Source of the DNA: Crambe crambe
Taxonomy: Eukaryota > Porifera > Demospongiae > Poecilosclerida > Crambeidae
Direction of reading: 5' to 3'
NCBI GenBank assembly: GCA_963924555.1
Contig: OZ004581.1
Span: 4,464,001-4,528,000, forward strand
Length of the DNA stretch: 64,000 nucleotides
This document shows, piece by piece, positions 1 to 64,000 of the stretch (the first letter of the stretch is position 1; the number at the start of each line of letters is the position of its first letter). The notes beneath the pieces were generated by a model that worked only from the letters and a program-made list of their open reading frames with translations, had not been told where the DNA came from and made no database searches. The position numbers and the translations under genes are program-made.

Positions 1-483
1 AGGCCTATTATGCATGAGCAAATCAAATAGCTATCCATGTGAGTTTTTGTGTGTGTATTTTTTGTTATTTTTGCAGCACAACCTCTACTACGTAGGGTAA
101 AATTTTCCTATAAACTTTCTAATCAGGTGGACATAATGAGTACCTGTTTGGCTTAAATTAATCGTATAATGGCCGAGAGATTCAGCAACACCAAGTCCAC
201 TGGTAGCATGATACTTTTATCTTATCATTTGTTATTCTGTGGGGACAGCCAGTCCCACAGCATTCCTTGATCTTTATATTGAAATCATCCCCAAGTGAGA
301 TATGCAGAAGCTAGCTATATTATTATCATACAGAGGTTAGGGTATTTATCATACATACATAGAGAATTTCAAAAATTGTGACTGGTGCCTGTTGTGGAGA
401 GTTAGCTAATGAACCATGTATACTTTATTCCTCATGCATGTACGTATAATAGAGTTACTTGATTACTATTTATTCATTTTTAG

Positions 484-3400
484 CACACTGTGATGATTCA
501 GGCTCATTATCTCCAACAAATCAACCTCCAAAAAAACCTGCTGCTGGTGAGTAGCTATAAATACAAGAGTAGCTACTAAACTACAAAGTTACATGTATCA
601 GGGACACATGCAGGGACACATGCATGGACATAGGGATGACTTAGATCAATGATGAGAAGAAGAATAGGAACAAGGGGTGGATGAGATTCTGGAAGGGTGA
701 AGGATACGTCACCGAGTGACAACACCTGGATTTGTTGTTCTGTGTGTAAAGTTCATGAACTACCCCTCCTAATTTTAATATTTTCCCTACTTCACTCCCC
801 ATGAGTGAAGTAGGTGTCATGGGATCCTCTCTGATATTCTATCCTTAGACTAATCATAATTATAAAGTTCGTCCCAAACATGTATTGTAGCTATGCAGTT
901 CATTGGAAATTTCATCATCATATTGTATTAGCTAAAATGAATCTGATCTGGAAGGATAGATGCTAATGGAGCTCGTATCTATACAGTTTATATAAAATAG
1001 TATTAGTATCATTTTTAAAGGCCTTTACTGGCATTATGCATGTACCTGATATAGCAACAAGACTTAGCTGACCCTTTACTATGGAGGGAAACATGGTAAA
1101 GGGTCAGCTACGTCAGACTAGTCACACTTATGATTGAACAGGAAAGGGAACACTTGCTTTTGCCAATGCCAGTTAAACAAATGAACAGCGAGAATTGCTG
1201 CTGCTGCTTGTTCAGTACTAGGTGCGGGTTGTCCCAGCTGAGATAGGACGTAAAACACACCATCAGTGAAAAAGAACTGGAGTCCTCTGCTGCATCCAGT
1301 GCTGATTCAGCAGTATTGTGTCATGCGTCACAGATAATCACAGAGTGATTACAAATTCACCAAATCATGGGGGATTTTTGGCACTTGCACAAACAGGCTC
1401 TTTTGTCTGCCTCTGCAAAATTTCAGAGCCTGGGGACGAGGCTACCCCTACCCCACCCACCCACACCCACATGCTATACCTAGTGTGTATTTACACACTC
1501 TTCTGCATGATTGTAGCCAACATTTAGGCTGCTGACTCAAGGCAGAATGACCTCAGTTTATGAAATCTGATCAGCTGATAGCTACGTATATTCTGCATTT
1601 AACTTGCAGTTGGCTGCAACTTATAACAGGTAGCATAATTTAATATGTACATACTGTCATTCTAAAACATTAGCTCTAGATGATCTTTGGTTTGATTCTG
1701 TCTATTGTAGTACTTAAACTCGGAAGAGATCTGATAAATAATATGCAGAAGTACATAATAACCACAAAAAGACACAATGCCAAAAAAAAATCATGCCCAG
1801 TAGTCTCTAAGTAATGCTTTGCTTGCCTCTCCATGCAAAACAATGTTATTACCCTGTTGTCATAACAATAGCAGATCATGAGGAACCAATCTATACTGAG
1901 GAAAAAGAGAAGGAATTGATTTTAAAACACAAACCAGATCCTCTACCTGTGGAAGAGGAGAAGGAACTGAAGTCATTTCGCAAAGAAATTAATGTGATTA
2001 TTCATGTAGTGAATGAATATGAATTTGGAGCAGCCACTACATACATCACTGCACCAAATCAAAGTGATGGAAATGGCATACGTTTTCGTGGATATGTGCT
2101 TGGCATGTTTGCTGGGCAGAAAGTAGCTTTAGTCCAAACTGGTCCAGGAGCTGATTGCTATGAAGATATTCAAAGTGCAATGAATGAACTCAGTTTAGAT
2201 GTCCAATACATTTTTGGAGTTGGTGTGTGTTATTCTTTGGATTGTGAAAAGCACCATTTTGGTGATGTCCTTGTTGCTAATCGAATATCTTCATTTGAAA
2301 CTCAAAAAAAGCGTGGCTCTGATATTCTTCCTCGAGGTGAACGTATTGATATCAGTCAAGACCTTAGGAAAATCTTCTGTCAACAGACTATTTATTGGGA
2401 TGATACATTCGAAGTATCCAGAAATCGCTCTTCGAAAGCTTATTGTGGCTTGTTTATTTCTATGTCTACTCTCTTAAGCAGTAGTGAAGAAGGAAAAAAG
2501 TTGAAGCATGCAGAACGTGAAGCTATTGGAGGTGAAATGGAAGGTTTCAAGCTTATGAAAATGAAAAGAAGTAATGGCCTACCGATGGAAGTTATCGTGA
2601 TTAAAGGAGTTGTTGATTATGGGGATGAAAGTAAGGATAAAGTTTGGCAATTCACTACGGCCATGGCTGCATTCAACTTTGTGAAGAAAATGATCGTTCT
2701 GAAAGGAGCTGACTTCTCTAAATCTACAGGTATGTGTATGAGGGTTATCTGACAGCATTTTAGGAGGGTGGAAGAACATAAGTATAGGGATAGATTGAAC
2801 TGTCAATGTTCGTGAATTCTATAGTCCATGGGCATGCAGAGCTTAGCAATTGACTTGTAGCTAATTGGACATTATCTGCTGGTGAGTCATACTCACCTAC
2901 TTTTTCTCTCAGCTAATAGGTTAACTATAGGCACTAAAATGTAGTATAGACTCAGGGAGAAGATTTCGTTTTTTGTTGTTGTTTTTTTGGCTACCAAAAA
3001 CTGTTGTTGGCCTCCCAGTCCACTATAATAGAGAGAGATCACTGGTTGCATCTTATAACTATTCACTGAAATTTCTTCCTGCAAAGCAGAACACCAACAG
3101 ATCAGAGGTTCTTCTAATGGCAGCACACCACTTCCTGGGTCTGCTGTTACTCCAACTTCAGGCAACAAAAGGCTAAGAGGTGAAGAAGAACTGACTGGGC
3201 CCAAACAGAAGAAAAGTAAAGGTGATTGTATTTCCAATGATGGTAGCTAATTCACTGTACTTTTTTCCCCAAGGAAATCGTGTTGAAACAGATTCAAGCA
3301 AAGTACAAGAAGAGAGTGGTAAGTATAAATATTGTTCCATTTAGAAATATTTTCAAGAGTGATATACGTACATAGCCTCAGGCCAGTCCTTGGTGTATGT

Positions 3401-5110
3401 GTATAAATATTTTCTCACAGCTTGAAGTATCAAGCATATAAACGTTCTCTGCCCCCTTTTTGAATATCTTGCTACTCTCTTGATAGGTTAATTAGTCTGA
3501 TCTCAATTTTTCTTGTTTGGATTAATGATTTCGGGTACTAAAGGATGTTTCTGTTCTCACTAAAGGCTCTCAAGTCTGCTGTTAGTCGTGCTGGTTTTGA
3601 TGTGACATTACTCTTATACTGACTATAAGTACATGACATGTGCATAGAGAGCTACCAAACATTCTGAGTGGGAGATACTTTATGAATTCAGTTATAAGCT
3701 CGAAATTAATCGTTCTAGACTACTTGCCACCAATAATAAGTAGTTCATAGCCAATATAGCTACCTCTTGTACAACCTTGGCTCAGGGCTTAGCTAATTCA
3801 AACATGCACACCAGTTGCATGGGTAACTTGTGCAAATGACTCTCAAAAGTAAAATTTGTTGTATCCACTCTGTCACCAAGTTGATTTGGTGGTCTCATAT
3901 TTGGTGCAGACTAAATCTGACAGATTGTCTTAGATATTCTCCAGATGTTAGTTCGGCAAGTGAGTGCAGTGACCGAGCTGACACTCTGGTCATGATGGCT
4001 CATTGAAATTGTATATTCCCTGACTGTACATGTCTGTGTAGCACCCTGCATGTGCATAATGCCATACTCCAATTGTAATTACCTTGATTGATTCTACAGC
4101 CTTTTGTCATAATGGCTAAGTGGATTGTAGGGTCTAAGTGCTTTGAATAACTATAGAAATACTTGCTTGCTCACTCACTGTGACTCAAATGTTGCACATC
4201 TTTATTTTCTCTTTGTACTGGAAGTAAAGGTAATGATGATAGAAAAAAGAGATTAGTAAGTATAAATTTTATTGTTTCATTCAGAAATATTTTCAGGGGC
4301 CCCTTCCTCTTAAACGTCGTATCCTGTAGAATCTAGTCACACCTCTCTTGGGGTATTATCATTGCTAAATAATTTTCCTGCCTATAGCAAAACTTGGTAT
4401 ATAATAAATAATGGAACTGAAGTAGACTTTTAATGTGGGACATGTTTTGATGTGCAGTAGTTCAACATATGGAATTAAACACTATAATATTTCTGCTTTG
4501 GGGGATGCAGTTTCACACCAAACAAACCTGCTGTGGATGTGATGCAGGTGTAATCCTTCCATATGTACATGTATATATTTGCTTAGAGCTTAATTAAGTC
4601 TGTAATCCAATTGCAAATACCTCGAGGAGCGGAGAATTTACTCTCTCTAACCTACTTTGACCTCCAAGCAATATATCACATGACTAGTGTGAATGCTCAT
4701 TTACTTAATAGCAAATCTGTCACAATGACATACTAGTGAGTTTCTTGAATGTAATGTTATGCCATCCAGATCAGCCCAGTGCCGAAGCATCAAAATACCT
4801 CCACCATGACATAATCATTGATGAAACTGCTAGTTCTCCTACTATCAAACAAGTTTTTAAGCATCTTCTAAGACTAAGTTCAGAATGGAAAACTATTGGT
4901 ACCCTTTTGGACCTTGACTCTGCAAATTTATCAGCCATTGAAAAGGACTATTCTACATCAATTGATAGGCTAAGAGAAATGATCAATTTATGGATGAAAC
5001 AAATCAATCCTCGCCCTACATGGACAGCTCTTATTGATGCTGTTCAAGAAGTAAACCCGAACAAAGCAGAAGAAATAAGACAAGCATTACTGAACAAATG
5101 TAAAAAATAA
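484..5110 (+). CDS. Nucleoside-phosphorylase-like plus Death-domain protein (5' end missing)
   Basis: Spliced gene with exons read as 484-546, 1872-2729, 3087-3221, 3274-3318 and 4770-5110. All internal junctions are GT-AG and phase 1, and the reading frame stays open to TAA at 5108-5110. The large exon encodes a PNP_UDP (MTA/SAH nucleosidase-like) domain: GVGVCYSL near the middle, then FGDVLVANRI, GGEMEGFKL (the EMEG purine-site motif) and KGVVDYGDESKD (active-site Asp region). The two short exons give a Pro/Ser/Lys-rich linker. The last exon gives an alpha-helical Death domain beginning near TIKQVFKHLL with the core LSSEWKTIGTLLDLD. Known PNP/UDP domains cleave or phosphorolyse nucleosides, and Death domains make homotypic signalling contacts. 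A cytosolic innate-immune or cell-death role is inference. No start codon was found; an upstream exon near 77-96 is possible but its phase does not fit. Confident on domains, less so on full exon set. Confidence 0.78.
601..760. repeat. One arm of a palindromic miniature element
   Basis: Intronic. Carries ATAGGGATGACTTAGAT, then a stretch resembling the left arm of the palindrome at 11354-11646 (GGAACAAG, GGATGAGATT). Only one arm is seen, so this is a decayed or half copy. A short tandem of GGGACACATGCA precedes it at about 600-625. Confidence 0.4.
1062..1112. repeat. Short hairpin
   Basis: Inverted repeat: AGCTGACCCTTTAC pairs with GTAAAGGGTCAGCT across about 20 bases. It resembles the CCAGACCCTTTAC hairpins at 20163-20235 and 25711-25740. 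It lies in an intron of the PNP-Death gene. Confidence 0.5.
3310..4296 (+). repeat. Local duplication of an exon-intron boundary
   Basis: The donor region of the small exon ending at 3318 (AGTAAGTATAAAT followed by TTTAGAAATATTTTCA) is repeated at about 4250-4296 (AGTAAGTATAAAT then TTCAGAAATATTTTCAG). The second copy seems to be a decayed duplicate of the exon edge inside the following intron, between the linker and Death exons. Intervening sequence 3950-4200 contains a fragment of the dispersed element typified at 43499-43936. Confidence 0.45.
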
Positions 5111-7190
5111 AAAATGAGGTTAAATATATCATATATAATACAGCTCACATTATTGGAGCCAAATTGACAATCATGTAAAATTCTCATCATGAATCCTCTT
5201 CCGAGCTATAAAACTTATAATCACACAGTTATGGTGATGCAGTGATTGGGTGCACCATGTGATAAATTATAATAGTAGTGACGTATAATTATCATATTAT
5301 ATGATTATGTACCTAAAGACTCTACTTGTTTCTTAGCCCATTAAAAGCGTCAATGGACCGGACCCATGAAAATATTTTCATAGGAAAAAATACTGGTATG
5401 AAAACCACATGAATACACTTGTGCTATGAAATGTTAACGTTTCATGGGGTACAACACATGAAAAGTCTAGTAAAAAGACCAGATTTTGATATGAATTGTC
5501 ACAGAGTTTTCATGGGTTCCAGGCTAGTAGAGAAGGTGACTGAGGTTTCTTGTACCTGGGATAGGAAACTAGGCCTGATCCATGGCCAATCATACATGTA
5601 ATATCTATGCTGCTGGAAGTATATCAGGTAATTAAGCAAAACCCATAAAAGTTTTCAAGTATAGGAGCTGAAATTTGTGATCAAAAAAAAATATTGTACT
5701 GGTCTCTTCATTTATGAATGAATTGTATTATTTTATGTAGGTAGATCAAACTTCTAGAGTGTGCATTATGTACGTGTGGTTGAGTGTGGTCATTATCTGT
5801 TGTGTAATGGCATTTGCCTGCATATAATGACAGCCTCGGGTGGCAAGGGTGATAACATCATTGGTGGGGAGGGGCATGAAGGATAATTGGCCCTATTAAG
5901 GAAGTGAAACAACTGACCTATCCATCATGAACATAGCTAATTGTTTATTTAGGCCAGTTTTCTGTACATTATGCAGCCCATAGCCCCTATCTCACTGGGT
6001 TAACACAGTATGATGGCATTGGTTTGAGCATAACTCGAACTGGAATGGCATAATAGTTATGAATGTGAGTCCTTCTACCAAGAGAAATTGAATGCATGCA
6101 ATTTAACAACATCTTTTATTATTACTCTGTGACATGTACACATTGCTGAGAATAATTTATCAGGGATGTTATGTAATTTTACATGGAAGCATGATCAAAA
6201 TGAAAAAGCCTGTATTCTAGTTGATAAAAAAAGCTGAGGCATTGGCCTTTCTCTCTGCAAGGGCCTGATGGCTGTGGTTCTAGAGTGTTGGAATACTTGG
6301 CAATTGGTCTGAGAACTTGGACAATGGTGGGGTGGTTCAAGCCCGGAGGAATAGAAGCAATTTCTGATTGGTCAGGCCAGGCCATTTGTGACATCCCCCC
6401 AGGAAGCGTTCCTCCTAGATTGCATCTGGTGCATCCTGAGAAGGATATTAATCAATACACAGCTAAAATCAAAATAATTATTATTGCTGTTTTCGTTCTG
6501 CGTGTGTTTATAAATTCATCAGCTACATCCTTTAGTTTATCTGTATGTTTCTTATGGACATGCAACACCACGGGGCTGATCCAGAGTTTTTGGAAAGAGG
6601 GGGCCGTGTCCTTGCACCATGGCTGCATGGAGTCTCCGCTACAGCTGGTACCAGTTTTCTGGGTTTTGAAATAAATAAATGTCGTTTATGTTCACTGAAA
6701 TCCAACAAACTATACTATACACTTAATCATAATACTTCACATTTCAGGGGCTGATCCAGGGGGTCCCTCTTAAAATTAATGATAATTATTCATAAGCAAC
6801 ACATTATAAAACTTATCAGATGCATATCGCTTGGTCTGAAATTCAACATCCTTTAGGGCGATTTTCAGAGCTGTTAGAGGCCTAGTCACCTAAATAAAGA
6901 TTACCATAATACCATCACCCTCAGGTTATCTTTATTTTTGATTTTTTGATTTTGTTCAGCCCTGAAGATGACAGCAGCATGGCTGTTGGCAATTACATCC
7001 ACCCGGTACCCACTACTAATAAGAGTACTGAAGTGTGAAATTGTTACTGCAAGTTATGTGGTATTGATCCACCCACTAAATTTTAGTAATGAAGTGTGAA
7101 ATTGCATTGCTGTATATACAAAGCGGAGCTTCCCGGTTGGAACCACAACTTACATGACTCTTGTCTCTGACGGCACTGGAGCCTATCAGC
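5111..7190. other. Unassigned intergenic DNA
   Basis: No convincing coding exon seen. Contains pieces shared with other parts of the window, for example the phrase around CTGAGAACTTGGACAATG at about 6306-6335, which recurs at 37770-37800. Otherwise AT-rich sequence without recognisable structure. Confidence 0.5.
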
Positions 7191-7259
7191 TAGTCTCGCA
7201 AGCCAGCCCACTAATTTTTTTCGCAGGGTGGTAAAATAAGTGGGCTGGCTCGTGAGACT
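7191..7259. repeat. TAGTCTCG-type hairpin element
   Basis: TAGTCTCGCAAGCCAGCCCA pairs with TGGGCTGGCTCGTGAGACT over a short loop. The same TAGTCTCG/GCCAG stem recurs at 20163, 25711 and 42205, so this is a small dispersed hairpin family. Confidence 0.6.
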
Positions 7260-8255
7260 TACAATATTACATCATGATTTTTTGTGATGTTATAATTTTT
7301 CTATAATGATAATTATATATTTCAAGATATGAGAAAATAGTCCAACTGGTGTCATCTTCATCTTCCTCTAGGCAGGATGATGATTCTTATCTCGACTGAA
7401 TAAGGATTTTTCAGGCAGCCAAGAAGGATGACCTGTGTCACTTGGATTGTTTACAATGTCATCAGGAGTCAGTTACAGTCTTCTGATATGAGTCCACAGT
7501 CATATACATCTAAACCAGGATGATTATTCGATTGTTGGTGAGTAATGTACTCATGTCTTGCTTTCCAAGCCATAAATCGTGGCTTTGTTGCAATTATTAT
7601 ACTTTTTTATTCTTCAGCATTATGATGCTGTTGTATATCCGTTTCTTTTGTTCCATTCTCCACTGATCATGATCAAAATCAGATTGATTTCTTTTGAATG
7701 CTCTAGTTCTCGTGGTCTTTCTGGGTGAATACCACCTTTGTTCAACTTGGTGGTTCCATTTTCTGTGCATAAATGTACTGTCAATAATTTCTGGACAAAA
7801 AATTCCTGTTAGAACTGAGAGAAAAACTCCTTTGAAGGCATGAACCCTACACATACTTACAGAGCGATGGTGATATCGAAGAATTGCCGGCTGAAGAGGT
7901 AATCAGAAGAAAAATCTTTACAACAGTCACGTTCCTTGGTATTGTGGCATGACCATTCAACAATTTTGGCTGCTGGATATATACTAATGACCATTCATGT
8001 TCTCTATGATCCAGCAGTTTTTTTTCACTTCGGCTGAATATCAGATGAAGACAGGGGAACAGTGTTTTCGAAGTGTGCAAGAAATTGTAGAGGAGCCTGA
8101 AGTATACATTCTCTGCCTGTCCACCTTCTGATTGTGATAGTTGCCTGTCAGGATGTGATGCATCAGTAAAATATTAACAGTAGAAGTAGAGTTTCAGGAT
8201 GATACAAAAACGAGCTGTCTCCTCATCTCTCTCTGCTACTCAAAAATAGTCCAAA
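7260..8255. other. Unassigned intergenic DNA
   Basis: No recognised gene. A minus-strand open stretch at 7862-8130 ends in a good donor-like GTAAGTATG but its translation matches nothing I know, so I do not call it a gene. Confidence 0.4.
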
Positions 8256-8259
8256 TCAC

Positions 8260-10480
8260 CTAGCTAGTTCTACAACACATCAAAGAGTAACAGATTAATA
8301 CAAACCAAGATTCACAAGCACACGAGAATGATACAATTTTTATACTTAACGCACAGAAACAAATGGTAAAGTTGAACGGCTGTAAGGCCAGGCTCCAATG
8401 GGTCAGGTGGTTATTATTTTCCTTCATCCGCTCCATCCATTCCAAAGAGTGATGATCTGTCTGGATTACAAAGTAGAGGTAGCTTACACAGCTAGCTTAA
8501 TGGCCAGACACTCTTTCTCCACGGTTGAATAGTGCTCTTCTTGGGGAAGAAGTTTCTGACTGAAGAATCTGACTGGATGCTCATCTCCACCCTCATTGAC
8601 TTGGCTAAGAACTGCCCCCACTCCTCGATTGGATGGATCTGTTTGGAAGATGAAACTCTTGGGTTGTGTAGCACTGGCTGGCTTCTAAAAGGCTTTTTCA
8701 TATGCTGGTGTCCATTCTACATTGGATGGTGCATTTTTGTGGGTAAGGTCTGACAAAGGAGCCACAGTGGAGGCAAAGTCTTTGATGAATCTCCTGTAGT
8801 AACCTGTCAGTCCCAGGAAACACAATTCCTTCTTGGTTTCTGGTTTTGGGAATGAGCTGACTGCATCCAGTTTGGTTCCTTCTGGTTTCACCACTCCACT
8901 CCCAACATGGCCCAAGTATACACAATGGGCCATCCCAAACTGACACTTCCTGAGCTTCAGTGTGAGGCCGGCATCTTGAAGTCGCTTAACACCTGTCATA
9001 GATGTGTGAGGTGATCTTCCCAGCTGGTACTATAGATGACAACGTCGTCTAGATATGAAGCTGAGATATCTTCCAGTCCCTGTAGTACCTGATCCATTAG
9101 TCGCTGAAAGATTATTGGAGCTATTTGGTAAAGTCTGAAGGGTGTTGCAAAAGCTGACTTTGTCTGGGCTCCTTTGGTGAGGGGTACCTGCCAGTAACCT
9201 TTGGTCAGATCCAAAGTGGTGATGTTCATCAATGCGTGGCATCGGATATGCATCCGTTTCAGATACTCCATTCAGTCGTCGACAGTCTATGCAAAATCGA
9301 ATGGTGCCATCCTTTTTCTTCACCAATACAATCGGGGCAGACCACTCACTAGTAGATGGTTCAGTCACATCAAGTTCTAGCATTTCTGCGATCTCTTTCT
9401 TGACAGTATCCCGATACACGTGTGTTAGATGGTAAGGCGGCAATCGGATTGGATATGCTGTTCCAGTCTCGATGTCATGCTCGATAACATCAGTCTTTCC
9501 TGGTGTGTCACTCATGACTTCAGTGAATTTGGCTGTCAACTGTCTTGTCGCTGTTCTTCATCTAACTGCTCATCCAGTATGACTTCCTTCATAGAATCTT
9601 CATTATCCTTCCACAATGGGATATCATCAGTGGTGTCTGCTCCTCCGCCCAGAGATTTGGAATTGTAGGAGTGCTCCATTTCCGTAGCATGTTGATGTTC
9701 GCCGCTTCTTGTGGTCAACCTCGTAAGTCACTGGTGAGATGACTTTCTTCACAGGGTACAGACCCTGCCATTTTGCTAGTAGCTTGTTCGTTGAGGAAGG
9801 TAGGAGAACTAACACATATCTTCCACTTGTAGACTTCCTCTCTCATGCATTGTGGTCGTACCACTTCTGGGTTGACTGAGCTCTTGCAAGGTTCTCACTG
9901 GCTAACTCAGACATCTTGGCGAGCTTCTCCTGAATTGTCAGAACGTAGGACACAACACTCTCGGTCAACTTCTTGCTGGCTTCCCACGTCTCCTTGAGGA
10001 TGTCCAAGGGCCCTCGCACTTACCTGCCATACATCAACTCAAAAAGGGAGAACCCTGTAGACATTTGGGGAACCTCCCAATAGGCAAATAAGAGGTATGG
10101 AATTAACTGGTCGCTCCTCAATAGCTGTCTTACACAACATAGCCTTGAGGGTTTGGTTGAATCTCCCGATCAACCCGTCAGTTTGAGGGTGGTAGGGGCT
10201 GGTCTTAATGGGTTGGATCTTTAACAGACGATAGAGCTCAGCTAAAAGGCCAGGGATACCTACCCTTGTAAAGAGCTCTTTAGCAACATGCTCGGCATCT
10301 AGGGCTCCCACATGATGGGTAGAGGAATCATTGGTACATTCCCCATTGCTGTCTTCTGACATTCACATCTTCGAACACTGTCAACCAATGGAATTGTTCC
10401 ACTGTCTTCCGCTGACCCATGCAGCCAGCCATCGGGATGTGATAAGCAAGTGACATCACAACACTGTGACATGGTACTAG
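8260..10480 (-). mobile_element. Fossil Ty3/Gypsy-type LTR retrotransposon (pol remnants)
   Basis: Minus-strand remnants of one retroelement pol region. In transcription order they are integrase (zinc-finger trace near 10440-10380, core C-terminal half 10362-10039, C-terminal part about 9815-9630), then reverse transcriptase (about 9500-8690), then RNase H (about 8700-8330). Similarity is to the Ty3/Gypsy RT and RNase H families. The integrase lies upstream of RT, an order known in Gmr1-like Gypsy elements and otherwise typical of Ty1/Copia. No LTRs, gag or protease were recognised. The copy is clearly broken, with several disruptions (roughly five or more) and some missing internal sequence, so it is an old copy. 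Confidence 0.8.
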
Positions 10481-11353
10481 CTGTTGAATGGTGTTCTCGT
10501 CACCCTAGGGTGGTGTCCACTGTTGTTAGAGAAGACCATTCTCCTTGTAGAAGACTCCCCTGGTCATCTTGGTAGGGTTTCTGACCTTTGCTTTGATGTC
10601 CTCCAGGGTCGCATCTTCTTGCTGCATTTTCCTGAGTTCGCTGTCAAGGGGGTGTGTCTGGTTCACCTGGGCCATTTGATGTCTCTGCTGATGTTTCTGA
10701 AACATTGGTGTTTATCTGCTGTAATATTTTTCTGGCACACGCTACTTAAACGGCCCCAACAATACAGTAGATGGGAGTGTAACTTGGCAGCAGTGTGGAG
10801 ACAAAAAGCTTCTTTTGTTCCTTGGTATTCAGTTGTCCATGTATTCCTGCAGTCGATTTATCTTGCACCCTTCAATGTTCACTTAATACTTGCAATCAGT
10901 GTTGAAGCTTCCTGTATGTATGTCTGACTGTGATATTTCTTGTTTTCGTTACTTCCCATCCAGCCTGCCATCACTTCTTTTCTATAATGCAGCTTTTCCT
11001 TTTTCACGTGGTTTTTTAAATTTTATTGCAGTTTTCCATGCTAGCCATGCCATTGTGTATTTTGCATGAACCTCTGAGCTCCATACAAGTGTCCAGCCAT
11101 AACATTATATATAGGTCTATCTAATTATAGCAGGTCTGCTCAAAAAGTTTTCTTTAAGAAAATGGTCAATGGCCAAGTAGAGTCAGTTCTAGTCATTTGA
11201 TTCGTGTCTCTAAGCAAAGAAAGACTGTATATCTCCACTTCTATTGGTGGTACAGCTAGAAACTCAAGACAACCTCAAGATGGCCTAGAATCACTCTGGT
11301 TATTCAACGTAGAAACTTGGAAAGTACTAAGGAGGTCCTCAGATGATACAAGT
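10481..11353. other. Unassigned DNA next to the Gypsy fossil
   Basis: May include further decayed upstream parts of the retroelement, but nothing could be assigned. No host exon recognised. Confidence 0.35.
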
Positions 11354-11646
11354 GATGTAGGGATGACTAGTTACGTAATTGTCAAAAAGAGTTAGAACAA
11401 GGATGAGATTATGCAAAGATGAAGTGGGTACTGGCAACGAGGTTCTTCACGGAATAAAAATCCGAAGGGATGACGTACAATAATTACTGAGGCAGAGCCA
11501 TAATGATTATTATGTCATCCATGAGGATTTTATCTCTGTGAAGAACCTTGTGCCAGTGCCGATATTCAACTTCATCCTTGCATAATCTCATCCATTCAGT
11601 TCTTGTTCCAACTCTTTTTGACCATTAACTTGTCATCCCTACATTC
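11354..11646. mobile_element. Palindromic miniature element (GTAGGGATGAC arms)
   Basis: About 290 bp of near-palindrome. The left arm begins GATGTAGGGATGACTAGTTA and continues through CAAAAAGAGTTAGAACAAGG. The right arm is its inverse, ending TAACTTGTCATCCCTACATTC. The centre is near 11480-11500. No coding capacity, so a non-autonomous DNA element. A half copy lies at 601-760. Confidence 0.7.
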
Positions 11647-12686
11647 ATTTATTTGTTTTTCTTTACTTATTTCTATAATTTTTTTAAATTGGAAATGCAA
11701 TTTCTTTTTGCAGGAGGTCATTACTGCTGAATCTATAACCATTTACTTGTTATGCCACTAATTTTGTCATTTCTTTTTGCAGGAGGTGATTAGCTATAGT
11801 TGCTTTGTTATGCTAATCTATAACTAGAGCGAAGCCTTGTCCCAAGGCTAATAAGGGTGATAGTGAATATTGAAATGAATTACAATACACAGAGGGGGAT
11901 GAAACGAAAAAGATGTACTGAAGTGAGAGGTGCTGAGGACATCCGTGATTTGGGGGAGTCCCCATATCACTGTTACAATCTGATGAGAAGTCCAATAAGA
12001 AGAGAAAGTCCTTGATCAGCATGCTCACTAACTTTTATTTCTAAATAATAAACACCTCACGGGCAGATCTAGTCTCATGTAGCCAGACCCAATTCTCGCC
12101 CGATATAAAAAGAAAGAATTGGTAGGGCAGATCATGAACTAGAGTGTTATTTACTATTCAAAGTGTACATGCCATCTAGACTAACTTATCTCTTAGAGTT
12201 ATGACCTCAGAAGAAATGGCATTTTGTTGAAAACTTCAAGAGTTTGAGAGTCATGGCAACTACGTTTTTTACGTATGTGCATTATTTAATGGCTTCTTTA
12301 TAGCCAACTGTCCTGACGAATTGAAGCGGGTTTTTTTCTGAGTCTTTCAGCCTTCAAATTCTCCTGCATGATAAGCACAAAATATAGGGTAAGGAGTCAT
12401 AGCAGCAATAATTTACTGTTTTCTGAGAAAATTCAACTTCATTTTGTATTAGTCCTATGGAGGATCATAGGTCATCCCTACATAGAGAGTGTGATTCTTA
12501 TAACTTGCCAGTAACCCAGGAAAACTGATTGGAGTGACACATCAAAAGGATTTTTAATCATAAATGAAAATTAGCCCCATCAGAGCACCAGACACCCTTT
12601 AAAAAGAACCCTGATAAACTGTACACCAGTTCTCTTATGTAAATTCTTTCCTGTGTTTACAATATTCATGTCATTTAGCTACTAAC
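11647..12686. other. Unassigned intergenic DNA with repeat scraps
   Basis: Contains an AGGAGGTxATTA.. stretch repeated twice around 11700-11790 and a fragment GGTCATCCCTACATAGAGAGTG at about 12462-12490, the tail of the family seen whole at 59329. No downstream exon for the adjacent CDIPT-like pieces was found here. Confidence 0.4.
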
Positions 12687-12922
12687 CTGTCAATGACAAT
12701 GTCAAAAACTCCACCAAATCTTGTTGCTATAAAAGGGAGGAGAGGTAAATGGGATGGAGGCACAGAATGTGATACTAGACAAACCTTGCTTGAATCTTCG
12801 AGCAGCTATGCCATCAAGATCATCTAGCACAGTATGACTCGTGGAGAAACAGAGAGCAGCCTTTAGTGGATCAGTGAACATCCAGTAACAAGCCAGAACC
12901 ACTAGGATGATACGGATGTACC
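12687..12922 (-). pseudogene. CDIPT: CDIPT-like phosphatidylinositol synthase, two orphan exons
   Basis: Two minus-strand exons, 12922-12785 and 12726-12687, separated by a 58-bp GT-AG intron, phases 1 and 1. The first encodes YIRIILVVLACYW followed by the family signature DDLDGIAARRFKQ. The second continues ATRFGGVFDIVIDR. Together they give the CDP-alcohol phosphotransferase motif DG..AR........G...D...D in which the Asp and Gly residues bind metal and CDP-diacylglycerol. The family makes phosphatidylinositol in the ER membrane. The expected first exon (start plus first membrane segment) and the remaining membrane segments were not found on either side, where repeats begin. It is therefore either a gene fragment, or a gene whose other exons I cannot recognise. 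Splice sites and motif are intact in what remains. Confidence 0.7.
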
Positions 12923-12984
12923 CTGGAAATAAACAAGGCTTGAATAATTCATGATTTAACGAGGTGAGTAGTTACACTTGCTAT

Positions 12985-13930
12985 GAGATGCTAGATGCGG
13001 TGTCTGTGTCACTTCTACATAGTTACTCTCTCTTTGATACCATACTACAATTTCATACACTTCCTACTCTTACAACTAAAGACAAAGGAGAAGCTCTAGA
13101 ACACTACCATGCTTCGATCAATTTTTGATGTCCATTTCAAATCAATTTTCTTGGAGTGGATTCATCCAGAAATACTTGCTGTTGCTTGAGTGGTTCACAA
13201 GATATGGTTGTCTAAGAACAGAGAAGAAGTTGAATCTAAAATTTACCTGCTTGCTGCATTTCTGAAACAGTAAGTTTGCATGTCCTGATACTTATTCTGC
13301 ACTTTGTAGTAGGCTCTAGTAGGCAGTATAACTGTAACATCAAAGTAGGAGAACTGGAATTTCTCTTCTGTATTAGTCTACAGTTGAAAACTACAGTTTC
13401 ATACTAACTAGCATTTCTTACTCTACAACTGGGAGAAGATCATTGTAGAGAAACTTGACTGCTCAGCAACCATACTCAATCTATTTTTGATGTCAATTTT
13501 CTCAAACTGCAGCCATGTGGTGACCGTATTTTTATTACATGAACTAGTGGCAGGGTGACAAGAGCTAAAAGCCATCAAAACTTAGGAGTGTTGCTGTTTC
13601 TGGCCAAACTCACCCTGCATCTTGGGTGAACAACTGGAATAAGCACAAAAGAGAGTCATAAAAGGCTGGCTACAATCTTTTCTACTTGTTGATCCTCGAA
13701 AGAAGGATGTAAAAGGAGATACTCAGGGCACAGTAGCATATTAACTTAATTATTGGAAAGCCATTTCTACTTTGATAACATGAAATAGTCCATGTGGACT
13801 CAGCTAGCTGTACTGTGTGTCGACAACTTGATCTCGATCTATAGGGATTCTAGATTCACTGATCCATCTACTGGTATTTCAGATTCATTTGCATCCTCAA
13901 TCTCCAAGTACAGCTGAACACTTGACTGGC
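12985..13930. repeat. Dispersed repeat, related to 45370-45960
   Basis: Shares several blocks with 45370-45960 and 51085-51260: AGTTTCAGGACCAGG-like text, TTTCTGAAACAGTAAG / CCGTTTCAGAAATACGGCAA in inverse orientation, CTACTAGAGCC / GGCTCTAGTAGG, TCCACTCCAA, and TCTACTTGTTGATCCTCGAA. Orientation is partly inverted, and the block appears to be two decayed copies. No coding content. Confidence 0.5.
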
Positions 13931-13969
13931 TGATGAGAGAGAGGAGAGGGAGAAAGAAGGAGAAAGAAA

Positions 13970-14235
13970 GAGGTGCGGGAAAAGAACATTTCTGTGAAAT
14001 AATAATAGGGATGACCATTGCTCAAAAAAGTAAGGAAACAAGGGTAGAGATGAAGGAAAGGAATTGGTTCAATCTTTGTTCTGTATATCCAGCCAAATGC
14101 GTCACATTTAAGCTGTAAGCTATAGTGCAGTTAACATTGCTGGCTGGATATGCAGAACAAAGATTTATCCAATTTCCTTCCTTCAATGGTTATCCCTACA
14201 TTTTTTTCTTCACAGAAATGTTCTTTCCCTATCTC
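13970..14235. mobile_element. Palindromic miniature element (TGGCTGGATAT core)
   Basis: Arms of a near-palindrome: AAAGAACATTTCTGTGAA at the left and TTCACAGAAATGTTCTTT at the right. Inside are ATAGGGATGACCATTG and TTCTGTATATCCAGCCA with their inverses. A better preserved copy of the same family is at 46038-46348. Confidence 0.7.
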
Positions 14236-14279
14236 ATAGATGGTGCAACTACTTGCTTCATTAACTCATGAATTATTAT

Positions 14280-14670
14280 TAGCACTCTCTATGTAGGGTT
14301 GCCAGGTCAAAGGTTATAAGACTGTATAAAACCCTTCTTCCTCTTCTACAATTACTCTACAGGTTCTCAAAAGGCTACAATAATATCTAAAAAATTTATA
14401 TATTAAAAAAAAGATATTTTCTTTAAATAATAAGTATAAGATTGACGTACTGACTCACTGGCTGAATTATGGCCATCTCTACATGAGACTGATCTTTTGC
14501 TATTAGTTTGTCTAAGGTTTTACATGTGCTATCGACAGCATGTGGAACACTAGTGAGTCTTTCATCACCATTTTTAAGCTAGGCGCACTTCTGATGCACA
14601 TCTTACAATGGAAACAAGTGAGCGCAATTAAGTTCTAAATAAAAAGGTTATGTAGGGATAGGCCTAGAAT
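14280..14670. repeat. Decayed copy of the CAGAGAGTGCG element
   Basis: Begins CACTCTCTATGTAGGGTTGCCAGGTCAAAGG and runs through CTCTACAGGTTCTCA, then GACTGATCTTTTGCTATTAG and finally AACAAGTGAGCGCAATTAAG. The same order of head, body and terminal palindrome start is seen in 59329-62206 and inverted in 47785-48890. Shortened and diverged. Confidence 0.6.
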
Positions 14671-16270
14671 CTAGTGAATTGCTTTTACAATAGGATTGAC
14701 ATTGAGATCAGCTAACTCCCATCTTTCGTCACCCTTAGTATCCTGATCCTACCTGTGTACAACGGACTTCTCCTGACAGTGTCAGGGTGACTACACCCAT
14801 CACTGCGATCAATGTCATGGAGCAAGCTGTTACATAGTATGGGTGAGCATTTATGCTGGCTTTATGAACAACTATAGAATTAACCGCATAGCTACAAATG
14901 GGTTCTGTTCCTATACTACATTAGCTATAGTTATTACGAGGGTTGCACTAGGTGCAAAATCCTCAGTGTGACAAGGCACTAGCAGTTTATATAATGAAGA
15001 GAGAACATGAATGGTCACAATAACTGACAGTTCAGATTCTATTTCTATAGTTGTAAGATGCTATGGCTCTATCTGATTGGTTCAGTATTTTGTCCAATAG
15101 ATGGCTACACTTACAAAAATAGTTATAACCAATAGGAATGATTTGATTGATTACATAATAATATACTAATTAAGGTGATTATAAGGGTGAATGATAATGA
15201 TGATAAATACAAGATAGTCTTTCACATCAGTCATAGACCATGATTCTCATCACTACACATGCACCTGGATAAGTATGTAAGAGCAATGGAGGAGGGGTTT
15301 GTCTCCCAAGCTCACGATTCCCTCCTATGGAGCTAGAGAGCCTGCAAGTTAGCTTGGTTAAGCTGGTCTAATAAATTGCTACGAAGGCATTTCTATGAGC
15401 ACACTAAATAGTTGCCAGATCTCACTGAATGCCCAACAGAAAATAAAATGTGCATCAAGCAAATTAATTTTATTGCTATGAAGGTTCAAGGTTCAAATAC
15501 TTTGACACACGTGCTGTACCAGTGTCATTTATGACTTAAGAGTATGTACAGAGGGTTGGATCTAGGATTTATTATAGGGGTTGTTACTTACACAGTGAAT
15601 AAATTTTACCTGACACACATTGGATAGCCACACCCTAGTTATACCGATTTAGCATATCAGAATGTTTGCTTTAAGTGCTTGAGGTCAGTAAACAATACAA
15701 TGGTATACACACTAATAAAGATGGTGCAAACATTCTGCAATCTCCTGCACAAAGGAGTTAAACATTCTATGAGTATAATTATTATTATTAAACAAATAAA
15801 TTACTTTATCAATATTAATGCTGGTCCTTTGTGATAGTCTAGATGTAAGCATTGTACTCAGAGCTCTAGAAGGAAGATGGCACTCCCAGGTACTACTGCA
15901 CTGCACACTGGGTCAAACTTATCAGTGACAGAAACAAGTAGGAGTTAAAAGTCTACTTTCAGTTGAGAAGTAGAAAAGGGATTGCCAAAATTCCAAAATT
16001 CTAGTGATGATTGCTTTTTATGAACCTTCTTACTTCTTCAATGCCTACCTATACCTGTAGATGCTAGTGAATTACATGCTTGCATGCTTGTTCATACCAC
16101 AGATTTCAGTGCATGTAGATATCTTAATTTCGCTTCTGAAGCTTGAATGGCTTTATTGCCACAGTGATCAAAGGAATTGAGAATCTGTCATTATTGTTAA
16201 TGCACATACTCAATACACCATGTTAACCTTCCTATGGTAGTACTTGGCCTGAGTGAGGCCGTTCTCCGTA
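14671..16270. other. Unassigned intergenic DNA
   Basis: AT-rich, no exon or repeat structure that I could name. Confidence 0.4.
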
Positions 16271-16289
16271 ACTTAGCAGATGGAGAAAA

Positions 16290-16640
16290 GGTTGGTATAT
16301 ACAAGGGGCCACTCCCCTGAGTGACTAAACACATTGGGATGCCTGACCTGGCATCCCGACTGACATTCGTGTGCTGGGTCAGCTCCCCATGTGCCCTTTA
16401 CCGAGCAAAGATGCCTGACCTGGCATAGCTTATTTATCTGGGGGAGGAGACTGACCTGCCACCCTCCCCTCTTTACCAGGGGCCCACAACAGCTTATGGC
16501 CTGACCTGGCCCTGCTAGCCCCTGGCAGCATGCGTCTGCAGGCTGCCTGGTGGACTCGGCACCGAACATACAGTAGGTAGGGGAGTGTATGTTGGCTGAA
16601 ACATCTTCCGAAGGGGGCTGCCTCATTGCGCCCCTTGTAA
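16290..16640. other. GC-rich block of unknown origin
   Basis: Sharp rise in G+C over about 350 bp in an AT-rich region, with the phrase GCCTGACCTGGC occurring at least three times. A minus-strand reading frame of 136 codons is open across it (16683-16273), but its translation has no recognisable domain and biased composition. A mobile-element fragment or a promoter-type island are both possible. Confidence 0.35.
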
Positions 16641-16941
16641 TTTCACACCCCAGGGGGTGGAGAATTGTATAAATTAATAACAAATATTAATAATTACAAG
16701 CTCATGTAGTACCAGTAACTAACCGTGGGAGAGGTGGGTGGGAAGGATGCTAGCGTTCTGCAGGTAGCTACGTAGCTAGAAACTCTAGTTGCTGCTGAGC
16801 GGTCTGAATGCTATGGATCTAATCAACCACCCTTGGGCATGCGCGAACGATCCTAGTGCACCTGGCTCTGCCCAGGGGAGTGGCCCTCCTTGGAATGTTA
16901 ACTCAATTTAAACTATGGGTTTAAATTTCTTCTAGAATCTA

Positions 16942-17066
16942 GCTGTGCTGTATAATGTACTGCAGCCTCATTTACGTTTACATCCACTGCCCAAGCGCAG
17001 TTATAAATGTAGGGATTGTTTTCATACGAGGCTGCAGTACATTATACAGCCCATCTATAATGTGAC
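16942..17066. mobile_element. Hairpin element (TGTATAATGTACTGCAG arms)
   Basis: GCTGTATAATGTACTGCAGC pairs with GGCTGCAGTACATTATACAG. The loop side holds TGTAGGGATTGTTTTCATACG, also present in the terminal palindromes at 60635-60890, 61292-61558 and about 47800-47990. A partial copy of that palindrome. Confidence 0.65.
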
Positions 17067-18640
17067 CCACTCTGACATAACGCCAAAACAGATTTGCTAA
17101 ATATGTAGAAACTACTGTAAATTTCATAGTTTCATTGTTAAATTACTTTTGTGGTCATATTCAACAACAAAAATTACCCAATACATAATAGTATAAAGCA
17201 AGCTGTAACAATGATAAGTTAACATGAAAATTGTAAATCATATTGTCGAACCAAACTTACGTCACTATCCACATGGATTTCAAGCAGGCCTGGCTAAATA
17301 TCAAAGGAGTGCACATTTAGCGGTAGAAATCTCTAATATAGCTAGCTAGCCAACAAGAAGAGAGGGTTCATCTATTAGTGTCCAGAGTCACCTTGATAGA
17401 AGCTTCTTCTTCAACTTTTATAGCTACTTTTCCATTCCAAAGTTTTCTTCCCAATTGAAAGTTTGTCCAGAGTTACCCCACTACCATGGGCACACATGAC
17501 CTGTTTCCAATTCCGTGCATAGATGATATTCGAAAGGCGTGGTCAACTATTATATGTGCACTGCGCAATACGCTAGCAGCCATTTTGAGTGTCAATAGCC
17601 ATTGAATTTTGTGGAAGGAAATATTCTCCATATTTTGAGGAACAAGAGAAGTGTATCAAGGACAGGTACATTGAAAAATTAGGACCTGAAGTAGATGATC
17701 CATTTTGATCAGCCATGGTTGTACACAAAAAATATTTTAGGCCACGGTAATTAGTTCAGGCCCTCCCTCCTCAAATTTTGATGCCTCCCCAAGAAAAAAT
17801 ATTAGGGTCAAAGTTCAAATTGAGCTGTTCAAGCGGTTCTGAGCACACCCTTTTATTTATACCTCCCTCCCTACTCAATTTGTCGACAGCTTTACCATGG
17901 CCTTACAAAACCAGTTACACTCCATTCTGAGAAGCATAAGCAAACAATTGTAGGTGTCAGGGTACTCTGGTTCAGGGTACTACTTCAGGTCCTACTCACA
18001 CTATTAAAGTTACTATTCCCCAACCAATGCCTCTGTATGTTGCTGATAGTGGGGATTAATAGATAGCTAAGTGAATTAGGTACTTACCGATCACAAATAA
18101 AAATATATTCTCTTTCTTTCCCGTCGACATCTGGTATACACAACGAAATATCCACGGGTCCTTTTTCGTAGATAATTAGACTACATAAGGTATATCTGTG
18201 ATACGCCCTTACCCAGTACACAACCAATCACTAACTGAACGTTTTCATAAAGTAAAGTATCATTGTTGCTCACGTATCATATAATCGTAGATACTGTACT
18301 GTACTATCATAAATGGACAGGATCAGAAAACTTCCTCAGCCTCAGTATCTCAAATGTCACTGATACAGCAAAAAGGTTGTGTATAACTACACCGATTATT
18401 AGTATTGCCAGTAGAAGATTAAGTTACTAGACATGAGTTCTTTAATCTACGGTTTGTGTACAAATTATGTTGGTGACATCGTTTCACCTGATGAGTTATC
18501 ATGGCTATGATTATAGCTAAGATTATAGATCTGGTCTCTGGCTACAAGGATGATCAAAGTAATCATGAGTCTCATCTTCTAACATTATTGCTCTCCAATC
18601 TGGCTCAGAATCATCAATTACATCAAATACTCTATTCACC
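17067..18640. other. Unassigned intergenic DNA
   Basis: No gene recognised. A short plus-strand stretch near 17605-17705 could encode a conserved-looking peptide (KDRYIEKLG) but it is interrupted and isolated. Confidence 0.35.
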
Positions 18641-18685
18641 CTCTATGCGCGCGCATGCATACTATGAGTCGAAACGCGCGTGCGT

Positions 18686-18985
18686 ATCGTTAGGAGGTTT
18701 GCACGGTTCTTGCACCTTTTATTGATGGAAAGCGCCACGCTCATGCGTGTAAATTCCATGGCAATATAATAGAATGACGACTTCTTGTGATAGTGTAGTA
18801 GCTGGATAAAGTTCACTACTATAGTAAAGAGCTTCTGTCTGCCACACAATTCGCCAACGAAGGTCCTCACTGTAAGCACTGCAACGAGTAGGCTCACAAG
18901 AAGTCATTGCTAATGAGCATGCGCGTGGCGCTTCCCATATGAATAAGGTGCAAGAACCGTGCAAACCTCTGTACAATGATACGTG
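18686..18985 (-). mobile_element. Deletion derivative of a Tc1/IS630-type transposon
   Basis: About 300 bp with inverted ends: AGGTTTGCACGGTTCTTGCA at the left, TGCAAGAACCGTGCAAACCT at the right, extending inward to GAAAGCGCCACGC / GCGTGGCGCTTCC. Just inside the right end, on the minus strand, lies the first part of a transposase gene (SAYSEDLRWRIVWQ) matching the N-terminus of the transposase at 56912-55915 (SAYPEDLRWRIVWQ). The rest of the gene is missing, so this is non-autonomous. A second, rearranged copy sits at 47135-47430. Confidence 0.75.
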
Positions 18986-18989
18986 CATA

Positions 18990-19740
18990 AAATGGAAGTT
19001 ATTCCAGATGCTAGTGGGGCTAGTACAAGCTCTGAGTCTGCTGAAAGTGTATCAGCTTCAACTGCAGGTATGAAATAAGTAGCTAATGTAGTTTTCTCCT
19101 GCAGTGCATGTTAAGCTTGTTAATATATATTTTTTCCAGATGATCCTAGTAGATTTATATTGGACAGTGGTAAAGTGAAGCAAAAGGAGAGAGAGAGGAT
19201 GTGGGGTACTTTCTCCCATTCAAGAACATCTATGAAAAGTGGAAAGACCTTATTACAATTGAAGCACACTCACAAAAATGGTTTTTCATTGAAGAAATAA
19301 AGAGAAGATGAATAAATACAACAACTCTCTTATGAAGAGCGTAATGCTTTAAAGTATGCCACAGGCCATGATACATTCCACGAGCATTGTACAGTGATAA
19401 AATCTTCCCACATATTAATAAGGAGGACTTGATTCTGCACTTGTTAGAAGACAGTGAAGCAGAAGCTGAGGACAACTGTTCAGATATTTCTATAAATTCT
19501 GAGGAAAGAGGTACAGTGTTTCTACAAATATTGACAGACTTGTTTATTAATGCATTTGCCAGCAGATGGATTGAGAAATACCTGAGTGAACTTAATACTA
19601 TCTTCGGAGTTGGAGCTCAGCACAGTGTTCTGATGTGTTTGGAGTTACTTATTGTTTTGCAGGTGATAGATCTGAACTACTTCCATTATCTTGTTTTAAC
19701 TGGGAAGATAATTCATTGGAGTTAAGTGAAGAATCCTTCT
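18990..19740 (+). pseudogene. Decayed coding-like stretch, unrecognised
   Basis: Begins with an ATG at 19000 in a Ser/Thr-rich frame (ASGASTSSES) ending at a GTATGAA donor-like site near 19070. A pyrimidine-rich acceptor precedes a continuing frame from 19140 (DDPSRFILDSG) that becomes interrupted; another open stretch runs 19387-19500 (HINKEDLILHLLEDSEAEAED). No domain recognised. It may be the remains of an exon-containing transposon or host gene. Confidence 0.3.
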
Positions 19741-20790
19741 ACTGATGATAAGCTCTGAGCAGTTGAAAGTCTTCAAATTATACACCTACATAAATCCATA
19801 GCAACAAACCTTGACACTTCAAATTTGTATGTTGGGGTACTGTGGTGAAACTAACACGTGTGCACACTTATATCGATCGAGTGGGGAGAGGAGGTCGAGG
19901 GTAACCCCCAATATTTTCTAGGTGGGGGCAGAGCTCCCCCAATATTTTGATCCAATGTATTGTGCTGATGAAACTAGAATTGATTCTACCCCTATTGCAA
20001 CCTCTAACTATAATGTGAGGGTAAGCTCTTCAATATGCCCCTCATATTATTGATATCAATGCAGTTAAAAGAGATTGCGGGCAGTAGTATCACTATCAGT
20101 AAGCTATACAGCAAATAGGACCAGCCTCCCTCATGCTTCATTGGACCTCTGACCCTTTGACATAGTCTCGTATGCCAGACCCTTTACTTTTACCCACTGT
20201 GCAGTAAAAAGTGAAGGGTCTGGCTCGCAATACTACCTTTTGACCATACTGCAGGCCTAGGATTTAAGAATTTAGCTAATAAGTATTGACACATCCTGTG
20301 TGTCTACTTGGTCTTCAACGTGCACCTGAACACTTCCTGGGAAATTGAAGATATACGTAGGTATTACAGTTTCGAACATAGGACACTTCAAGACCAGCCA
20401 TTTTGTTGTTTTTTTGCAGGAAGGTTGTCCTGTCATTCACAGTCTGCTAGTTATTCTAAAGTTGTGAGGTATAACACAACCCTATAATGTGCTAGCCACC
20501 ACCCATAACACTTAGATCACGATGCAGTATAGCCTCAAACCCAGTCTCTTTTTTCCTTTTTTGGGGCGGGCTGGGTTCGAGGCTAGATGCAGTGGTATAA
20601 TATAATATTGACTCTGTACATAATAGCTAAATACCACAATGATAGCTCGGCTTAAAAAACAACAAAAACAACAAATAATGGACTCAATCATAAATTCTAG
20701 CCTATATACTTAAAAACGTGTAGCTAGCTAATATGGCAGTCAAGGTTAAAGTAATGATAGCTAGTGCATGGATAAAACAATACTATTTAG
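19741..20790. other. Intergenic DNA with two hairpins
   Basis: Holds a TAGTCTCG-type hairpin at 20163-20235 (CCAGACCCTTTACTTTT against AAAAAGTGAAGGGTCTGG) and a second one at 20534-20591 (AGCCTCAAACCCAG against CTGGGTTCGAGGCT). Nothing else seen. Confidence 0.5.
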
Positions 20791-23700
20791 CTACATGAAC
20801 ATTATGTATATAAATTCAATAAGAAGTATAATGTAACCCAATTTTTCTTTCACTGGAGAAGAAGCATGGTTATACTCATCAGTTGTTTCAAATATTTCAG
20901 CATCCTCAGTGATATTTTGAGCCTCTGTGATAGTTTGAGTGTCAGTGGTTGTTGGACTGTCAGTGGTTGTTGGAGTGTCAGTGGTTATTGGAGTGTCAGT
21001 GGTTGTTGGACTGTCAGTGGTTGTTGGAGTGTCAGTGGTTATTGGAGTCTCAGTGGTTGTTGGAGTGTCAGTGGTAGTTGACACTTCAGTAGAAGCTGGA
21101 GATTCAATGGTGGATGTGGTAGCAGGTGCTTCTTTTGTAGCTAGAGCTGAAACATAGCAGAGCAGTAATTGGAAGTGGAAATGCTATCCTTCATCATAAT
21201 TATTGCTAAAAAGCGTCAAATAAGCTAATGGTTTGCTCTGGCTGCTTTATTAGAATTGATGGTAATTGGAAATACAAGCTATTCATGGCCCACTAATCTT
21301 GCATTTATAATGTATTATGTACACGAACCTACCTTCTGTAGTCAGTACTTCAGCAGTAGTCACAGCCTCCAAGGTAGTTGATGCTTCAGTGGTAGTTGCA
21401 GCCTCTGTGGTAGCTGATGCTTCAGTGCTAGTTGCAGCCTCAGTGGTAGCTGATGCTTCAGTGCTAGTTGCAGCCTCAGTGGTAGTTCGCATTTCAGTAG
21501 AAGTTGGAGACTCAGTAGTGGTTGGTGCTTCAGTGCTAATCTCAGTGGTAATCGATGTTTCAGTGCTAGTTGCAGGCTCAGTGGTGGTTGATATTTCAGT
21601 GGTTGTTGTAGCTACAGCGGTAGATGCTTCTTTTGTTGTTGGAAAATGAAAAATATCTCTGTATCGTTCGTCATATCGCTGTAAAAAGCAGTCTGGCTAA
21701 TCCATTGTAACTTCAAATATTAGCTACATACCTGCACTGCTAATTGTAAGTCTGCTTTAGAGAGAAAACTATCTGAAATTTGAATGTAGAACATAAATGC
21801 CAGTTGTACTCTGTCATTTTGATCAATCAGAGATGTAGGAATTGCCACATTTGTTGGATCAACTGTAAGATTGATGACCCTATGGAAAGACAAATATATC
21901 ACTATCACATTATGTCAAAACAGATAAAATGATGACATACTCTTTTCTATTTCTGCTGAAAAACAATACAGCGCATATTTGTTCTGCACAAAATGCATTG
22001 ATAATTCCAGATGTAACTTCTCTGAACCTCTGTTGTAAGGCTGGAGTGAACTAATTCCATACAGAATAATGGTAATCATAAATATAGAGTGAGAATCTTG
22101 CAATGATGACCTACAGTTTCAGGTGTAAGATTAGGTGCAGTGAAGTTAATACTATTTTCGGTTCCAGAGGTTGGTATCACAACAGGAGGCAGTGGAGGAG
22201 GAGGCTCATTCACAATTCCTATTTAGTAATAACAAAACTAATGATAAACAAAAGGCTTATGGATAGTTTCCACTGCTTACGTGTGCATGTTCCATTAATG
22301 TCCTCATGCCCAGGAACACATACACACAAATATGATCCATGAGTATTTAGGCATTGTGAGTTACCATCACTTTCACACAAGTCTGTAGCATTGAGAGCTG
22401 CTTCAAAGCATTCATCAATATCTGTTCATGCACATGAAAAAGAATCAGTGCCATGACATGTAACTATTATGAATGTACTAACCCTTGCAATTGCGGCCAT
22501 TGTACAACTGATATCCCTTGTAACAGCTGCATTCAAATGACCTCTCAATATTGTTACACAGATGTTCACAAGGACTTCTATTACATTCATTCATGTCTAA
22601 AAGAGTTAATATTCACTACATGTCATCCATAATCACACTAAATAGCATACCAACACATCGAGTTCCACCAGGCATGAGTAATTCAAGTCCCGTAGGACAG
22701 TAGCACTGCTCGTCACCATTGATCACAGCACATTCATATGAGCATGTTCTCTCAGAAGATATGTTGGCTGAATAATATTACACATAGATTATATATAATT
22801 AAAGAAGAATCCTTGGACATTACCGGAGCCATCTTCATTCTTCATTAAGAATGAATCCTTCAGTACAACCACAAGTGTATGATCCTTCGGTATTCTCACA
22901 TAGTTGCTGACAGCCATTTATCCCATCACACTCATTTAAATCTATTAATTATGATAATACAAATGGCACACATACTCCAAACATGCACCTTGACATTGAT
23001 TTCCTTCTTCTGTTAGTTGATAGCCATCCAAACAGGCACGAGTAAAGTTGCCCTCTGTATTCTCACAGATCTGATCACATAAAGTTGCATTCATCCGACA
23101 CTCGTCAATATCTGTAAAAAAAAGTAGTTTATTGATTACCATGATCACATTAATAGTATTATTGCCAACCATAACACTTTGATGCACCCCCAGTGTATCC
23201 ATCAGGACAAGGCCCACACACAGCACCAACACCAGGAGCTGGCACATCAATGCACTCAACTCCTTCAAAACACTGGATCTCTGAACAGCCATTGCGGTCT
23301 TCCTCATAAAACATTCCACTAAAGGCTGGAGAGAATAATTCCATGTAATAAAATAAGTGCAGTGGTTGTTTTTTTTTTTTATAGAAGAGGCAAATTATTA
23401 TTTCAGTCATGGAATGTAATGTGGTTAGTGAATACATTTTTATAACCTAAACAATCTAGACTGTTCCCCTAGTTGCTATTACTGCTGCTGTACACATGAT
23501 GAGCTCCAGTATTCCTGTACTTAAGAAAAACTAAGTAGGTTAGCTAATAGTAGTACACCTATATAATAATGGGAAGCCTGCACAAGCCTGATTGAGTAAC
23601 TGCATGGTTAATATCCTGCATACCTTCGTGACATATACAGTTAAGTACAATTGTGGCATTGGTTGATAGCAGACCATCTCGTGTGCAAATCCCCCCATTA

Positions 23701-25348
23701 GCACAGGCACATATTTCCACGATTGGTGTGTAAATTGATGAAGCACCCTTGGAGTCATTGGTAACAAATGTCAGGGAATCACTCGTCACCTCCTGCAAAT
23801 TCCAATGAAAAATATATTCCCCTTCCCCCATGTAATCCAAGGAAGAGTTTGGCGGGAGTCCTCCAAGCACAGTAAGTGTAACCTCATCTCTTGGGTCTTC
23901 AACTAGGATAGTATACACTGACTCCTGTCTTAAAGTAACATTAAAGACCACATCAGCAGAAATGTTTGGTGGGAAATTGGCTACAAAAAATCGGTGAAAT
24001 GAATGATACATTGAGGTAGCAATAATATTTTTATCTCACTTAATATATCTCCTGTCAGATTTGTTTCTTTCTCATGGTTTAAGGCATTCATAGCAACTTC
24101 CATGTCTCCAGTAGCATTAAGATCAAATATACACTGGGGGTTGTCATTGCTACTTCATTATCAACGTTCAATTCATTAAAAAATATTGGGGTAAATGTAT
24201 AGGTCTACTGTCTCGAAAAATTTTTTCTTCATTCATTAGTCTCCCTACAGTGTTACATGCAGCAAATGATGATCTATTAAGCAATATTTTAAACTATGAC
24301 TTACAGTGTGTCTCTAAATGAGGAAATATTTGCTGATCTGTATTGATATTTGGGATTGGATCTGTATTCTGTCGTGTGTGAAATTCATTATTTTGATCTC
24401 CATCAAAATTTCCTAGAAATCCTTGTGTTCTTCCTGCATATGTTCTCGGAAGAAACATTCTAAAATTCAGGTAACTTCCACCATCAGTTACAGTGAGTGA
24501 TATATGACTTTCTAGGAAGGATACTTCAAGGTTTCTCCCATCTGTCCTCGTTAATTCTGCATTACCAGTTGCATCTTTCCATTTTCGTCCAATATGCAGT
24601 CGATTGGTGATGTCTTCAGATATGTTACTCCATGTCTGATGCACTCTAAACCCTCTCTCAAACTGCATTATATAATACATGGATTATGTCATACTTATTG
24701 CTGCTCAGATAATTAATTACATGAAATGACAATCCTGGTCGACCAAATGCAAGATCAATGTGGACTGAACAGTGAAACTCTTGGATTTCTAGGCCATGGC
24801 TGCATTCGGCCTTGAAGAGTGAATATTGGGGATTCAGGGTTTCTGCTTTTCGGAAGAACTTTCAACAGAACATACTCTCCATTGCCTTGGAAATCATAGT
24901 ATTTACCATCAAGTGTTCGATAGTGGGGGTCACCTTGACCATGCCCTATGAATACAAAACAGTGCAGCTAAAAATGCCTTTCAAGTGAGATTTTTGGTTA
25001 TTTCTATCTTTATCCATGGGAGCTGACATAATACAGAATTTTCTAGATGGAACAAAAAAAGCCTTTGTTTTGGCTCGGCAATGAGAACACCGAATTTATG
25101 AGATATCTAGCGTAATACCTGCGTTAGTAATAAGGTAGATGAATACCTAACATTTATTCATCCCACAAGAAAAATATGTAAGAAGTAGCACTTGGTTGAT
25201 TTAGCTATATGAGCAGATATTTTCTAGACAGTATCATTAGGCAGCAAATCCTGTAGTTAACTAAGATAACCAAAACACCACAGTGATTGACTGCTTTTCA
25301 TCAAACAACAAAATAAGTGCATGTGTTGTCTATTGGTCTGGGGCAAAA

Positions 25349-25382
<34 letters not shown>

Positions 25383-27889
25383 GATTATTACATTGATACC
25401 GTGAAATATCACGAGTCTGTTGGCTAGTATTCACACGAGTGCCGCAGGCACGAGTGAGAATACCAGCCAATCAGACGAGTGATATTTCACGGTATCTACG
25501 TAATAATCAATTTATTATGTAACTACTGAGCATGCGTGGTGCCTTCAGGCCGTTGGATTCGTTTTGTTTATTCGGTGAGTGAACTTGACTTGTTACAGTT
25601 GTAATTGATTTCTACAGCATTTCGTTTCTGATTGTAGACACTAGGCTTATAAGTGTCTATTGTAAGCGCTAAGTGCTTTGTGGCTAGCATTACAGCTTCC
25701 TCTGTATGCAGCTAGTCTCGTGGGCCAGACCCTTTACCAACCGCGCTGCCAGGCTGAACTACCACTTACTACAGCAGCTAGCTAAGGAGTTTAGGCACAT
25801 CTAAAAGGTATAGCTGTACTTGCTTCACTTGCTGTCAAATGTTTTTACTACTTGTCAAATTGCACATTGCCATAGTATAATTAGCTACTGGATTTTTTTC
25901 CCTAGAACAGCAGAATTATTTTTTTAACTCTTGAAAAGGAAGTATAGTCTAGTTTTTCACTTATATATATTATCATGGCTATAAAATAAATCATTATGCA
26001 AAGATTGCCCAGGGGGACGTAATATGACTACGCGATATGACTACGCGATATGGTAAAATATCACCCTAGTTGTGATACTACTATTCTCTATGGGACATGC
26101 TCAGTAACTACATAATAAATATATATATATATTTATAGCCCGTTGCCATGGTAACGGACCGATTTACATGGATTTATAAATGTGATACAGTGCATGTAAT
26201 TGTAGCCTGGGGTGGTATTTACAGGGAAAAGTTAGATATAGATTCTGCAAAGTTGATATTGCACTTTAAAGGAGTTGTGACCAGACTGAAAGGTGAGTAT
26301 GTGACAGTATAGAGTTCTGTCCTTATACTAACTACTCTCAGAAAAGAATTTCATTGAACACGTTGCGCACGCTATAATGATATTCATTGACCACATTCCA
26401 CATTTCAAACCCAACAAGCTTTTCAGAGAGTAGCCAGCATAAAAGGCAGAACAGCGTGGCTGGTATTCTGCACTAGCTGCCCTACTTGCCATTCAGCTCC
26501 AACCATAATTATGACGCTGTGCCCCTACCTTACGTGAGCAAGTTAAAGCACAGTGAGTGGGTGGGTTATAGACCGAAAGATAGTTCGGTACCGTATGAGT
26601 CACGACGTTGAAGTGGGATGGCCATATTCTTGTTAGCAGCCAAAAAATAACATCGCTATAGAGACAGAAGCACTGAGCATGCGTAGTACATTCGCGCGGG
26701 CTATAAAATAGTTATTAACCGCGCGCGTGCGGTTTGTAGTGAATTATAACCACTCGCCCCTCGGGCCTCGTGCTTATAATTCGACTACAAACCTAGCGCT
26801 TGGTTAACCCTTTACCTTCAGTAGTGCTGTCTTCTTCTCTCGAGAAAGGATCGACACACCAGTGGCAAATTGGACGGCCAATCTTACGTCATCAATGCTC
26901 CCCATGGCAACCTGACTTGCAGCTCGAGCTGCACGAGCCACTCCTTTCCACCGCTTCTTCTCCTGCTAAGACCTCCAAACAACTATAGGCTACGTAGGCA
27001 AGTAGAGGCATGCATGTCTAGTCATTCCTTTTAAAAAAAAAAAAAAAAAAAAAAAAGAGTGATGAAAGCAAACATCAAAGCTTCTTCAAAGCAAAAGCAC
27101 TTGAATCAAAGCGCTTATCGATCTTTCTATTGTTCACTGAGATCTCTATTTACTGATAGTGCCGACATGCCGACAATGAATATTCATCAGCAGGATATTT
27201 CCCGTTTTTCTCCCGGATAACTGGATGTGCAAAAATGCACGGTTTTGGAAGCCAAAGGGTTAAACATTCCACTGACATAAGGTTGACCTATTGATCTTGA
27301 GCTCAGCTCCTTCGATAACTACTATATCCCCTCAGCTCCTTCATCTAACTGAGATAACTACTATAATACCCTCATTAGATCCACTGTGAACTCCCTCATA
27401 CTATACCACTAATACACCCAACATGTCACCCAACCCACTGTTCCATCACATTCTCTTCATCTGATCAGTTCTGTGCATCCTAGTCACACTAGCTGCACAC
27501 CTGCTCTTATAATACTCACTGAGATAACTACCTACTGAGATAACCTATATACCCTCATGTGAACTGCCTCATACACCTCAGATGACATCCCCCTACAGTC
27601 ACTCTTCATCTCATTCATATAAGTATTTAATAGGATTATTATCATGATAATTATTGTGATTATGATTATGGTGGTGATCAGAAACAGCTAATAATGATAA
27701 TTATTGTAATCTATGAAAGTCTCTAAAGCAAGGAATTTTACACAGTCGTTTCCTGCAGATGGAACAGGTGTAGGATGTAAATCGAACTGGTTTTGCCCTC
27801 TTGATTAAGCACTGTTCACACCTACCCCGCGGCAAGCCAGCATCAGTGGACTTAACCAGACTACATTCAACACTGACATCATCCATTGC

Positions 27890-27923
<34 letters not shown>

Positions 27924-28306
27924 GAAGGAGACCTTTCCCTATACCTCTTATCCTTTAACAGAAGGCGAACCAAATCCAATCTAAAATCCAGCAGCTTACA
28001 TGCTTTCACTCTATAATACTTACAATTATGCTTGTACAAAATAAAGGCATTATCTACTGCATAGTCAAGGAACTGGAAAAAGGCACGCAACCAATACCTC
28101 TTAGATTTCTTATCATAACCATAACTCTTTCTAAGCTGACTAAGGCGATCAACTCCACCCATGTACTTATTATAGGCCGGCAATAGTGGGGGGACTGACT
28201 GATACCCTATTCTCCTCTTGATTAAGCACTGTTCACACCTACCCCGCGGCAAGCCAGCATCAGTGGACTTAACCAGACTACATTCAACACTGACATCATC
28301 CATTGC

Positions 28307-28340
<34 letters not shown>

Positions 28341-31300
28341 GAAGGAGACCTTTCCCTATACCTCTTATCCTTTAACAGAAGGCGAACCAAATCCAATCTA
28401 AAATCCAGCAGCTTACATGCTTTCACTCTATAATACTTACAATTATGCTTGTACAAAATAAAGGCATTATCTACTGCATAGTCAAGGAACTGGAAAAAGG
28501 CACGCAACCAATACCTCTTAGATTTCTTATCATAACCATAACTCTTTCTAAGCTGACTAAGGCGATCAACTCCACCCATGTACTTATTATAGGCCGGCAA
28601 TAGTGGGGGGACTGACTGATACCCTATTCTACCACCTCTCTGAACCCGTGGCACTTCATCTTCCATATGCTCAGGAAACACATTACTCACAAAGGACACC
28701 ACCTTACGATCATTAAAAACATAGTAACACACATCTCCCACTCTCTCTACAACATAGCTTCCCCTAGGAGGCTTAACACCCTTCAAATTTGCAGGAAATC
28801 CTAATGCTCTCTGTTTGATGGTGCCAACATAATAAATCTTATCCTTAGCCAACGATTCCACAAGAGGCCCACTGGAAAAAAAGTTATCACAATAAACAAC
28901 ATGATTCATATCTACAAAGGGTCTAAGGAGATCTGTGACCACTCTCATAACCATACCCTTCTCTGCTTCCCGCTTGCCAGTTACCAGGTTGATAGGTTTT
29001 CCCTCATACACTTGAAAAGTGCAGAGGTATCCACAGCAGGAACAACAACAACACCAAATCTTAAATCCCTTCTTTATTGGCTTCTTGGGCATCACCACTT
29101 TACCCTTCGCACGACCCTTATACTTAATCATGGCTTCATCAACCGCCAGCTCTTGGCCAGGACTATAATTCAAGAAAAATTTATCACCAAGTGTATCTAA
29201 CAGTGGCTTAATTTTACGGGTCAGGCTGCTACCACCAGGAGGAAGGGCCGCATCATCCACCAAATGCAAATTGGACCTAATATCCCAGAATCTAGTCCTA
29301 GATATACACCTCTAGATTCCCTCTACTCCCAATAACTTATCCTTACTCCATGCATCATTAATTCTGGGCAGGCGGTGTATCCCCATCGCTAGTTGAACCC
29401 CAAGGAAAGCCAAGAATTCACTCTTAGTAATATCAACCCATCTTGACCGATTCTTCCTCCCGGCATACCTATTGCTCTCTGTCACAATCAAATCATTCAA
29501 GGAATCTGGCCACAATAAACTCAAATAATCTAATGGGGTATGCTCTGCAGGGTCCAGATGCTGATAAGGGCCAATAACACCACAATACCTATACTTAGGA
29601 TAACGACCAGAGGTGAGAGACAGGCCAAGTCCAATGATACTAGCTAACCGCCGACGCTTGGGGGTAGGTAGTGCACCATCTAGGTCTTCTTCTTCTTCTT
29701 CTTCTTCTTCTTCTTTATCATCTTCTTCTTCTTCTTCTTCCAAACTGTTCAAAACTTCCAAACTAGAAAGTTCTACAAAAAAATATCACATGATAATACC
29801 ACACCCCTCTATGCCCCTCCCCTATAGCTGTATGGTTTCATAAGACAGCCACACCCCTTAATGAAGGACAACCCTTTATACTGCAGAAAGCCACACCCCT
29901 TTTCCAGCTCAATTAAGGCCAAAAAACAGCAAACAGCCACACCCATCTTATGGCTGAATTTAAACAGTTCTATGACTTCATTAAGGGTAATTAAGGGCAA
30001 TTAAACAGAAATACCCACCTTGAGGCTTCATTAAGGGCCAAAGCCACCCTGTGACTTCATCAAGGCAGTCATGCGGCTTCATTAAGGGATGTAAATAGCC
30101 ACACCCACCCTGTGGGTCCATTAGGCAGTCACACCCACTCTCTGGCGTCATTAAGGGGAATTAAACAGTCATGCAGCTTCATTAATGAAGCCACAGGGTG
30201 GGTGTGGCCATTTACGTCCCTTAATGAAGCCGCATGACTGTTTAATTGCTCCTTAATTAAGCCACAGGGTGGGTGCGGCCGTTTAATTGCCCTTAATGAA
30301 GCCACAGGGTGGGTGTGGCTGTTTAATCGTCCTTAATGAAGCCACAGACTGGGTGTGGCTGTTTAATCGTCCTTAATGAAGCCACAGACTGGGTGTGGTT
30401 GTTTAATTGCCCTTAATGAAGCCTCATGACTGTTTAATTGCTCCTTAATTAAGCCACAGGGTGGGTGCGGCCATTTAATTGCCCTTAATGAAGCCACAGG
30501 GTGGGTGTGGCTGTTTAATCGTCCTTAATGAAGCCACAGACTGGGTGTGGCTGTTTAATCGTCCTTAATGAAGCCACAGACTGGGTGTGGTTGTTTAATT
30601 GCCCTTAATGAAGCCGCATGACTGTTTAATTGCTCCTTAATTAAGCCACAGGGTGGGTGCGGCCGTTTAATTGCCCTTAATGAAGCCACAGGGTGGGTGT
30701 GGCTGTTTAATCGTCCTTAATGAAGCCACAGACTGGGTGTGGCTGTTTAATCGTCCTTAATGAAGCCACAGACTGGGTGTGGTTGTTTAATTGCCCTTAA
30801 TGAAGCCGCATGACTGTTTAATTGCTCCTTAAGCCACAGGGTGGGTGCGGCTGTTTAATTGCCCTTAATGAAGCCACAGGGTGGGTGTGGCTGTTTAATC
30901 GTCCTTAATGAAGCCACAGACTGGGTGTGGCTGTTTAATCGTCCTTAATGAAGCCACAGACTGGGTGTGGTTGTTTAATTGCCCTTAATGAAGCCGCATG
31001 ACTGTTTAATTGCTCCTTAATTAAGCCACAGGGTGGGTGAGGCTGTTTAATCGCCCTTAATGAAGCCACAGGGTGGGTGTGGCTGTTTAATGAAGCTGAA
31101 TGACTGTTTAATTGCTCCTTAATTAAGCCACAGGGTGGGTGTGGCCGTTTAATCGCCCTTAATGAAGCCACAGGGTGGGTGTGGCTGTTTAATCCAAGCC
31201 GCATGACTGTTTAATTGCTCCTTAATTGAGTGGGTGTGGGCAATTAAACAGTCGTGCAGCTTGATTAAGGCGATTAAACAGCCACACCCACTCTATGGCT

Positions 31301-32017
31301 TCATTAAGAGCAAATAGACAACACACCCACTTCATTAAACAGCCACACCCATCCTATAACTTCGTAGGAGCAATCAGACAGTCCTGTGGCTTTATCAAGG
31401 GCAATTGAATGGCTGCACCCATCCTACGGCTTCACTGAGGACATTAAAGCAGCCACACCCATCCCCACAGCTCAATATAAAGGCCACACCCCTCTAATAA
31501 GCTCCCATGCACCCCTCACAGAGGTCACAGTTCTAGTTACAGGGCTAGTTACAGGGCTCGCAGTAACACTCTAGTATTGTCCGGACATGATTATCTAATA
31601 GCAATTTAAGAGTATAACTATAATAATATGAATAAATTGACTGGAAAATGTCCTGTGACTGACTGTTATTGTGAGCACTGTAGTTAGCTACAGTTCAAAC
31701 TTTGGTGGACAAGACTTCCTTACCGTTGTACGGGCTCCACTCGTCACTTGGGTGACCCAGCTCCTGCCTGTCAGCCTCGCACAGCTCCATCTTTAACCCT
31801 TTACCTTCAGTAGTGCTGTCTTCTTCTCTCGAGAAAGGATCGACACACCAGTGGCAAATTGGACGGCCAATCTTACGTCATCAATGCTCCCCATGGCAAC
31901 CTGACTTGCAGCTCGAGCTGCACGAGCCACTCCTTTCCACCGCTTCTTCTCCTGCTAAGACCTCCAAACAACTATAGGCTACGTAGGCAAGTAGAGGCAT
32001 GCATGTCTAGTCATTCC

Positions 32018-32048
<31 letters not shown>

Positions 32049-34675
32049 TGATGAAAGCAAACATCAAAGCTTCTTCAAAGCAAAAGCACTTGAATCAAAG
32101 CGCTTATCGATCTTTCTATTGTTCACTGAGATCTCTATTTACTGATAGTGCCGACATGCCGACAATGAATATTCATCAGCAGGATATTTCCCGTTTTTCT
32201 CCCGGATAACTGGATGTGCAAAAATGCACGGTTTTGGAAGCCAAAGGGTTAATAACTATTACTTATAGCCCGTTGCCACGGTAACGGACCGAAGGCAGAA
32301 CTTGCGAGCTGTGTAACAGCGTGGCTGGTATTCTGCACTAGCTGCCCTACTTGCCATTCAGCTCCAACCATAATTATGACGCTGTGCCCCTACCTTACGT
32401 GAGCAAGTTAAAGCACAGTGAGTGGGTGGCCTGGGTTATAGACTGAAAGATAGTTCGGTACCGTATGAGTCACGACGTTGAAGTGGGATGGCCATATTCT
32501 TGTTAGCAGCCAAAAAGTAACATCGCTATAGAGACAGAAGCACTGAGCATGCGTAGTACACTCGCGCGGGCTATAAAATAATTATTAACCGCGCGCGTGC
32601 GGTTTGTAGTGAATTATAAGCACTCGCCCCTCGGGCTTCGCCCTCGGGCCTCGTGCTTATAATTCGACTACAAACCTAGCGCTTGGTTAATAACTATTAT
32701 ATATATATACACATATCATACCTATAACTGGAGGGATATAACCAGTGCAATCATTGATAATTCTTTGCTGGTAATATCTGTTGCATTGGCTTGTTGCACA
32801 GCAAACTCTTCTGAATACGGCATCACGCTGCTCATGTTGTGCTCGGCTCAGTATGGGATGATAAAGTAACATTGAGCCAGCAAATCCAACATTAGGGGAT
32901 GTATGTAAAGCCCTATAACATAGATTACAACCCAGTTTAACGTATTAGAATTGTAGTTACTGTTAATGATGATATCATAGGCTCCATCATAATTATCAGA
33001 TATTGACCACACCTAGTAACTACACCCTAATTATATTAGTCACATGATCATGCAAATTTCAAAGGTTCCGAGTTCTGAAGTTCTCTTTTCTAAGCATTAT
33101 GCTTATATGGTGCCAAATACGTGCACAAATCACTTATTTATACTGCATTTCCTGTTAAATCTGGGACATAAATTCAGGAGATCCATAATAGAGCTATTAA
33201 ATTTGTGACTGTCCTGGACATTCTGAAACAGTTGTATGTGATGCATTGCTAACTGGCTGGTGATTTACTTAGTATAGCCAGCTAGCTATGTACCCGCGAG
33301 ATTATGTACACTTACCCATTAACGTAGCAGCACATTTGAGTTAGAGTAATTCCACCTAATGCTCTTAGCTGATGATTTATAGGTAGTGAGGAAACATAGC
33401 AGTTTTCATCAAGCCTTGTGAATCTTGCAATGTCTCTGGCAGCTTGTTGAAGAGTACATGGACACGGATCAAGCATAGCCGCTAGAATATCAGGTGTTGT
33501 TCCAATCAAGAAGATTCCATCTGTAGCTTGAAATTGCCTGCATTGTGTGCTAAGAAACGCTACATTAGCAGGAAGAAGCATTGCCATATTATTTATCTTA
33601 GTATTCTGTCTCCTTCCAACATCAGAAGTGCAAGATACAGCATCACCTATTCCAGGAAATCCTGATAATGGATGATTGGTAAAGAAGTTCGACTCGGAAT
33701 TGTAGCCAACAACTGCTGCTCTGTTTCTTCCCACAGAGCTCCATTGGATTTTTCCACACATGTAAGTAAAGACTGCATATGTTCTAATCCCATCAGTAAC
33801 TATGGTGGCTTGATAACTATTAACCTGTAAAGGCATATTAACTCTGGTAATTATGGCTGTGTTATTTGTGGATCTACTTTACCTTCTGAAGCTCCTCTTT
33901 GTTGATTCCTAGGTGATCTTCTGCACCATGTGGGCTTGGATGCACATTGTCCCAATGGACAGTGAGGACCCAGTTACCTTCAAATTCTACTTCACCCTCT
34001 TGCGGAGTACTTTGAATATAAGTGTTCACTTGATGAAGCCAATTTCTGCCCACTGGATTGGATGCTGCATCATTTGAGTGGAAAGTGGCATATCTCACAG
34101 CTCCCTCTCTGCGTATATCATTGTCACTCCAAAATGGTGCAACTGCCATTCCAGTCCTCGTCCAATAATTCCGTGTTGGGAACCTCTCTGGTACTGAAAA
34201 TTTCCATGGTCTGTTGAATGATATGACTCCATTTTCGTTAACCTGCATGTGAAATATACATTGTACAGTGAACCTCACACTTGGGACCTATTATTTTCCA
34301 CTATTCTGTCCTTTGTTGTATTGGACATTAAGAATGTATTAGAACTATAGAGGAAAGTGTCCTTTTGGTATCTTGAAATGTGTCCTTTGTCTATTGTGTC
34401 TTTTATTTGGAGTGTTTTCACTGTACTTGTAAAAAAGGAATATTTGGCACATGATTCCAATGTCTAGCTTTGCAACGAAATTTAGAACCCTAATGGTAGA
34501 TATGGTAATCTAATTAGCTAGTGGCTTACATATGCCAAAGTAGCAATTTCATTCCCAAAAATCAGACCATCTGGAATATTTATAGCATCAGACACTGCAT
34601 CTGTTCCAGTCTTCTTTAACTCCAAGATACCCGGGAAAGTTCTCAAGTTCAGTATAGGAAGGAAATCTCCACCAA
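20791..34675 (-). CDS. MUC4-like NIDO-AMOP-VWD-EGF cell-surface protein
   Basis: Minus-strand multi-exon gene. The NIDO domain lies in exons 34675-34530 and 34242-33883 and the start of 33824-33316; AMOP in the rest of 33824-33316 and in 32912-32722 ([11 protein letters not shown], then [13 protein letters not shown]); VWD in about 24944-24722 and 24662-24305 ([14 protein letters not shown], then [16 protein letters not shown]). A linker with two Cys-rich exons follows (23980-23624; 23325-23170, TSP/COMP-type [10 protein letters not shown]). Next come EGF/EGF-Ca exons (23111-22989, 22937-22820, 22768-22652, 22596-22486, 22422-22280), a SEA-like module in three exons (22217-21732), a Thr-rich stalk (about 21680-21331 and 21149-20870), and a C-terminal hydrophobic run ([13 protein letters not shown]) before TAA. 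Same domain order as vertebrate MUC4, suggesting an adhesive surface glycoprotein. No signal-peptide exon found. At least two exons show frame damage (see findings), so it may be a recent pseudogene or contain assembly errors. Confidence 0.75.
22820..22937 (-). pseudogene. EGF exon with a 7-bp tandem duplication
   Basis: Exon of the MUC4-like gene. It reads [15 protein letters not shown] and so on, parallel to the paralogous exon 37270-37151. Near its 3' end AATGAAG is present twice in a row (plus-strand CTTCATTCTTCATT, about 22830-22845), shifting the frame and giving a stop in this copy. The final EGF cysteine present in the paralogue is also absent. Flanking splice sites look normal. Confidence 0.65.
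24722..24944 (-). pseudogene. VWD N-terminal exon with an apparent frame break
   Basis: Starts [20 protein letters not shown] and reads to [11 protein letters not shown]. The family continuation [15 protein letters not shown] is in a different frame further along, so one small indel lies in between, in the region 24790-24850. Donor GTAATT at the 3' edge joins in frame to [10 protein letters not shown] of the next exon. Either a real mutation or a sequence error. Confidence 0.5.
25344..25382. repeat. Poly-A plus TA microsatellite
   Basis: About 23 A residues followed by (TA)n, in the transposon-filled intron. Immediately precedes the hairpin at 25383. Confidence 0.8.
25383..25505. mobile_element. 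Long hairpin element
   Basis: GATACCGTGAAATATCACGA pairs with its inverse ending ATATTTCACGGTATC, with inner arms TTGGCTAGTATTC / GAATACCAGCCAA around a CGAGTGCCGCAGGCACGAGT centre. It is followed directly by an element with its own inverted ends. Confidence 0.7.
25505..26122. mobile_element. Miniature transposon with 25-bp inverted ends
   Basis: Left end ATTTATTATGTAACTACTGA, right end inverse TCAGTAACTACATAATAAAT, about 615 bp apart. No coding capacity. The inside carries a fragment of the TCTAAGTG dispersed repeat and a half TAGTCTCG hairpin (25711-25740). The hairpin-then-element arrangement is repeated in a different family at 58799-59255. Confidence 0.6.
26134..26803. mobile_element. 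Repeat A, copy 1 (fold-back 3' end)
   Basis: Begins TATAGCCCGTTGCCATGGTA. Ends in a fold-back: TAGTTATTAACCGCGCGCG and GGTTTGTAGTGAATTATAA facing TTATAATTCGACTACAAACC and GCGCTTGGTTAA. A second copy is at 32264-32697. Its terminal TTAA is the target used by the piggyBac composite. About 250 bp in this copy (26163-26420) has no counterpart in copy 2. Confidence 0.7.
26808..27259 (+). mobile_element. PiggyBac-type miniature element B, copy 1
   Basis: 452 bp, starting CCCTTTACCTTCAGTAG and ending GAAGCCAAAGGG, flanked by TTAA at 26804-26807 and 27260-27263. TTAA duplication and CCCTTT ends are piggyBac hallmarks. No transposase inside; contains a long poly-A run. Nearly identical to, and the same length as, 31797-32248 in direct orientation. 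Confidence 0.85.
27264..27700. other. Spacer between element B and piggyBac transposase
   Basis: Short imperfect internal repeats (TGAGATAACTACTATAATACCCTCA and variants such as CTCAGCTCCTTC) and AT-rich text. No piggyBac-type terminus seen here apart from the flanking B copy. Confidence 0.5.
27701..29761 (-). CDS. PiggyBac transposase with internal tandem duplication
   Basis: Minus-strand DDD transposase of the piggyBac (DDE_Tnp_1_7) family, which cuts and pastes at TTAA. N-terminal acidic run and a PKRRR basic patch, then GPYQHLD and [13 protein letters not shown]. One in-frame TAG (29314-29312) separates this from the rest, which is in the same frame. Catalytic Asp motifs: [11 protein letters not shown] (first), [10 protein letters not shown] (second), [13 protein letters not shown] (third). 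The C-terminus is a Cys-rich domain (CEQCLIKR.., [13 protein letters not shown]). A 417-bp in-frame direct duplication (27798-28214 and 28215-28631) repeats the third Asp motif, a Ser/Gly run and half of the Cys domain. Without it the length would be about 547 residues, normal for the family. A possible extra 5' exon lies upstream (acceptor-like TTTTTTGTAG near 29777). Probably inactive as read, but young. Confidence 0.88.
27798..28631 (-). repeat. Two identical 417-bp tandem units in the transposase
   Basis: Units run from the CTCTTGATTAAGCACTG boundary to TGATACCCTATTCT. I saw no differences between them when reading side by side. 417 is 139 codons, so the frame is kept. Junction microhomology is only a few bases. 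Confidence 0.9.
29820..31500. repeat. GAAGCCACAGGGTGGG satellite with 192-bp higher-order unit
   Basis: Monomer about 40 bp, consensus near GAAGCCACAGGGTGGGTGTG plus GCTGTTTAATCGTCCTTAAT. Between about 30225 and 31000 monomers form a higher-order unit of four 40-mers plus one 32-mer: the marker GCATGACTG recurs at about 30232, 30424 (as TCATGACTG), 30616, 30808 and 30996, a spacing of 192 bp (last one 188). Flanking parts (29820-30180 and 31225-31490) carry the monomer in the opposite orientation and are more diverged. Short open frames here are by-products of the repeat. Confidence 0.9.
31797..32248 (+). mobile_element. PiggyBac-type miniature element B, copy 2
   Basis: Same 452-bp sequence as 26808-27259, same orientation, flanked by TTAA at 31793-31796 and 32249-32252. 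Differences from copy 1 are very few (edge of the poly-A run), so the two copies separated recently. Confidence 0.85.
32264..32697. mobile_element. Repeat A, copy 2
   Basis: Starts TATAGCCCGTTGCCACGGTA and ends in the fold-back CTTGGTTAATAACTATTA, here uninterrupted. Its right edge is about 25 bp from the splice donor of the AMOP exon at 32722, which is still intact. Confidence 0.7.
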
Positions 34676-35456
34676 CTGCACAAGTAATGAAATTAAAGGT
34701 CTTCAAGGAATACTTAGTTTGGGACTATTTGATTCTGTGATCATGAAGCACACCATGATTATGTTTTTAAGTTTATGTATCAAGAATTTGAGTTGTATAA
34801 TATTAAACTACTCCATACAGTGAGCAAACTGACTCTCGCATTAGCCCTGTTCACACAAGGATTTCAATCCAGATTCGATTGGGATTATATAGCTATGTGT
34901 AAACAATTTTACCCAAATTCATATGTGGGATAGTTTAAGTGTAAACAGCTGTATCCAAATTAGTAGTGGTTTGTAGCTTGTAGATGTTTATAACATGGAA
35001 CAGTCCTGACAACACCTTGCCTTCAAAAGTTCTCACCAATAAACCCAATAAGCGGACTGAATCCAAGATCAAAATCCTCGTGTAAACAGGGCTATTGGTA
35101 CATGTGTATTGGATTTATGCTTCAAAATGCCCAGGCATACATGTTGTGTTTAGCTAGTAGCACACTATTGAGTGCCTTGTAGGCTAAGTGGATTTTAGGT
35201 TCTAGCTAAATGCTTTGTGGTAAGCATCAGAGCTTCCTACTAATACCACTTCTCCAAGTGGATTGTAGGTTCTATAATGCTTTCTTAGCTATGCATTAAT
35301 AGTTCTAGGACTTGCTTGCTTGCTCATATGTTAAATGTTGCAGACAATGAGACATTGCATGATTAATACTGTTTTTGTTTGCATATATACCTTCAACTGT
35401 ACAGGCTAGCAAAACACAGCAGGACTCAAACCACTAGCTAATCATGAGCCTACCTT

Positions 35457-37563
35457 CTGTAGCCTCAGTGGTAGTTAGTACTTCAGTGATAGTTGTGGCC
35501 TCAGTGGTAGTTAGTACTTCAGTGATAGTTGTGGCCTCAGTGGTAGTTGGTGTTTCAGTGGTAGTTGGTGTTTCAGTGGTAGTTGTGGCCTCAGAAGTAG
35601 TTGGTGTTTCAGTGGTAGTCATGGCCTCAGTGGTAGTTGTGGCTTCAGTGGTAATAGTGGCCTCAGAAGTAGTTGGTGTTTCAGTGGTAGTCGTGGCCTC
35701 AGTGGTAGTCGTGGCCTCAGTGGTAGTCGTGGCCTCAGTGGTAGTTGTGGCCTCAGAAGTAGTTGGTATTTCAGTGGTAGTCATGGCCTCAGTGGTAGTC
35801 GTGGCCACAGTGGTAGTTGTGGCCTCAGTGGTAGTTGTGGCCTCAGTGGTAGTTGGTGTATCAGTGGTAGTTGATGCCTCAGTGGTAATTGCAGTCCTAG
35901 CAGTGGTAGTGGAAAGAGGAAAAAGAAAACCAGCTTCCCTGTATTGTTCTTCATTTTGCTAAAATGAGAAGGAAGAGTGAATCAATGGAAATAAATACTC
36001 TATGCAAATAAAGGACATGCATAAACCCTTTATTGCAATTCTTTTACCTCTAGAGTCCATCAAATATACCTCCACTGCTAACTGTAAATCTTCTATTGAG
36101 ATGAAACCATCCACAACTTGTACATAAAAGAGAAATTCCAGTTGTCCCTTATCATTTTGATCAATTAGAGATGTAGGAATGGCCACATTTGCTGGACCAA
36201 CTGTAACATTGATGACCCTACAAAATGAGATTAATAACTACACACTAAAAAAAACATGAATAATCATATCATACTCGCTTCCATTCCTGTTGAGCTGAAC
36301 TACACCACACGTTTCTTCTGCACAAAATGCATTAATAATTCCAGATGTAACTTCTCTGAACCTTTGCCGCATGGCTGGAGTAAACTAATTCCATTCGAAA
36401 ATAATTGTAATATAGAGTGACCATCATGCAATGATGACCTACAGTTTCAGGTGTAAGATTAGGTGCAGTGAAGTTAATACTGTTTTCAGTTCCAGAGGTT
36501 GGAGTCACAACAGGAAGTAATGGAGAAGGAGGCTCATTCATAATTCCTATGTCAGTAAATATGTAAAATGAATGAAGAAAAAGGGTGTCTGCTGCTTACG
36601 TGAGCAAGTTCCATTGATCTCCTCATACCCAGGAACACATATACAAGCAAATGATCCTTTACTATTCAGGCATTGAGAGTTTCTATCATCTTGACACAAT
36701 TCCATAGAAACAAAGGATGCTTCCAAGCGTTCATCAACATCTGTATGTAAGGAGGTACACAACAGAATAATATATAGTGTAGTAATTAGTAACAGCTTAC
36801 CTCTACAGCTTCGTCCATCATCATACAACCGATATCCCTCACGACAATCACACTGAAATGACCTCTCAGTATTTGTACAGAGATGGTCACAAGGACTTCT
36901 TTCACATTCATTAATGTCTAACAACAATATAATGTATCACTGCAAGTATATCATCAATGTCATACATACCAACACAATCAGTTCCACCAGGCATGAGTAA
37001 TTCAAGTCCTGTAGGACAGTAACACTGCTCATCCCCATTGATCACAGCACATCCATGAGAACACGTTCCTTCACAAGTCACGTTGGCTGAATATTTACAT
37101 TACATCGCTTAAAGAAGATGAAATTTCGCAAACTTTCTCCGATTATATACCAGTGCAGTTCCTGTCATCTTCATCGAGAGTGAATCCATCAGTACAGCCA
37201 CAAGTATAAGATCCCACAGTATTCTCACAGAGCTGCTGACAGTCATTTATCCCATCACATTCATTTATGTCTATTCATCATTATTCATACGTTAATGTTG
37301 TACACTTAAATACAAACACTGACCTTGGCATTGACTGTCATTTCCTGCTGTTAGTCGATATCCATCTAAACAGGCACAGTTGAAGCTGCCTTCTGTATTC
37401 TCACAGATCTGATCGCATAAAGTTGTGTTGGTCTGACACTCGTTAATATCTGTATACCATCATTGCTATCATGCATGGTATGATGGAGAATGAGGCTAAC
37501 CATAACACTTTAATGCATCCCCAGTGTATCCATCAGGACAAGGCCCACACACAGCACCAACAC
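35457..37563 (-). pseudogene. 5'-truncated paralogue of the MUC4-like gene (EGF to stalk)
   Basis: Minus-strand exon series parallel to 23260-21331. It has the TSP-type piece 37563-37501 ([10 protein letters not shown]), EGF exons 37449-37324, 37270-37151, 37086-36970, 36917-36802 and 36738-36600, the SEA-like module 36546-36060, and a long Thr/Glu stalk 35955-35457 built of TTTEA-type repeats. Splice sites and phases match the larger copy. It stops abruptly at 37563 inside what should be one exon; the adjoining text (AGAGAGTAGCAAGA and AAAAAGGGGG) is a repeat also seen inverted near 3430-3490. No upstream NIDO/AMOP/VWD part and no recognisable membrane exon. One EGF exon has Arg for its first Cys (DVDER against DIDEC). 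Could be a truncated tandem duplicate, or exons feeding into the gene downstream. Confidence 0.7.
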
Positions 37564-38650
37564 CTACTAACCTATGTATGTATCAAGAGAGTAGCAAGAA
37601 ATTCAAAAAGGGGGTAGAGAGTATTTATACAGCTACGTATGTAGTAGTATACTTCAAACTGTATTTATACCAAGCTGTGTGCCCTACAGTATACTTGACA
37701 CATATATAATACACTGTCACGTAATAGACAGTTATACATAATTATCATAGCACTATATGGAAAGCTGGGCCTGAGAACTTGGACAATGATGGGGTGGTTA
37801 GGACAGACAGGGAACTGAATGTTGGGAAGGGGTCCTACTTCACATTGAGTGTTGTAAAGATGGTTCCCCCCTAAACCCCCCAGAGCAGCTAGTATACAGT
37901 TGAATATCATTTCATTGATCCACCACAATTATGAAATGTGGTATGAAAAATGATCAGGATATGGGCTTCTTTTTCCTACAGTAAAATTGAAAAAGAAAAG
38001 AATCAAAGTTTTTGGGAGAACAATGCCAAACATTTGACTCTAGATGACAAGAAGAAAGGAATGCTGTAGTCACCCTAATACAAAGTGAGGGATATTTTCC
38101 TGCCCAATGTGGACTAAATCGAATCGAAAGAGTTCATATTTTTCAAGCGTACTGTACCTTCATTACAGGAGACTGCTCCACTTGCTCTTAATCTGTTGCA
38201 TCAGAAGAAAGTCCAGAAATTATAATTATGTTTACCTAAGTAAAAGTCTATTTGCATTCTCCTGGCCTTGATCATTCGCTATAACTGCTGACAGCAGAGA
38301 GAGTGGGTAATTAGCTCACATTAAACTAAAAATAGCAAATGATCAAGGTGCCATATAGACTTGGTCAAAAAAAGTCGCATAGGTGTGGAGTTAAATGATT
38401 GTTGCTTGGAAACTTCTGTATTCTGAAATTTGTATCTGCATAATTATTGTGTTTGACTTGTAACTCAGCCTGAAGCTTAATCAAATTACCTATATGAAAA
38501 CTAAGGTCCTACTCGTTACCATGGAAACAGATGTTATACATAAAGATTATTGACAACATCTATACAATTTATATGTTCACATTAAATAACCAAGGTATAA
38601 AAGTTAGCTAATAGCTAGCTAGTGCTCCAAGCCATATGGTTATTATGCAG
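37564..38650. other. Intergenic DNA
   Basis: Repeat scraps only (the 37564-37630 piece shared with 3430-3490; CTGAGAACTTGGACAATG shared with 6306). No gene recognised between the truncated paralogue and the NHL gene. Confidence 0.5.
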
Positions 38651-40882
38651 TTAATTTAGACACTTTGGAGGGATTTCTAGCTCCTTCATATCAATCATAA
38701 TATCATACTTGTGTAAGGAATGGTAATCAGCAAGTGCAAGCCCAGTACCTTCATCCGCAGGTGTGAGTGTTTCAAAGAATAGCAAGGGTGAGAAGTCAAA
38801 GTCAGTCGTGAACCATGTCCAAAACACTCTTTTGTCAGTCACTGGACATACTGCGATAATGGTTTTGTTGAATGGACTTAATGAGAAATTGTTCTGGATG
38901 GTTCCCATACATGTGCACCCATCCAATGTCATCCAATTAGGTTTTGGTGGTCCAAAACTAAAGTGCGAAAGGCACTCAAAGTCTTTCGTTTTAAGATTCT
39001 GGTTCACGACGTAGGTATTGTTTTGAATCATGTATGCTTTATAAGTATGCATAGGCGTACACATGATGGTACACTGTGACTCCCTGTCCCAGTCATACAC
39101 AACCTGGGAAGGGAATGGCGTGGCGTTGTTGAGACTAACAGGAACCATGGTTACAGTGGAGTGGAAAAATTCAGGCCAGTTAGGAAGGGTATCGGGACAG
39201 CCTAAGTATGAGAAACCCTTCACAGGTTGTGAAATTTTATTTGGAGTCAGCATTTGATGAGGCTCATGTGGTCTTTGTGTACAAATTTCAAATACCTTCT
39301 TCAGCATTGAATCACCATTGGTTTCATATGTAAAATGAGCCATGGTGTAATTTACAATTACTGGGAAGCCACTGGAAGTGTTTGGGTCATTAAGCATCAT
39401 TCGCCAGATGGTGCCGTTGCTATGTAACCAGTACCACTCTCGCTGGTTGTTCACGAGACATGTCCATGCTACAGTCTCTATGCCAGAGATATTCAATGCA
39501 CCTTTGCACTCACACTTCTTTGATACCAGCCAGTGTTTTGCTGGAGTAAGCCATCCATAATCATATGGTCCTGAACAAGTGGTGGTAGTGGAATTTCTAG
39601 TTATGATGTAAGTAATGTTATCCACATTAAGAAACTCTTTAACATGAGCTTTTGGACCATTCAGAGAGGTGTACATTGCTTTCAGATTACTATTATACTC
39701 CACCTGAGCTGTGTGTAGATCATCAGCATGATATGGAGTAAGAAGGATATTAGCACTCCAGGAAGTAGGCCAAAGAGCAGGTTGGGTGCTTCCAGAACAT
39801 GCATTCATTTCACTCTTGGGTGGCAAATGGATAGGAGAATATTTGAGCGGAGGAAAGTTTCCAGGTAGCATGGACAGATACATAGCTCCAGTTGTATTGT
39901 CAAATGTGACTGAATGTAGCATTGCACTCTGAGCAGCTTTAGTGAATTTTGCATCTTTCTTGACAAGTTGGCGTTGAATTTTGCAAGTTCCAAAGTTTTC
40001 TATCTGTGAGCAGTCATTCACTTTAATTTGGAGAATTATCACCTCAGATACTCCATCACTGCTTTTAGTTGTTACCATCACAGAGGCAGAGTCAGAGTTA
40101 GGATCATGATTGATGTCGATACCATATATCAGTGAATCATTAAAGCACTTCCATTCATCAAGGAACATTCCATCACTAGTGATGATCTGAATGCGATGAT
40201 TATTAGTGTCAGTAATCCACACTCGGTCACACCAATCTATGCTGATGCTGTGTGGCAAGTCAAATTGCAGCGGGCCTGATCCAGGCTTGTTTTCCTTGTT
40301 CCAGACATCAATTAATTCATTGTCTGGATTGAAAACTAGTACTCTGTTGTTAATACCGCCAATATCACCATCTGTAATGAACATGTAGCCCTTGGAATTC
40401 AATGCCAGATCTGTTACCCTGTCAAACTGCACTGGATCCAAGCCAGATCCATTCGTGTTGGAGCCGCAGGTGCCAATATTTTGAATCAACTCTCCAGTGT
40501 AGGTGAACTGCTTAATGCAGTGACCATAAACATTTCCAGCTGCTAGCTCACCTGCCATGTCAGTGATCCATACAGTAGTGTCATCAGTACCTGAGGTCGC
40601 ATTTATGATGAACGAGTGAGGATATCCTATGTCCTGTGTGTCCCACTCTTGCAGTAATGTACCATCAGTACTCCATATGGTCACTGGAGGGTATGATCGT
40701 TGCAATACCAATATACTTTGCTCTTGATGATTGAAAGCGATATCTGTGACATCTTTGAATGCTCTATCAGTGATAAAGTTATCAAGTTTATATTGCCTCT
40801 GAAAGCATGACTCTGTTGCTGCCAAATTTTCTGTGATTATCAATGATATAATCAGAATCCATTGGATATCTTTCACCCTCAT
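38651..40882 (-). CDS. Secreted NHL-repeat protein, NHLRC3-like
   Basis: Single uninterrupted frame of 743 codons from an ATG at 40882. Residues 1-22 form a signal peptide (MRVKDIQWILIISLIITENL). Residues about 30-290 hold NHL-type beta-propeller blades: FKDVTDIAFN, YPHSFIINA, FDRVTDLALNSKGYMFITDG, FDLPHSISIDWCDRVWITDT. The pattern ITDGDIGGINNRV is characteristic of NHLRC3-type proteins. The C-terminal 350 residues have two related Cys-containing modules (KCECKGALNISGIETVAWTC and DGCTCMGTIQNN) each followed by a Trp-rich strand (EWYWLHSNGTIW; VFWTWFTTD) and many N-glycosylation sites. The protein is probably extracellular or lysosomal; the function is unknown. The lack of introns is unusual next to intron-rich neighbours and may mean a retrocopy or ancestral single-exon gene. 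Confidence 0.85.
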   Translation of the reverse strand: MRVKDIQWILIISLIITENLAATESCFQRQYKLDNFITDRAFKDVTDIAFNHQEQSILVLQRSYPPVTIWSTDGTLLQEWDTQDIGYPHSFIINATSGTDDTTVWITDMAGELAAGNVYGHCIKQFTYTGELIQNIGTCGSNTNGSGLDPVQFDRVTDLALNSKGYMFITDGDIGGINNRVLVFNPDNELIDVWNKENKPGSGPLQFDLPHSISIDWCDRVWITDTNNHRIQIITSDGMFLDEWKCFNDSLIYGIDINHDPNSDSASVMVTTKSSDGVSEVIILQIKVNDCSQIENFGTCKIQRQLVKKDAKFTKAAQSAMLHSVTFDNTTGAMYLSMLPGNFPPLKYSPIHLPPKSEMNACSGSTQPALWPTSWSANILLTPYHADDLHTAQVEYNSNLKAMYTSLNGPKAHVKEFLNVDNITYIITRNSTTTTCSGPYDYGWLTPAKHWLVSKKCECKGALNISGIETVAWTCLVNNQREWYWLHSNGTIWRMMLNDPNTSSGFPVIVNYTMAHFTYETNGDSMLKKVFEICTQRPHEPHQMLTPNKISQPVKGFSYLGCPDTLPNWPEFFHSTVTMVPVSLNNATPFPSQVVYDWDRESQCTIMCTPMHTYKAYMIQNNTYVVNQNLKTKDFECLSHFSFGPPKPNWMTLDGCTCMGTIQNNFSLSPFNKTIIAVCPVTDKRVFWTWFTTDFDFSPLLFFETLTPADEGTGLALADYHSLHKYDIMIDMKELEIPPKCLN

Positions 40883-41120
40883 TCTGTCTACACCACAGTA
40901 GCACAGTGGAACTGAAAACTATATAAAAATTCATAATGGTCATTACCATTCATGTTCACCTGAGACCCAGTGTCAAAGTTTTGGGGACCCCCATCCCCAG
41001 ATCACTGTCATACTTCTACCTAGATATGGGGACCCCACCCCATTTTTGTCAATAGAGGAATGCAAGTAAGTATAGCATTTAGATTGACATGTACACATGT
41101 AGCTATAACTGCAGTCATAG
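40883..41120. other. Short upstream region of the NHL gene
   Basis: Probably includes its promoter, but no clear core element was identified. Confidence 0.3.
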
Positions 41121-41124
41121 CTGA

Positions 41125-41758
41125 TTGTATAGACTACATAAGGGGGTTTGGAAATGCCCCATAGCAACAGTTAAAAATGCGTGGCACACTCTGTATTACG
41201 ACTTAGGCTTTAACGCAGAGGAATCGATTTTGGCCTTAGTCACTAAATCGCTAAAATGAGAACCTACTACCTTGAGGTAGTAAAGTCTTACTCGTGAAAA
41301 AAGCTAACTTTTTGCTCTTAAGACATCCATACCAGCCTGTTTTTGGCTGTCCCCTTACATGAAAGATTTGCTACTTGCAGTTTAAGAGTTTAGTTTAATA
41401 CGTGCCCTCATACCTGAAATGTAGTGAATTTTGCATGTATTCAACAGCCTCAGCCAATAGTTCACATTGGCTGGGTGTGTCTTTTCAAATGTGTACATTC
41501 TCTTGCCAAGAAAATGATTAGAGTACATTGATTTTAAATATATTCCTCAGGGATGATCAACTGAGCGGGAAGCTTCAGCATCTTCATTCAAAGCTCAGGC
41601 AGAGAACATGGAGGCGCAGAGGTGAAGAAGAAAATAAAGTCACCAGGATCAATGGCTGCACATTAATTTTATCTTTTTTCTTATTGTATTAGGCATATGC
41701 AATGAGGAGTGGCCGGGCAGTTTATATTGCGTTTCCAATCCCAGTTACTTAGTCTATA
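41125..41758. mobile_element. Non-autonomous element Y, copy 1
   Basis: About 630 bp with inverted ends: TATAGACTACATAAGGGGGT...GGAAATGCCCCATAGCAAC on the left, and GCGTTTCCAATCCCAGTTAC plus TTAGTCTATA on the right. The inside matches 46415-47130 in blocks (TTACTCGTGAAAAAAGC, CAGCCTGTTTT, TTACATGAAAGA, GGGATGATCAAC, CACCAGGATCAATGG). No complete reading frame. TIR text GGGATTGGAAACGC is also found in element X (51469-52868), suggesting related families. Confidence 0.65.
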
Positions 41759-42079
41759 GGATCTATGCTATTATTATTCAGCGAGCGAGTGTCCTGTATG
41801 TGCATAATGTGCATACTCCAATTGTAAAATTGCATGTGCATTATGCATCCCTCTATCTAATCCACCCCTCTCCTGACCAAGAAGAGCTATGTGCATGGTA
41901 TAGTGGTCGTATTTTAATACCGCTGATCTCATGTCTCAGTTTATTACCATTCTCAGGATGTCATCTCTTTCTTGACATTACAGCAGGCTAGAGAATGACA
42001 GGATTGAATTTTTTTCACCTGTATTCTACTAAGCTTTTGTTGTTGTATACTGCATATCCTTTTGGGTCAGTCAGTACTT

Positions 42080-42204
42080 CACTTTTTGGCTTGATTGATT
42101 TCTACAGGTCATTATAGCTATGCTTATTATCTAAGTGGGTTGTAGGTACTAGGCTTATCTAAGTGCTTGGTGGTAAACATTACAGCTTTCTATGTATGCA
42201 GCTC
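42080..42204. repeat. Fragment of the TCTAAGTG dispersed repeat
   Basis: TTGATTGATTTCTACAGG through TTATCTAAGTGCTTGGTGGT and TATGTATGCAGCT. Same text as inside 43499-43936. Confidence 0.6.
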
Positions 42205-42378
42205 TAGTCTCACGGGCGGGGGAAAAATAGGCTTGTGTTGCACTGTCAGCTATTGCATACTTTTTTGGTGGACAGTGCAACACAAGTTTAGTATAAGAGT
42301 TTGACCAGACAGACCCTCCACTCTGTGAAAAAAAGAAAAAGAAAAAGAAAAAAAAAAGCGGTCTGGCCCGCAAGATTA
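42205..42378. mobile_element. TAGTCTC hairpin containing a second palindrome
   Basis: Outer arms TAGTCTCACGGGCGGG and GGTCTGGCCCGCAAGATTA. Inside is another inverted repeat, CTTGTGTTGCACTGTC against GACAGTGCAACACAAG, so one hairpin element lies within another. A-rich tract at 42328-42356. Confidence 0.55.
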
Positions 42379-43498
42379 ATGCAGCTCAGCTGCCTGGGAT
42401 TGGAAACACCTATATATGTAATGTATTAGTGACGTCATCAATAGCCGTTTCACTCACACTGATTGAAGCTTGGAGAGGATCCTTTGATGTTTTCTAGTGC
42501 AATACATCTAAGTAGTGCACTTAGTACAATTATAAATGAAAAGTGCTGAAGTGCTAACCCTCAGCGCACACTGAAAATGCTTAGTTATAGATATTGAGCA
42601 GATAACTGATGAGCAGGAGGTATCATTCATTTCCAATCTTTTATAAAGCAGTTGAGCTAGCTAGCATGTTTCTACTACAGAGTCCACATGCTTGGAGAAC
42701 TCTGAGGTAGCTAATGGCTAACATAAAGCTTGTCATGAGCGTCGTAGACTTGTCACTAAAGACACTCCAGCTAATTATATTTTTTAGTATCACCCTGATG
42801 AAGTCGAAACGTTAGTGGTTTGTTTCATATTTTATGAGAACTAATTCTATTGAATTTTTATCATATTATATAGCTGAGAAAAATAAGCAGAATATTTATA
42901 CTGTTGCTCTACACCACAAAAAAGATGCAAAACATTTCAGATAGAGTAGGTAATGGTTGGCAATCTGGAGTGTGCATGGTGTAGGCTATTTAAACACTCG
43001 TCTAAGGCTAAAATTGAAGTGTTCTGATCGCGTGATGGTACTGTAGCTTGTCCTTCTTTCGAACTATCGATCCTTTGCACATACACTTACTTGCACGCGC
43101 GCGCAAAAGGAAGGGAGGAAGAAAGAAAGAAGAGGGGAAAAGGAGTCTGGTGTAAATAGACAGGTTTTCTGATTGTCACATGTAATTCTTCTCCGTGAAT
43201 TTGGTGCGCTATTTCAATGTCAAGAGGCTACACCATAGTAAGTGCTAGCTAGCTAGCTACAGAGAAACTAGGTTATCATCAGCTACCTTCTGCTTGACTT
43301 CATCTTGTAAGCATCATTTTGTTATGTCATCCAATCGTTTGATTGTCGAAAAACAACCACCTAGCGAAATAAGCTGATCTAGCTACTGCCTCCACACTGA
43401 ACAAGTGGGCTGGTATGATATATTATGGCAGAAGTTTTTTAGTTCATTTTTGCTTCTGACACATCTTATAACAGATATATTAATACTTATGAATAATT
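42379..43498. other. Unassigned intergenic DNA
   Basis: No gene. Contains a hammerhead-like core at 42795-42810 (see findings) and GAAAGAAAGAAGAGG purine-rich text around 43105-43145. Confidence 0.4.
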
Positions 43499-43936
43499 GC
43501 AGCAAGCGAGCAAGCTGACTCTCAGGTCATGACTCATTGAAAAAATGAAGTCTACACTCTAAAATGTTGTGCATTTATGTGCATGCTAATTGCTAGATTG
43601 ATTTCTACATCGCTTTGTTTATAGCGTGGTGGATAGGCTTATCTAAGTGGATTGTAGGCACTAGACATATCTAAGTGCTTTGTGGTAAGTACTTAGCTTC
43701 TATGCATGCAGCTGCCTGCCACTTACAAAGCATAAATGGACTATCAGTTCAACAGGCAGGCACATTAGATAAGGCTTATCTAAGCCAGTGCTTTGAGGTA
43801 AGCATTACAATTTTTCTATGTACCACTTACATATAAAACTCACATCAAAATAAAATGTTCTAAAGAGTTGAAAGCACAAATGAATAGCTAGCTATCAGCA
43901 CGAAATCCTATAGGAATACTTGCTCGCTCGCTCGCT
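43499..43936. mobile_element. Full-length copy of the GCAGCGAGCGAGC dispersed element
   Basis: Starts TTGCAGCAAGCGAGCAAGCT (GACTCTCAGGTCATGACTCA follows) and ends TTGCTCGCTCGCTCGCTGTG, giving imperfect inverted ends. The interior has TTGATTTCTACATCGCTTTG, TTATCTAAGTGGATTGTAGG and ATGCAGCTGCCTGCC. Fragments occur at 3957-4200, 35150-35340, 42080-42204, 47400-47770, 58735-58795, 59246-59320 and 62850-63070. Non-autonomous. Confidence 0.65.
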
Positions 43937-44244
43937 GTGACTCAAATATTGTACATTACCCTAGTTAATAAGTTAATTTTGCTGACTCGACAATACAAAT
44001 AAAATAATACGGCAGTCTACGACTTCCGGTACTGTTGGCGAACTGACTGTGGCTAGCGAGACTAAATTAGAGTATCGTCTAAATAGCTAGGGTATGTTCG
44101 TGTAACATTCAATCGGTGAGCGAGCAAAGCAGTTGCATTTGTACTTGGGCTGGCAACTGCATATACAGGAGGCTGTATAATCCTTACCATAGCGCCTCTA
44201 TGACTATTACTGTAGAAAGCAATAAGCTCTAGCTATGGGCATAG

Positions 44245-45018
44245 CCTCGTCCACCCCCAGGCCCTCTTTTAGTTATGAATCAGGAGGGCCTGGTACGCGA
44301 AGTTTCGGGGGGATAGAACTGGGGTAGAACCGTCTTAATTGAGCGTGGGCAGTGCACGAGAGTATTATGACCATGCCCACACATTTGGGCTACGGACTGG
44401 AGCGACTACAAGATCGACCTAAAGGCACCAAGTGTTCAGAAGAACTTTTGCTGTTTCGCTACAACTAAAAGACCAATTTGCTATGGCTATACAACCAAGG
44501 ACTTACTAAAACTCGTGAAGAATTCTGAGGCCGATCTATATATAATCTAGCTAAGCCTAAAATCTAGACTACTTGATAGCTTTACTATCTAGATGGGATC
44601 AATATGGATGAACGGCCCCACTCTCTAATCGCATTCTTTTTTAATTCTTTTTTATTATAATTATATAAGAATGCGCGAAATTAAAAAAATGTGATTAAAG
44701 AGTGGGGCCGTTCATCCATATTAATCCTCTAGATGATAGGCAGCTCCGATACTATCTGCTGTTAGGCTAGCAAAGTGTAGCAAAACTCGAATTCAGTGGC
44801 AGCTCAATGGCTCAACGCCTCTTCTTTCTAAGGCCAGGCCTGGCCAGGCCATGTGCTACTGCATGGTCGTAGCACCGATTCGTCATGGTGACGTATGCGA
44901 TGGAATTGCATTTCCTTGGACACACCCACGCTATGGGGTTTCTATGGTTTTGCGATATTTTCGCGTACCAGGCCCTCCACAATCATAATTAAAAAGGAGG
45001 GCCTGGGGACGAGGCTAC
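44245..45018. repeat. Pair of facing CCAGGCCCTC hairpins
   Basis: Left hairpin 44245-44302: AGCCTCGTCC and CCCAGGCCCTC facing GAGGGCCTGGTACGCG. Right hairpin 44964-45018: CGCGTACCAGGCCCTC facing GAGGGCCTGGGGACGAGGCT. The two are mirror images about 660 bp apart, so the whole could be one element whose long ends each fold up. Related single hairpins at 63063-63110 and a half at 1422-1443. Confidence 0.55.
44573..44735. mobile_element. Palindromic miniature element
   Basis: CTAGATGGGATCAATATGGA, GAACGGCCCCACTCT facing AGAGTGGGGCCGTTC, ATCCATATTAATCCTCTAG, with an AT-rich centre. Lies between the two facing hairpins. Confidence 0.65.
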
Positions 45019-46037
45019 TATGGGCATGTTTCATTTGTGAGGTCAAAGGTCAAATGAATGCATGTGTATTATTGCAGCGAAATTTTAGGGAATCTTGCAA
45101 AAATTGGTCTTCAGGCCTCGGACTACTACGCATGCGCACTGCTTGAATTTTTGAAATTGTGCTCAGATTTGTTCAGGACTTTAGAGAAATAAGCTTTGAT
45201 GAGACTTTCGAGGCTCAAAAGTTGAGCATGCGCGAGAATGCACACCCAGCATTTTGCAAGATTCCCCAAAACCTCTGTATCAGAGAGTGCGGTAGCACTC
45301 TCTATGTAGGGATGACTCGGACGGCCGCGCGCGCCGCCTATAGACTAATATTAAAGTGAAATTCTAGTTCCCCCACTTAGACCTAACAAAAGCTACTGTG
45401 AATGATTATCCAGCCTACTAGAGCCTACTACAATGTGCAGACCAAGTTTCAGGACCAGGGAGCTTACCGTTTCAGAAATACGGCAAACAGGTAAATCGCT
45501 GGATTCTTCTTCTTCTCTATTATTATTATTCTTCTTCTTCTTAGACAACCATATCTCTCGAACCACTCAAGCTACAACTATGATTTCTGGATAAATCCAC
45601 TCCAAATTCTACGAACTACGATCTTTTCTACTCGTTGATCCTCAAAAGAGTCGATGAAAAAGGAGACACTACAGACCACAGCACTCGACTAATTCAATTA
45701 GGAAGCCATCTTTTCTATAATACGCATGCGCATGTATTTGATATTAGAAATTATAATATTACTCAGCTGTCTCTAGCTAGCTAGCTAGCTAGTCTCTGGA
45801 TAATGATGATGATAGACTACTGTATCGATTCGGGGATTTAGATTCACCACGGTTGACTCATCTTCGACCTCCAAGTAGAACTCAACAATAACACAGCACC
45901 TTGACTCGTTGATAATGATTGGGCTGGTATGCTATTGGAGAACTATTGGAGAACTTCTTTCATCTGTCCCTGCATACACATAGAAGAATGAACTCTATAC
46001 ATAGCTAAAACCATAAAGAGAGGAAAAAAGACCAGGA
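45019..46037. repeat. Dispersed repeat related to 12985-13930
   Basis: Contains an isolated CAGAGAGTGCGGTAGCACTCTC (45282-45305) plus the AGTTTCAGGACCAGG to GAAGCCATC block at 45440-45710 shared with 13100-13760 and 51085-51260. No coding content. Confidence 0.5.
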
Positions 46038-46348
46038 ACAAGTAAGGGAAAAAGCATTTCGTGAAATGAAAAAAGATGTAGGGATGACCACTGCTCAAAT
46101 AAGTAAGGAAACAAGAAGGATGGAAATGGGATCAATCTTTATTCTGTATATCCAGCCAACAATCCCTACATATACGCACATTACTACACTATAATCTGAA
46201 GTTACCCAACGTATATGTAGGGATTGTTGGCTGGATATACAGAATAAAGATTGATCCCATTTCCATCCTTCTTGTTTCCTTACTTTTGTGAGCAGTGGTC
46301 ATCCCTACATCTTTTTTCATTTCACGAAATGCTTTTTCCCTTACTTGT
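46038..46348. mobile_element. Palindromic miniature element, ACAAGT ends
   Basis: 311-bp near-perfect palindrome from ACAAGTAAGGGAAAAAGCAT to ATGCTTTTTCCCTTACTTGT. Internal inverted pairs GATGTAGGGATGACCACTGC, TTCTGTATATCCAGCC and AACAATCCCTACATATACG. Better preserved sibling of 13970-14235. Confidence 0.8.
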
Positions 46349-46414
46349 ATATCTATGTCTACACTCCAAAATGCCCCGGGTCCCAGGCATACGTATGTAG
46401 CGCCATAGATTGTA

Positions 46415-47130
46415 GACTACGTAACTGGGATTGGAAACGCCCCATAGCAACAATACAACCTGCGCAGTACAATCAGTCTTTTGGTGCATGGAAGAGCTGA
46501 AAAAGCTTAACGTGGAGGAATGGACCTCTCGAAGTTCAAAAGTAAGTCCATAGCATAGCTAGTAACTTCACCACCTTACTCGTGAAAAAAGCGAATTTTT
46601 TGCTGCTAGGACACCCACACCAGCCTGTTTTAGCCTGTTTTGGCTTTGTGTACCAGTATCTCCTTACATGAAAGAATAAGTTTGCACTCTACTTCATGCT
46701 CTCATACCTAAATTGTAGTGAACTTTACATGTATTCAAGAGTTTCAGCCAATAGTTCATATTTGCTGGGTGTGTCTTTGCGTACCTTTTTTGAAAAAGTG
46801 ATGTTTCTAGTGACCCCAATTTATATTCATAACAAGTAGTTATTCCTTCATGCCCTCCACCTATGCTTTCCAAATGTGTGCATTCCCTTGCCAAGAAAAA
46901 GCTCAATGATTAGAGTACATTAATTTTTAATATTATATTCCTCAGGGATGATCAACAGATAGGGAGGCTTCAAAATCTTCACTCATAGTTCGGGCAGAGA
47001 ACAAGAAGGTGCAGAGGTGAAGAAGAACCTGAAAGAAATCACCAGGATCAATGGGTGCACACTTAATACCCAAATTTGATTATTATTGTCTTTTCCATGT
47101 TATATTAATTAATGCAGGCATGCGCAATAA
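46415..47130. mobile_element. Non-autonomous element Y, copy 2 (right end rearranged)
   Basis: Left end TAGATTGTAGACTACGTAAC and TGGGATTGGAAACGCC as in copy 1 at 41125. The interior follows copy 1 to GCGCAATAAGGAGTG. The right terminal piece is then found inverted at 47277-47315, between two halves of a Tc1-type derivative. Confidence 0.6.
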
Positions 47131-47430
47131 GGAGTGCCACACAATTCGCCAACGAAGGTCCTCACAGTAAGCACTGCAACGAGTAGGCTCATAAGAAGTC
47201 ATTGCTATGGAATTATAATGAGCATGCGCGTGGTGCTTCCCATATCAATAAGGTGCAAGAACCGTGCAAACCTCTGTAACCGGGATTGGAAACGCAATAT
47301 AAACTGCCTGGCCAGACAGAAGCTCTTCACTATACTAGTCCAGCTACAGAAGTCGTCATTCTATTATATTGCCATGGAATTTACACACATGCGCTTTCCA
47401 TCAATAAAGGTGCAAGAACCTCTAGACATA
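47131..47430. mobile_element. Split copy of the Tc1-type deletion derivative
   Basis: 47135-47275 matches 18840-18975 (CCACACAATTCGCCAACGAA to GTGCAAACCTC). 47320-47412 matches the other half of that element (AGAAGCTCTTCACTATA, CCATGGAATTTACAC) in the opposite orientation. The two halves are separated by an inverted end of element Y. Confidence 0.6.
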
Positions 47431-47784
47431 TCTAAGTGCTTTGTGTCTATGCATGCAGCTGCCTGCCACTTACATAACTCAACAGCAAAGCACAAATCAA
47501 CTATCACCTCAACATTTCTACAGCCTTTTGGGCAGCAGGCTCAAGGCTTAATAGTTATCTAAGTGGCTTGTAAGCACTAGGCTTATCTAAGTGCTTTGAG
47601 GTAAGCATTACAGTTTTCTATGTATGCAGCTGCCTGCCACTTATATATAAAACTCCATCAAGATCTTCTGAAAGCACAAATGAATAGCTATCAGCACAAA
47701 TGTCTATAGGAATACTTACTTGTCTATAGGAATACTTGCTCGCTCGCTGTGACTCAAATGTTGTACATTGCCCTAGTTATGCCC

Positions 47785-48890
47785 GCTGCAAAAAATTTCT
47801 TCTAAATAATAAAATCTAACTGGGCTGTATAATGTACTGCAGCCTCGTATGAAAACAATCCCTACATTTACATTCACTGCCTATAGCTAGCTATGGGCCA
47901 TTGTAAAAGTAGGGATTGTTTTCATACGAGGCTGCAGCAGCCCAGTTCGATTTTAGGCTATCCCTACTTAACTTTTAATTTTTTGCGCTCACTTGTTTCT
48001 ATCCTTTTTTTAGTGCTTGAAGTTGAAAGTAAGTTTGTGTAAGTAAAGAATTGAGGGTGGCAGCATTGATCGTCACTTGAGCTGAGAGTATGCAGTGATT
48101 ATTAATATTATTTCACATGAGGCTACAGTACAAAGCCAGCTTTACATAGTTCTAAACCTATCTTTTTTCTTTTGTAGGCACATACACAGTCTCTGGAAGA
48201 AGTTTTGTTTATTATTTAATATAAAACTTTACAGCAACAGCAATGTAAATGACGTGCATGGCATCATGGTGAAGTGAGCTGACTATACTACAGCCAAGTA
48301 CTGGCTATAATACTAAGCATCTGTACTGCAACGCAGCAGCAAGGAGTGTCAGGAAGATCATCAGATAAGAATAAATAGCTAGCTAAACGATTAAACTGAA
48401 GACCTAGCTTAGCTACTGAACTCACTGTAGCACTTATATGTGGCCCTGCCCACTACCGACATGCACTTCAAAGTGGCGTAGAAAGATTACCCGCTATCGA
48501 TATCACTGATTTGTGAAGTAGCGCTTTAGTCAAAACTAATAGCAAAAGATCAGCCTCTAGGTGCCGCTCTAACAAATGGCCAAAGCAGAATTTTGATGAC
48601 TATAGCCAGTAAGTCGGTAGGTCGATCTTATATTTATTATCCTTATTATTATTATTATAAAGAAAAAGAACAAAAGTCAATTTTAGAACTTGTTTTTTTC
48701 TTATGTTAGCAAATGAATTTTTGGTTTTTGAACATTCTCCTCTCTTCTTTGTAGATTAACAATTCACTGTAGCCTTCTGAGAACCTGTAGAGTAAGGGTA
48801 GAAGAGAAAGAAGAGTTTTTAGTTTATACAGTCTTATGACCTTTGACCTGCCATCCCTACTTAGAGAGTGCTAGCGCACTCTCTGATATA
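47785..48890 (-). mobile_element. CAGAGAGTGCG composite element, single copy
   Basis: Reverse-orientation copy with head (48885-48650; CAGAGAGTGCGCTAGCACTC), TTA-repeat spacer, body (48640-48010; text around AGCGGCACCTAGAGGCTGAT) and terminal palindrome (about 47990-47790). The order is the same as in the tandem array at 59329-62206, which shows these parts belong to one element family. No reading frame. Total about 1.1 kb. Confidence 0.7.
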
Positions 48891-48920
48891 TATATATCGG
48901 AATCTCAATTTACATCACTA

Positions 48921-50180
48921 AAAGTCTATTCGCGTTAGGGTCTTCCAAATAATATGCCGGCATAATTTTGAGCATAATAGGTGCTAAAAGCATACGAGCA
49001 TAATGCTGGCATAATAAGACATTTGGGCTAGCATAATAAGAAAAAATGATGACTCGAAAACAAAAAACAAAAAAAAAACAACAACTTGTCTCTATTGTTA
49101 CATTGTGACATTAAAGATAGTTCTATAGTCTTCCAATGCTTGATTTTGTTCAGTATCAAATGAGCTTTTAAGAATACTAAAAACTCTACTATAGCTGAAG
49201 AAGGCTGACAAAGAATTGGCTACCTTCTTGTATGCTGCTGCCCAGCTTGGCAATTTTTCTTAAAAGCATGTGGTGACGTGTTGTGTGACATGAGTTATGT
49301 CACTGGGTTTGTGGTTGTTTCTATGAAAACCGAGCATAATTTTGAGCATAATACCTACATTACAGTGGCATAATAAAAGAAAAAAGTAGCATTGCTGGAA
49401 TAGAAAAAAATGAGCATAATTCAGAAGACCCTAATTCGCGTTCACCTTGTATCCGCGATAACTTGCTCAATTCTTGACCAATTATTTCAAAATTTCAAAC
49501 ACCAGCAGCTAGCGAGATTTATGATGATGCTTTTTATAAGGACTCATTCCTTACCAGTAAGAAGTTAGCTGTATGTCCCATAAGCAAAGTATGGAGCTGC
49601 CATTCACCACAAGGAATGTAGTGCGCGCGATAGAGCAACAACAATGGCTGCCAGGTGCTACTGATTCTCGAATAAGTTAGCTAGCTTACGTGAGTAACTG
49701 CTGGTTAAAACTAAGAAATATGAATTATAGAATAGTTCAGCCAACTAAAAAACTGATTCACAGAATCTTTTAGTTAACTAGATCGATAGAATCAATGAGA
49801 AGTCACAATATTTGAATCACTGCTAAACTTCCCGGCAGTTTAGCTTATACAGAACATACAGAATAATCATTGCTAAACCCTCCAGGAGTTGCTGGGATCA
49901 GGAAAGGACTTGAGATGTCAGCTGAACCACCCTACCTCTCTGGGGCTTGTCCAGTAGAAGAACAGGGCAGAAGTCCATGGAGAGTCATGGCAGACATGAG
50001 AGAAAGTCACGCAAAAACGAGAAAAGAAATGAGAAAAGAACTTGATCTAAACTGATAACACATGGCTTGGCTCCAACTACCCGCGCATACCTCTAGCCAT
50101 AACTATGTGATTAACACGCGTTCTTACGTAAGCTACCACAGCTACTTCCGGCAAGCAAGGTGAACACGCGAATAGACGCT
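48921..50180. mobile_element. Element Z with TCTATTCGCGTTCACC ends
   Basis: Left end AAAGTCTATTCGCGTT, continued after a nested insertion as TTCGCGTTCACCTTG. The right end is CAAGGTGAACACGCGAATAGAC (50155-50177), its inverse. About 760 bp without the insertion. Non-coding except short frames. Confidence 0.6.
48937..49433. mobile_element. MULE-like miniature element inside Z
   Basis: Ends AGGGTCTTC and GAAGACCCT are inverted. The 9-bp target duplication ATTCGCGTT is at 48928-48936 and 49434-49442. A 9-bp duplication suits Mutator-like elements. The interior repeats GAGCATAAT / GGCATAATA many times. Confidence 0.65.
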
Positions 50181-51381
50181 CGCCTAATTATTGTTAAGGA
50201 AGCGTTCCGATCGCTATACTGGCAGCGTGATGATACATACTCAGACACTGTAGCTTGCCCTTCTTTCGAATATTAAAAGCTCAATTTAAACACCGGAGAG
50301 TATCGTCTAGACATCGTTAAGGCTGGTGTTTTGAGGTGCACAGCACTAACTGCACTATAATTTTACAGGGGAGGTTTTTGGGGGGTACTGGTAACCCCCC
50401 TTTGAAATTAATGATATTCATGAATTCATTAGAAATCTGTTTGGGTTCAATTGATCTACACAATTAACAACTTGATGATCAAAGTAACAGTTTCCCTTAA
50501 TTAATTGTGTTAACAACTTTGACAGTGAGGATCACATGACTTTGTCTCATGCAACTAGCTTTACATAATTTTAAAAAATGAAGAGAACAAATACTAAAAA
50601 GATGAATTTTATCAGTGGAAATCCCTGTTCCTAAGGAAAATCGTCCAGATACAAGAGCTGAGTCCTTGAAAGACAAATATTTTACTTTACTTCGGATTTT
50701 TGCTACTCTCCCACTCAGTTTATGCTAATGTGAAAAATCTGGATCTGCCCTGAAACGCTGAGGAGAGACTTAGTGGTCTGGCACTTATTCATGTGAATTA
50801 ATATAGATGAAGTGTGTAAACTTTTCTTTAAGAAACGTCCACGTAGAATGGAAAATGCAGAGTTTATTATTTGATTTCTAATTAATTTTTGTTCTTGATA
50901 ATTAAAGGGGTGTGGTAATTAAAATGGGTGTGGTTTTCCATGTATATTAACCTAGTAACCCCCCTTTTCAAAATCCTGCGTACGGGCCTGTAATAGTCAA
51001 TTCTCGTGCAGGTGCATTAAAATACTTAGAGCTAGTGAACTAAATATTACATAGATTGAACAAAAATCAGAGAGAGGTACTGTCACACTAGTTTTCAGGA
51101 CCAGGAAACTTACAGTTTCAGAAATACGACAAGCAGGTTTCTTCTTCTCAGATCTCATGAAACACCAAGCTACAGCAAGTATTTCTCAGACCATTTTCAG
51201 TTTACACCAAAATGCGTTAACTGTAATTCAAGCGCCAGAAAATAATTCCTAGGCGTGGCGCTTAGCTTATAGCTTATGGCTTAAAAAATGTACTTCCTCT
51301 GGGCGTGGCGCTTAGTTAATTGTAGCTTATCGATCTGGACTGCAAAAACGTGGATAGCAGTGCCAATCACTTTCAGCTATA
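50181..51381. other. Unassigned DNA with repeat scraps
   Basis: 50365-50995 may be a decayed element (TTACAGGGGAGG on the left, CGGGCCTGTAA on the right). 51085-51260 is a piece of the 45370-type repeat. 51250-51310 has a short GGCGTGGCGCTTAG direct repeat. Confidence 0.4.
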
Positions 51382-51478
51382 TACAGTGGTTTTACTCAAT
51401 CTTGCAAAAAATTAAAATTGTTCGTAGACCGTCCTCGCGCATGCGCAAAAAGCTCTGCTTAGTTACATCATAGATATA

Positions 51479-51643
51479 CAGGGGTTTTCAGGTTGGTTGA
51501 CCAGTAGAATTTGCACATGTGCAAGATAAATTCAAGCGAGCACAATATACTGTCATATAAATGCAATGATCTTAAATTTTGCGAGCACGAATTTAATTCT
51601 GCACAGTCGGCAAATTTTGTGTCAACCAACCTGAAAACCCCTG
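51479..51643. mobile_element. TA-flanked miniature element 1
   Basis: CAGGGGTTTTCAGGTTGGTT at the left and AACCAACCTGAAAACCCCTG at the right, TA on both sides. 165 bp, no coding, Tc1/mariner-type. Confidence 0.85.
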
Positions 51644-51645
51644 TA

Positions 51646-51790
51646 CACTGATTTGCAGGTCGGTTGTCACAAAAAAAGGTCGTCAATTTGCACGCATGCG
51701 TATTGAATTCCATTGGTTTTGAATTGAGATGAACGCTCATGCGTGGAAATTGACGACCTTTTTTTGTGACAACCGACCTGCAAATCGGTG
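51646..51790. mobile_element. TA-flanked miniature element 2
   Basis: CACTGATTTGCAGGTCGGTT to AACCGACCTGCAAATCGGTG, a near-perfect palindrome of 145 bp. Shares the TA at 51644-51645 with element 1, so the two lie head to tail on a single TA. Confidence 0.85.
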
Positions 51791-52887
51791 TAGAGGTTTT
51801 ACGGGATTGGAAACGCCCAATGACTGCACAACCGTGGCGCGTTGACAGATGCGCACGCGCATGCAGCATTAATTATATTAATCGTTGTGAAAAAAGATCA
51901 ATATTCACTCCTTTCAAGGCAGTTAAAGTGATATTCTGCCCCTACAGCTCACAGAATAGTACAAGTAAGCTAAGGGGAAGGTATTGAAGAAGTGAAGAGT
52001 CAGAGAGTTGAAGTTGGAGAGTCTGAGGAAGGAAGTTATTAATTATTCATAACTTTTTTCCTTGTAATTATAACTATGAGTACCTAACATTGCTCATTAT
52101 ACATTAATTTGAAAGAAAGGCCAGAATGATTTTTGGTATTAAAATTAGACATAAATTCATTATTATTATAGCTAGATAATTTTGCCCCAAAGTTATCCGC
52201 CAGTTTCTGCTCAGTTCTCCCTCATCAACATTATTGCAATACTTCCAGCTTTTGGCTGTTGGGTTTTGACACCATCCACCTCAAGAATTCGGCTCAGTCA
52301 GCTGTCCTGTGGACCCTATGGATATTAGGGGGGAAATATAGTAAGCTTGCCATCTCCATAGGATGACTATTGTCGAATGCACCAATTCCATTTACTGTTC
52401 TATCCTTTCCCTGAAATAACTAATACAGTTTCAATATTGTTAATCTATTTCTTGGGAGAGGGATTACAGTTTTAACACCACTTGCAAATGCTAGAGACAA
52501 TATATGTCAGCTAATACAAAAACCAACATTACTATTCCATGTAGCTAAAGTTTACATGCCTTTTGATCAGAAAATGGGCAACAGCAATTGATTCCATCAA
52601 GCGTGAGAGGGATTACAGTCCCATTAACCACTACAGTAGGAATAAACTTGAAAATCTGAGCTGAAATTTATTTCATACAGTAAATCTATGCCCTAGTGTA
52701 TTATAGTATCATTGGCATAAGTCTTACCTCACGGATCTTGTCAGAACAGCAACTTTGACAAAAGTGCTATGTCATTCAGCTGTCAACGCGCCTAGCCGGG
52801 CCTCGGTTGTTAGTTGCTAACGAGAGCACGTGATCCGTTTCCAATCCCGTAAACCTCTTATATCTATGGTTACATCGAGGGTTCAGT

Positions 52888-53345
52888 TAATCTGGCGTAG
52901 CCAGCCCCGAGCGCCAAAGGCGCGAGGGTCTGGAGACACATAATACTTGGACTTGTTCATTTAGCAAGAAATCTGCTAAATGAATGAATATCATTATGTG
53001 ACGTATTCTGACGTTTAGTGACGCGAAATGACGTCACGCGCCACTGGATGACCTCATTTAAAATAGCCACATGCTCTGCAACAACTCTGAAAGATGCTGC
53101 CGACAGAACTGCTGTTAGATTCGGGTACCAATCCATAGGATAGCGGTTGAAGTTTGAGCAGTTGGATGCTTTTCTATCTAGGAGAGATGTTCCTGCGGTT
53201 CTGCCCACTGCGCGCGTAATGCGTCATCGTGACACATGAATAATTGGAAGCATCATCCGGCACTTCCTGCCCCGGAACAAGTCCAAGTATTATGTGTCAC
53301 CAGACCCTCGCGCCTTCGGCGCTCGGGGCTGGCTGCGCCAGATTA
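52888..53345. mobile_element. MULE-like miniature element, 9-bp duplication
   Basis: TAATCTGGCGTAGCCAGCCC at the left and GGGCTGGCTGCGCCAGATTA at the right, continuing to GGTCTGG and TAATACTTGGACTTGTT. Target duplication GGGTTCAGT at 52879-52887 and 53346-53354. 458 bp. It sits 13 bp upstream of the accessory gene's ATG. Confidence 0.85.
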
Positions 53346-53358
53346 GGGTTCAGTAACT

Positions 53359-55866
53359 ATGAATAACTCTACAGCACAACCAGTTGCTTCTAGACCAGGA
53401 AAAGTAGTTTTTCGACTTGTATCATCAGATCATGGTCCTGCACAACCTTTAGGAAGTCAATTAGTCCAACAGACTGTGAGAGCAAGAGATGTTCATGCTT
53501 CAATCATCAATAATGTGAGTTTTGTTGTTGTTTTGAGCTAGCCATAGCCTTGCTTGTGCACATAGCATAGTTTATGCAATTAGGTATCTACACTGAACTA
53601 TACACACTGGCTACTAATATCTTACAACTGTGGTTATTTTCATACTAATTTTTTTCAGCCATCAAGAGAAAGTGGCGATAAATATTATAAATATAAAGTG
53701 AAAATGTTTGTGCCTAAGCACAAAAAGCCCATTACAAGACAATTACACCACTTGGAAAATAAGTTTAGCTCTGTTGAAACTTTAAAAGAACAAATATTAG
53801 GCCACTTAAAATTAATTATTAGTTTCTCATCCCTGCCCGCATCAATTTTTACCTACCGCATCAGAAAAATGTGATGGCTCACCCGGTCTTTTTTGAACGG
53901 TTGTCAGCTGAGTGTGAAAAGGCAGCAAGATGGTGTTTGTTGTTGTGCAAATCAGGTCTAGCAGGGTGTTAAAGAACTGGTATGGCTGTTCTGTCTCTGA
54001 GCAAGGTAAAGTATATCTGGCTAAGCCATTCGCTCTGGATTGCTAGTAGCTACTAGGCCTAGTAGGGATGGGAGAGGAAGAGACTAGAAGGCTAACCACA
54101 ATCAGTACAGTATGGGGGCAGAAATTTAGCTAGCTATAACTCTCCTCAACAGTTTGGGGGGGGGGGGTGCCATCATTTGTTAGCTTGCTATTAGTATAGC
54201 CTATAGCTGAGATGCTGTGCTGATTATTGTGGTTTTAATTAGCCTTCTTGTGTTCATTAATTTTGTTCATTAATAATTAGTAACCCTGTTGGAACTGTTC
54301 ACACTCTATGCCTCTGGACAGCTTGATGGAACTTCATCTATCCCTGACGAATTGGTTTCTGCTATAATTAACTGTTTGATTGGTAAAAGTAAGCAAGAAA
54401 TGGTTCGTGTTAGTACCAAAGTGAAGGTTGGGGAAGCTGTATCGAGTTTAGGACAGTTTATTGAGTATTTGTATGGTAAAGATGATACTACTGAAGAACA
54501 TTGCCCCTCGAAAAAGCTTGCAGAAAAGAAAGGAAATGGAATGCCATTTACTCCCACAGCACAGTATGCAAGAAATGTTGATGTTGTGATTCAGTGTCAT
54601 GAATGTGAAAAGTGGAGGCTGCTATATGCAAAGAATGTAGTTACTCGCTGGGAGAAAACAAAGCTAGAAAAGATCCTAGAAGAAGTCCAATATTCCTGTG
54701 GTAGCAGTTTACAGGATATCGATGATGAGTCATCGATTCTGTGTCGAGTGTTCACTAGAACAAACCTGCTATGTTCGTCACCTATGGAAATTCCATATTA
54801 TGGAACTTACCATGAGCCTCTCTGCTTCTATTGTGGTTGCTCTGATGTGGCTGAGGATGATGATTTGCAAGACAAGTATCCAATTTGTAACAATTGTCTT
54901 CACAAGAAGCCTGCTGTATTAAAGCGTAAAAGGTAAGTCCCTTCTCAATCCAGTGGTGCCAAGAAGAGAAAGAAGTAACTGCTATTTTTTATTCATTCAT
55001 ATAACATTTATTTAATATTCAGTGTAATAATTTTGTGTGGCTAGCTGTAATTTGTACTGTTGACCTTGCTTCTTGAAGTTCTATGTCCTAAAATAAACAG
55101 GTTACATAATAAATAATAAGTACCTGCACACCGCATTAAAAACAGGATGTGGTAAGGATGAGAAACTAATAATTAATTTTAAGTGGCCTTAAAGGAACTA
55201 AAGGATGAATTTCCTGATGATCCCACTGTTGATGTTGGCTATTATGATGGTCGCCAATCATCAAAAATTTGGCTTGTGTCCAGTGAAGATTTGAATCACA
55301 TGTATTGAAGCTGTAAAAGTAATGAAGTGTCTCTGTGGGTGGAATATAGGAATGAAGAGGAGAGTGAAGAGGAAGATAATGAAATCTGTTCAGCTAGAAA
55401 GAAACAGAAGCAAACCACTAAACGGCAAAGTATAGAAGATAAGGTGGATTCTATTTATAAGGAACTTTTCAAAAAACATGGGGATTCTGGTGTGTACTCT
55501 TGTCCACAGCTAAGACTATGGGCAAGGATGATTCAGTGTGGAACTCATGAGGATTATGATGATCCACCCCGTGTACCACAGATAACTGGACTTATAAAAA
55601 AGCCAGTTAAGAACGAGTCACTATCTGAAGCACTTGCTGGAGCTGCAGTTGCTGTTGCTAAAGCATTTACTCCACAGCAGTCAACACCAGAACACACTCT
55701 TTCTAAGGGTTCATCAATATCTCCTGGTAAATCTGTTGAGCTAAGAATGAAAAATCTGGAACAGCTTAAATTTCTGCAACAACTTAGGGATGACTGCATT
55801 TTATCACAAGCAGAATTTGTTGAACAAAAGACAATTATATTGGAAGCACTAAGGAAACTAAATTAG
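53359..55866 (+). CDS. Transposon accessory protein (ubiquitin/PB1-like plus SHOCT-like)
   Basis: Exon 1 53359-53514 (52 codons), GTGAGT intron, exon 2 from 53659. The frame runs to 53799, is cut by the TTA-flanked insertion 53800-55188, and resumes at 55192 to TAG at 55864-55866, about 323 codons in all. One in-frame TGA (55306-55308) is present. Exon 2 plus the continuation (KMFVPKHKKPI, FSSVETLKEQIL, then VDVGYYDG and KIWLVSSEDLNHMY) has the spacing of a ubiquitin-like or PB1 fold. An acidic then basic KKQKQTTKR stretch follows, then QLRLWARMI and GTHEDYDDPPRVP, then a Gly/Ala/Ser linker, SPGKSVELRMKNLEQLKFLQ and a C-terminal SHOCT-like pair of helices (LRDDCILSQAEFVEQK). I recall proteins of this layout as lineage-expanded unknowns in cnidarians and sponges; function unknown. 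The position opposite the transposase inside shared terminal repeats suggests it is part of the transposon, not a host gene. Confidence 0.7.
53800..55188 (+). mobile_element. Inner transposon, 33-bp inverted ends, TTA duplication
   Basis: Ends GGCCACTTAAAATTAATTAT (left) and ATAATTAATTTTAAGTGGCC (right) match perfectly for about 33 bp. Flanked by TTA at 53797-53799 and 55189-55191, a duplication typical of PIF/Harbinger. 1389 bp. It lies in the accessory gene's coding sequence and its removal with one TTA leaves that frame intact. Confidence 0.85.
54281..54986 (+). CDS. Cys-rich zinc-binding-like protein of the inner transposon
   Basis: Open frame from an acceptor-like site (TTAATAATTAG, 54280) to TAA at 54934-54936, about 215 codons; no clear ATG start, so upstream exon(s) are likely. 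The N-terminal 70 residues are helical (DELVSAIINCLIGKSKQEMV). Residues about 95-215 carry paired cysteines: QCHECEKWRLLYAKN, YSCGSS, LLCSSP, CFYCGC, CNNCLHKK, ending KPAVLKRKR. The C..C..W start and four later Cys sites look like a zinc-binding module. After the stop the same frame continues to KKRKK and TAA at about 54978, so an in-frame nonsense change may have removed a basic tail. No DDE transposase domain is visible in this element, so its mobility enzyme is either this protein's family or supplied elsewhere. Confidence 0.55.
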
Positions 55867-55914
55867 CCACTAAGACTATTAGCTGTAGCTATTATGAGAG
55901 TATAATGTGTATTA

Positions 55915-56912
55915 TTATGATTCCTTGTATATTCCAATGCTGTTTACCCAAGCTTTGCAATCTTCACTTGTTATTGAAGAAAATGCTGACAGTGCCAATG
56001 TTTCAATATCATCAGTTACACTAAGTTCGACTTCCATAGCACGTAAAACACACTTAACTTTAGAAAAATTAATAAAAGTTCAATGGGGTTATAGTCAGGC
56101 GAATAAGGTGGAAGGAAGTGGACAAGTGATCCAATTTGTTTTATACACTGTACTGCTCCAGTGACATGGTATATTGAACAGTTGTCTAAAATTATGACAC
56201 TGCTAGGATTATCATCACTAAACGTCATGATGTGAGGTAGTAGATTGATGTTGATAAAATCAATAAAATCATCTCCTGTCACACCACCTCGAACTATCTT
56301 CACATCCAGAATACCCCAATTAGTCATCGCTACAATAGCAGAAATACGTTCACCTCTAAACAGAAGTTTGTTGCACCTTGCAGGCTTTCCTCTTAACCCA
56401 TACCCATATTTTCTAATAGCATCCCTGCGGTCGCAACCTGTTTCATCAATAAAGATAAGGTTATGCTGATTGTAGACTGACACATCACTAGTGAACAGAG
56501 CTCGTAATTCAAAATCTCTTTGTATGGCAATTAACTGTAGTTTCTTTCTGCTAAATTTGCTCCTTTTTAGAAGCTTACAAATACTTGACTCAGAGACATC
56601 CAAGTTCAGTTCTTGCTGAATTTCCCAAAGGTATGTGTCAGGCTTTTTAAGTACTAATTGCAGTACTGTGAGCTGTACTGGTTTTGAAAGCTTCACTGTC
56701 ACATTCGGAGCTGAGTACCTTTTTTTGCTGACTTCTCCAGTGGCATCAAATTTGGAGACAATCCTCTGGACAGTAGAGGTGTCTACACACAAATTAGCTG
56801 CTATTTTTTCAAGCTTCAACCCCTGTAATTTGCGCTGCCATACTATTCTCCAGCGTAAATCTTCAGGATATGCCGACTTCCTGTAAGGTTCACAAGAGAA
56901 TCTTTTAGCCAT
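55915..56912 (-). CDS. DD34E Tc1/IS630-type transposase, frameshifted near the end
   Basis: ATG at 56912. N-terminal helix-turn-helix region: SAYPEDLRWRIVWQ, LKLEKIAANLCVDTSTVQRI and a second, winged part to about residue 110. DDE catalytic domain: LIFIDETGCDRRD (first Asp), VIILDNCSIYHVTG (second Asp) and PPYSPDYNPIE (Glu), with 34 residues between the second Asp and Glu. Soon after the Glu the frame shifts by one base near 56070-56085. The family-like continuation FSKVKCVLRAMEVEL runs in the neighbouring frame to TAA at 55917-55915, giving about 332 residues. Cuts and pastes at TA. The same N-terminus is preserved in the deletion derivatives at 18686-18985 and 47135-47275. Confidence 0.88.
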
Positions 56913-57012
56913 TACGGAGCCCTCGATGTAACTAAGCAGAGCTTTTTGCGCATGCGCGAGGATGGTCTACGAACAATTTTAATTTTTTGCAAGATTGAGT
57001 AAAACCACTGTA

Positions 57013-58090
57013 AAATAACAGATAGTAAACACAATAGCAGCTGCTGCTTTGGCACATAAATTATAAAATCCATGCTAGCATGAATAATGAACAAGTCATT
57101 GCAACTCAGGAACTATGTATGGGAATGAGCCAATATTTTGCATATGGCAACTACTTGATAAGGTCTAAAAAGGTACATTTTGCTTTAGTTTATAGCTAGT
57201 ACAGAATGTGCAGGACACTAGATCCTATATGGATAAATTAAAAAGTAGAATGTGAATTGATAAAAACTAAATGTAATTTTTATGGCAATAAGTATAAGAA
57301 GCTGTATATCAAAAATCAGCCATTGATTCCAAGTGGTCATTGAGATGTAACGAAGTTTACCTTGAGAATGAAATCAGTCATAACATCAGTCATTTTGATT
57401 GGTTCTCCTTTATTTTTTGTGTATGTGGTACTATTCTGATACTTAATAACGTGGTGCAAGTTAGAAATTTCTATCATGAATAGTTTTTAAGTTAATTTTC
57501 CCTAGCAACCATGCGTGGGTGGAGTGTGCCTGCACCCTTAAAATCCAATGTGTGTAGCAGTTTACATAACACCTAATTAGAGGTTGGAGCTGACCAAACC
57601 ACAATGCTACTGCAGCCTAGGCTGCAGTTTAGTATACTCATTGTGCCAGACCCCCCCTTCCGTGTGCTGGTGATGCAATACATCCAGTGCTGTGGAAGTG
57701 GCGGGGATGGTTCACCAGACTAACCTGATTGTACATTATTAATTAAAACACTACAAACCACATAAGGCTTCATGTGATGTAGAAACTGGGACATGTTACT
57801 GTAGATTTCGGGATGGTTGTCCATAAGGAATGAGAAATAGGTAGTGGCTTACAAGGACCTAAGAAACCTGATCCTTTCATGTCCTATACAATCCATGCAG
57901 TTGTGTAAACCATAGAACAAAATGTATCCACCTATTCCCCAAACCTTCCTGACAACCAACCTGCAATGGATAGTATTTTAATGACGTTCTATTGAGCTAT
58001 AGCGCCACAAAATCACATATCAAATTAAACCTGACGTTTTGATGACATCACAACAGTGGGTCAGAAGCCAGATCCTTGTCAGCCCTGAGC
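57013..58090. other. Unassigned intergenic DNA
   Basis: Sequence flanking the two-gene transposon. No gene or clear repeat recognised. Confidence 0.4.
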
Positions 58091-58096
58091 AACACA

Positions 58097-58137
58097 CCTA
58101 GTCTGGCTTTGCGCTCGGGGCTGCGCCGCCAGACTAC
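58097..58137. repeat. TAGTCTGGC hairpin
   Basis: AGTCTGGCTTTGCGC and GCGCCGCCAGACT around a CTCGGGGCT loop. Resembles the ends of the MULE-like element at 52888-53345 and the hairpin at 63620-63690. Confidence 0.5.
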
Positions 58138-58798
58138 AACACACCTTTTTGTATTAAGGAAAGCCATTGCGTTGGCGTGGTATCCAGATCTGGAGTATTT
58201 ACGGAATGGTAAATTCAAATGCAGATGTATGTGACTCAGAACCATCAGCAATAAAAGTTGCATGGTAAAAGACAGAGAGGAAAGTGCACTTTCCTGTTTA
58301 AGTATAATCACTACTTCCTGTACAAGCTTATTTCTTGTCCAATATTGGCAAGTGGTCATCTTACTTTGATACAGTAGCAGAGAATACAGACTTGATGCTG
58401 AAGTCAAAGAATCTCTCTGCAAAATCATTATGAACCAATTGATTATGAGAAAAATTATTTTCTTAAGAGTCCAGAAAATGGTGACCACCCTATGTGCAAA
58501 TATGAAATAGTCATAAACCTAGATTCACTATGAAGTCCTTTCAGATAAGTCAACTTTTGCAATAGCCAAGCAGCCACTCCTGAGAATGAGAAGATTCAGT
58601 GGCACTTTAACAATAACCAGAGGGAACAGCAGAGCAGCTAATATCTGCCACAATCCATATCCTATTATTGAAACTGCAATTAAAAAAATTACATACTAAG
58701 TAAAAAAAATTACATACTAAGGCCATACCTATTCGATTATTGCAGCGAGCGAGCTGACTCTCAGGTCATGACTCATTGAAATTTTAAATATATATATA
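58138..58798. other. Unassigned intergenic DNA
   Basis: A minus-strand open frame spans 58488-58048 but has no recognisable domain. 58735-58795 is a scrap of the 43499 element. Confidence 0.35.
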
Positions 58799-59255
58799 AG
58801 ACTTATTACACGAGTCAGCGTGAGATATGGGGAGATATTTCACGAGCTGAAGGCGAGTGAAATATCTCGCCATATCTCACAGCTGACGAGTGTAATAAGT
58901 GATTTATTCTTACAGTGCACAACGTATGTCATAACTAACAAGTCTAAGGAGTGTTTATAGCCATCATATAAACATACATCCGTAGGAAGCTATTATGAGA
59001 ACCTGTAATACTCACCACGAAGCACTTTAGATAAGCCTAGCAGCCTACCGGACCCTACAAACAACTAATGCACTTCGACAAACCGCTGTAAGATTCAATT
59101 AAGCTTGCCTATCATCTTCAGAAATGTCGGCCAAAAAGGTTACTAGGCTAGTCTGCGCATGCGTAGTATACCGTTGAATATGGGGATTTATTCAACGGCT
59201 CGTCTATATATGGGGGAAATGTACTAGTGGGCGTGGTCTGTAAGAATAAATAATT
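58799..59255. mobile_element. Hairpin plus miniature element with TTTATTCTTACAG ends
   Basis: A hairpin 58803-58890 (TATTACACGAGTCAGC and GAGATATTTCACGAGC facing inverse copies ending GACGAGTGTAATA) is followed by an element from GATTTATTCTTACAG (58901) to CTGTAAGAATAAATAA (59250). Same layout as 25383-26122 but different sequence. Confidence 0.6.
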
Positions 59256-59328
59256 GCAGCGAGCGAGCGAAGCGAGTGAGCTGACTCTCAGGTCATGACT
59301 CATTGAAATTTTAAATATATATATATAT

Positions 59329-60035
59329 CAGAGAGTGCGCTAGCACTCTCTAAGTAGGGATGGCGGGTCAAAGGTCATAGGACTGTATAAACTAAAAACT
59401 CTTCTTTCTCTTCTACCCCTACTCTACAGGTTCTCAGAAGGCTACAGTGAATTATTACATCTACAAAGAAGAGAGGAGAATGTTCCAAGACCAAAAATTC
59501 ATTCGCTAACATAAGAAAAAAACGATGTCTTAAATTGACTTTTGTTCTTTTTCTTTATAATAATAATAATCAGAGAGTGCGCTAGCACTCTCTAAGTAGG
59601 GATGGCAGGTCAAAGGTCATAGGACTGTATAAACTAAAACTCTTCTTTCTCTTCTACCCTTGTTCTACAGGTTCTCAGAAGGCTACAGTGAGATACTACT
59701 ACTACAAAGAAGAGAGGAGAGTGTTCAAAAATCAAAAATTCATTCGCTAACATAAGAAAAAAACGAGTTCTAAAATTGACTTTTGTTCATTTTCTTTATC
59801 AGAGAGTGCGCTAGCACTCTCTAAGTAGGGATGGCGGGTCAAAGGTCATAAGACTGTATAAACTAAAAACTCTTCTTTCTCTTCTACCCTTACTCTACAG
59901 GTTCTCAGAAGGCTACAGTGAATTATTACATCTACAAAGAAGAGAGGAGAATGTTCCAAGACCAAATATTCATTCGCTAACATAAGAAAAAAACGATGTC
60001 TAAAATTGATTTTTCTTTATAATAATAATAATAAT
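59329..60035 (+). repeat. Three tandem head units of the CAGAGAGTGCG element
   Basis: Units begin CAGAGAGTGCGCTAGCACTC at 59329, 59571 and 59800 (242, 229 and 236 bp). Each contains GTAGGGATGGC, CTCTACAGGTTCTCAGAAGG and AACATAAGAAAAAAACGA, and ends at a short TAA run. Confidence 0.85.
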
Positions 60036-60888
60036 CAGATCGACGTACCGGCTTACTGGCTATAGTCATCAAAATTCTGCTTTGGCCATCTGTTAGAGCG
60101 GCACCTAGAGGCTGATCTTTTGCTATTAGTTTCGACTAAGGCTCTACTTCACTATTCGAGCACTCGGAACACTAGCTAGTCTTTCTACGCCATTTTGAAG
60201 TGCACGTCGTTAGGGGGCGGGGCTTATGGGCGGGCCACGTAAGCTTCTTAAGTTTAGCTAGCTAATAGTTTAATCGTTTAGCTAGCTATTTATTCTTATC
60301 TGATGATGTTCCAGTCACTCAGATGCTCATCTTTAGCTAGTAGTATTATAGCCAGTACTTGGCTGTAGTGTAGTCAGCTCACTTCACCATGCCATGCACA
60401 TGTCATTTAGCTACATTGTTGTTGCTGTAAAGTTATTAAATAATAGACGAAACTTAAATAGCTAAACAAATTCTTCAACCAGAGACTGCTACCTACAAAA
60501 GAAAAAGATACTCATGTCAAATTAATAATCACTGCATGCATACTCTCAGTTGAAGTGACAGTAAATACTGCCACTCAATTCTTTACATACACAAACTTAC
60601 ATTCAACTTCAAGCACTAAGAAAAAAGGATAGAAACAAGTAAGCGCAAAAAATTTCTTCTAAATAAAAAGGTTAAGTAGGGATAGCTTAAAATCTAGCTG
60701 GGCTATATAATGTACTGCAGTCGTATGAAAACAATCCCTACTTTTACAACTGCCATAGCTAGCTATAGGTAGTGGATGTAAATGTAGGGATTGTTTTCAT
60801 ACGACTGCAGTACATTATATAGCCCAGCTAGATTTTAAGCTATCCCTACTTAACCTTTTTATTTAGAAGAAATTTTTTGCGCTTACTT

Positions 60889-60919
<31 letters not shown>

Positions 60920-61556
60920 GGATAATAAATATAAGATCAACTCCCCGACTTACTGGCTATAGTCATCAAAATTCTGTTTTGGCCATCTGTTAGAGCAGCG
61001 GCACCTAGAGGCTGATCTTTTGCTATTAGTTTTGACTAAGGCTCTACTTCACTATTCGATAGCACTCGGCACTAGCTAATCTTTCTACGCCATTTTGAAG
61101 CGCACGTCGGTAGGGGGCGGGGCCTATGGGCGGAGCCACGAAAATTCAAACTGTTCAGTAGCTCTGCTAGCTAGGCTTAGGTCTTCAGTTTAATCGTTTA
61201 GCTAGCTATTTATTCTTATCTGATGATGTTCCAGTCACTCCTTTCTCAGTTGAAGTGACGGTCAATGCAAGCATTAAGAAAAAGGATGGAAACAAGTGAG
61301 CACAAAAAATTTCTTCTAAATAAAAAGGTTAAGTAGGGATAGCCTTAAATCTAGCTAGGCTATGTAATGTACTGCAGCCTAGCTCGTATGAAAACAATCC
61401 TTACTTTTACAACTGCCATAGCTAGCTATAGGTAGTGGATGTAATGTAGGGATTGTTTTCATACGAGCTAGGCTGCAGTACATTACATAGCCCAGCTAGA
61501 TTTAAGGCTATCCCTACTTAACCTTTTTATTTAGAAGAAATTTTTTGTGCTCACTT

Positions 61557-61588
<32 letters not shown>

Positions 61589-62206
61589 CAGATCGACGTA
61601 CCGGCTTACTGGCTATAGTCATCAAAATTCTGCTTTGGCCATCTGTTAGAGCAGCACCTAGAGGCTGATCTTTTGCTATTAGTTTTGACTAAGGCTCTAC
61701 TTCACTATTCAAGCACTCGGAACACTAGCTAATCTTTCGACGCCATTTTGAAGCGCACGTCGTTAGGGGGCGGGGCTTATGGGCGGGGCCACGTAAGCTT
61801 CTTAAGATTAGCTAGCTAGCTAGCTAAGCTTAGCTAGGTCTTCAGTACAGTTTAATCGTTTAGCTAGCTATTTATTCTTATCTGATGATGTTTTTGCTGA
61901 ATTACAGTACAGATGCTCATCTTATAGTAGTATTATAGCCAGTACTTGGCTATAGTGTAGCTAGTCAGCTCACTTCACCATGCCATGCACATGTCATTTA
62001 GCTACATTGCTGTTGCTGTAAAGTAAATAATAGACAAAACTTAAATAGCTAAACAAATTCTTCAACCAGAGACTGTGTATGTACCTACAAAAGAAATATC
62101 AAATTAATAATCACTGCATGCATACTCTCAGTAAATACTGCCACTCAATTCTTTACATACACAAACTTATTCAACTTCAAGCACTAATAAAAAAGGATAG
62201 AAACAC
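60036..62206 (+). repeat. Three tandem body units with terminal palindromes
   Basis: Body units start near 60036, 60925 and 61588 (CAGATCGACGTACCGGC or close variants), separated by (TAA)n runs. Units 1 and 2 end in near-perfect palindromes with ACAAGT ends (60635-60890 and 61292-61558). Unit 3 lacks the palindrome and runs into the frame at 62614-62177. Shared blocks include AGCACCTAGAGGCTGATCTT and CGCCATTTTGAAG. Non-coding. Confidence 0.85.
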
Positions 62207-62614
62207 GTAATTTGCATTTGAATTTGAATTTGAATTTTCATTTTCATTTTCATTTTCATGTGAATTTGAATTTGAATTTGCATTTGCATCTGCACCCGAA
62301 TTTGAAATTGTCGTACATGCAACATCAGAATCTGATGCAGAAGCAGAAGCAGAAGGACCTCGATCCTGTCCACAGCCCAGCAGTGAAGAAGAAACCGGAC
62401 AAACATTAGTTGATAGAGAAACTGGAGTAACAGAACTTGTACTCGTACTTGAATTTGTAGAACTTTTAGGACTTGATACAATATGCGATGCTGAATTTAT
62501 GTTTGAACAAAGATCTAGGCGACTTGGAAGACAATTTTGACATGGTTTTCCTGCCTTTACACAGACACAACCTTTACAGCGACTAGATCTATTACATTTA
62601 CAACAAATCACCAT
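62177..62614 (-). CDS. Cys-rich domain fragment with hexamer-coded tail
   Basis: ATG at 62614. Residues 4-45 are a compact Cys-rich module (CCKCNRSSRCKGCVCVKAG, then CQNCLPS and LCSN), a CXC-like zinc-binding type I have seen in invertebrate transposon-associated proteins. A Ser/Thr-rich middle follows. The tail alternates SNSNSN and ENENEN, encoded by a (AAATTC/AAATGA)-type hexanucleotide tract at 62210-62290. The frame then ends a few codons into the tandem array at 62206, so the true 3' part is missing. Function unknown; a fragment of a mobile-element protein is my best guess. Confidence 0.5.
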   Translation of the reverse strand: MVICCKCNRSSRCKGCVCVKAGKPCQNCLPSRLDLCSNINSASHIVSSPKSSTNSSTSTSSVTPVSLSTNVCPVSSSLLGCGQDRGPSASASASDSDVACTTISNSGADANANSNSNSHENENENENSNSNSNANYVFLSFFISA

Positions 62615-62689
62615 AATTGTATTTTCCTCACACTCGAATTTAATTAATAATCAAACCATTATAACATTTATGCACACTTTTATAGGGTA

Positions 62690-62850
62690 TAATATCACCC
62701 TAGTTGTGATACTACTATTCTCTATCAAATAGTTATTAACCGCGCGCGTGCGGTTTGTAGTGAATTATAAGCACTCGCGGTTTGTAGTGAATTATAAGCA
62801 CTCGCGGTTTGTAGTGAATTATAAGCACTCGCGGTTTGTAGTGAATTATA
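62690..62850. repeat. 27-bp tandem repeat from a fold-back end
   Basis: GCGGTTTGTAGTGAATTATA plus AGCACTC is repeated about four times. The first copy is preceded by TAGTTATTAACCGCGCGCG, the fold-back end of repeat A (26134, 32264). So this array grew from one arm of that repeat. 62690-62730 also matches 26045-26090. Confidence 0.75.
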
Positions 62851-63130
62851 AGCTGACTCTCAGGTCATGACTCATTGAAATTTTAAATATATATATATAT
62901 ATATCTAGGTCTACACTCCAAAATGCCCCAGGCGTACATATGTACGTGTCGTACAATAGTAGCACCCCTGCGCGTGCATTTATGCGCATGCTCCAGTTGC
63001 AATTGCTTGATTGATTTCTACATCGCTTTGTATATATAGCATGGTGGATAGTAGGGCTAGGCTTAGCCTCGTACCCAGGCCTTATTAAAATAAGGGCCTG
63101 GTATCCACTGTTTGCGCGTGCATGACCCCA
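62851..63130. repeat. Fragment of the 43499 element plus CCAGGCC hairpin
   Basis: TGACTCTCAGGTCATGACTC, (TA)n, CACTCCAAAATGCCCCAGG, TTGATTGATTTCTACATCGC, then a hairpin AGCCTCGTACCCAGGCCTTA facing TAAGGGCCTGGTATCC at 63063-63110. Confidence 0.6.
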
Positions 63131-63830
63131 GCATCTATGAATATCATTATAGTGTGCGGATGACGCCGTAGAGTGGGAGGTGCTAATTAGATGACTCGAT
63201 CTTTGCCGCAGGAACAAGACTCAGTAGCCAAGTTCTCCTTGGAAGCAGACTTTAAAGAGGTGATTATGGAGGCCTTCACATACTTCTTTCTCAATCCTCT
63301 GACCTGATCATCCATCTGGAGCAAGAACTGCGCTTCTCTTCCCAGCTAGCTACCACCTCTTTTTTCTTATTAAAGAATCTCGCGCGGCCAGACCTTTCCG
63401 AGACAAATGGAAGTTCTGGTGGTCCACTACAAACGGCAGAACTTAGCTCTTCCCAAAACCAGTCGGCAGACATAAAAATACTTCGTAGACAGACCTGATG
63501 GGCCAAGCTCTGTTCCTCCACATAAGGCAAGCCCAACGTCTCCAAGCCTTGGAAAGCGACGGCGTCAGAGAAACAAGTATCATTGCCGCTGGTAGCCACA
63601 TTGGTGGCGTAGCTGAAGCTTAGTCTGGCGTCGCCAGCCCAGCTTTTCTTCTTTTTTGGGGGGGACGGGGAAGAAAAGTGGTCTGGTAGCTCTAGCATCA
63701 ACTACTTGTGTCGCCCGCGCGCGCAGCTATAGCTGCGTCCCAATCAGATTGCTCTATTCAGTCACGTGAAGTAGTATTAATGTTGGCGAGACACACCCAC
63801 TATTTATTCCAGGTTGGCAGAGCTAGAGCT
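63131..63830. other. Unassigned DNA with an AGTCTGGC hairpin
   Basis: Hairpin 63620-63692 (AGTCTGGCGTCGCCAGC, AAGCTGGG and TTTTCTTC against GAAGAAAAG and GGTCTGG). A minus-strand frame at 63701-63291 is open for 136 codons and looks somewhat protein-like (SGNDTCFSDAVAFQGLETLG) but is unrecognised and crosses the hairpin. Confidence 0.35.
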
Positions 63831-64000
63831 ATGGAGAAGTAACCAAGAGCTGTGTTTAAACAGCTAGGAATACCTGGCCTGAAGCCTGAACGGTTGGAAG
63901 TTGTATCAGCGATTTTCAAGGGCGATGTGTTCGCAATTCTACCTACTGGCTTCGGAAAATTATTCAACACGCATGTATATTGCAATTTAAATTATTTTTG
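63831..64000 (+). pseudogene. RecQ-like helicase N-terminal fragment
   Basis: Frame from ATG 63831 with a TAA as fourth codon, then FKQLGIPGLKPERLEVVSA and GDVFAILPTGFGK, the Q-motif-to-Walker-A start of a RecQ/DEAD-type helicase. Beyond the GK the translation no longer follows the family (LFNTHVYCN), so similarity is lost at about 63960, and the window ends at 64000. Looks like a broken fragment, perhaps carried within a mobile element. Confidence 0.6.

Follow-up and report, generated by a model that had tools for sequence, protein, structure and literature searches.

Among transposons, Tc1/mariner elements are the standard example of a one-protein system, and gene-delivery tools such as Sleeping Beauty are based on them; the PIF/Harbinger elements constitute another transposase superfamily with another target site. 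Tc1/mariner elements typically encode a transposase only and, as far as the accessible text of a 2025 paper goes, accessory proteins are considered 'surprising for Tc1/mariner elements' (PMC12242761). A single gene is nevertheless the usual rather than an absolute feature, because ciliate members of the group have extra genes; in the accessible part of the sources, Anchois, Sardine, Thon, Tennessee, Tec and TBE are described as combining a Tc1/mariner transposase with genes for additional proteins, namely a tyrosine recombinase, a zinc-finger/kinase protein or hypothetical proteins without predicted domains. According to the same partial record, TBE accessory genes are under purifying selection and TBE accessory proteins left DNA binding unchanged in tests in E. 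coli. Within these descriptions the ciliate elements are the nearest precedent for the lineage considered here, extra genes being present in both; it is by the descriptions of the proteins that the accessory protein found here is set apart from theirs. PIF/Harbinger elements, in the part of the source available, resemble this lineage in having two genes between their ends, a congruent evolution of the two and a less conserved second protein (PMC9179366); their second protein, however, is Myb-like, whereas no Myb/SANT domain occurs among the Pfam matches of 14 accessory proteins of the present lineage.

The window, that is, the whole stretch of DNA analysed (64,000 nucleotides of the sponge Crambe crambe, contig OZ004581.1), contains a minus-strand DD34E transposase gene and a second gene facing it. 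The first-pass annotation had proposed a Tc1/IS630-type transposon with a convergent second gene, and the inverted ends, the outer TA, the DD34E transposase and the facing gene bear this out. With Tc1/mariner (IS630-Tc1-mariner) elements the lineage shares the combination of DDE_3 and helix-turn-helix domains, the DD34E signature, TA at most ends, inverted repeats and a length of about 2 kb; unlike them, it adds a further gene that converges on that of the transposase. The suggestion that such a system is undescribed holds, within the literature searched, for the accessory protein, but not for extra genes in Tc1/mariner elements as such, which the accessible ciliate literature describes. The features of the window copy are as follows.

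51384-57010: element proper, Tc1/IS630-type, degraded
51382-51383: TA outside the left end; the element begins at 51384
51382..51469, plus strand: left terminal inverted repeat including the outer TA, 88 nt, 99% complementary to 56925-57012
51436..51447, plus strand: YGCGCAYGCGCR motif of the left repeat, exact match, at a similar position in the ends of other families
51477..51796, plus strand: further nested foldback inserts adjoining the left repeat (inverted pairs I3 and I5), missing from L009
51792..52868, plus strand: nested insert at the accessory start, common to copies on C3; L009 and L013 have it beside the same end
52888..53345, plus strand: nested insert, 71-nt arms, 96% complementary, missing from L009
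53359..53514, plus strand: accessory gene, putative first exon (ATG at 53359, GTGAG donor at 53515; assigned by eye)
53659..53799, plus strand: accessory gene, first part of the putative second exon, conserved N-terminal domain, interrupted there by a nested insert
53800..55188, plus strand: nested insert within the accessory gene, arms of 39 nt, with TTA at 53797-53799 and at 55189-55191
55190..55866, plus strand: accessory gene, rest of the second exon, running to the stop
56016..56912, minus strand: transposase, DDE_3 and HTH_23, DD34E, frame lost just past the third catalytic residue
56925..57012, minus strand: right terminal inverted repeat including the outer TA, 88 nt, 99% complementary to 51382-51469
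56947..56958, minus strand: YGCGCAYGCGCR motif of the right repeat, exact match, at a similar position in the ends of other families
57011-57012: TA outside the right end; the element finishes at 57010

Both genes of the window copy are broken and nested inserts enlarge the element, so that this copy is a dead relic; on the broken state of its genes the first-pass annotation was silent. The ends had been described as inverted repeats with TA on each side, which agrees with the 88-nt arms listed above, and the end sequence of the window element is found at six other genomic places (five copies). A search with the joined flanks for an empty site of the window copy returned only both flanks separately; the right-hand flank is a high-copy repeat. 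Of the two gene starts, which had been placed at the inner edges of the repeats once younger insertions are discounted, the transposase ATG (56912, minus strand) indeed lies directly inside the right repeat, and the accessory ATG (53359, plus strand), which the window copy has some 1.9 kb inward of the left repeat, directly follows the repeat in L012, which is devoid of inserts there. The short first open frame with its donor is present in several other families; the part of the second exon at 53659..53799 is uninterrupted in L010, and the remainder (55190..55866) comprises, in this order, the end of the N-terminal domain, a basic stretch, an LRLWARM..H..PP block, the SHOCT-like C-terminus and the stop, with one in-frame stop in the second exon (55306-55308). 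Measured from 56016, where the open reading frame of the transposase closes, the accessory stop (55866) is some 150 bp away; the conserved transposase C-terminus, however, is read in a different frame whose stop is at 55915-55917, and once this frame shift is followed the two stops are 48 bp apart, close to the 50 bp or so originally given. In 24 pairs with single-ORF genes, the window copy included, the stop-to-stop distance ranges from -52 to 491 bp.

The assignment of the transposase rests on the Pfam DDE_3 domain, above cut-off in the window protein and in all five relatives scanned, and on the spacing between the last D and the E, which, of 24 sequences, is 34 residues in 15 and 35 in a single one, the other 8 being unreadable by pattern. 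HTH_23 is above cut-off in four of the six lineage members scanned, and weaker HTH_33 and HTH_Tnp_Tc3_2 matches in several members correspond to a second helix-turn-helix part; L074 gave no helix-turn-helix match. No Harbinger-type domain is present among the transposase domain matches, DDE_3 being found instead, and a PDB search with a single sequence of one family's transposase returned nothing at E up to 0.1.

All pairing counts rest on one genome. Among its 123 related transposase clusters, a convergent accessory match lies within 3 kb in 91, a same-strand match was seen in 6 and a divergent one in none; chance pairing is ruled out, the expectation for the first list being 0.64 pairs. In the remaining 26 clusters the accessory match was not detected; three of these loci were read and all three contain an accessory remnant, clear in L068 (E 2e-35) and L077 (E 3e-14) and weak in L074 (E 0.0012, C-terminus only). 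An inverted pair is shown by 19 of 46 merged loci, from which 16 delimited elements were drawn, C10:4574591 being left out because its pairs are not of the TA type, and C12:978667 and C3:4299402 (the latter with an arm of 18 nt) as kin of retained elements. TA immediately beyond the terminus was judged by eye to be present at both ends in 14 of the 16. The first-pass annotation had proposed to ask whether the accessory frame and the transposase co-occur between the ends, and they do: both genes are enclosed in 15 of the 16 elements, which therefore depart from the single-gene organization of Tc1/mariner. Far from being always missing from such ends, or a single-copy host gene, the accessory gene is multi-copy and accompanies the transposase. 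No transposase-only copy of the lineage was met among the loci read, and one derivative retains the accessory gene and has lost the transposase. The same genome also has a Tc1-like gene from a different lineage, L078; the 1.8 kb examined there yielded no match to the accessory gene.

The two genes have descended jointly, and the accessory protein is under constraint. Over 15 diverged pairs, accessory distances are correlated with transposase distances (Mantel r 0.676; none of 10,000 permutations as high), and of the three groups starred in the transposase tree, two are starred in that of the accessory protein too; both trees are poorly resolved, and the partner of C3_6305k differs between them. 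Mean identity is 38% for the accessory protein versus 49% for the transposase, and pN is lower than pS in all 242 distant accessory pairs, which derive from 23 sequences, are non-independent and have synonymous sites near saturation. Numerous diverged families of this one genome have kept the second gene beside the transposase, so that this stable companion is probably a working partner.

Of the accessory protein, the part shared with SHOCT domain proteins (Pfam PF09851) is the C-terminal stretch of about 28 residues, for which 10 of the 14 members give a match if E values up to 10 are admitted (the lowest being 1.6e-6); in a set of 10 proteins scanned, L018 exceeds the curated cut-off (27.1 bits versus 27) and the other six matching proteins stay below it. 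The SHOCT-like C-terminus of the first-pass annotation is thus recovered in relatives, and its RLWARMI..GTH block is conserved family-wide. The part that had been called ubiquitin/PB1-like is likewise conserved across families, but PB1 was recognised by no search: the accessory alignment has no PB1 or ubiquitin match among Pfam or PDB sequences, and hhalign scores against PB1 and ubiquitin-like profiles fall within those of 200 shuffled-column controls, a comparison of low power since PB1 against ubiquitin failed too. Outside SHOCT there are only weak Pfam/NCBIfam matches (E 0.0069 or worse). Several weak candidates were set aside: PDB profile matches at E 0.18-0.29, in which the SHOCT end aligned with part of a ribonuclease 3 and the LRLWARM block with part of an 8-oxoguanine DNA glycosylase, and an NCBIfam DNA-deoxyinosine glycosylase model (E 0.035, 1 of 14 members). 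A weak DrmC match (E 0.04) in a defence-system library was rejected as well, and scans confirmed no accessory relatives in viral contigs or prokaryote genomes. At least three consecutive basic residues occur in 23 of 24 accessory frames, a count made with no control set.

The repeats had also been regarded as matched inward promoters. The YGCGCAYGCGCR motif fits the NRF1 consensus; similar motifs (threshold at least 10/12) are found in 17 of 26 ends versus 0 of 192 interior windows, with 14 of 428 among background windows. Eight of the 13 elements have such a motif at each end, ahead of the start codons, a placement that lends the proposal of inward promoters some support, although 9 of the 26 ends are without one.

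The reading towards which we lean, with a confidence slightly better than even, is that of a two-protein Tc1 lineage, whose working form would consist of a DD34E transposase and a facing accessory gene between TA-flanked inverted ends. A promoter in the inner part of each end would drive the genes inward, the ends being matched; the accessory protein may enter the nucleus by means of its basic stretch, self-associate by way of its N-terminal domain and the SHOCT domain, and help transposition by acting on the ends jointly with the transposase, like the Myb-like protein of PIF/Harbinger. Co-occurrence and orientation, enclosure of both genes by the ends, joint divergence, constraint, the basic residues, the SHOCT matches and the end motif speak for this reading. 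Its lower conservation relative to the transposase, as reported for Harbinger, counts for such a role; the TBE result in E. coli, in the accessible part of its source, counts against it, and a helper is not obviously needed, because the helix-turn-helix and catalytic domain of the transposase suffice in ordinary Tc1 elements. Also weighing against the reading are the lack of any PB1 match, the 26 clusters in which no accessory match was detected, the ends devoid of the motif and its presence in some background windows, the low resolution and partial disagreement of the trees, the failure to find an empty site and the restriction to one genome. That this is an obligate two-protein Tc1/mariner system outside ciliates, with matched end promoters and a DD34E transposase immobile without its accessory subunit, is proposed tentatively, at somewhat less than an even chance.

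That the pairing arose by a random nested insertion, or is an artefact confined to a single degraded locus, might be suggested by the broken window copy with its several inserts; this explanation, to which we attach almost no probability, is already refuted, because both genes recur, likewise oriented, in diverged elements at other loci. Rather unlikely, in our judgement, is that the second gene has a regulatory role or antagonises silencing, sustaining expression or limiting the transposase outside the cut-and-paste reaction. Co-retention and constraint are equally compatible with such a protein, the basic stretch suits a nuclear one and Tc1/mariner elements, in the accessible text, typically encode the transposase alone (PMC12242761); nothing specific speaks against it, and sequence cannot separate regulator from helper, although a repressor might go missing more readily from successful copies, at odds with the lack of transposase-only copies among the loci read. 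Of a passenger, host-beneficial or hitch-hiking, acquired once and kept by descent only, joint descent on the same element would also be expected, and the derivative devoid of transposase agrees with it; frequent loss would be expected too, whereas the accessory protein is constrained across families and nearly all pairs found have one orientation, which makes this origin improbable. A diverse lineage that has retained a second protein allows the contribution of the latter to end assembly, nuclear entry, target choice or silencing escape to be tested.

As to the nested inserts, L009 offers a direct comparison: one insert starts there within the first codons of the accessory gene, and the insert found at 53800..55188 in the window copy is missing, the two sides meeting with 3 nt in common.

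The element at 51384-57010 of the window belongs to a Tc1/IS630 lineage in which a conserved, convergent partner gene (the accessory gene) faces a transposase whose last two catalytic residues are separated by 34 residues. Its features are as follows.

51384-57010: element; both ends 88 nt, 99% complementary, with TA outside each
53359-55866, facing the transposase: accessory gene; short exon 1 (inferred), intron 53515-53658 (inferred), exon 2
56016-56912, minus strand: transposase; Pfam DDE_3 and HTH_23, both over cut-off

This copy is dead, because the accessory gene is interrupted (by a nested insert, 53800-55188, and one in-frame stop) and the transposase frame is lost just past the third catalytic residue; the conserved transposase C-terminus resumes in another frame, its stop lying 48 bp from that of the accessory gene. 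The stretch from the left end to the accessory start codon holds more nested inserts. The insert at 53800-55188, possibly a PIF/Harbinger-type element as suggested by its 3-base TTA duplication, has 39-nt inverted ends with TTA on either side; its open frame at 54289-54936 gives a CW zinc-finger match below threshold. Another insert, 51792-52868, adjoins the same end in two more copies on contig C3 (loci L009 and L013), and the element was therefore probably copied after gaining it. From the outer TA onward, the right-hand flanking sequence (57011-57058) is repetitive, with 38 or more other exact copies of at least 48 nt.

The window covers C1:4464001-4528000 of a 143 Mb genome, whose size and inferred introns point to a eukaryote. 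The matched ends pointed out in the first-pass annotation recur in this genome at six other places, corresponding to five copies. Among these, L009 (C3:4278492-4281942) is a fuller copy with no equivalent of the insert 53800-55188; L012 has no inserts at the accessory start, the start codon following directly after the repeat, and in L010 these inserts are absent too, but a small deletion spans the start.

Genome searches with the transposase and the accessory protein as queries returned at least 142 and at least 122 matches, merged into 123 and 106 clusters, respectively. Among the matches listed, an accessory cluster was found at most 3 kb from 83 of the 123 transposase clusters, with 0.64 expected by chance; 77 of these pairs are convergent, six on the same strand and none divergent. 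When a second accessory query was included, the 123 clusters were divided, again among the matches listed, into 91 convergent, six same-strand, no divergent and 26 without a match; three of the latter were read, revealing clear accessory remnants at L068 and L077 (E 2e-35 and 3e-14) and a weak one, confined to the C-terminus, at L074 (E 0.0012). Conversely, 23 of 124 accessory clusters have no transposase assigned within 3 kb (among the matches listed), though at some of them (L031, L037) transposase pieces adjoin the accessory gene.

The accessory gene seems to mark one lineage rather than every Tc1-like element of the genome, since most of the DDE_3 clusters compared from outside the transposase list have no listed match to it: in 36 such clusters, chosen by eye among the DDE_3 matches listed, it is convergent in three, on the same strand in two and absent, among the matches listed, from 31. 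One of these 31, L078, was read; it encodes a Tc1-like transposase of 339 residues with a DDE_3 match, and no accessory match was found in any frame of the 1.8 kb covered, including 564 bases past the transposase stop. Its ends could not be placed, with a 25-nt pair (76%) as the only candidate.

Inverted pairs were shown for 19 of 46 merged loci, and 16 elements were kept, leaving out C10:4574591 (pairs not of the TA type) and two relatives of kept elements, C12:978667 and C3:4299402 (the latter with an arm of 18 nt). Both genes lie between the ends in 15 of the 16. The convergent two-gene pairing claimed from the window by the first-pass annotation is real, and wider than was described there. 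Fifteen elements measure 1.9-2.5 kb, TA stands directly outside both termini in 14 (judged by eye), and the readable start codons of both genes are about 60-200 nt from the element end. The one element that does not hold both genes, C9:2900440-2902481 (locus L033, 2363-3010, minus strand), has near-identical ends of about 82 nt and an accessory gene with no transposase; between one end and that gene lies a Pfam rve integrase core fragment of retrotransposon-like appearance.

Many of the ends carry a candidate promoter motif, YGCGCAYGCGCR, which is the NRF1 consensus. Counting one member per close family (13 of the 16 elements, 26 ends), it is matched at 10 or more of 12 positions in 17 ends, and in both ends of eight elements, compared with none of 192 windows from the interior of these elements and 14 of 428 from the surrounding sequence. 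Among the 17, its distance from the end is 36-57 nt in 16 and 20 nt in one; nine of the 26 ends are without it. Alternatively, the element's own proteins could bind the motif. In the C8/C21 family, both ends contain TTCCATATATGGAA, which resembles a CArG box, in place of YGCGCAYGCGCR; this pattern, TTCCATATATGGAA and no GCGCATGCGC-like motif in both ends, is seen in L063 and L068, and promoter elements may possibly have been swapped between families. In the window, YGCGCAYGCGCR with at most one mismatch occurs 21 times on both strands, the element's own sites included (0.21 expected from shuffles); further sites at 45127, 45223, 45721, 47219 and 59154 are perhaps ends of other elements.

Across an alignment of 14 accessory proteins, the N-terminus is variable and is followed by a conserved domain (about 95 residues), a basic stretch, an LRLWARM..H..PP block and the C-terminus. 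Of 24 accessory frames, 23 have three or more basic residues in a row, a raw count without control. The SHOCT-like character proposed for the C-terminus was borne out: ten of the 14 proteins match Pfam SHOCT at E values no higher than 10 (lowest 1.6e-6), at least one of them over cut-off. The N-terminal domain looks PB1-like by eye (GY(F/Y)E...K.WL....DL..MY); neither Pfam and PDB sequence searches nor a profile comparison gave a supporting PB1 match, the last being low-powered, since PB1 versus ubiquitin was missed as well.

The evidence shows that the two genes are kept together and under constraint. In 15 pairs, retained for transposases more than 12% apart out of 24 with a single open frame per gene, the accessory and transposase distance matrices are correlated (Mantel r 0.676; none of 10,000 permutations as high), at mean identities of 38% and 49%, respectively. 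Both trees are poorly resolved; two of three starred transposase groups are starred in the accessory tree too, and C3_6305k has different partners in the two. For the accessory gene, pN is below pS in all 242 distant pairs, which are not independent, being drawn from 23 sequences; median pN/pS is 0.54 for the accessory gene and 0.44 for the transposase, values from which no rate ratio is derivable because synonymous sites are near saturation.

The accessory protein is most likely a transposition helper, which would act with the transposase inside the nucleus; next in likelihood it may be a regulator or silencing antagonist, and sequence alone separates neither from the other. By analogy, the best functional counterpart is PIF/Harbinger, whose Myb-like protein, according to PMC9179366, binds to both transposase and ends and helps nuclear import, its gene evolving congruently with that of the transposase under less constraint; the accessory protein showed no likeness to Myb-like proteins in a Pfam comparison of 14 members.

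Tc1/mariner elements with extra genes are described in ciliates, in PMC3464196 (Sardine, Thon, Anchois and Tennessee) and PMC7325037 (Tec and TBE); the TBE accessory genes are under purifying selection and an E. coli binding test of their proteins was negative, as stated in PMC12242761. No two-gene Tc1 lineage of the present make-up was found in the titles and abstract openings of the open-access literature; that the lineage is previously undescribed is likely, and not established, because Repbase entries and most subscription journals were outside the search.

Accessory and transposase matches on the same strand occur at C6:1727350-1728867 and C16:6168107-6169663, with the accessory gene first, and at C13:4275982-4277268 and C13:4333973-4335296, with the transposase first, indicating inverted or alternative layouts. 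Finally, contig C11 carries between 1.6 and 3.9 Mb at least 24 transposase clusters, 21 of those listed on the minus strand, spaced mostly 45-120 kb apart; several have open frames of about 344 residues, some have accessory pieces beside them, and the clusters may represent either an array amplified on a large scale or copies that were co-opted.
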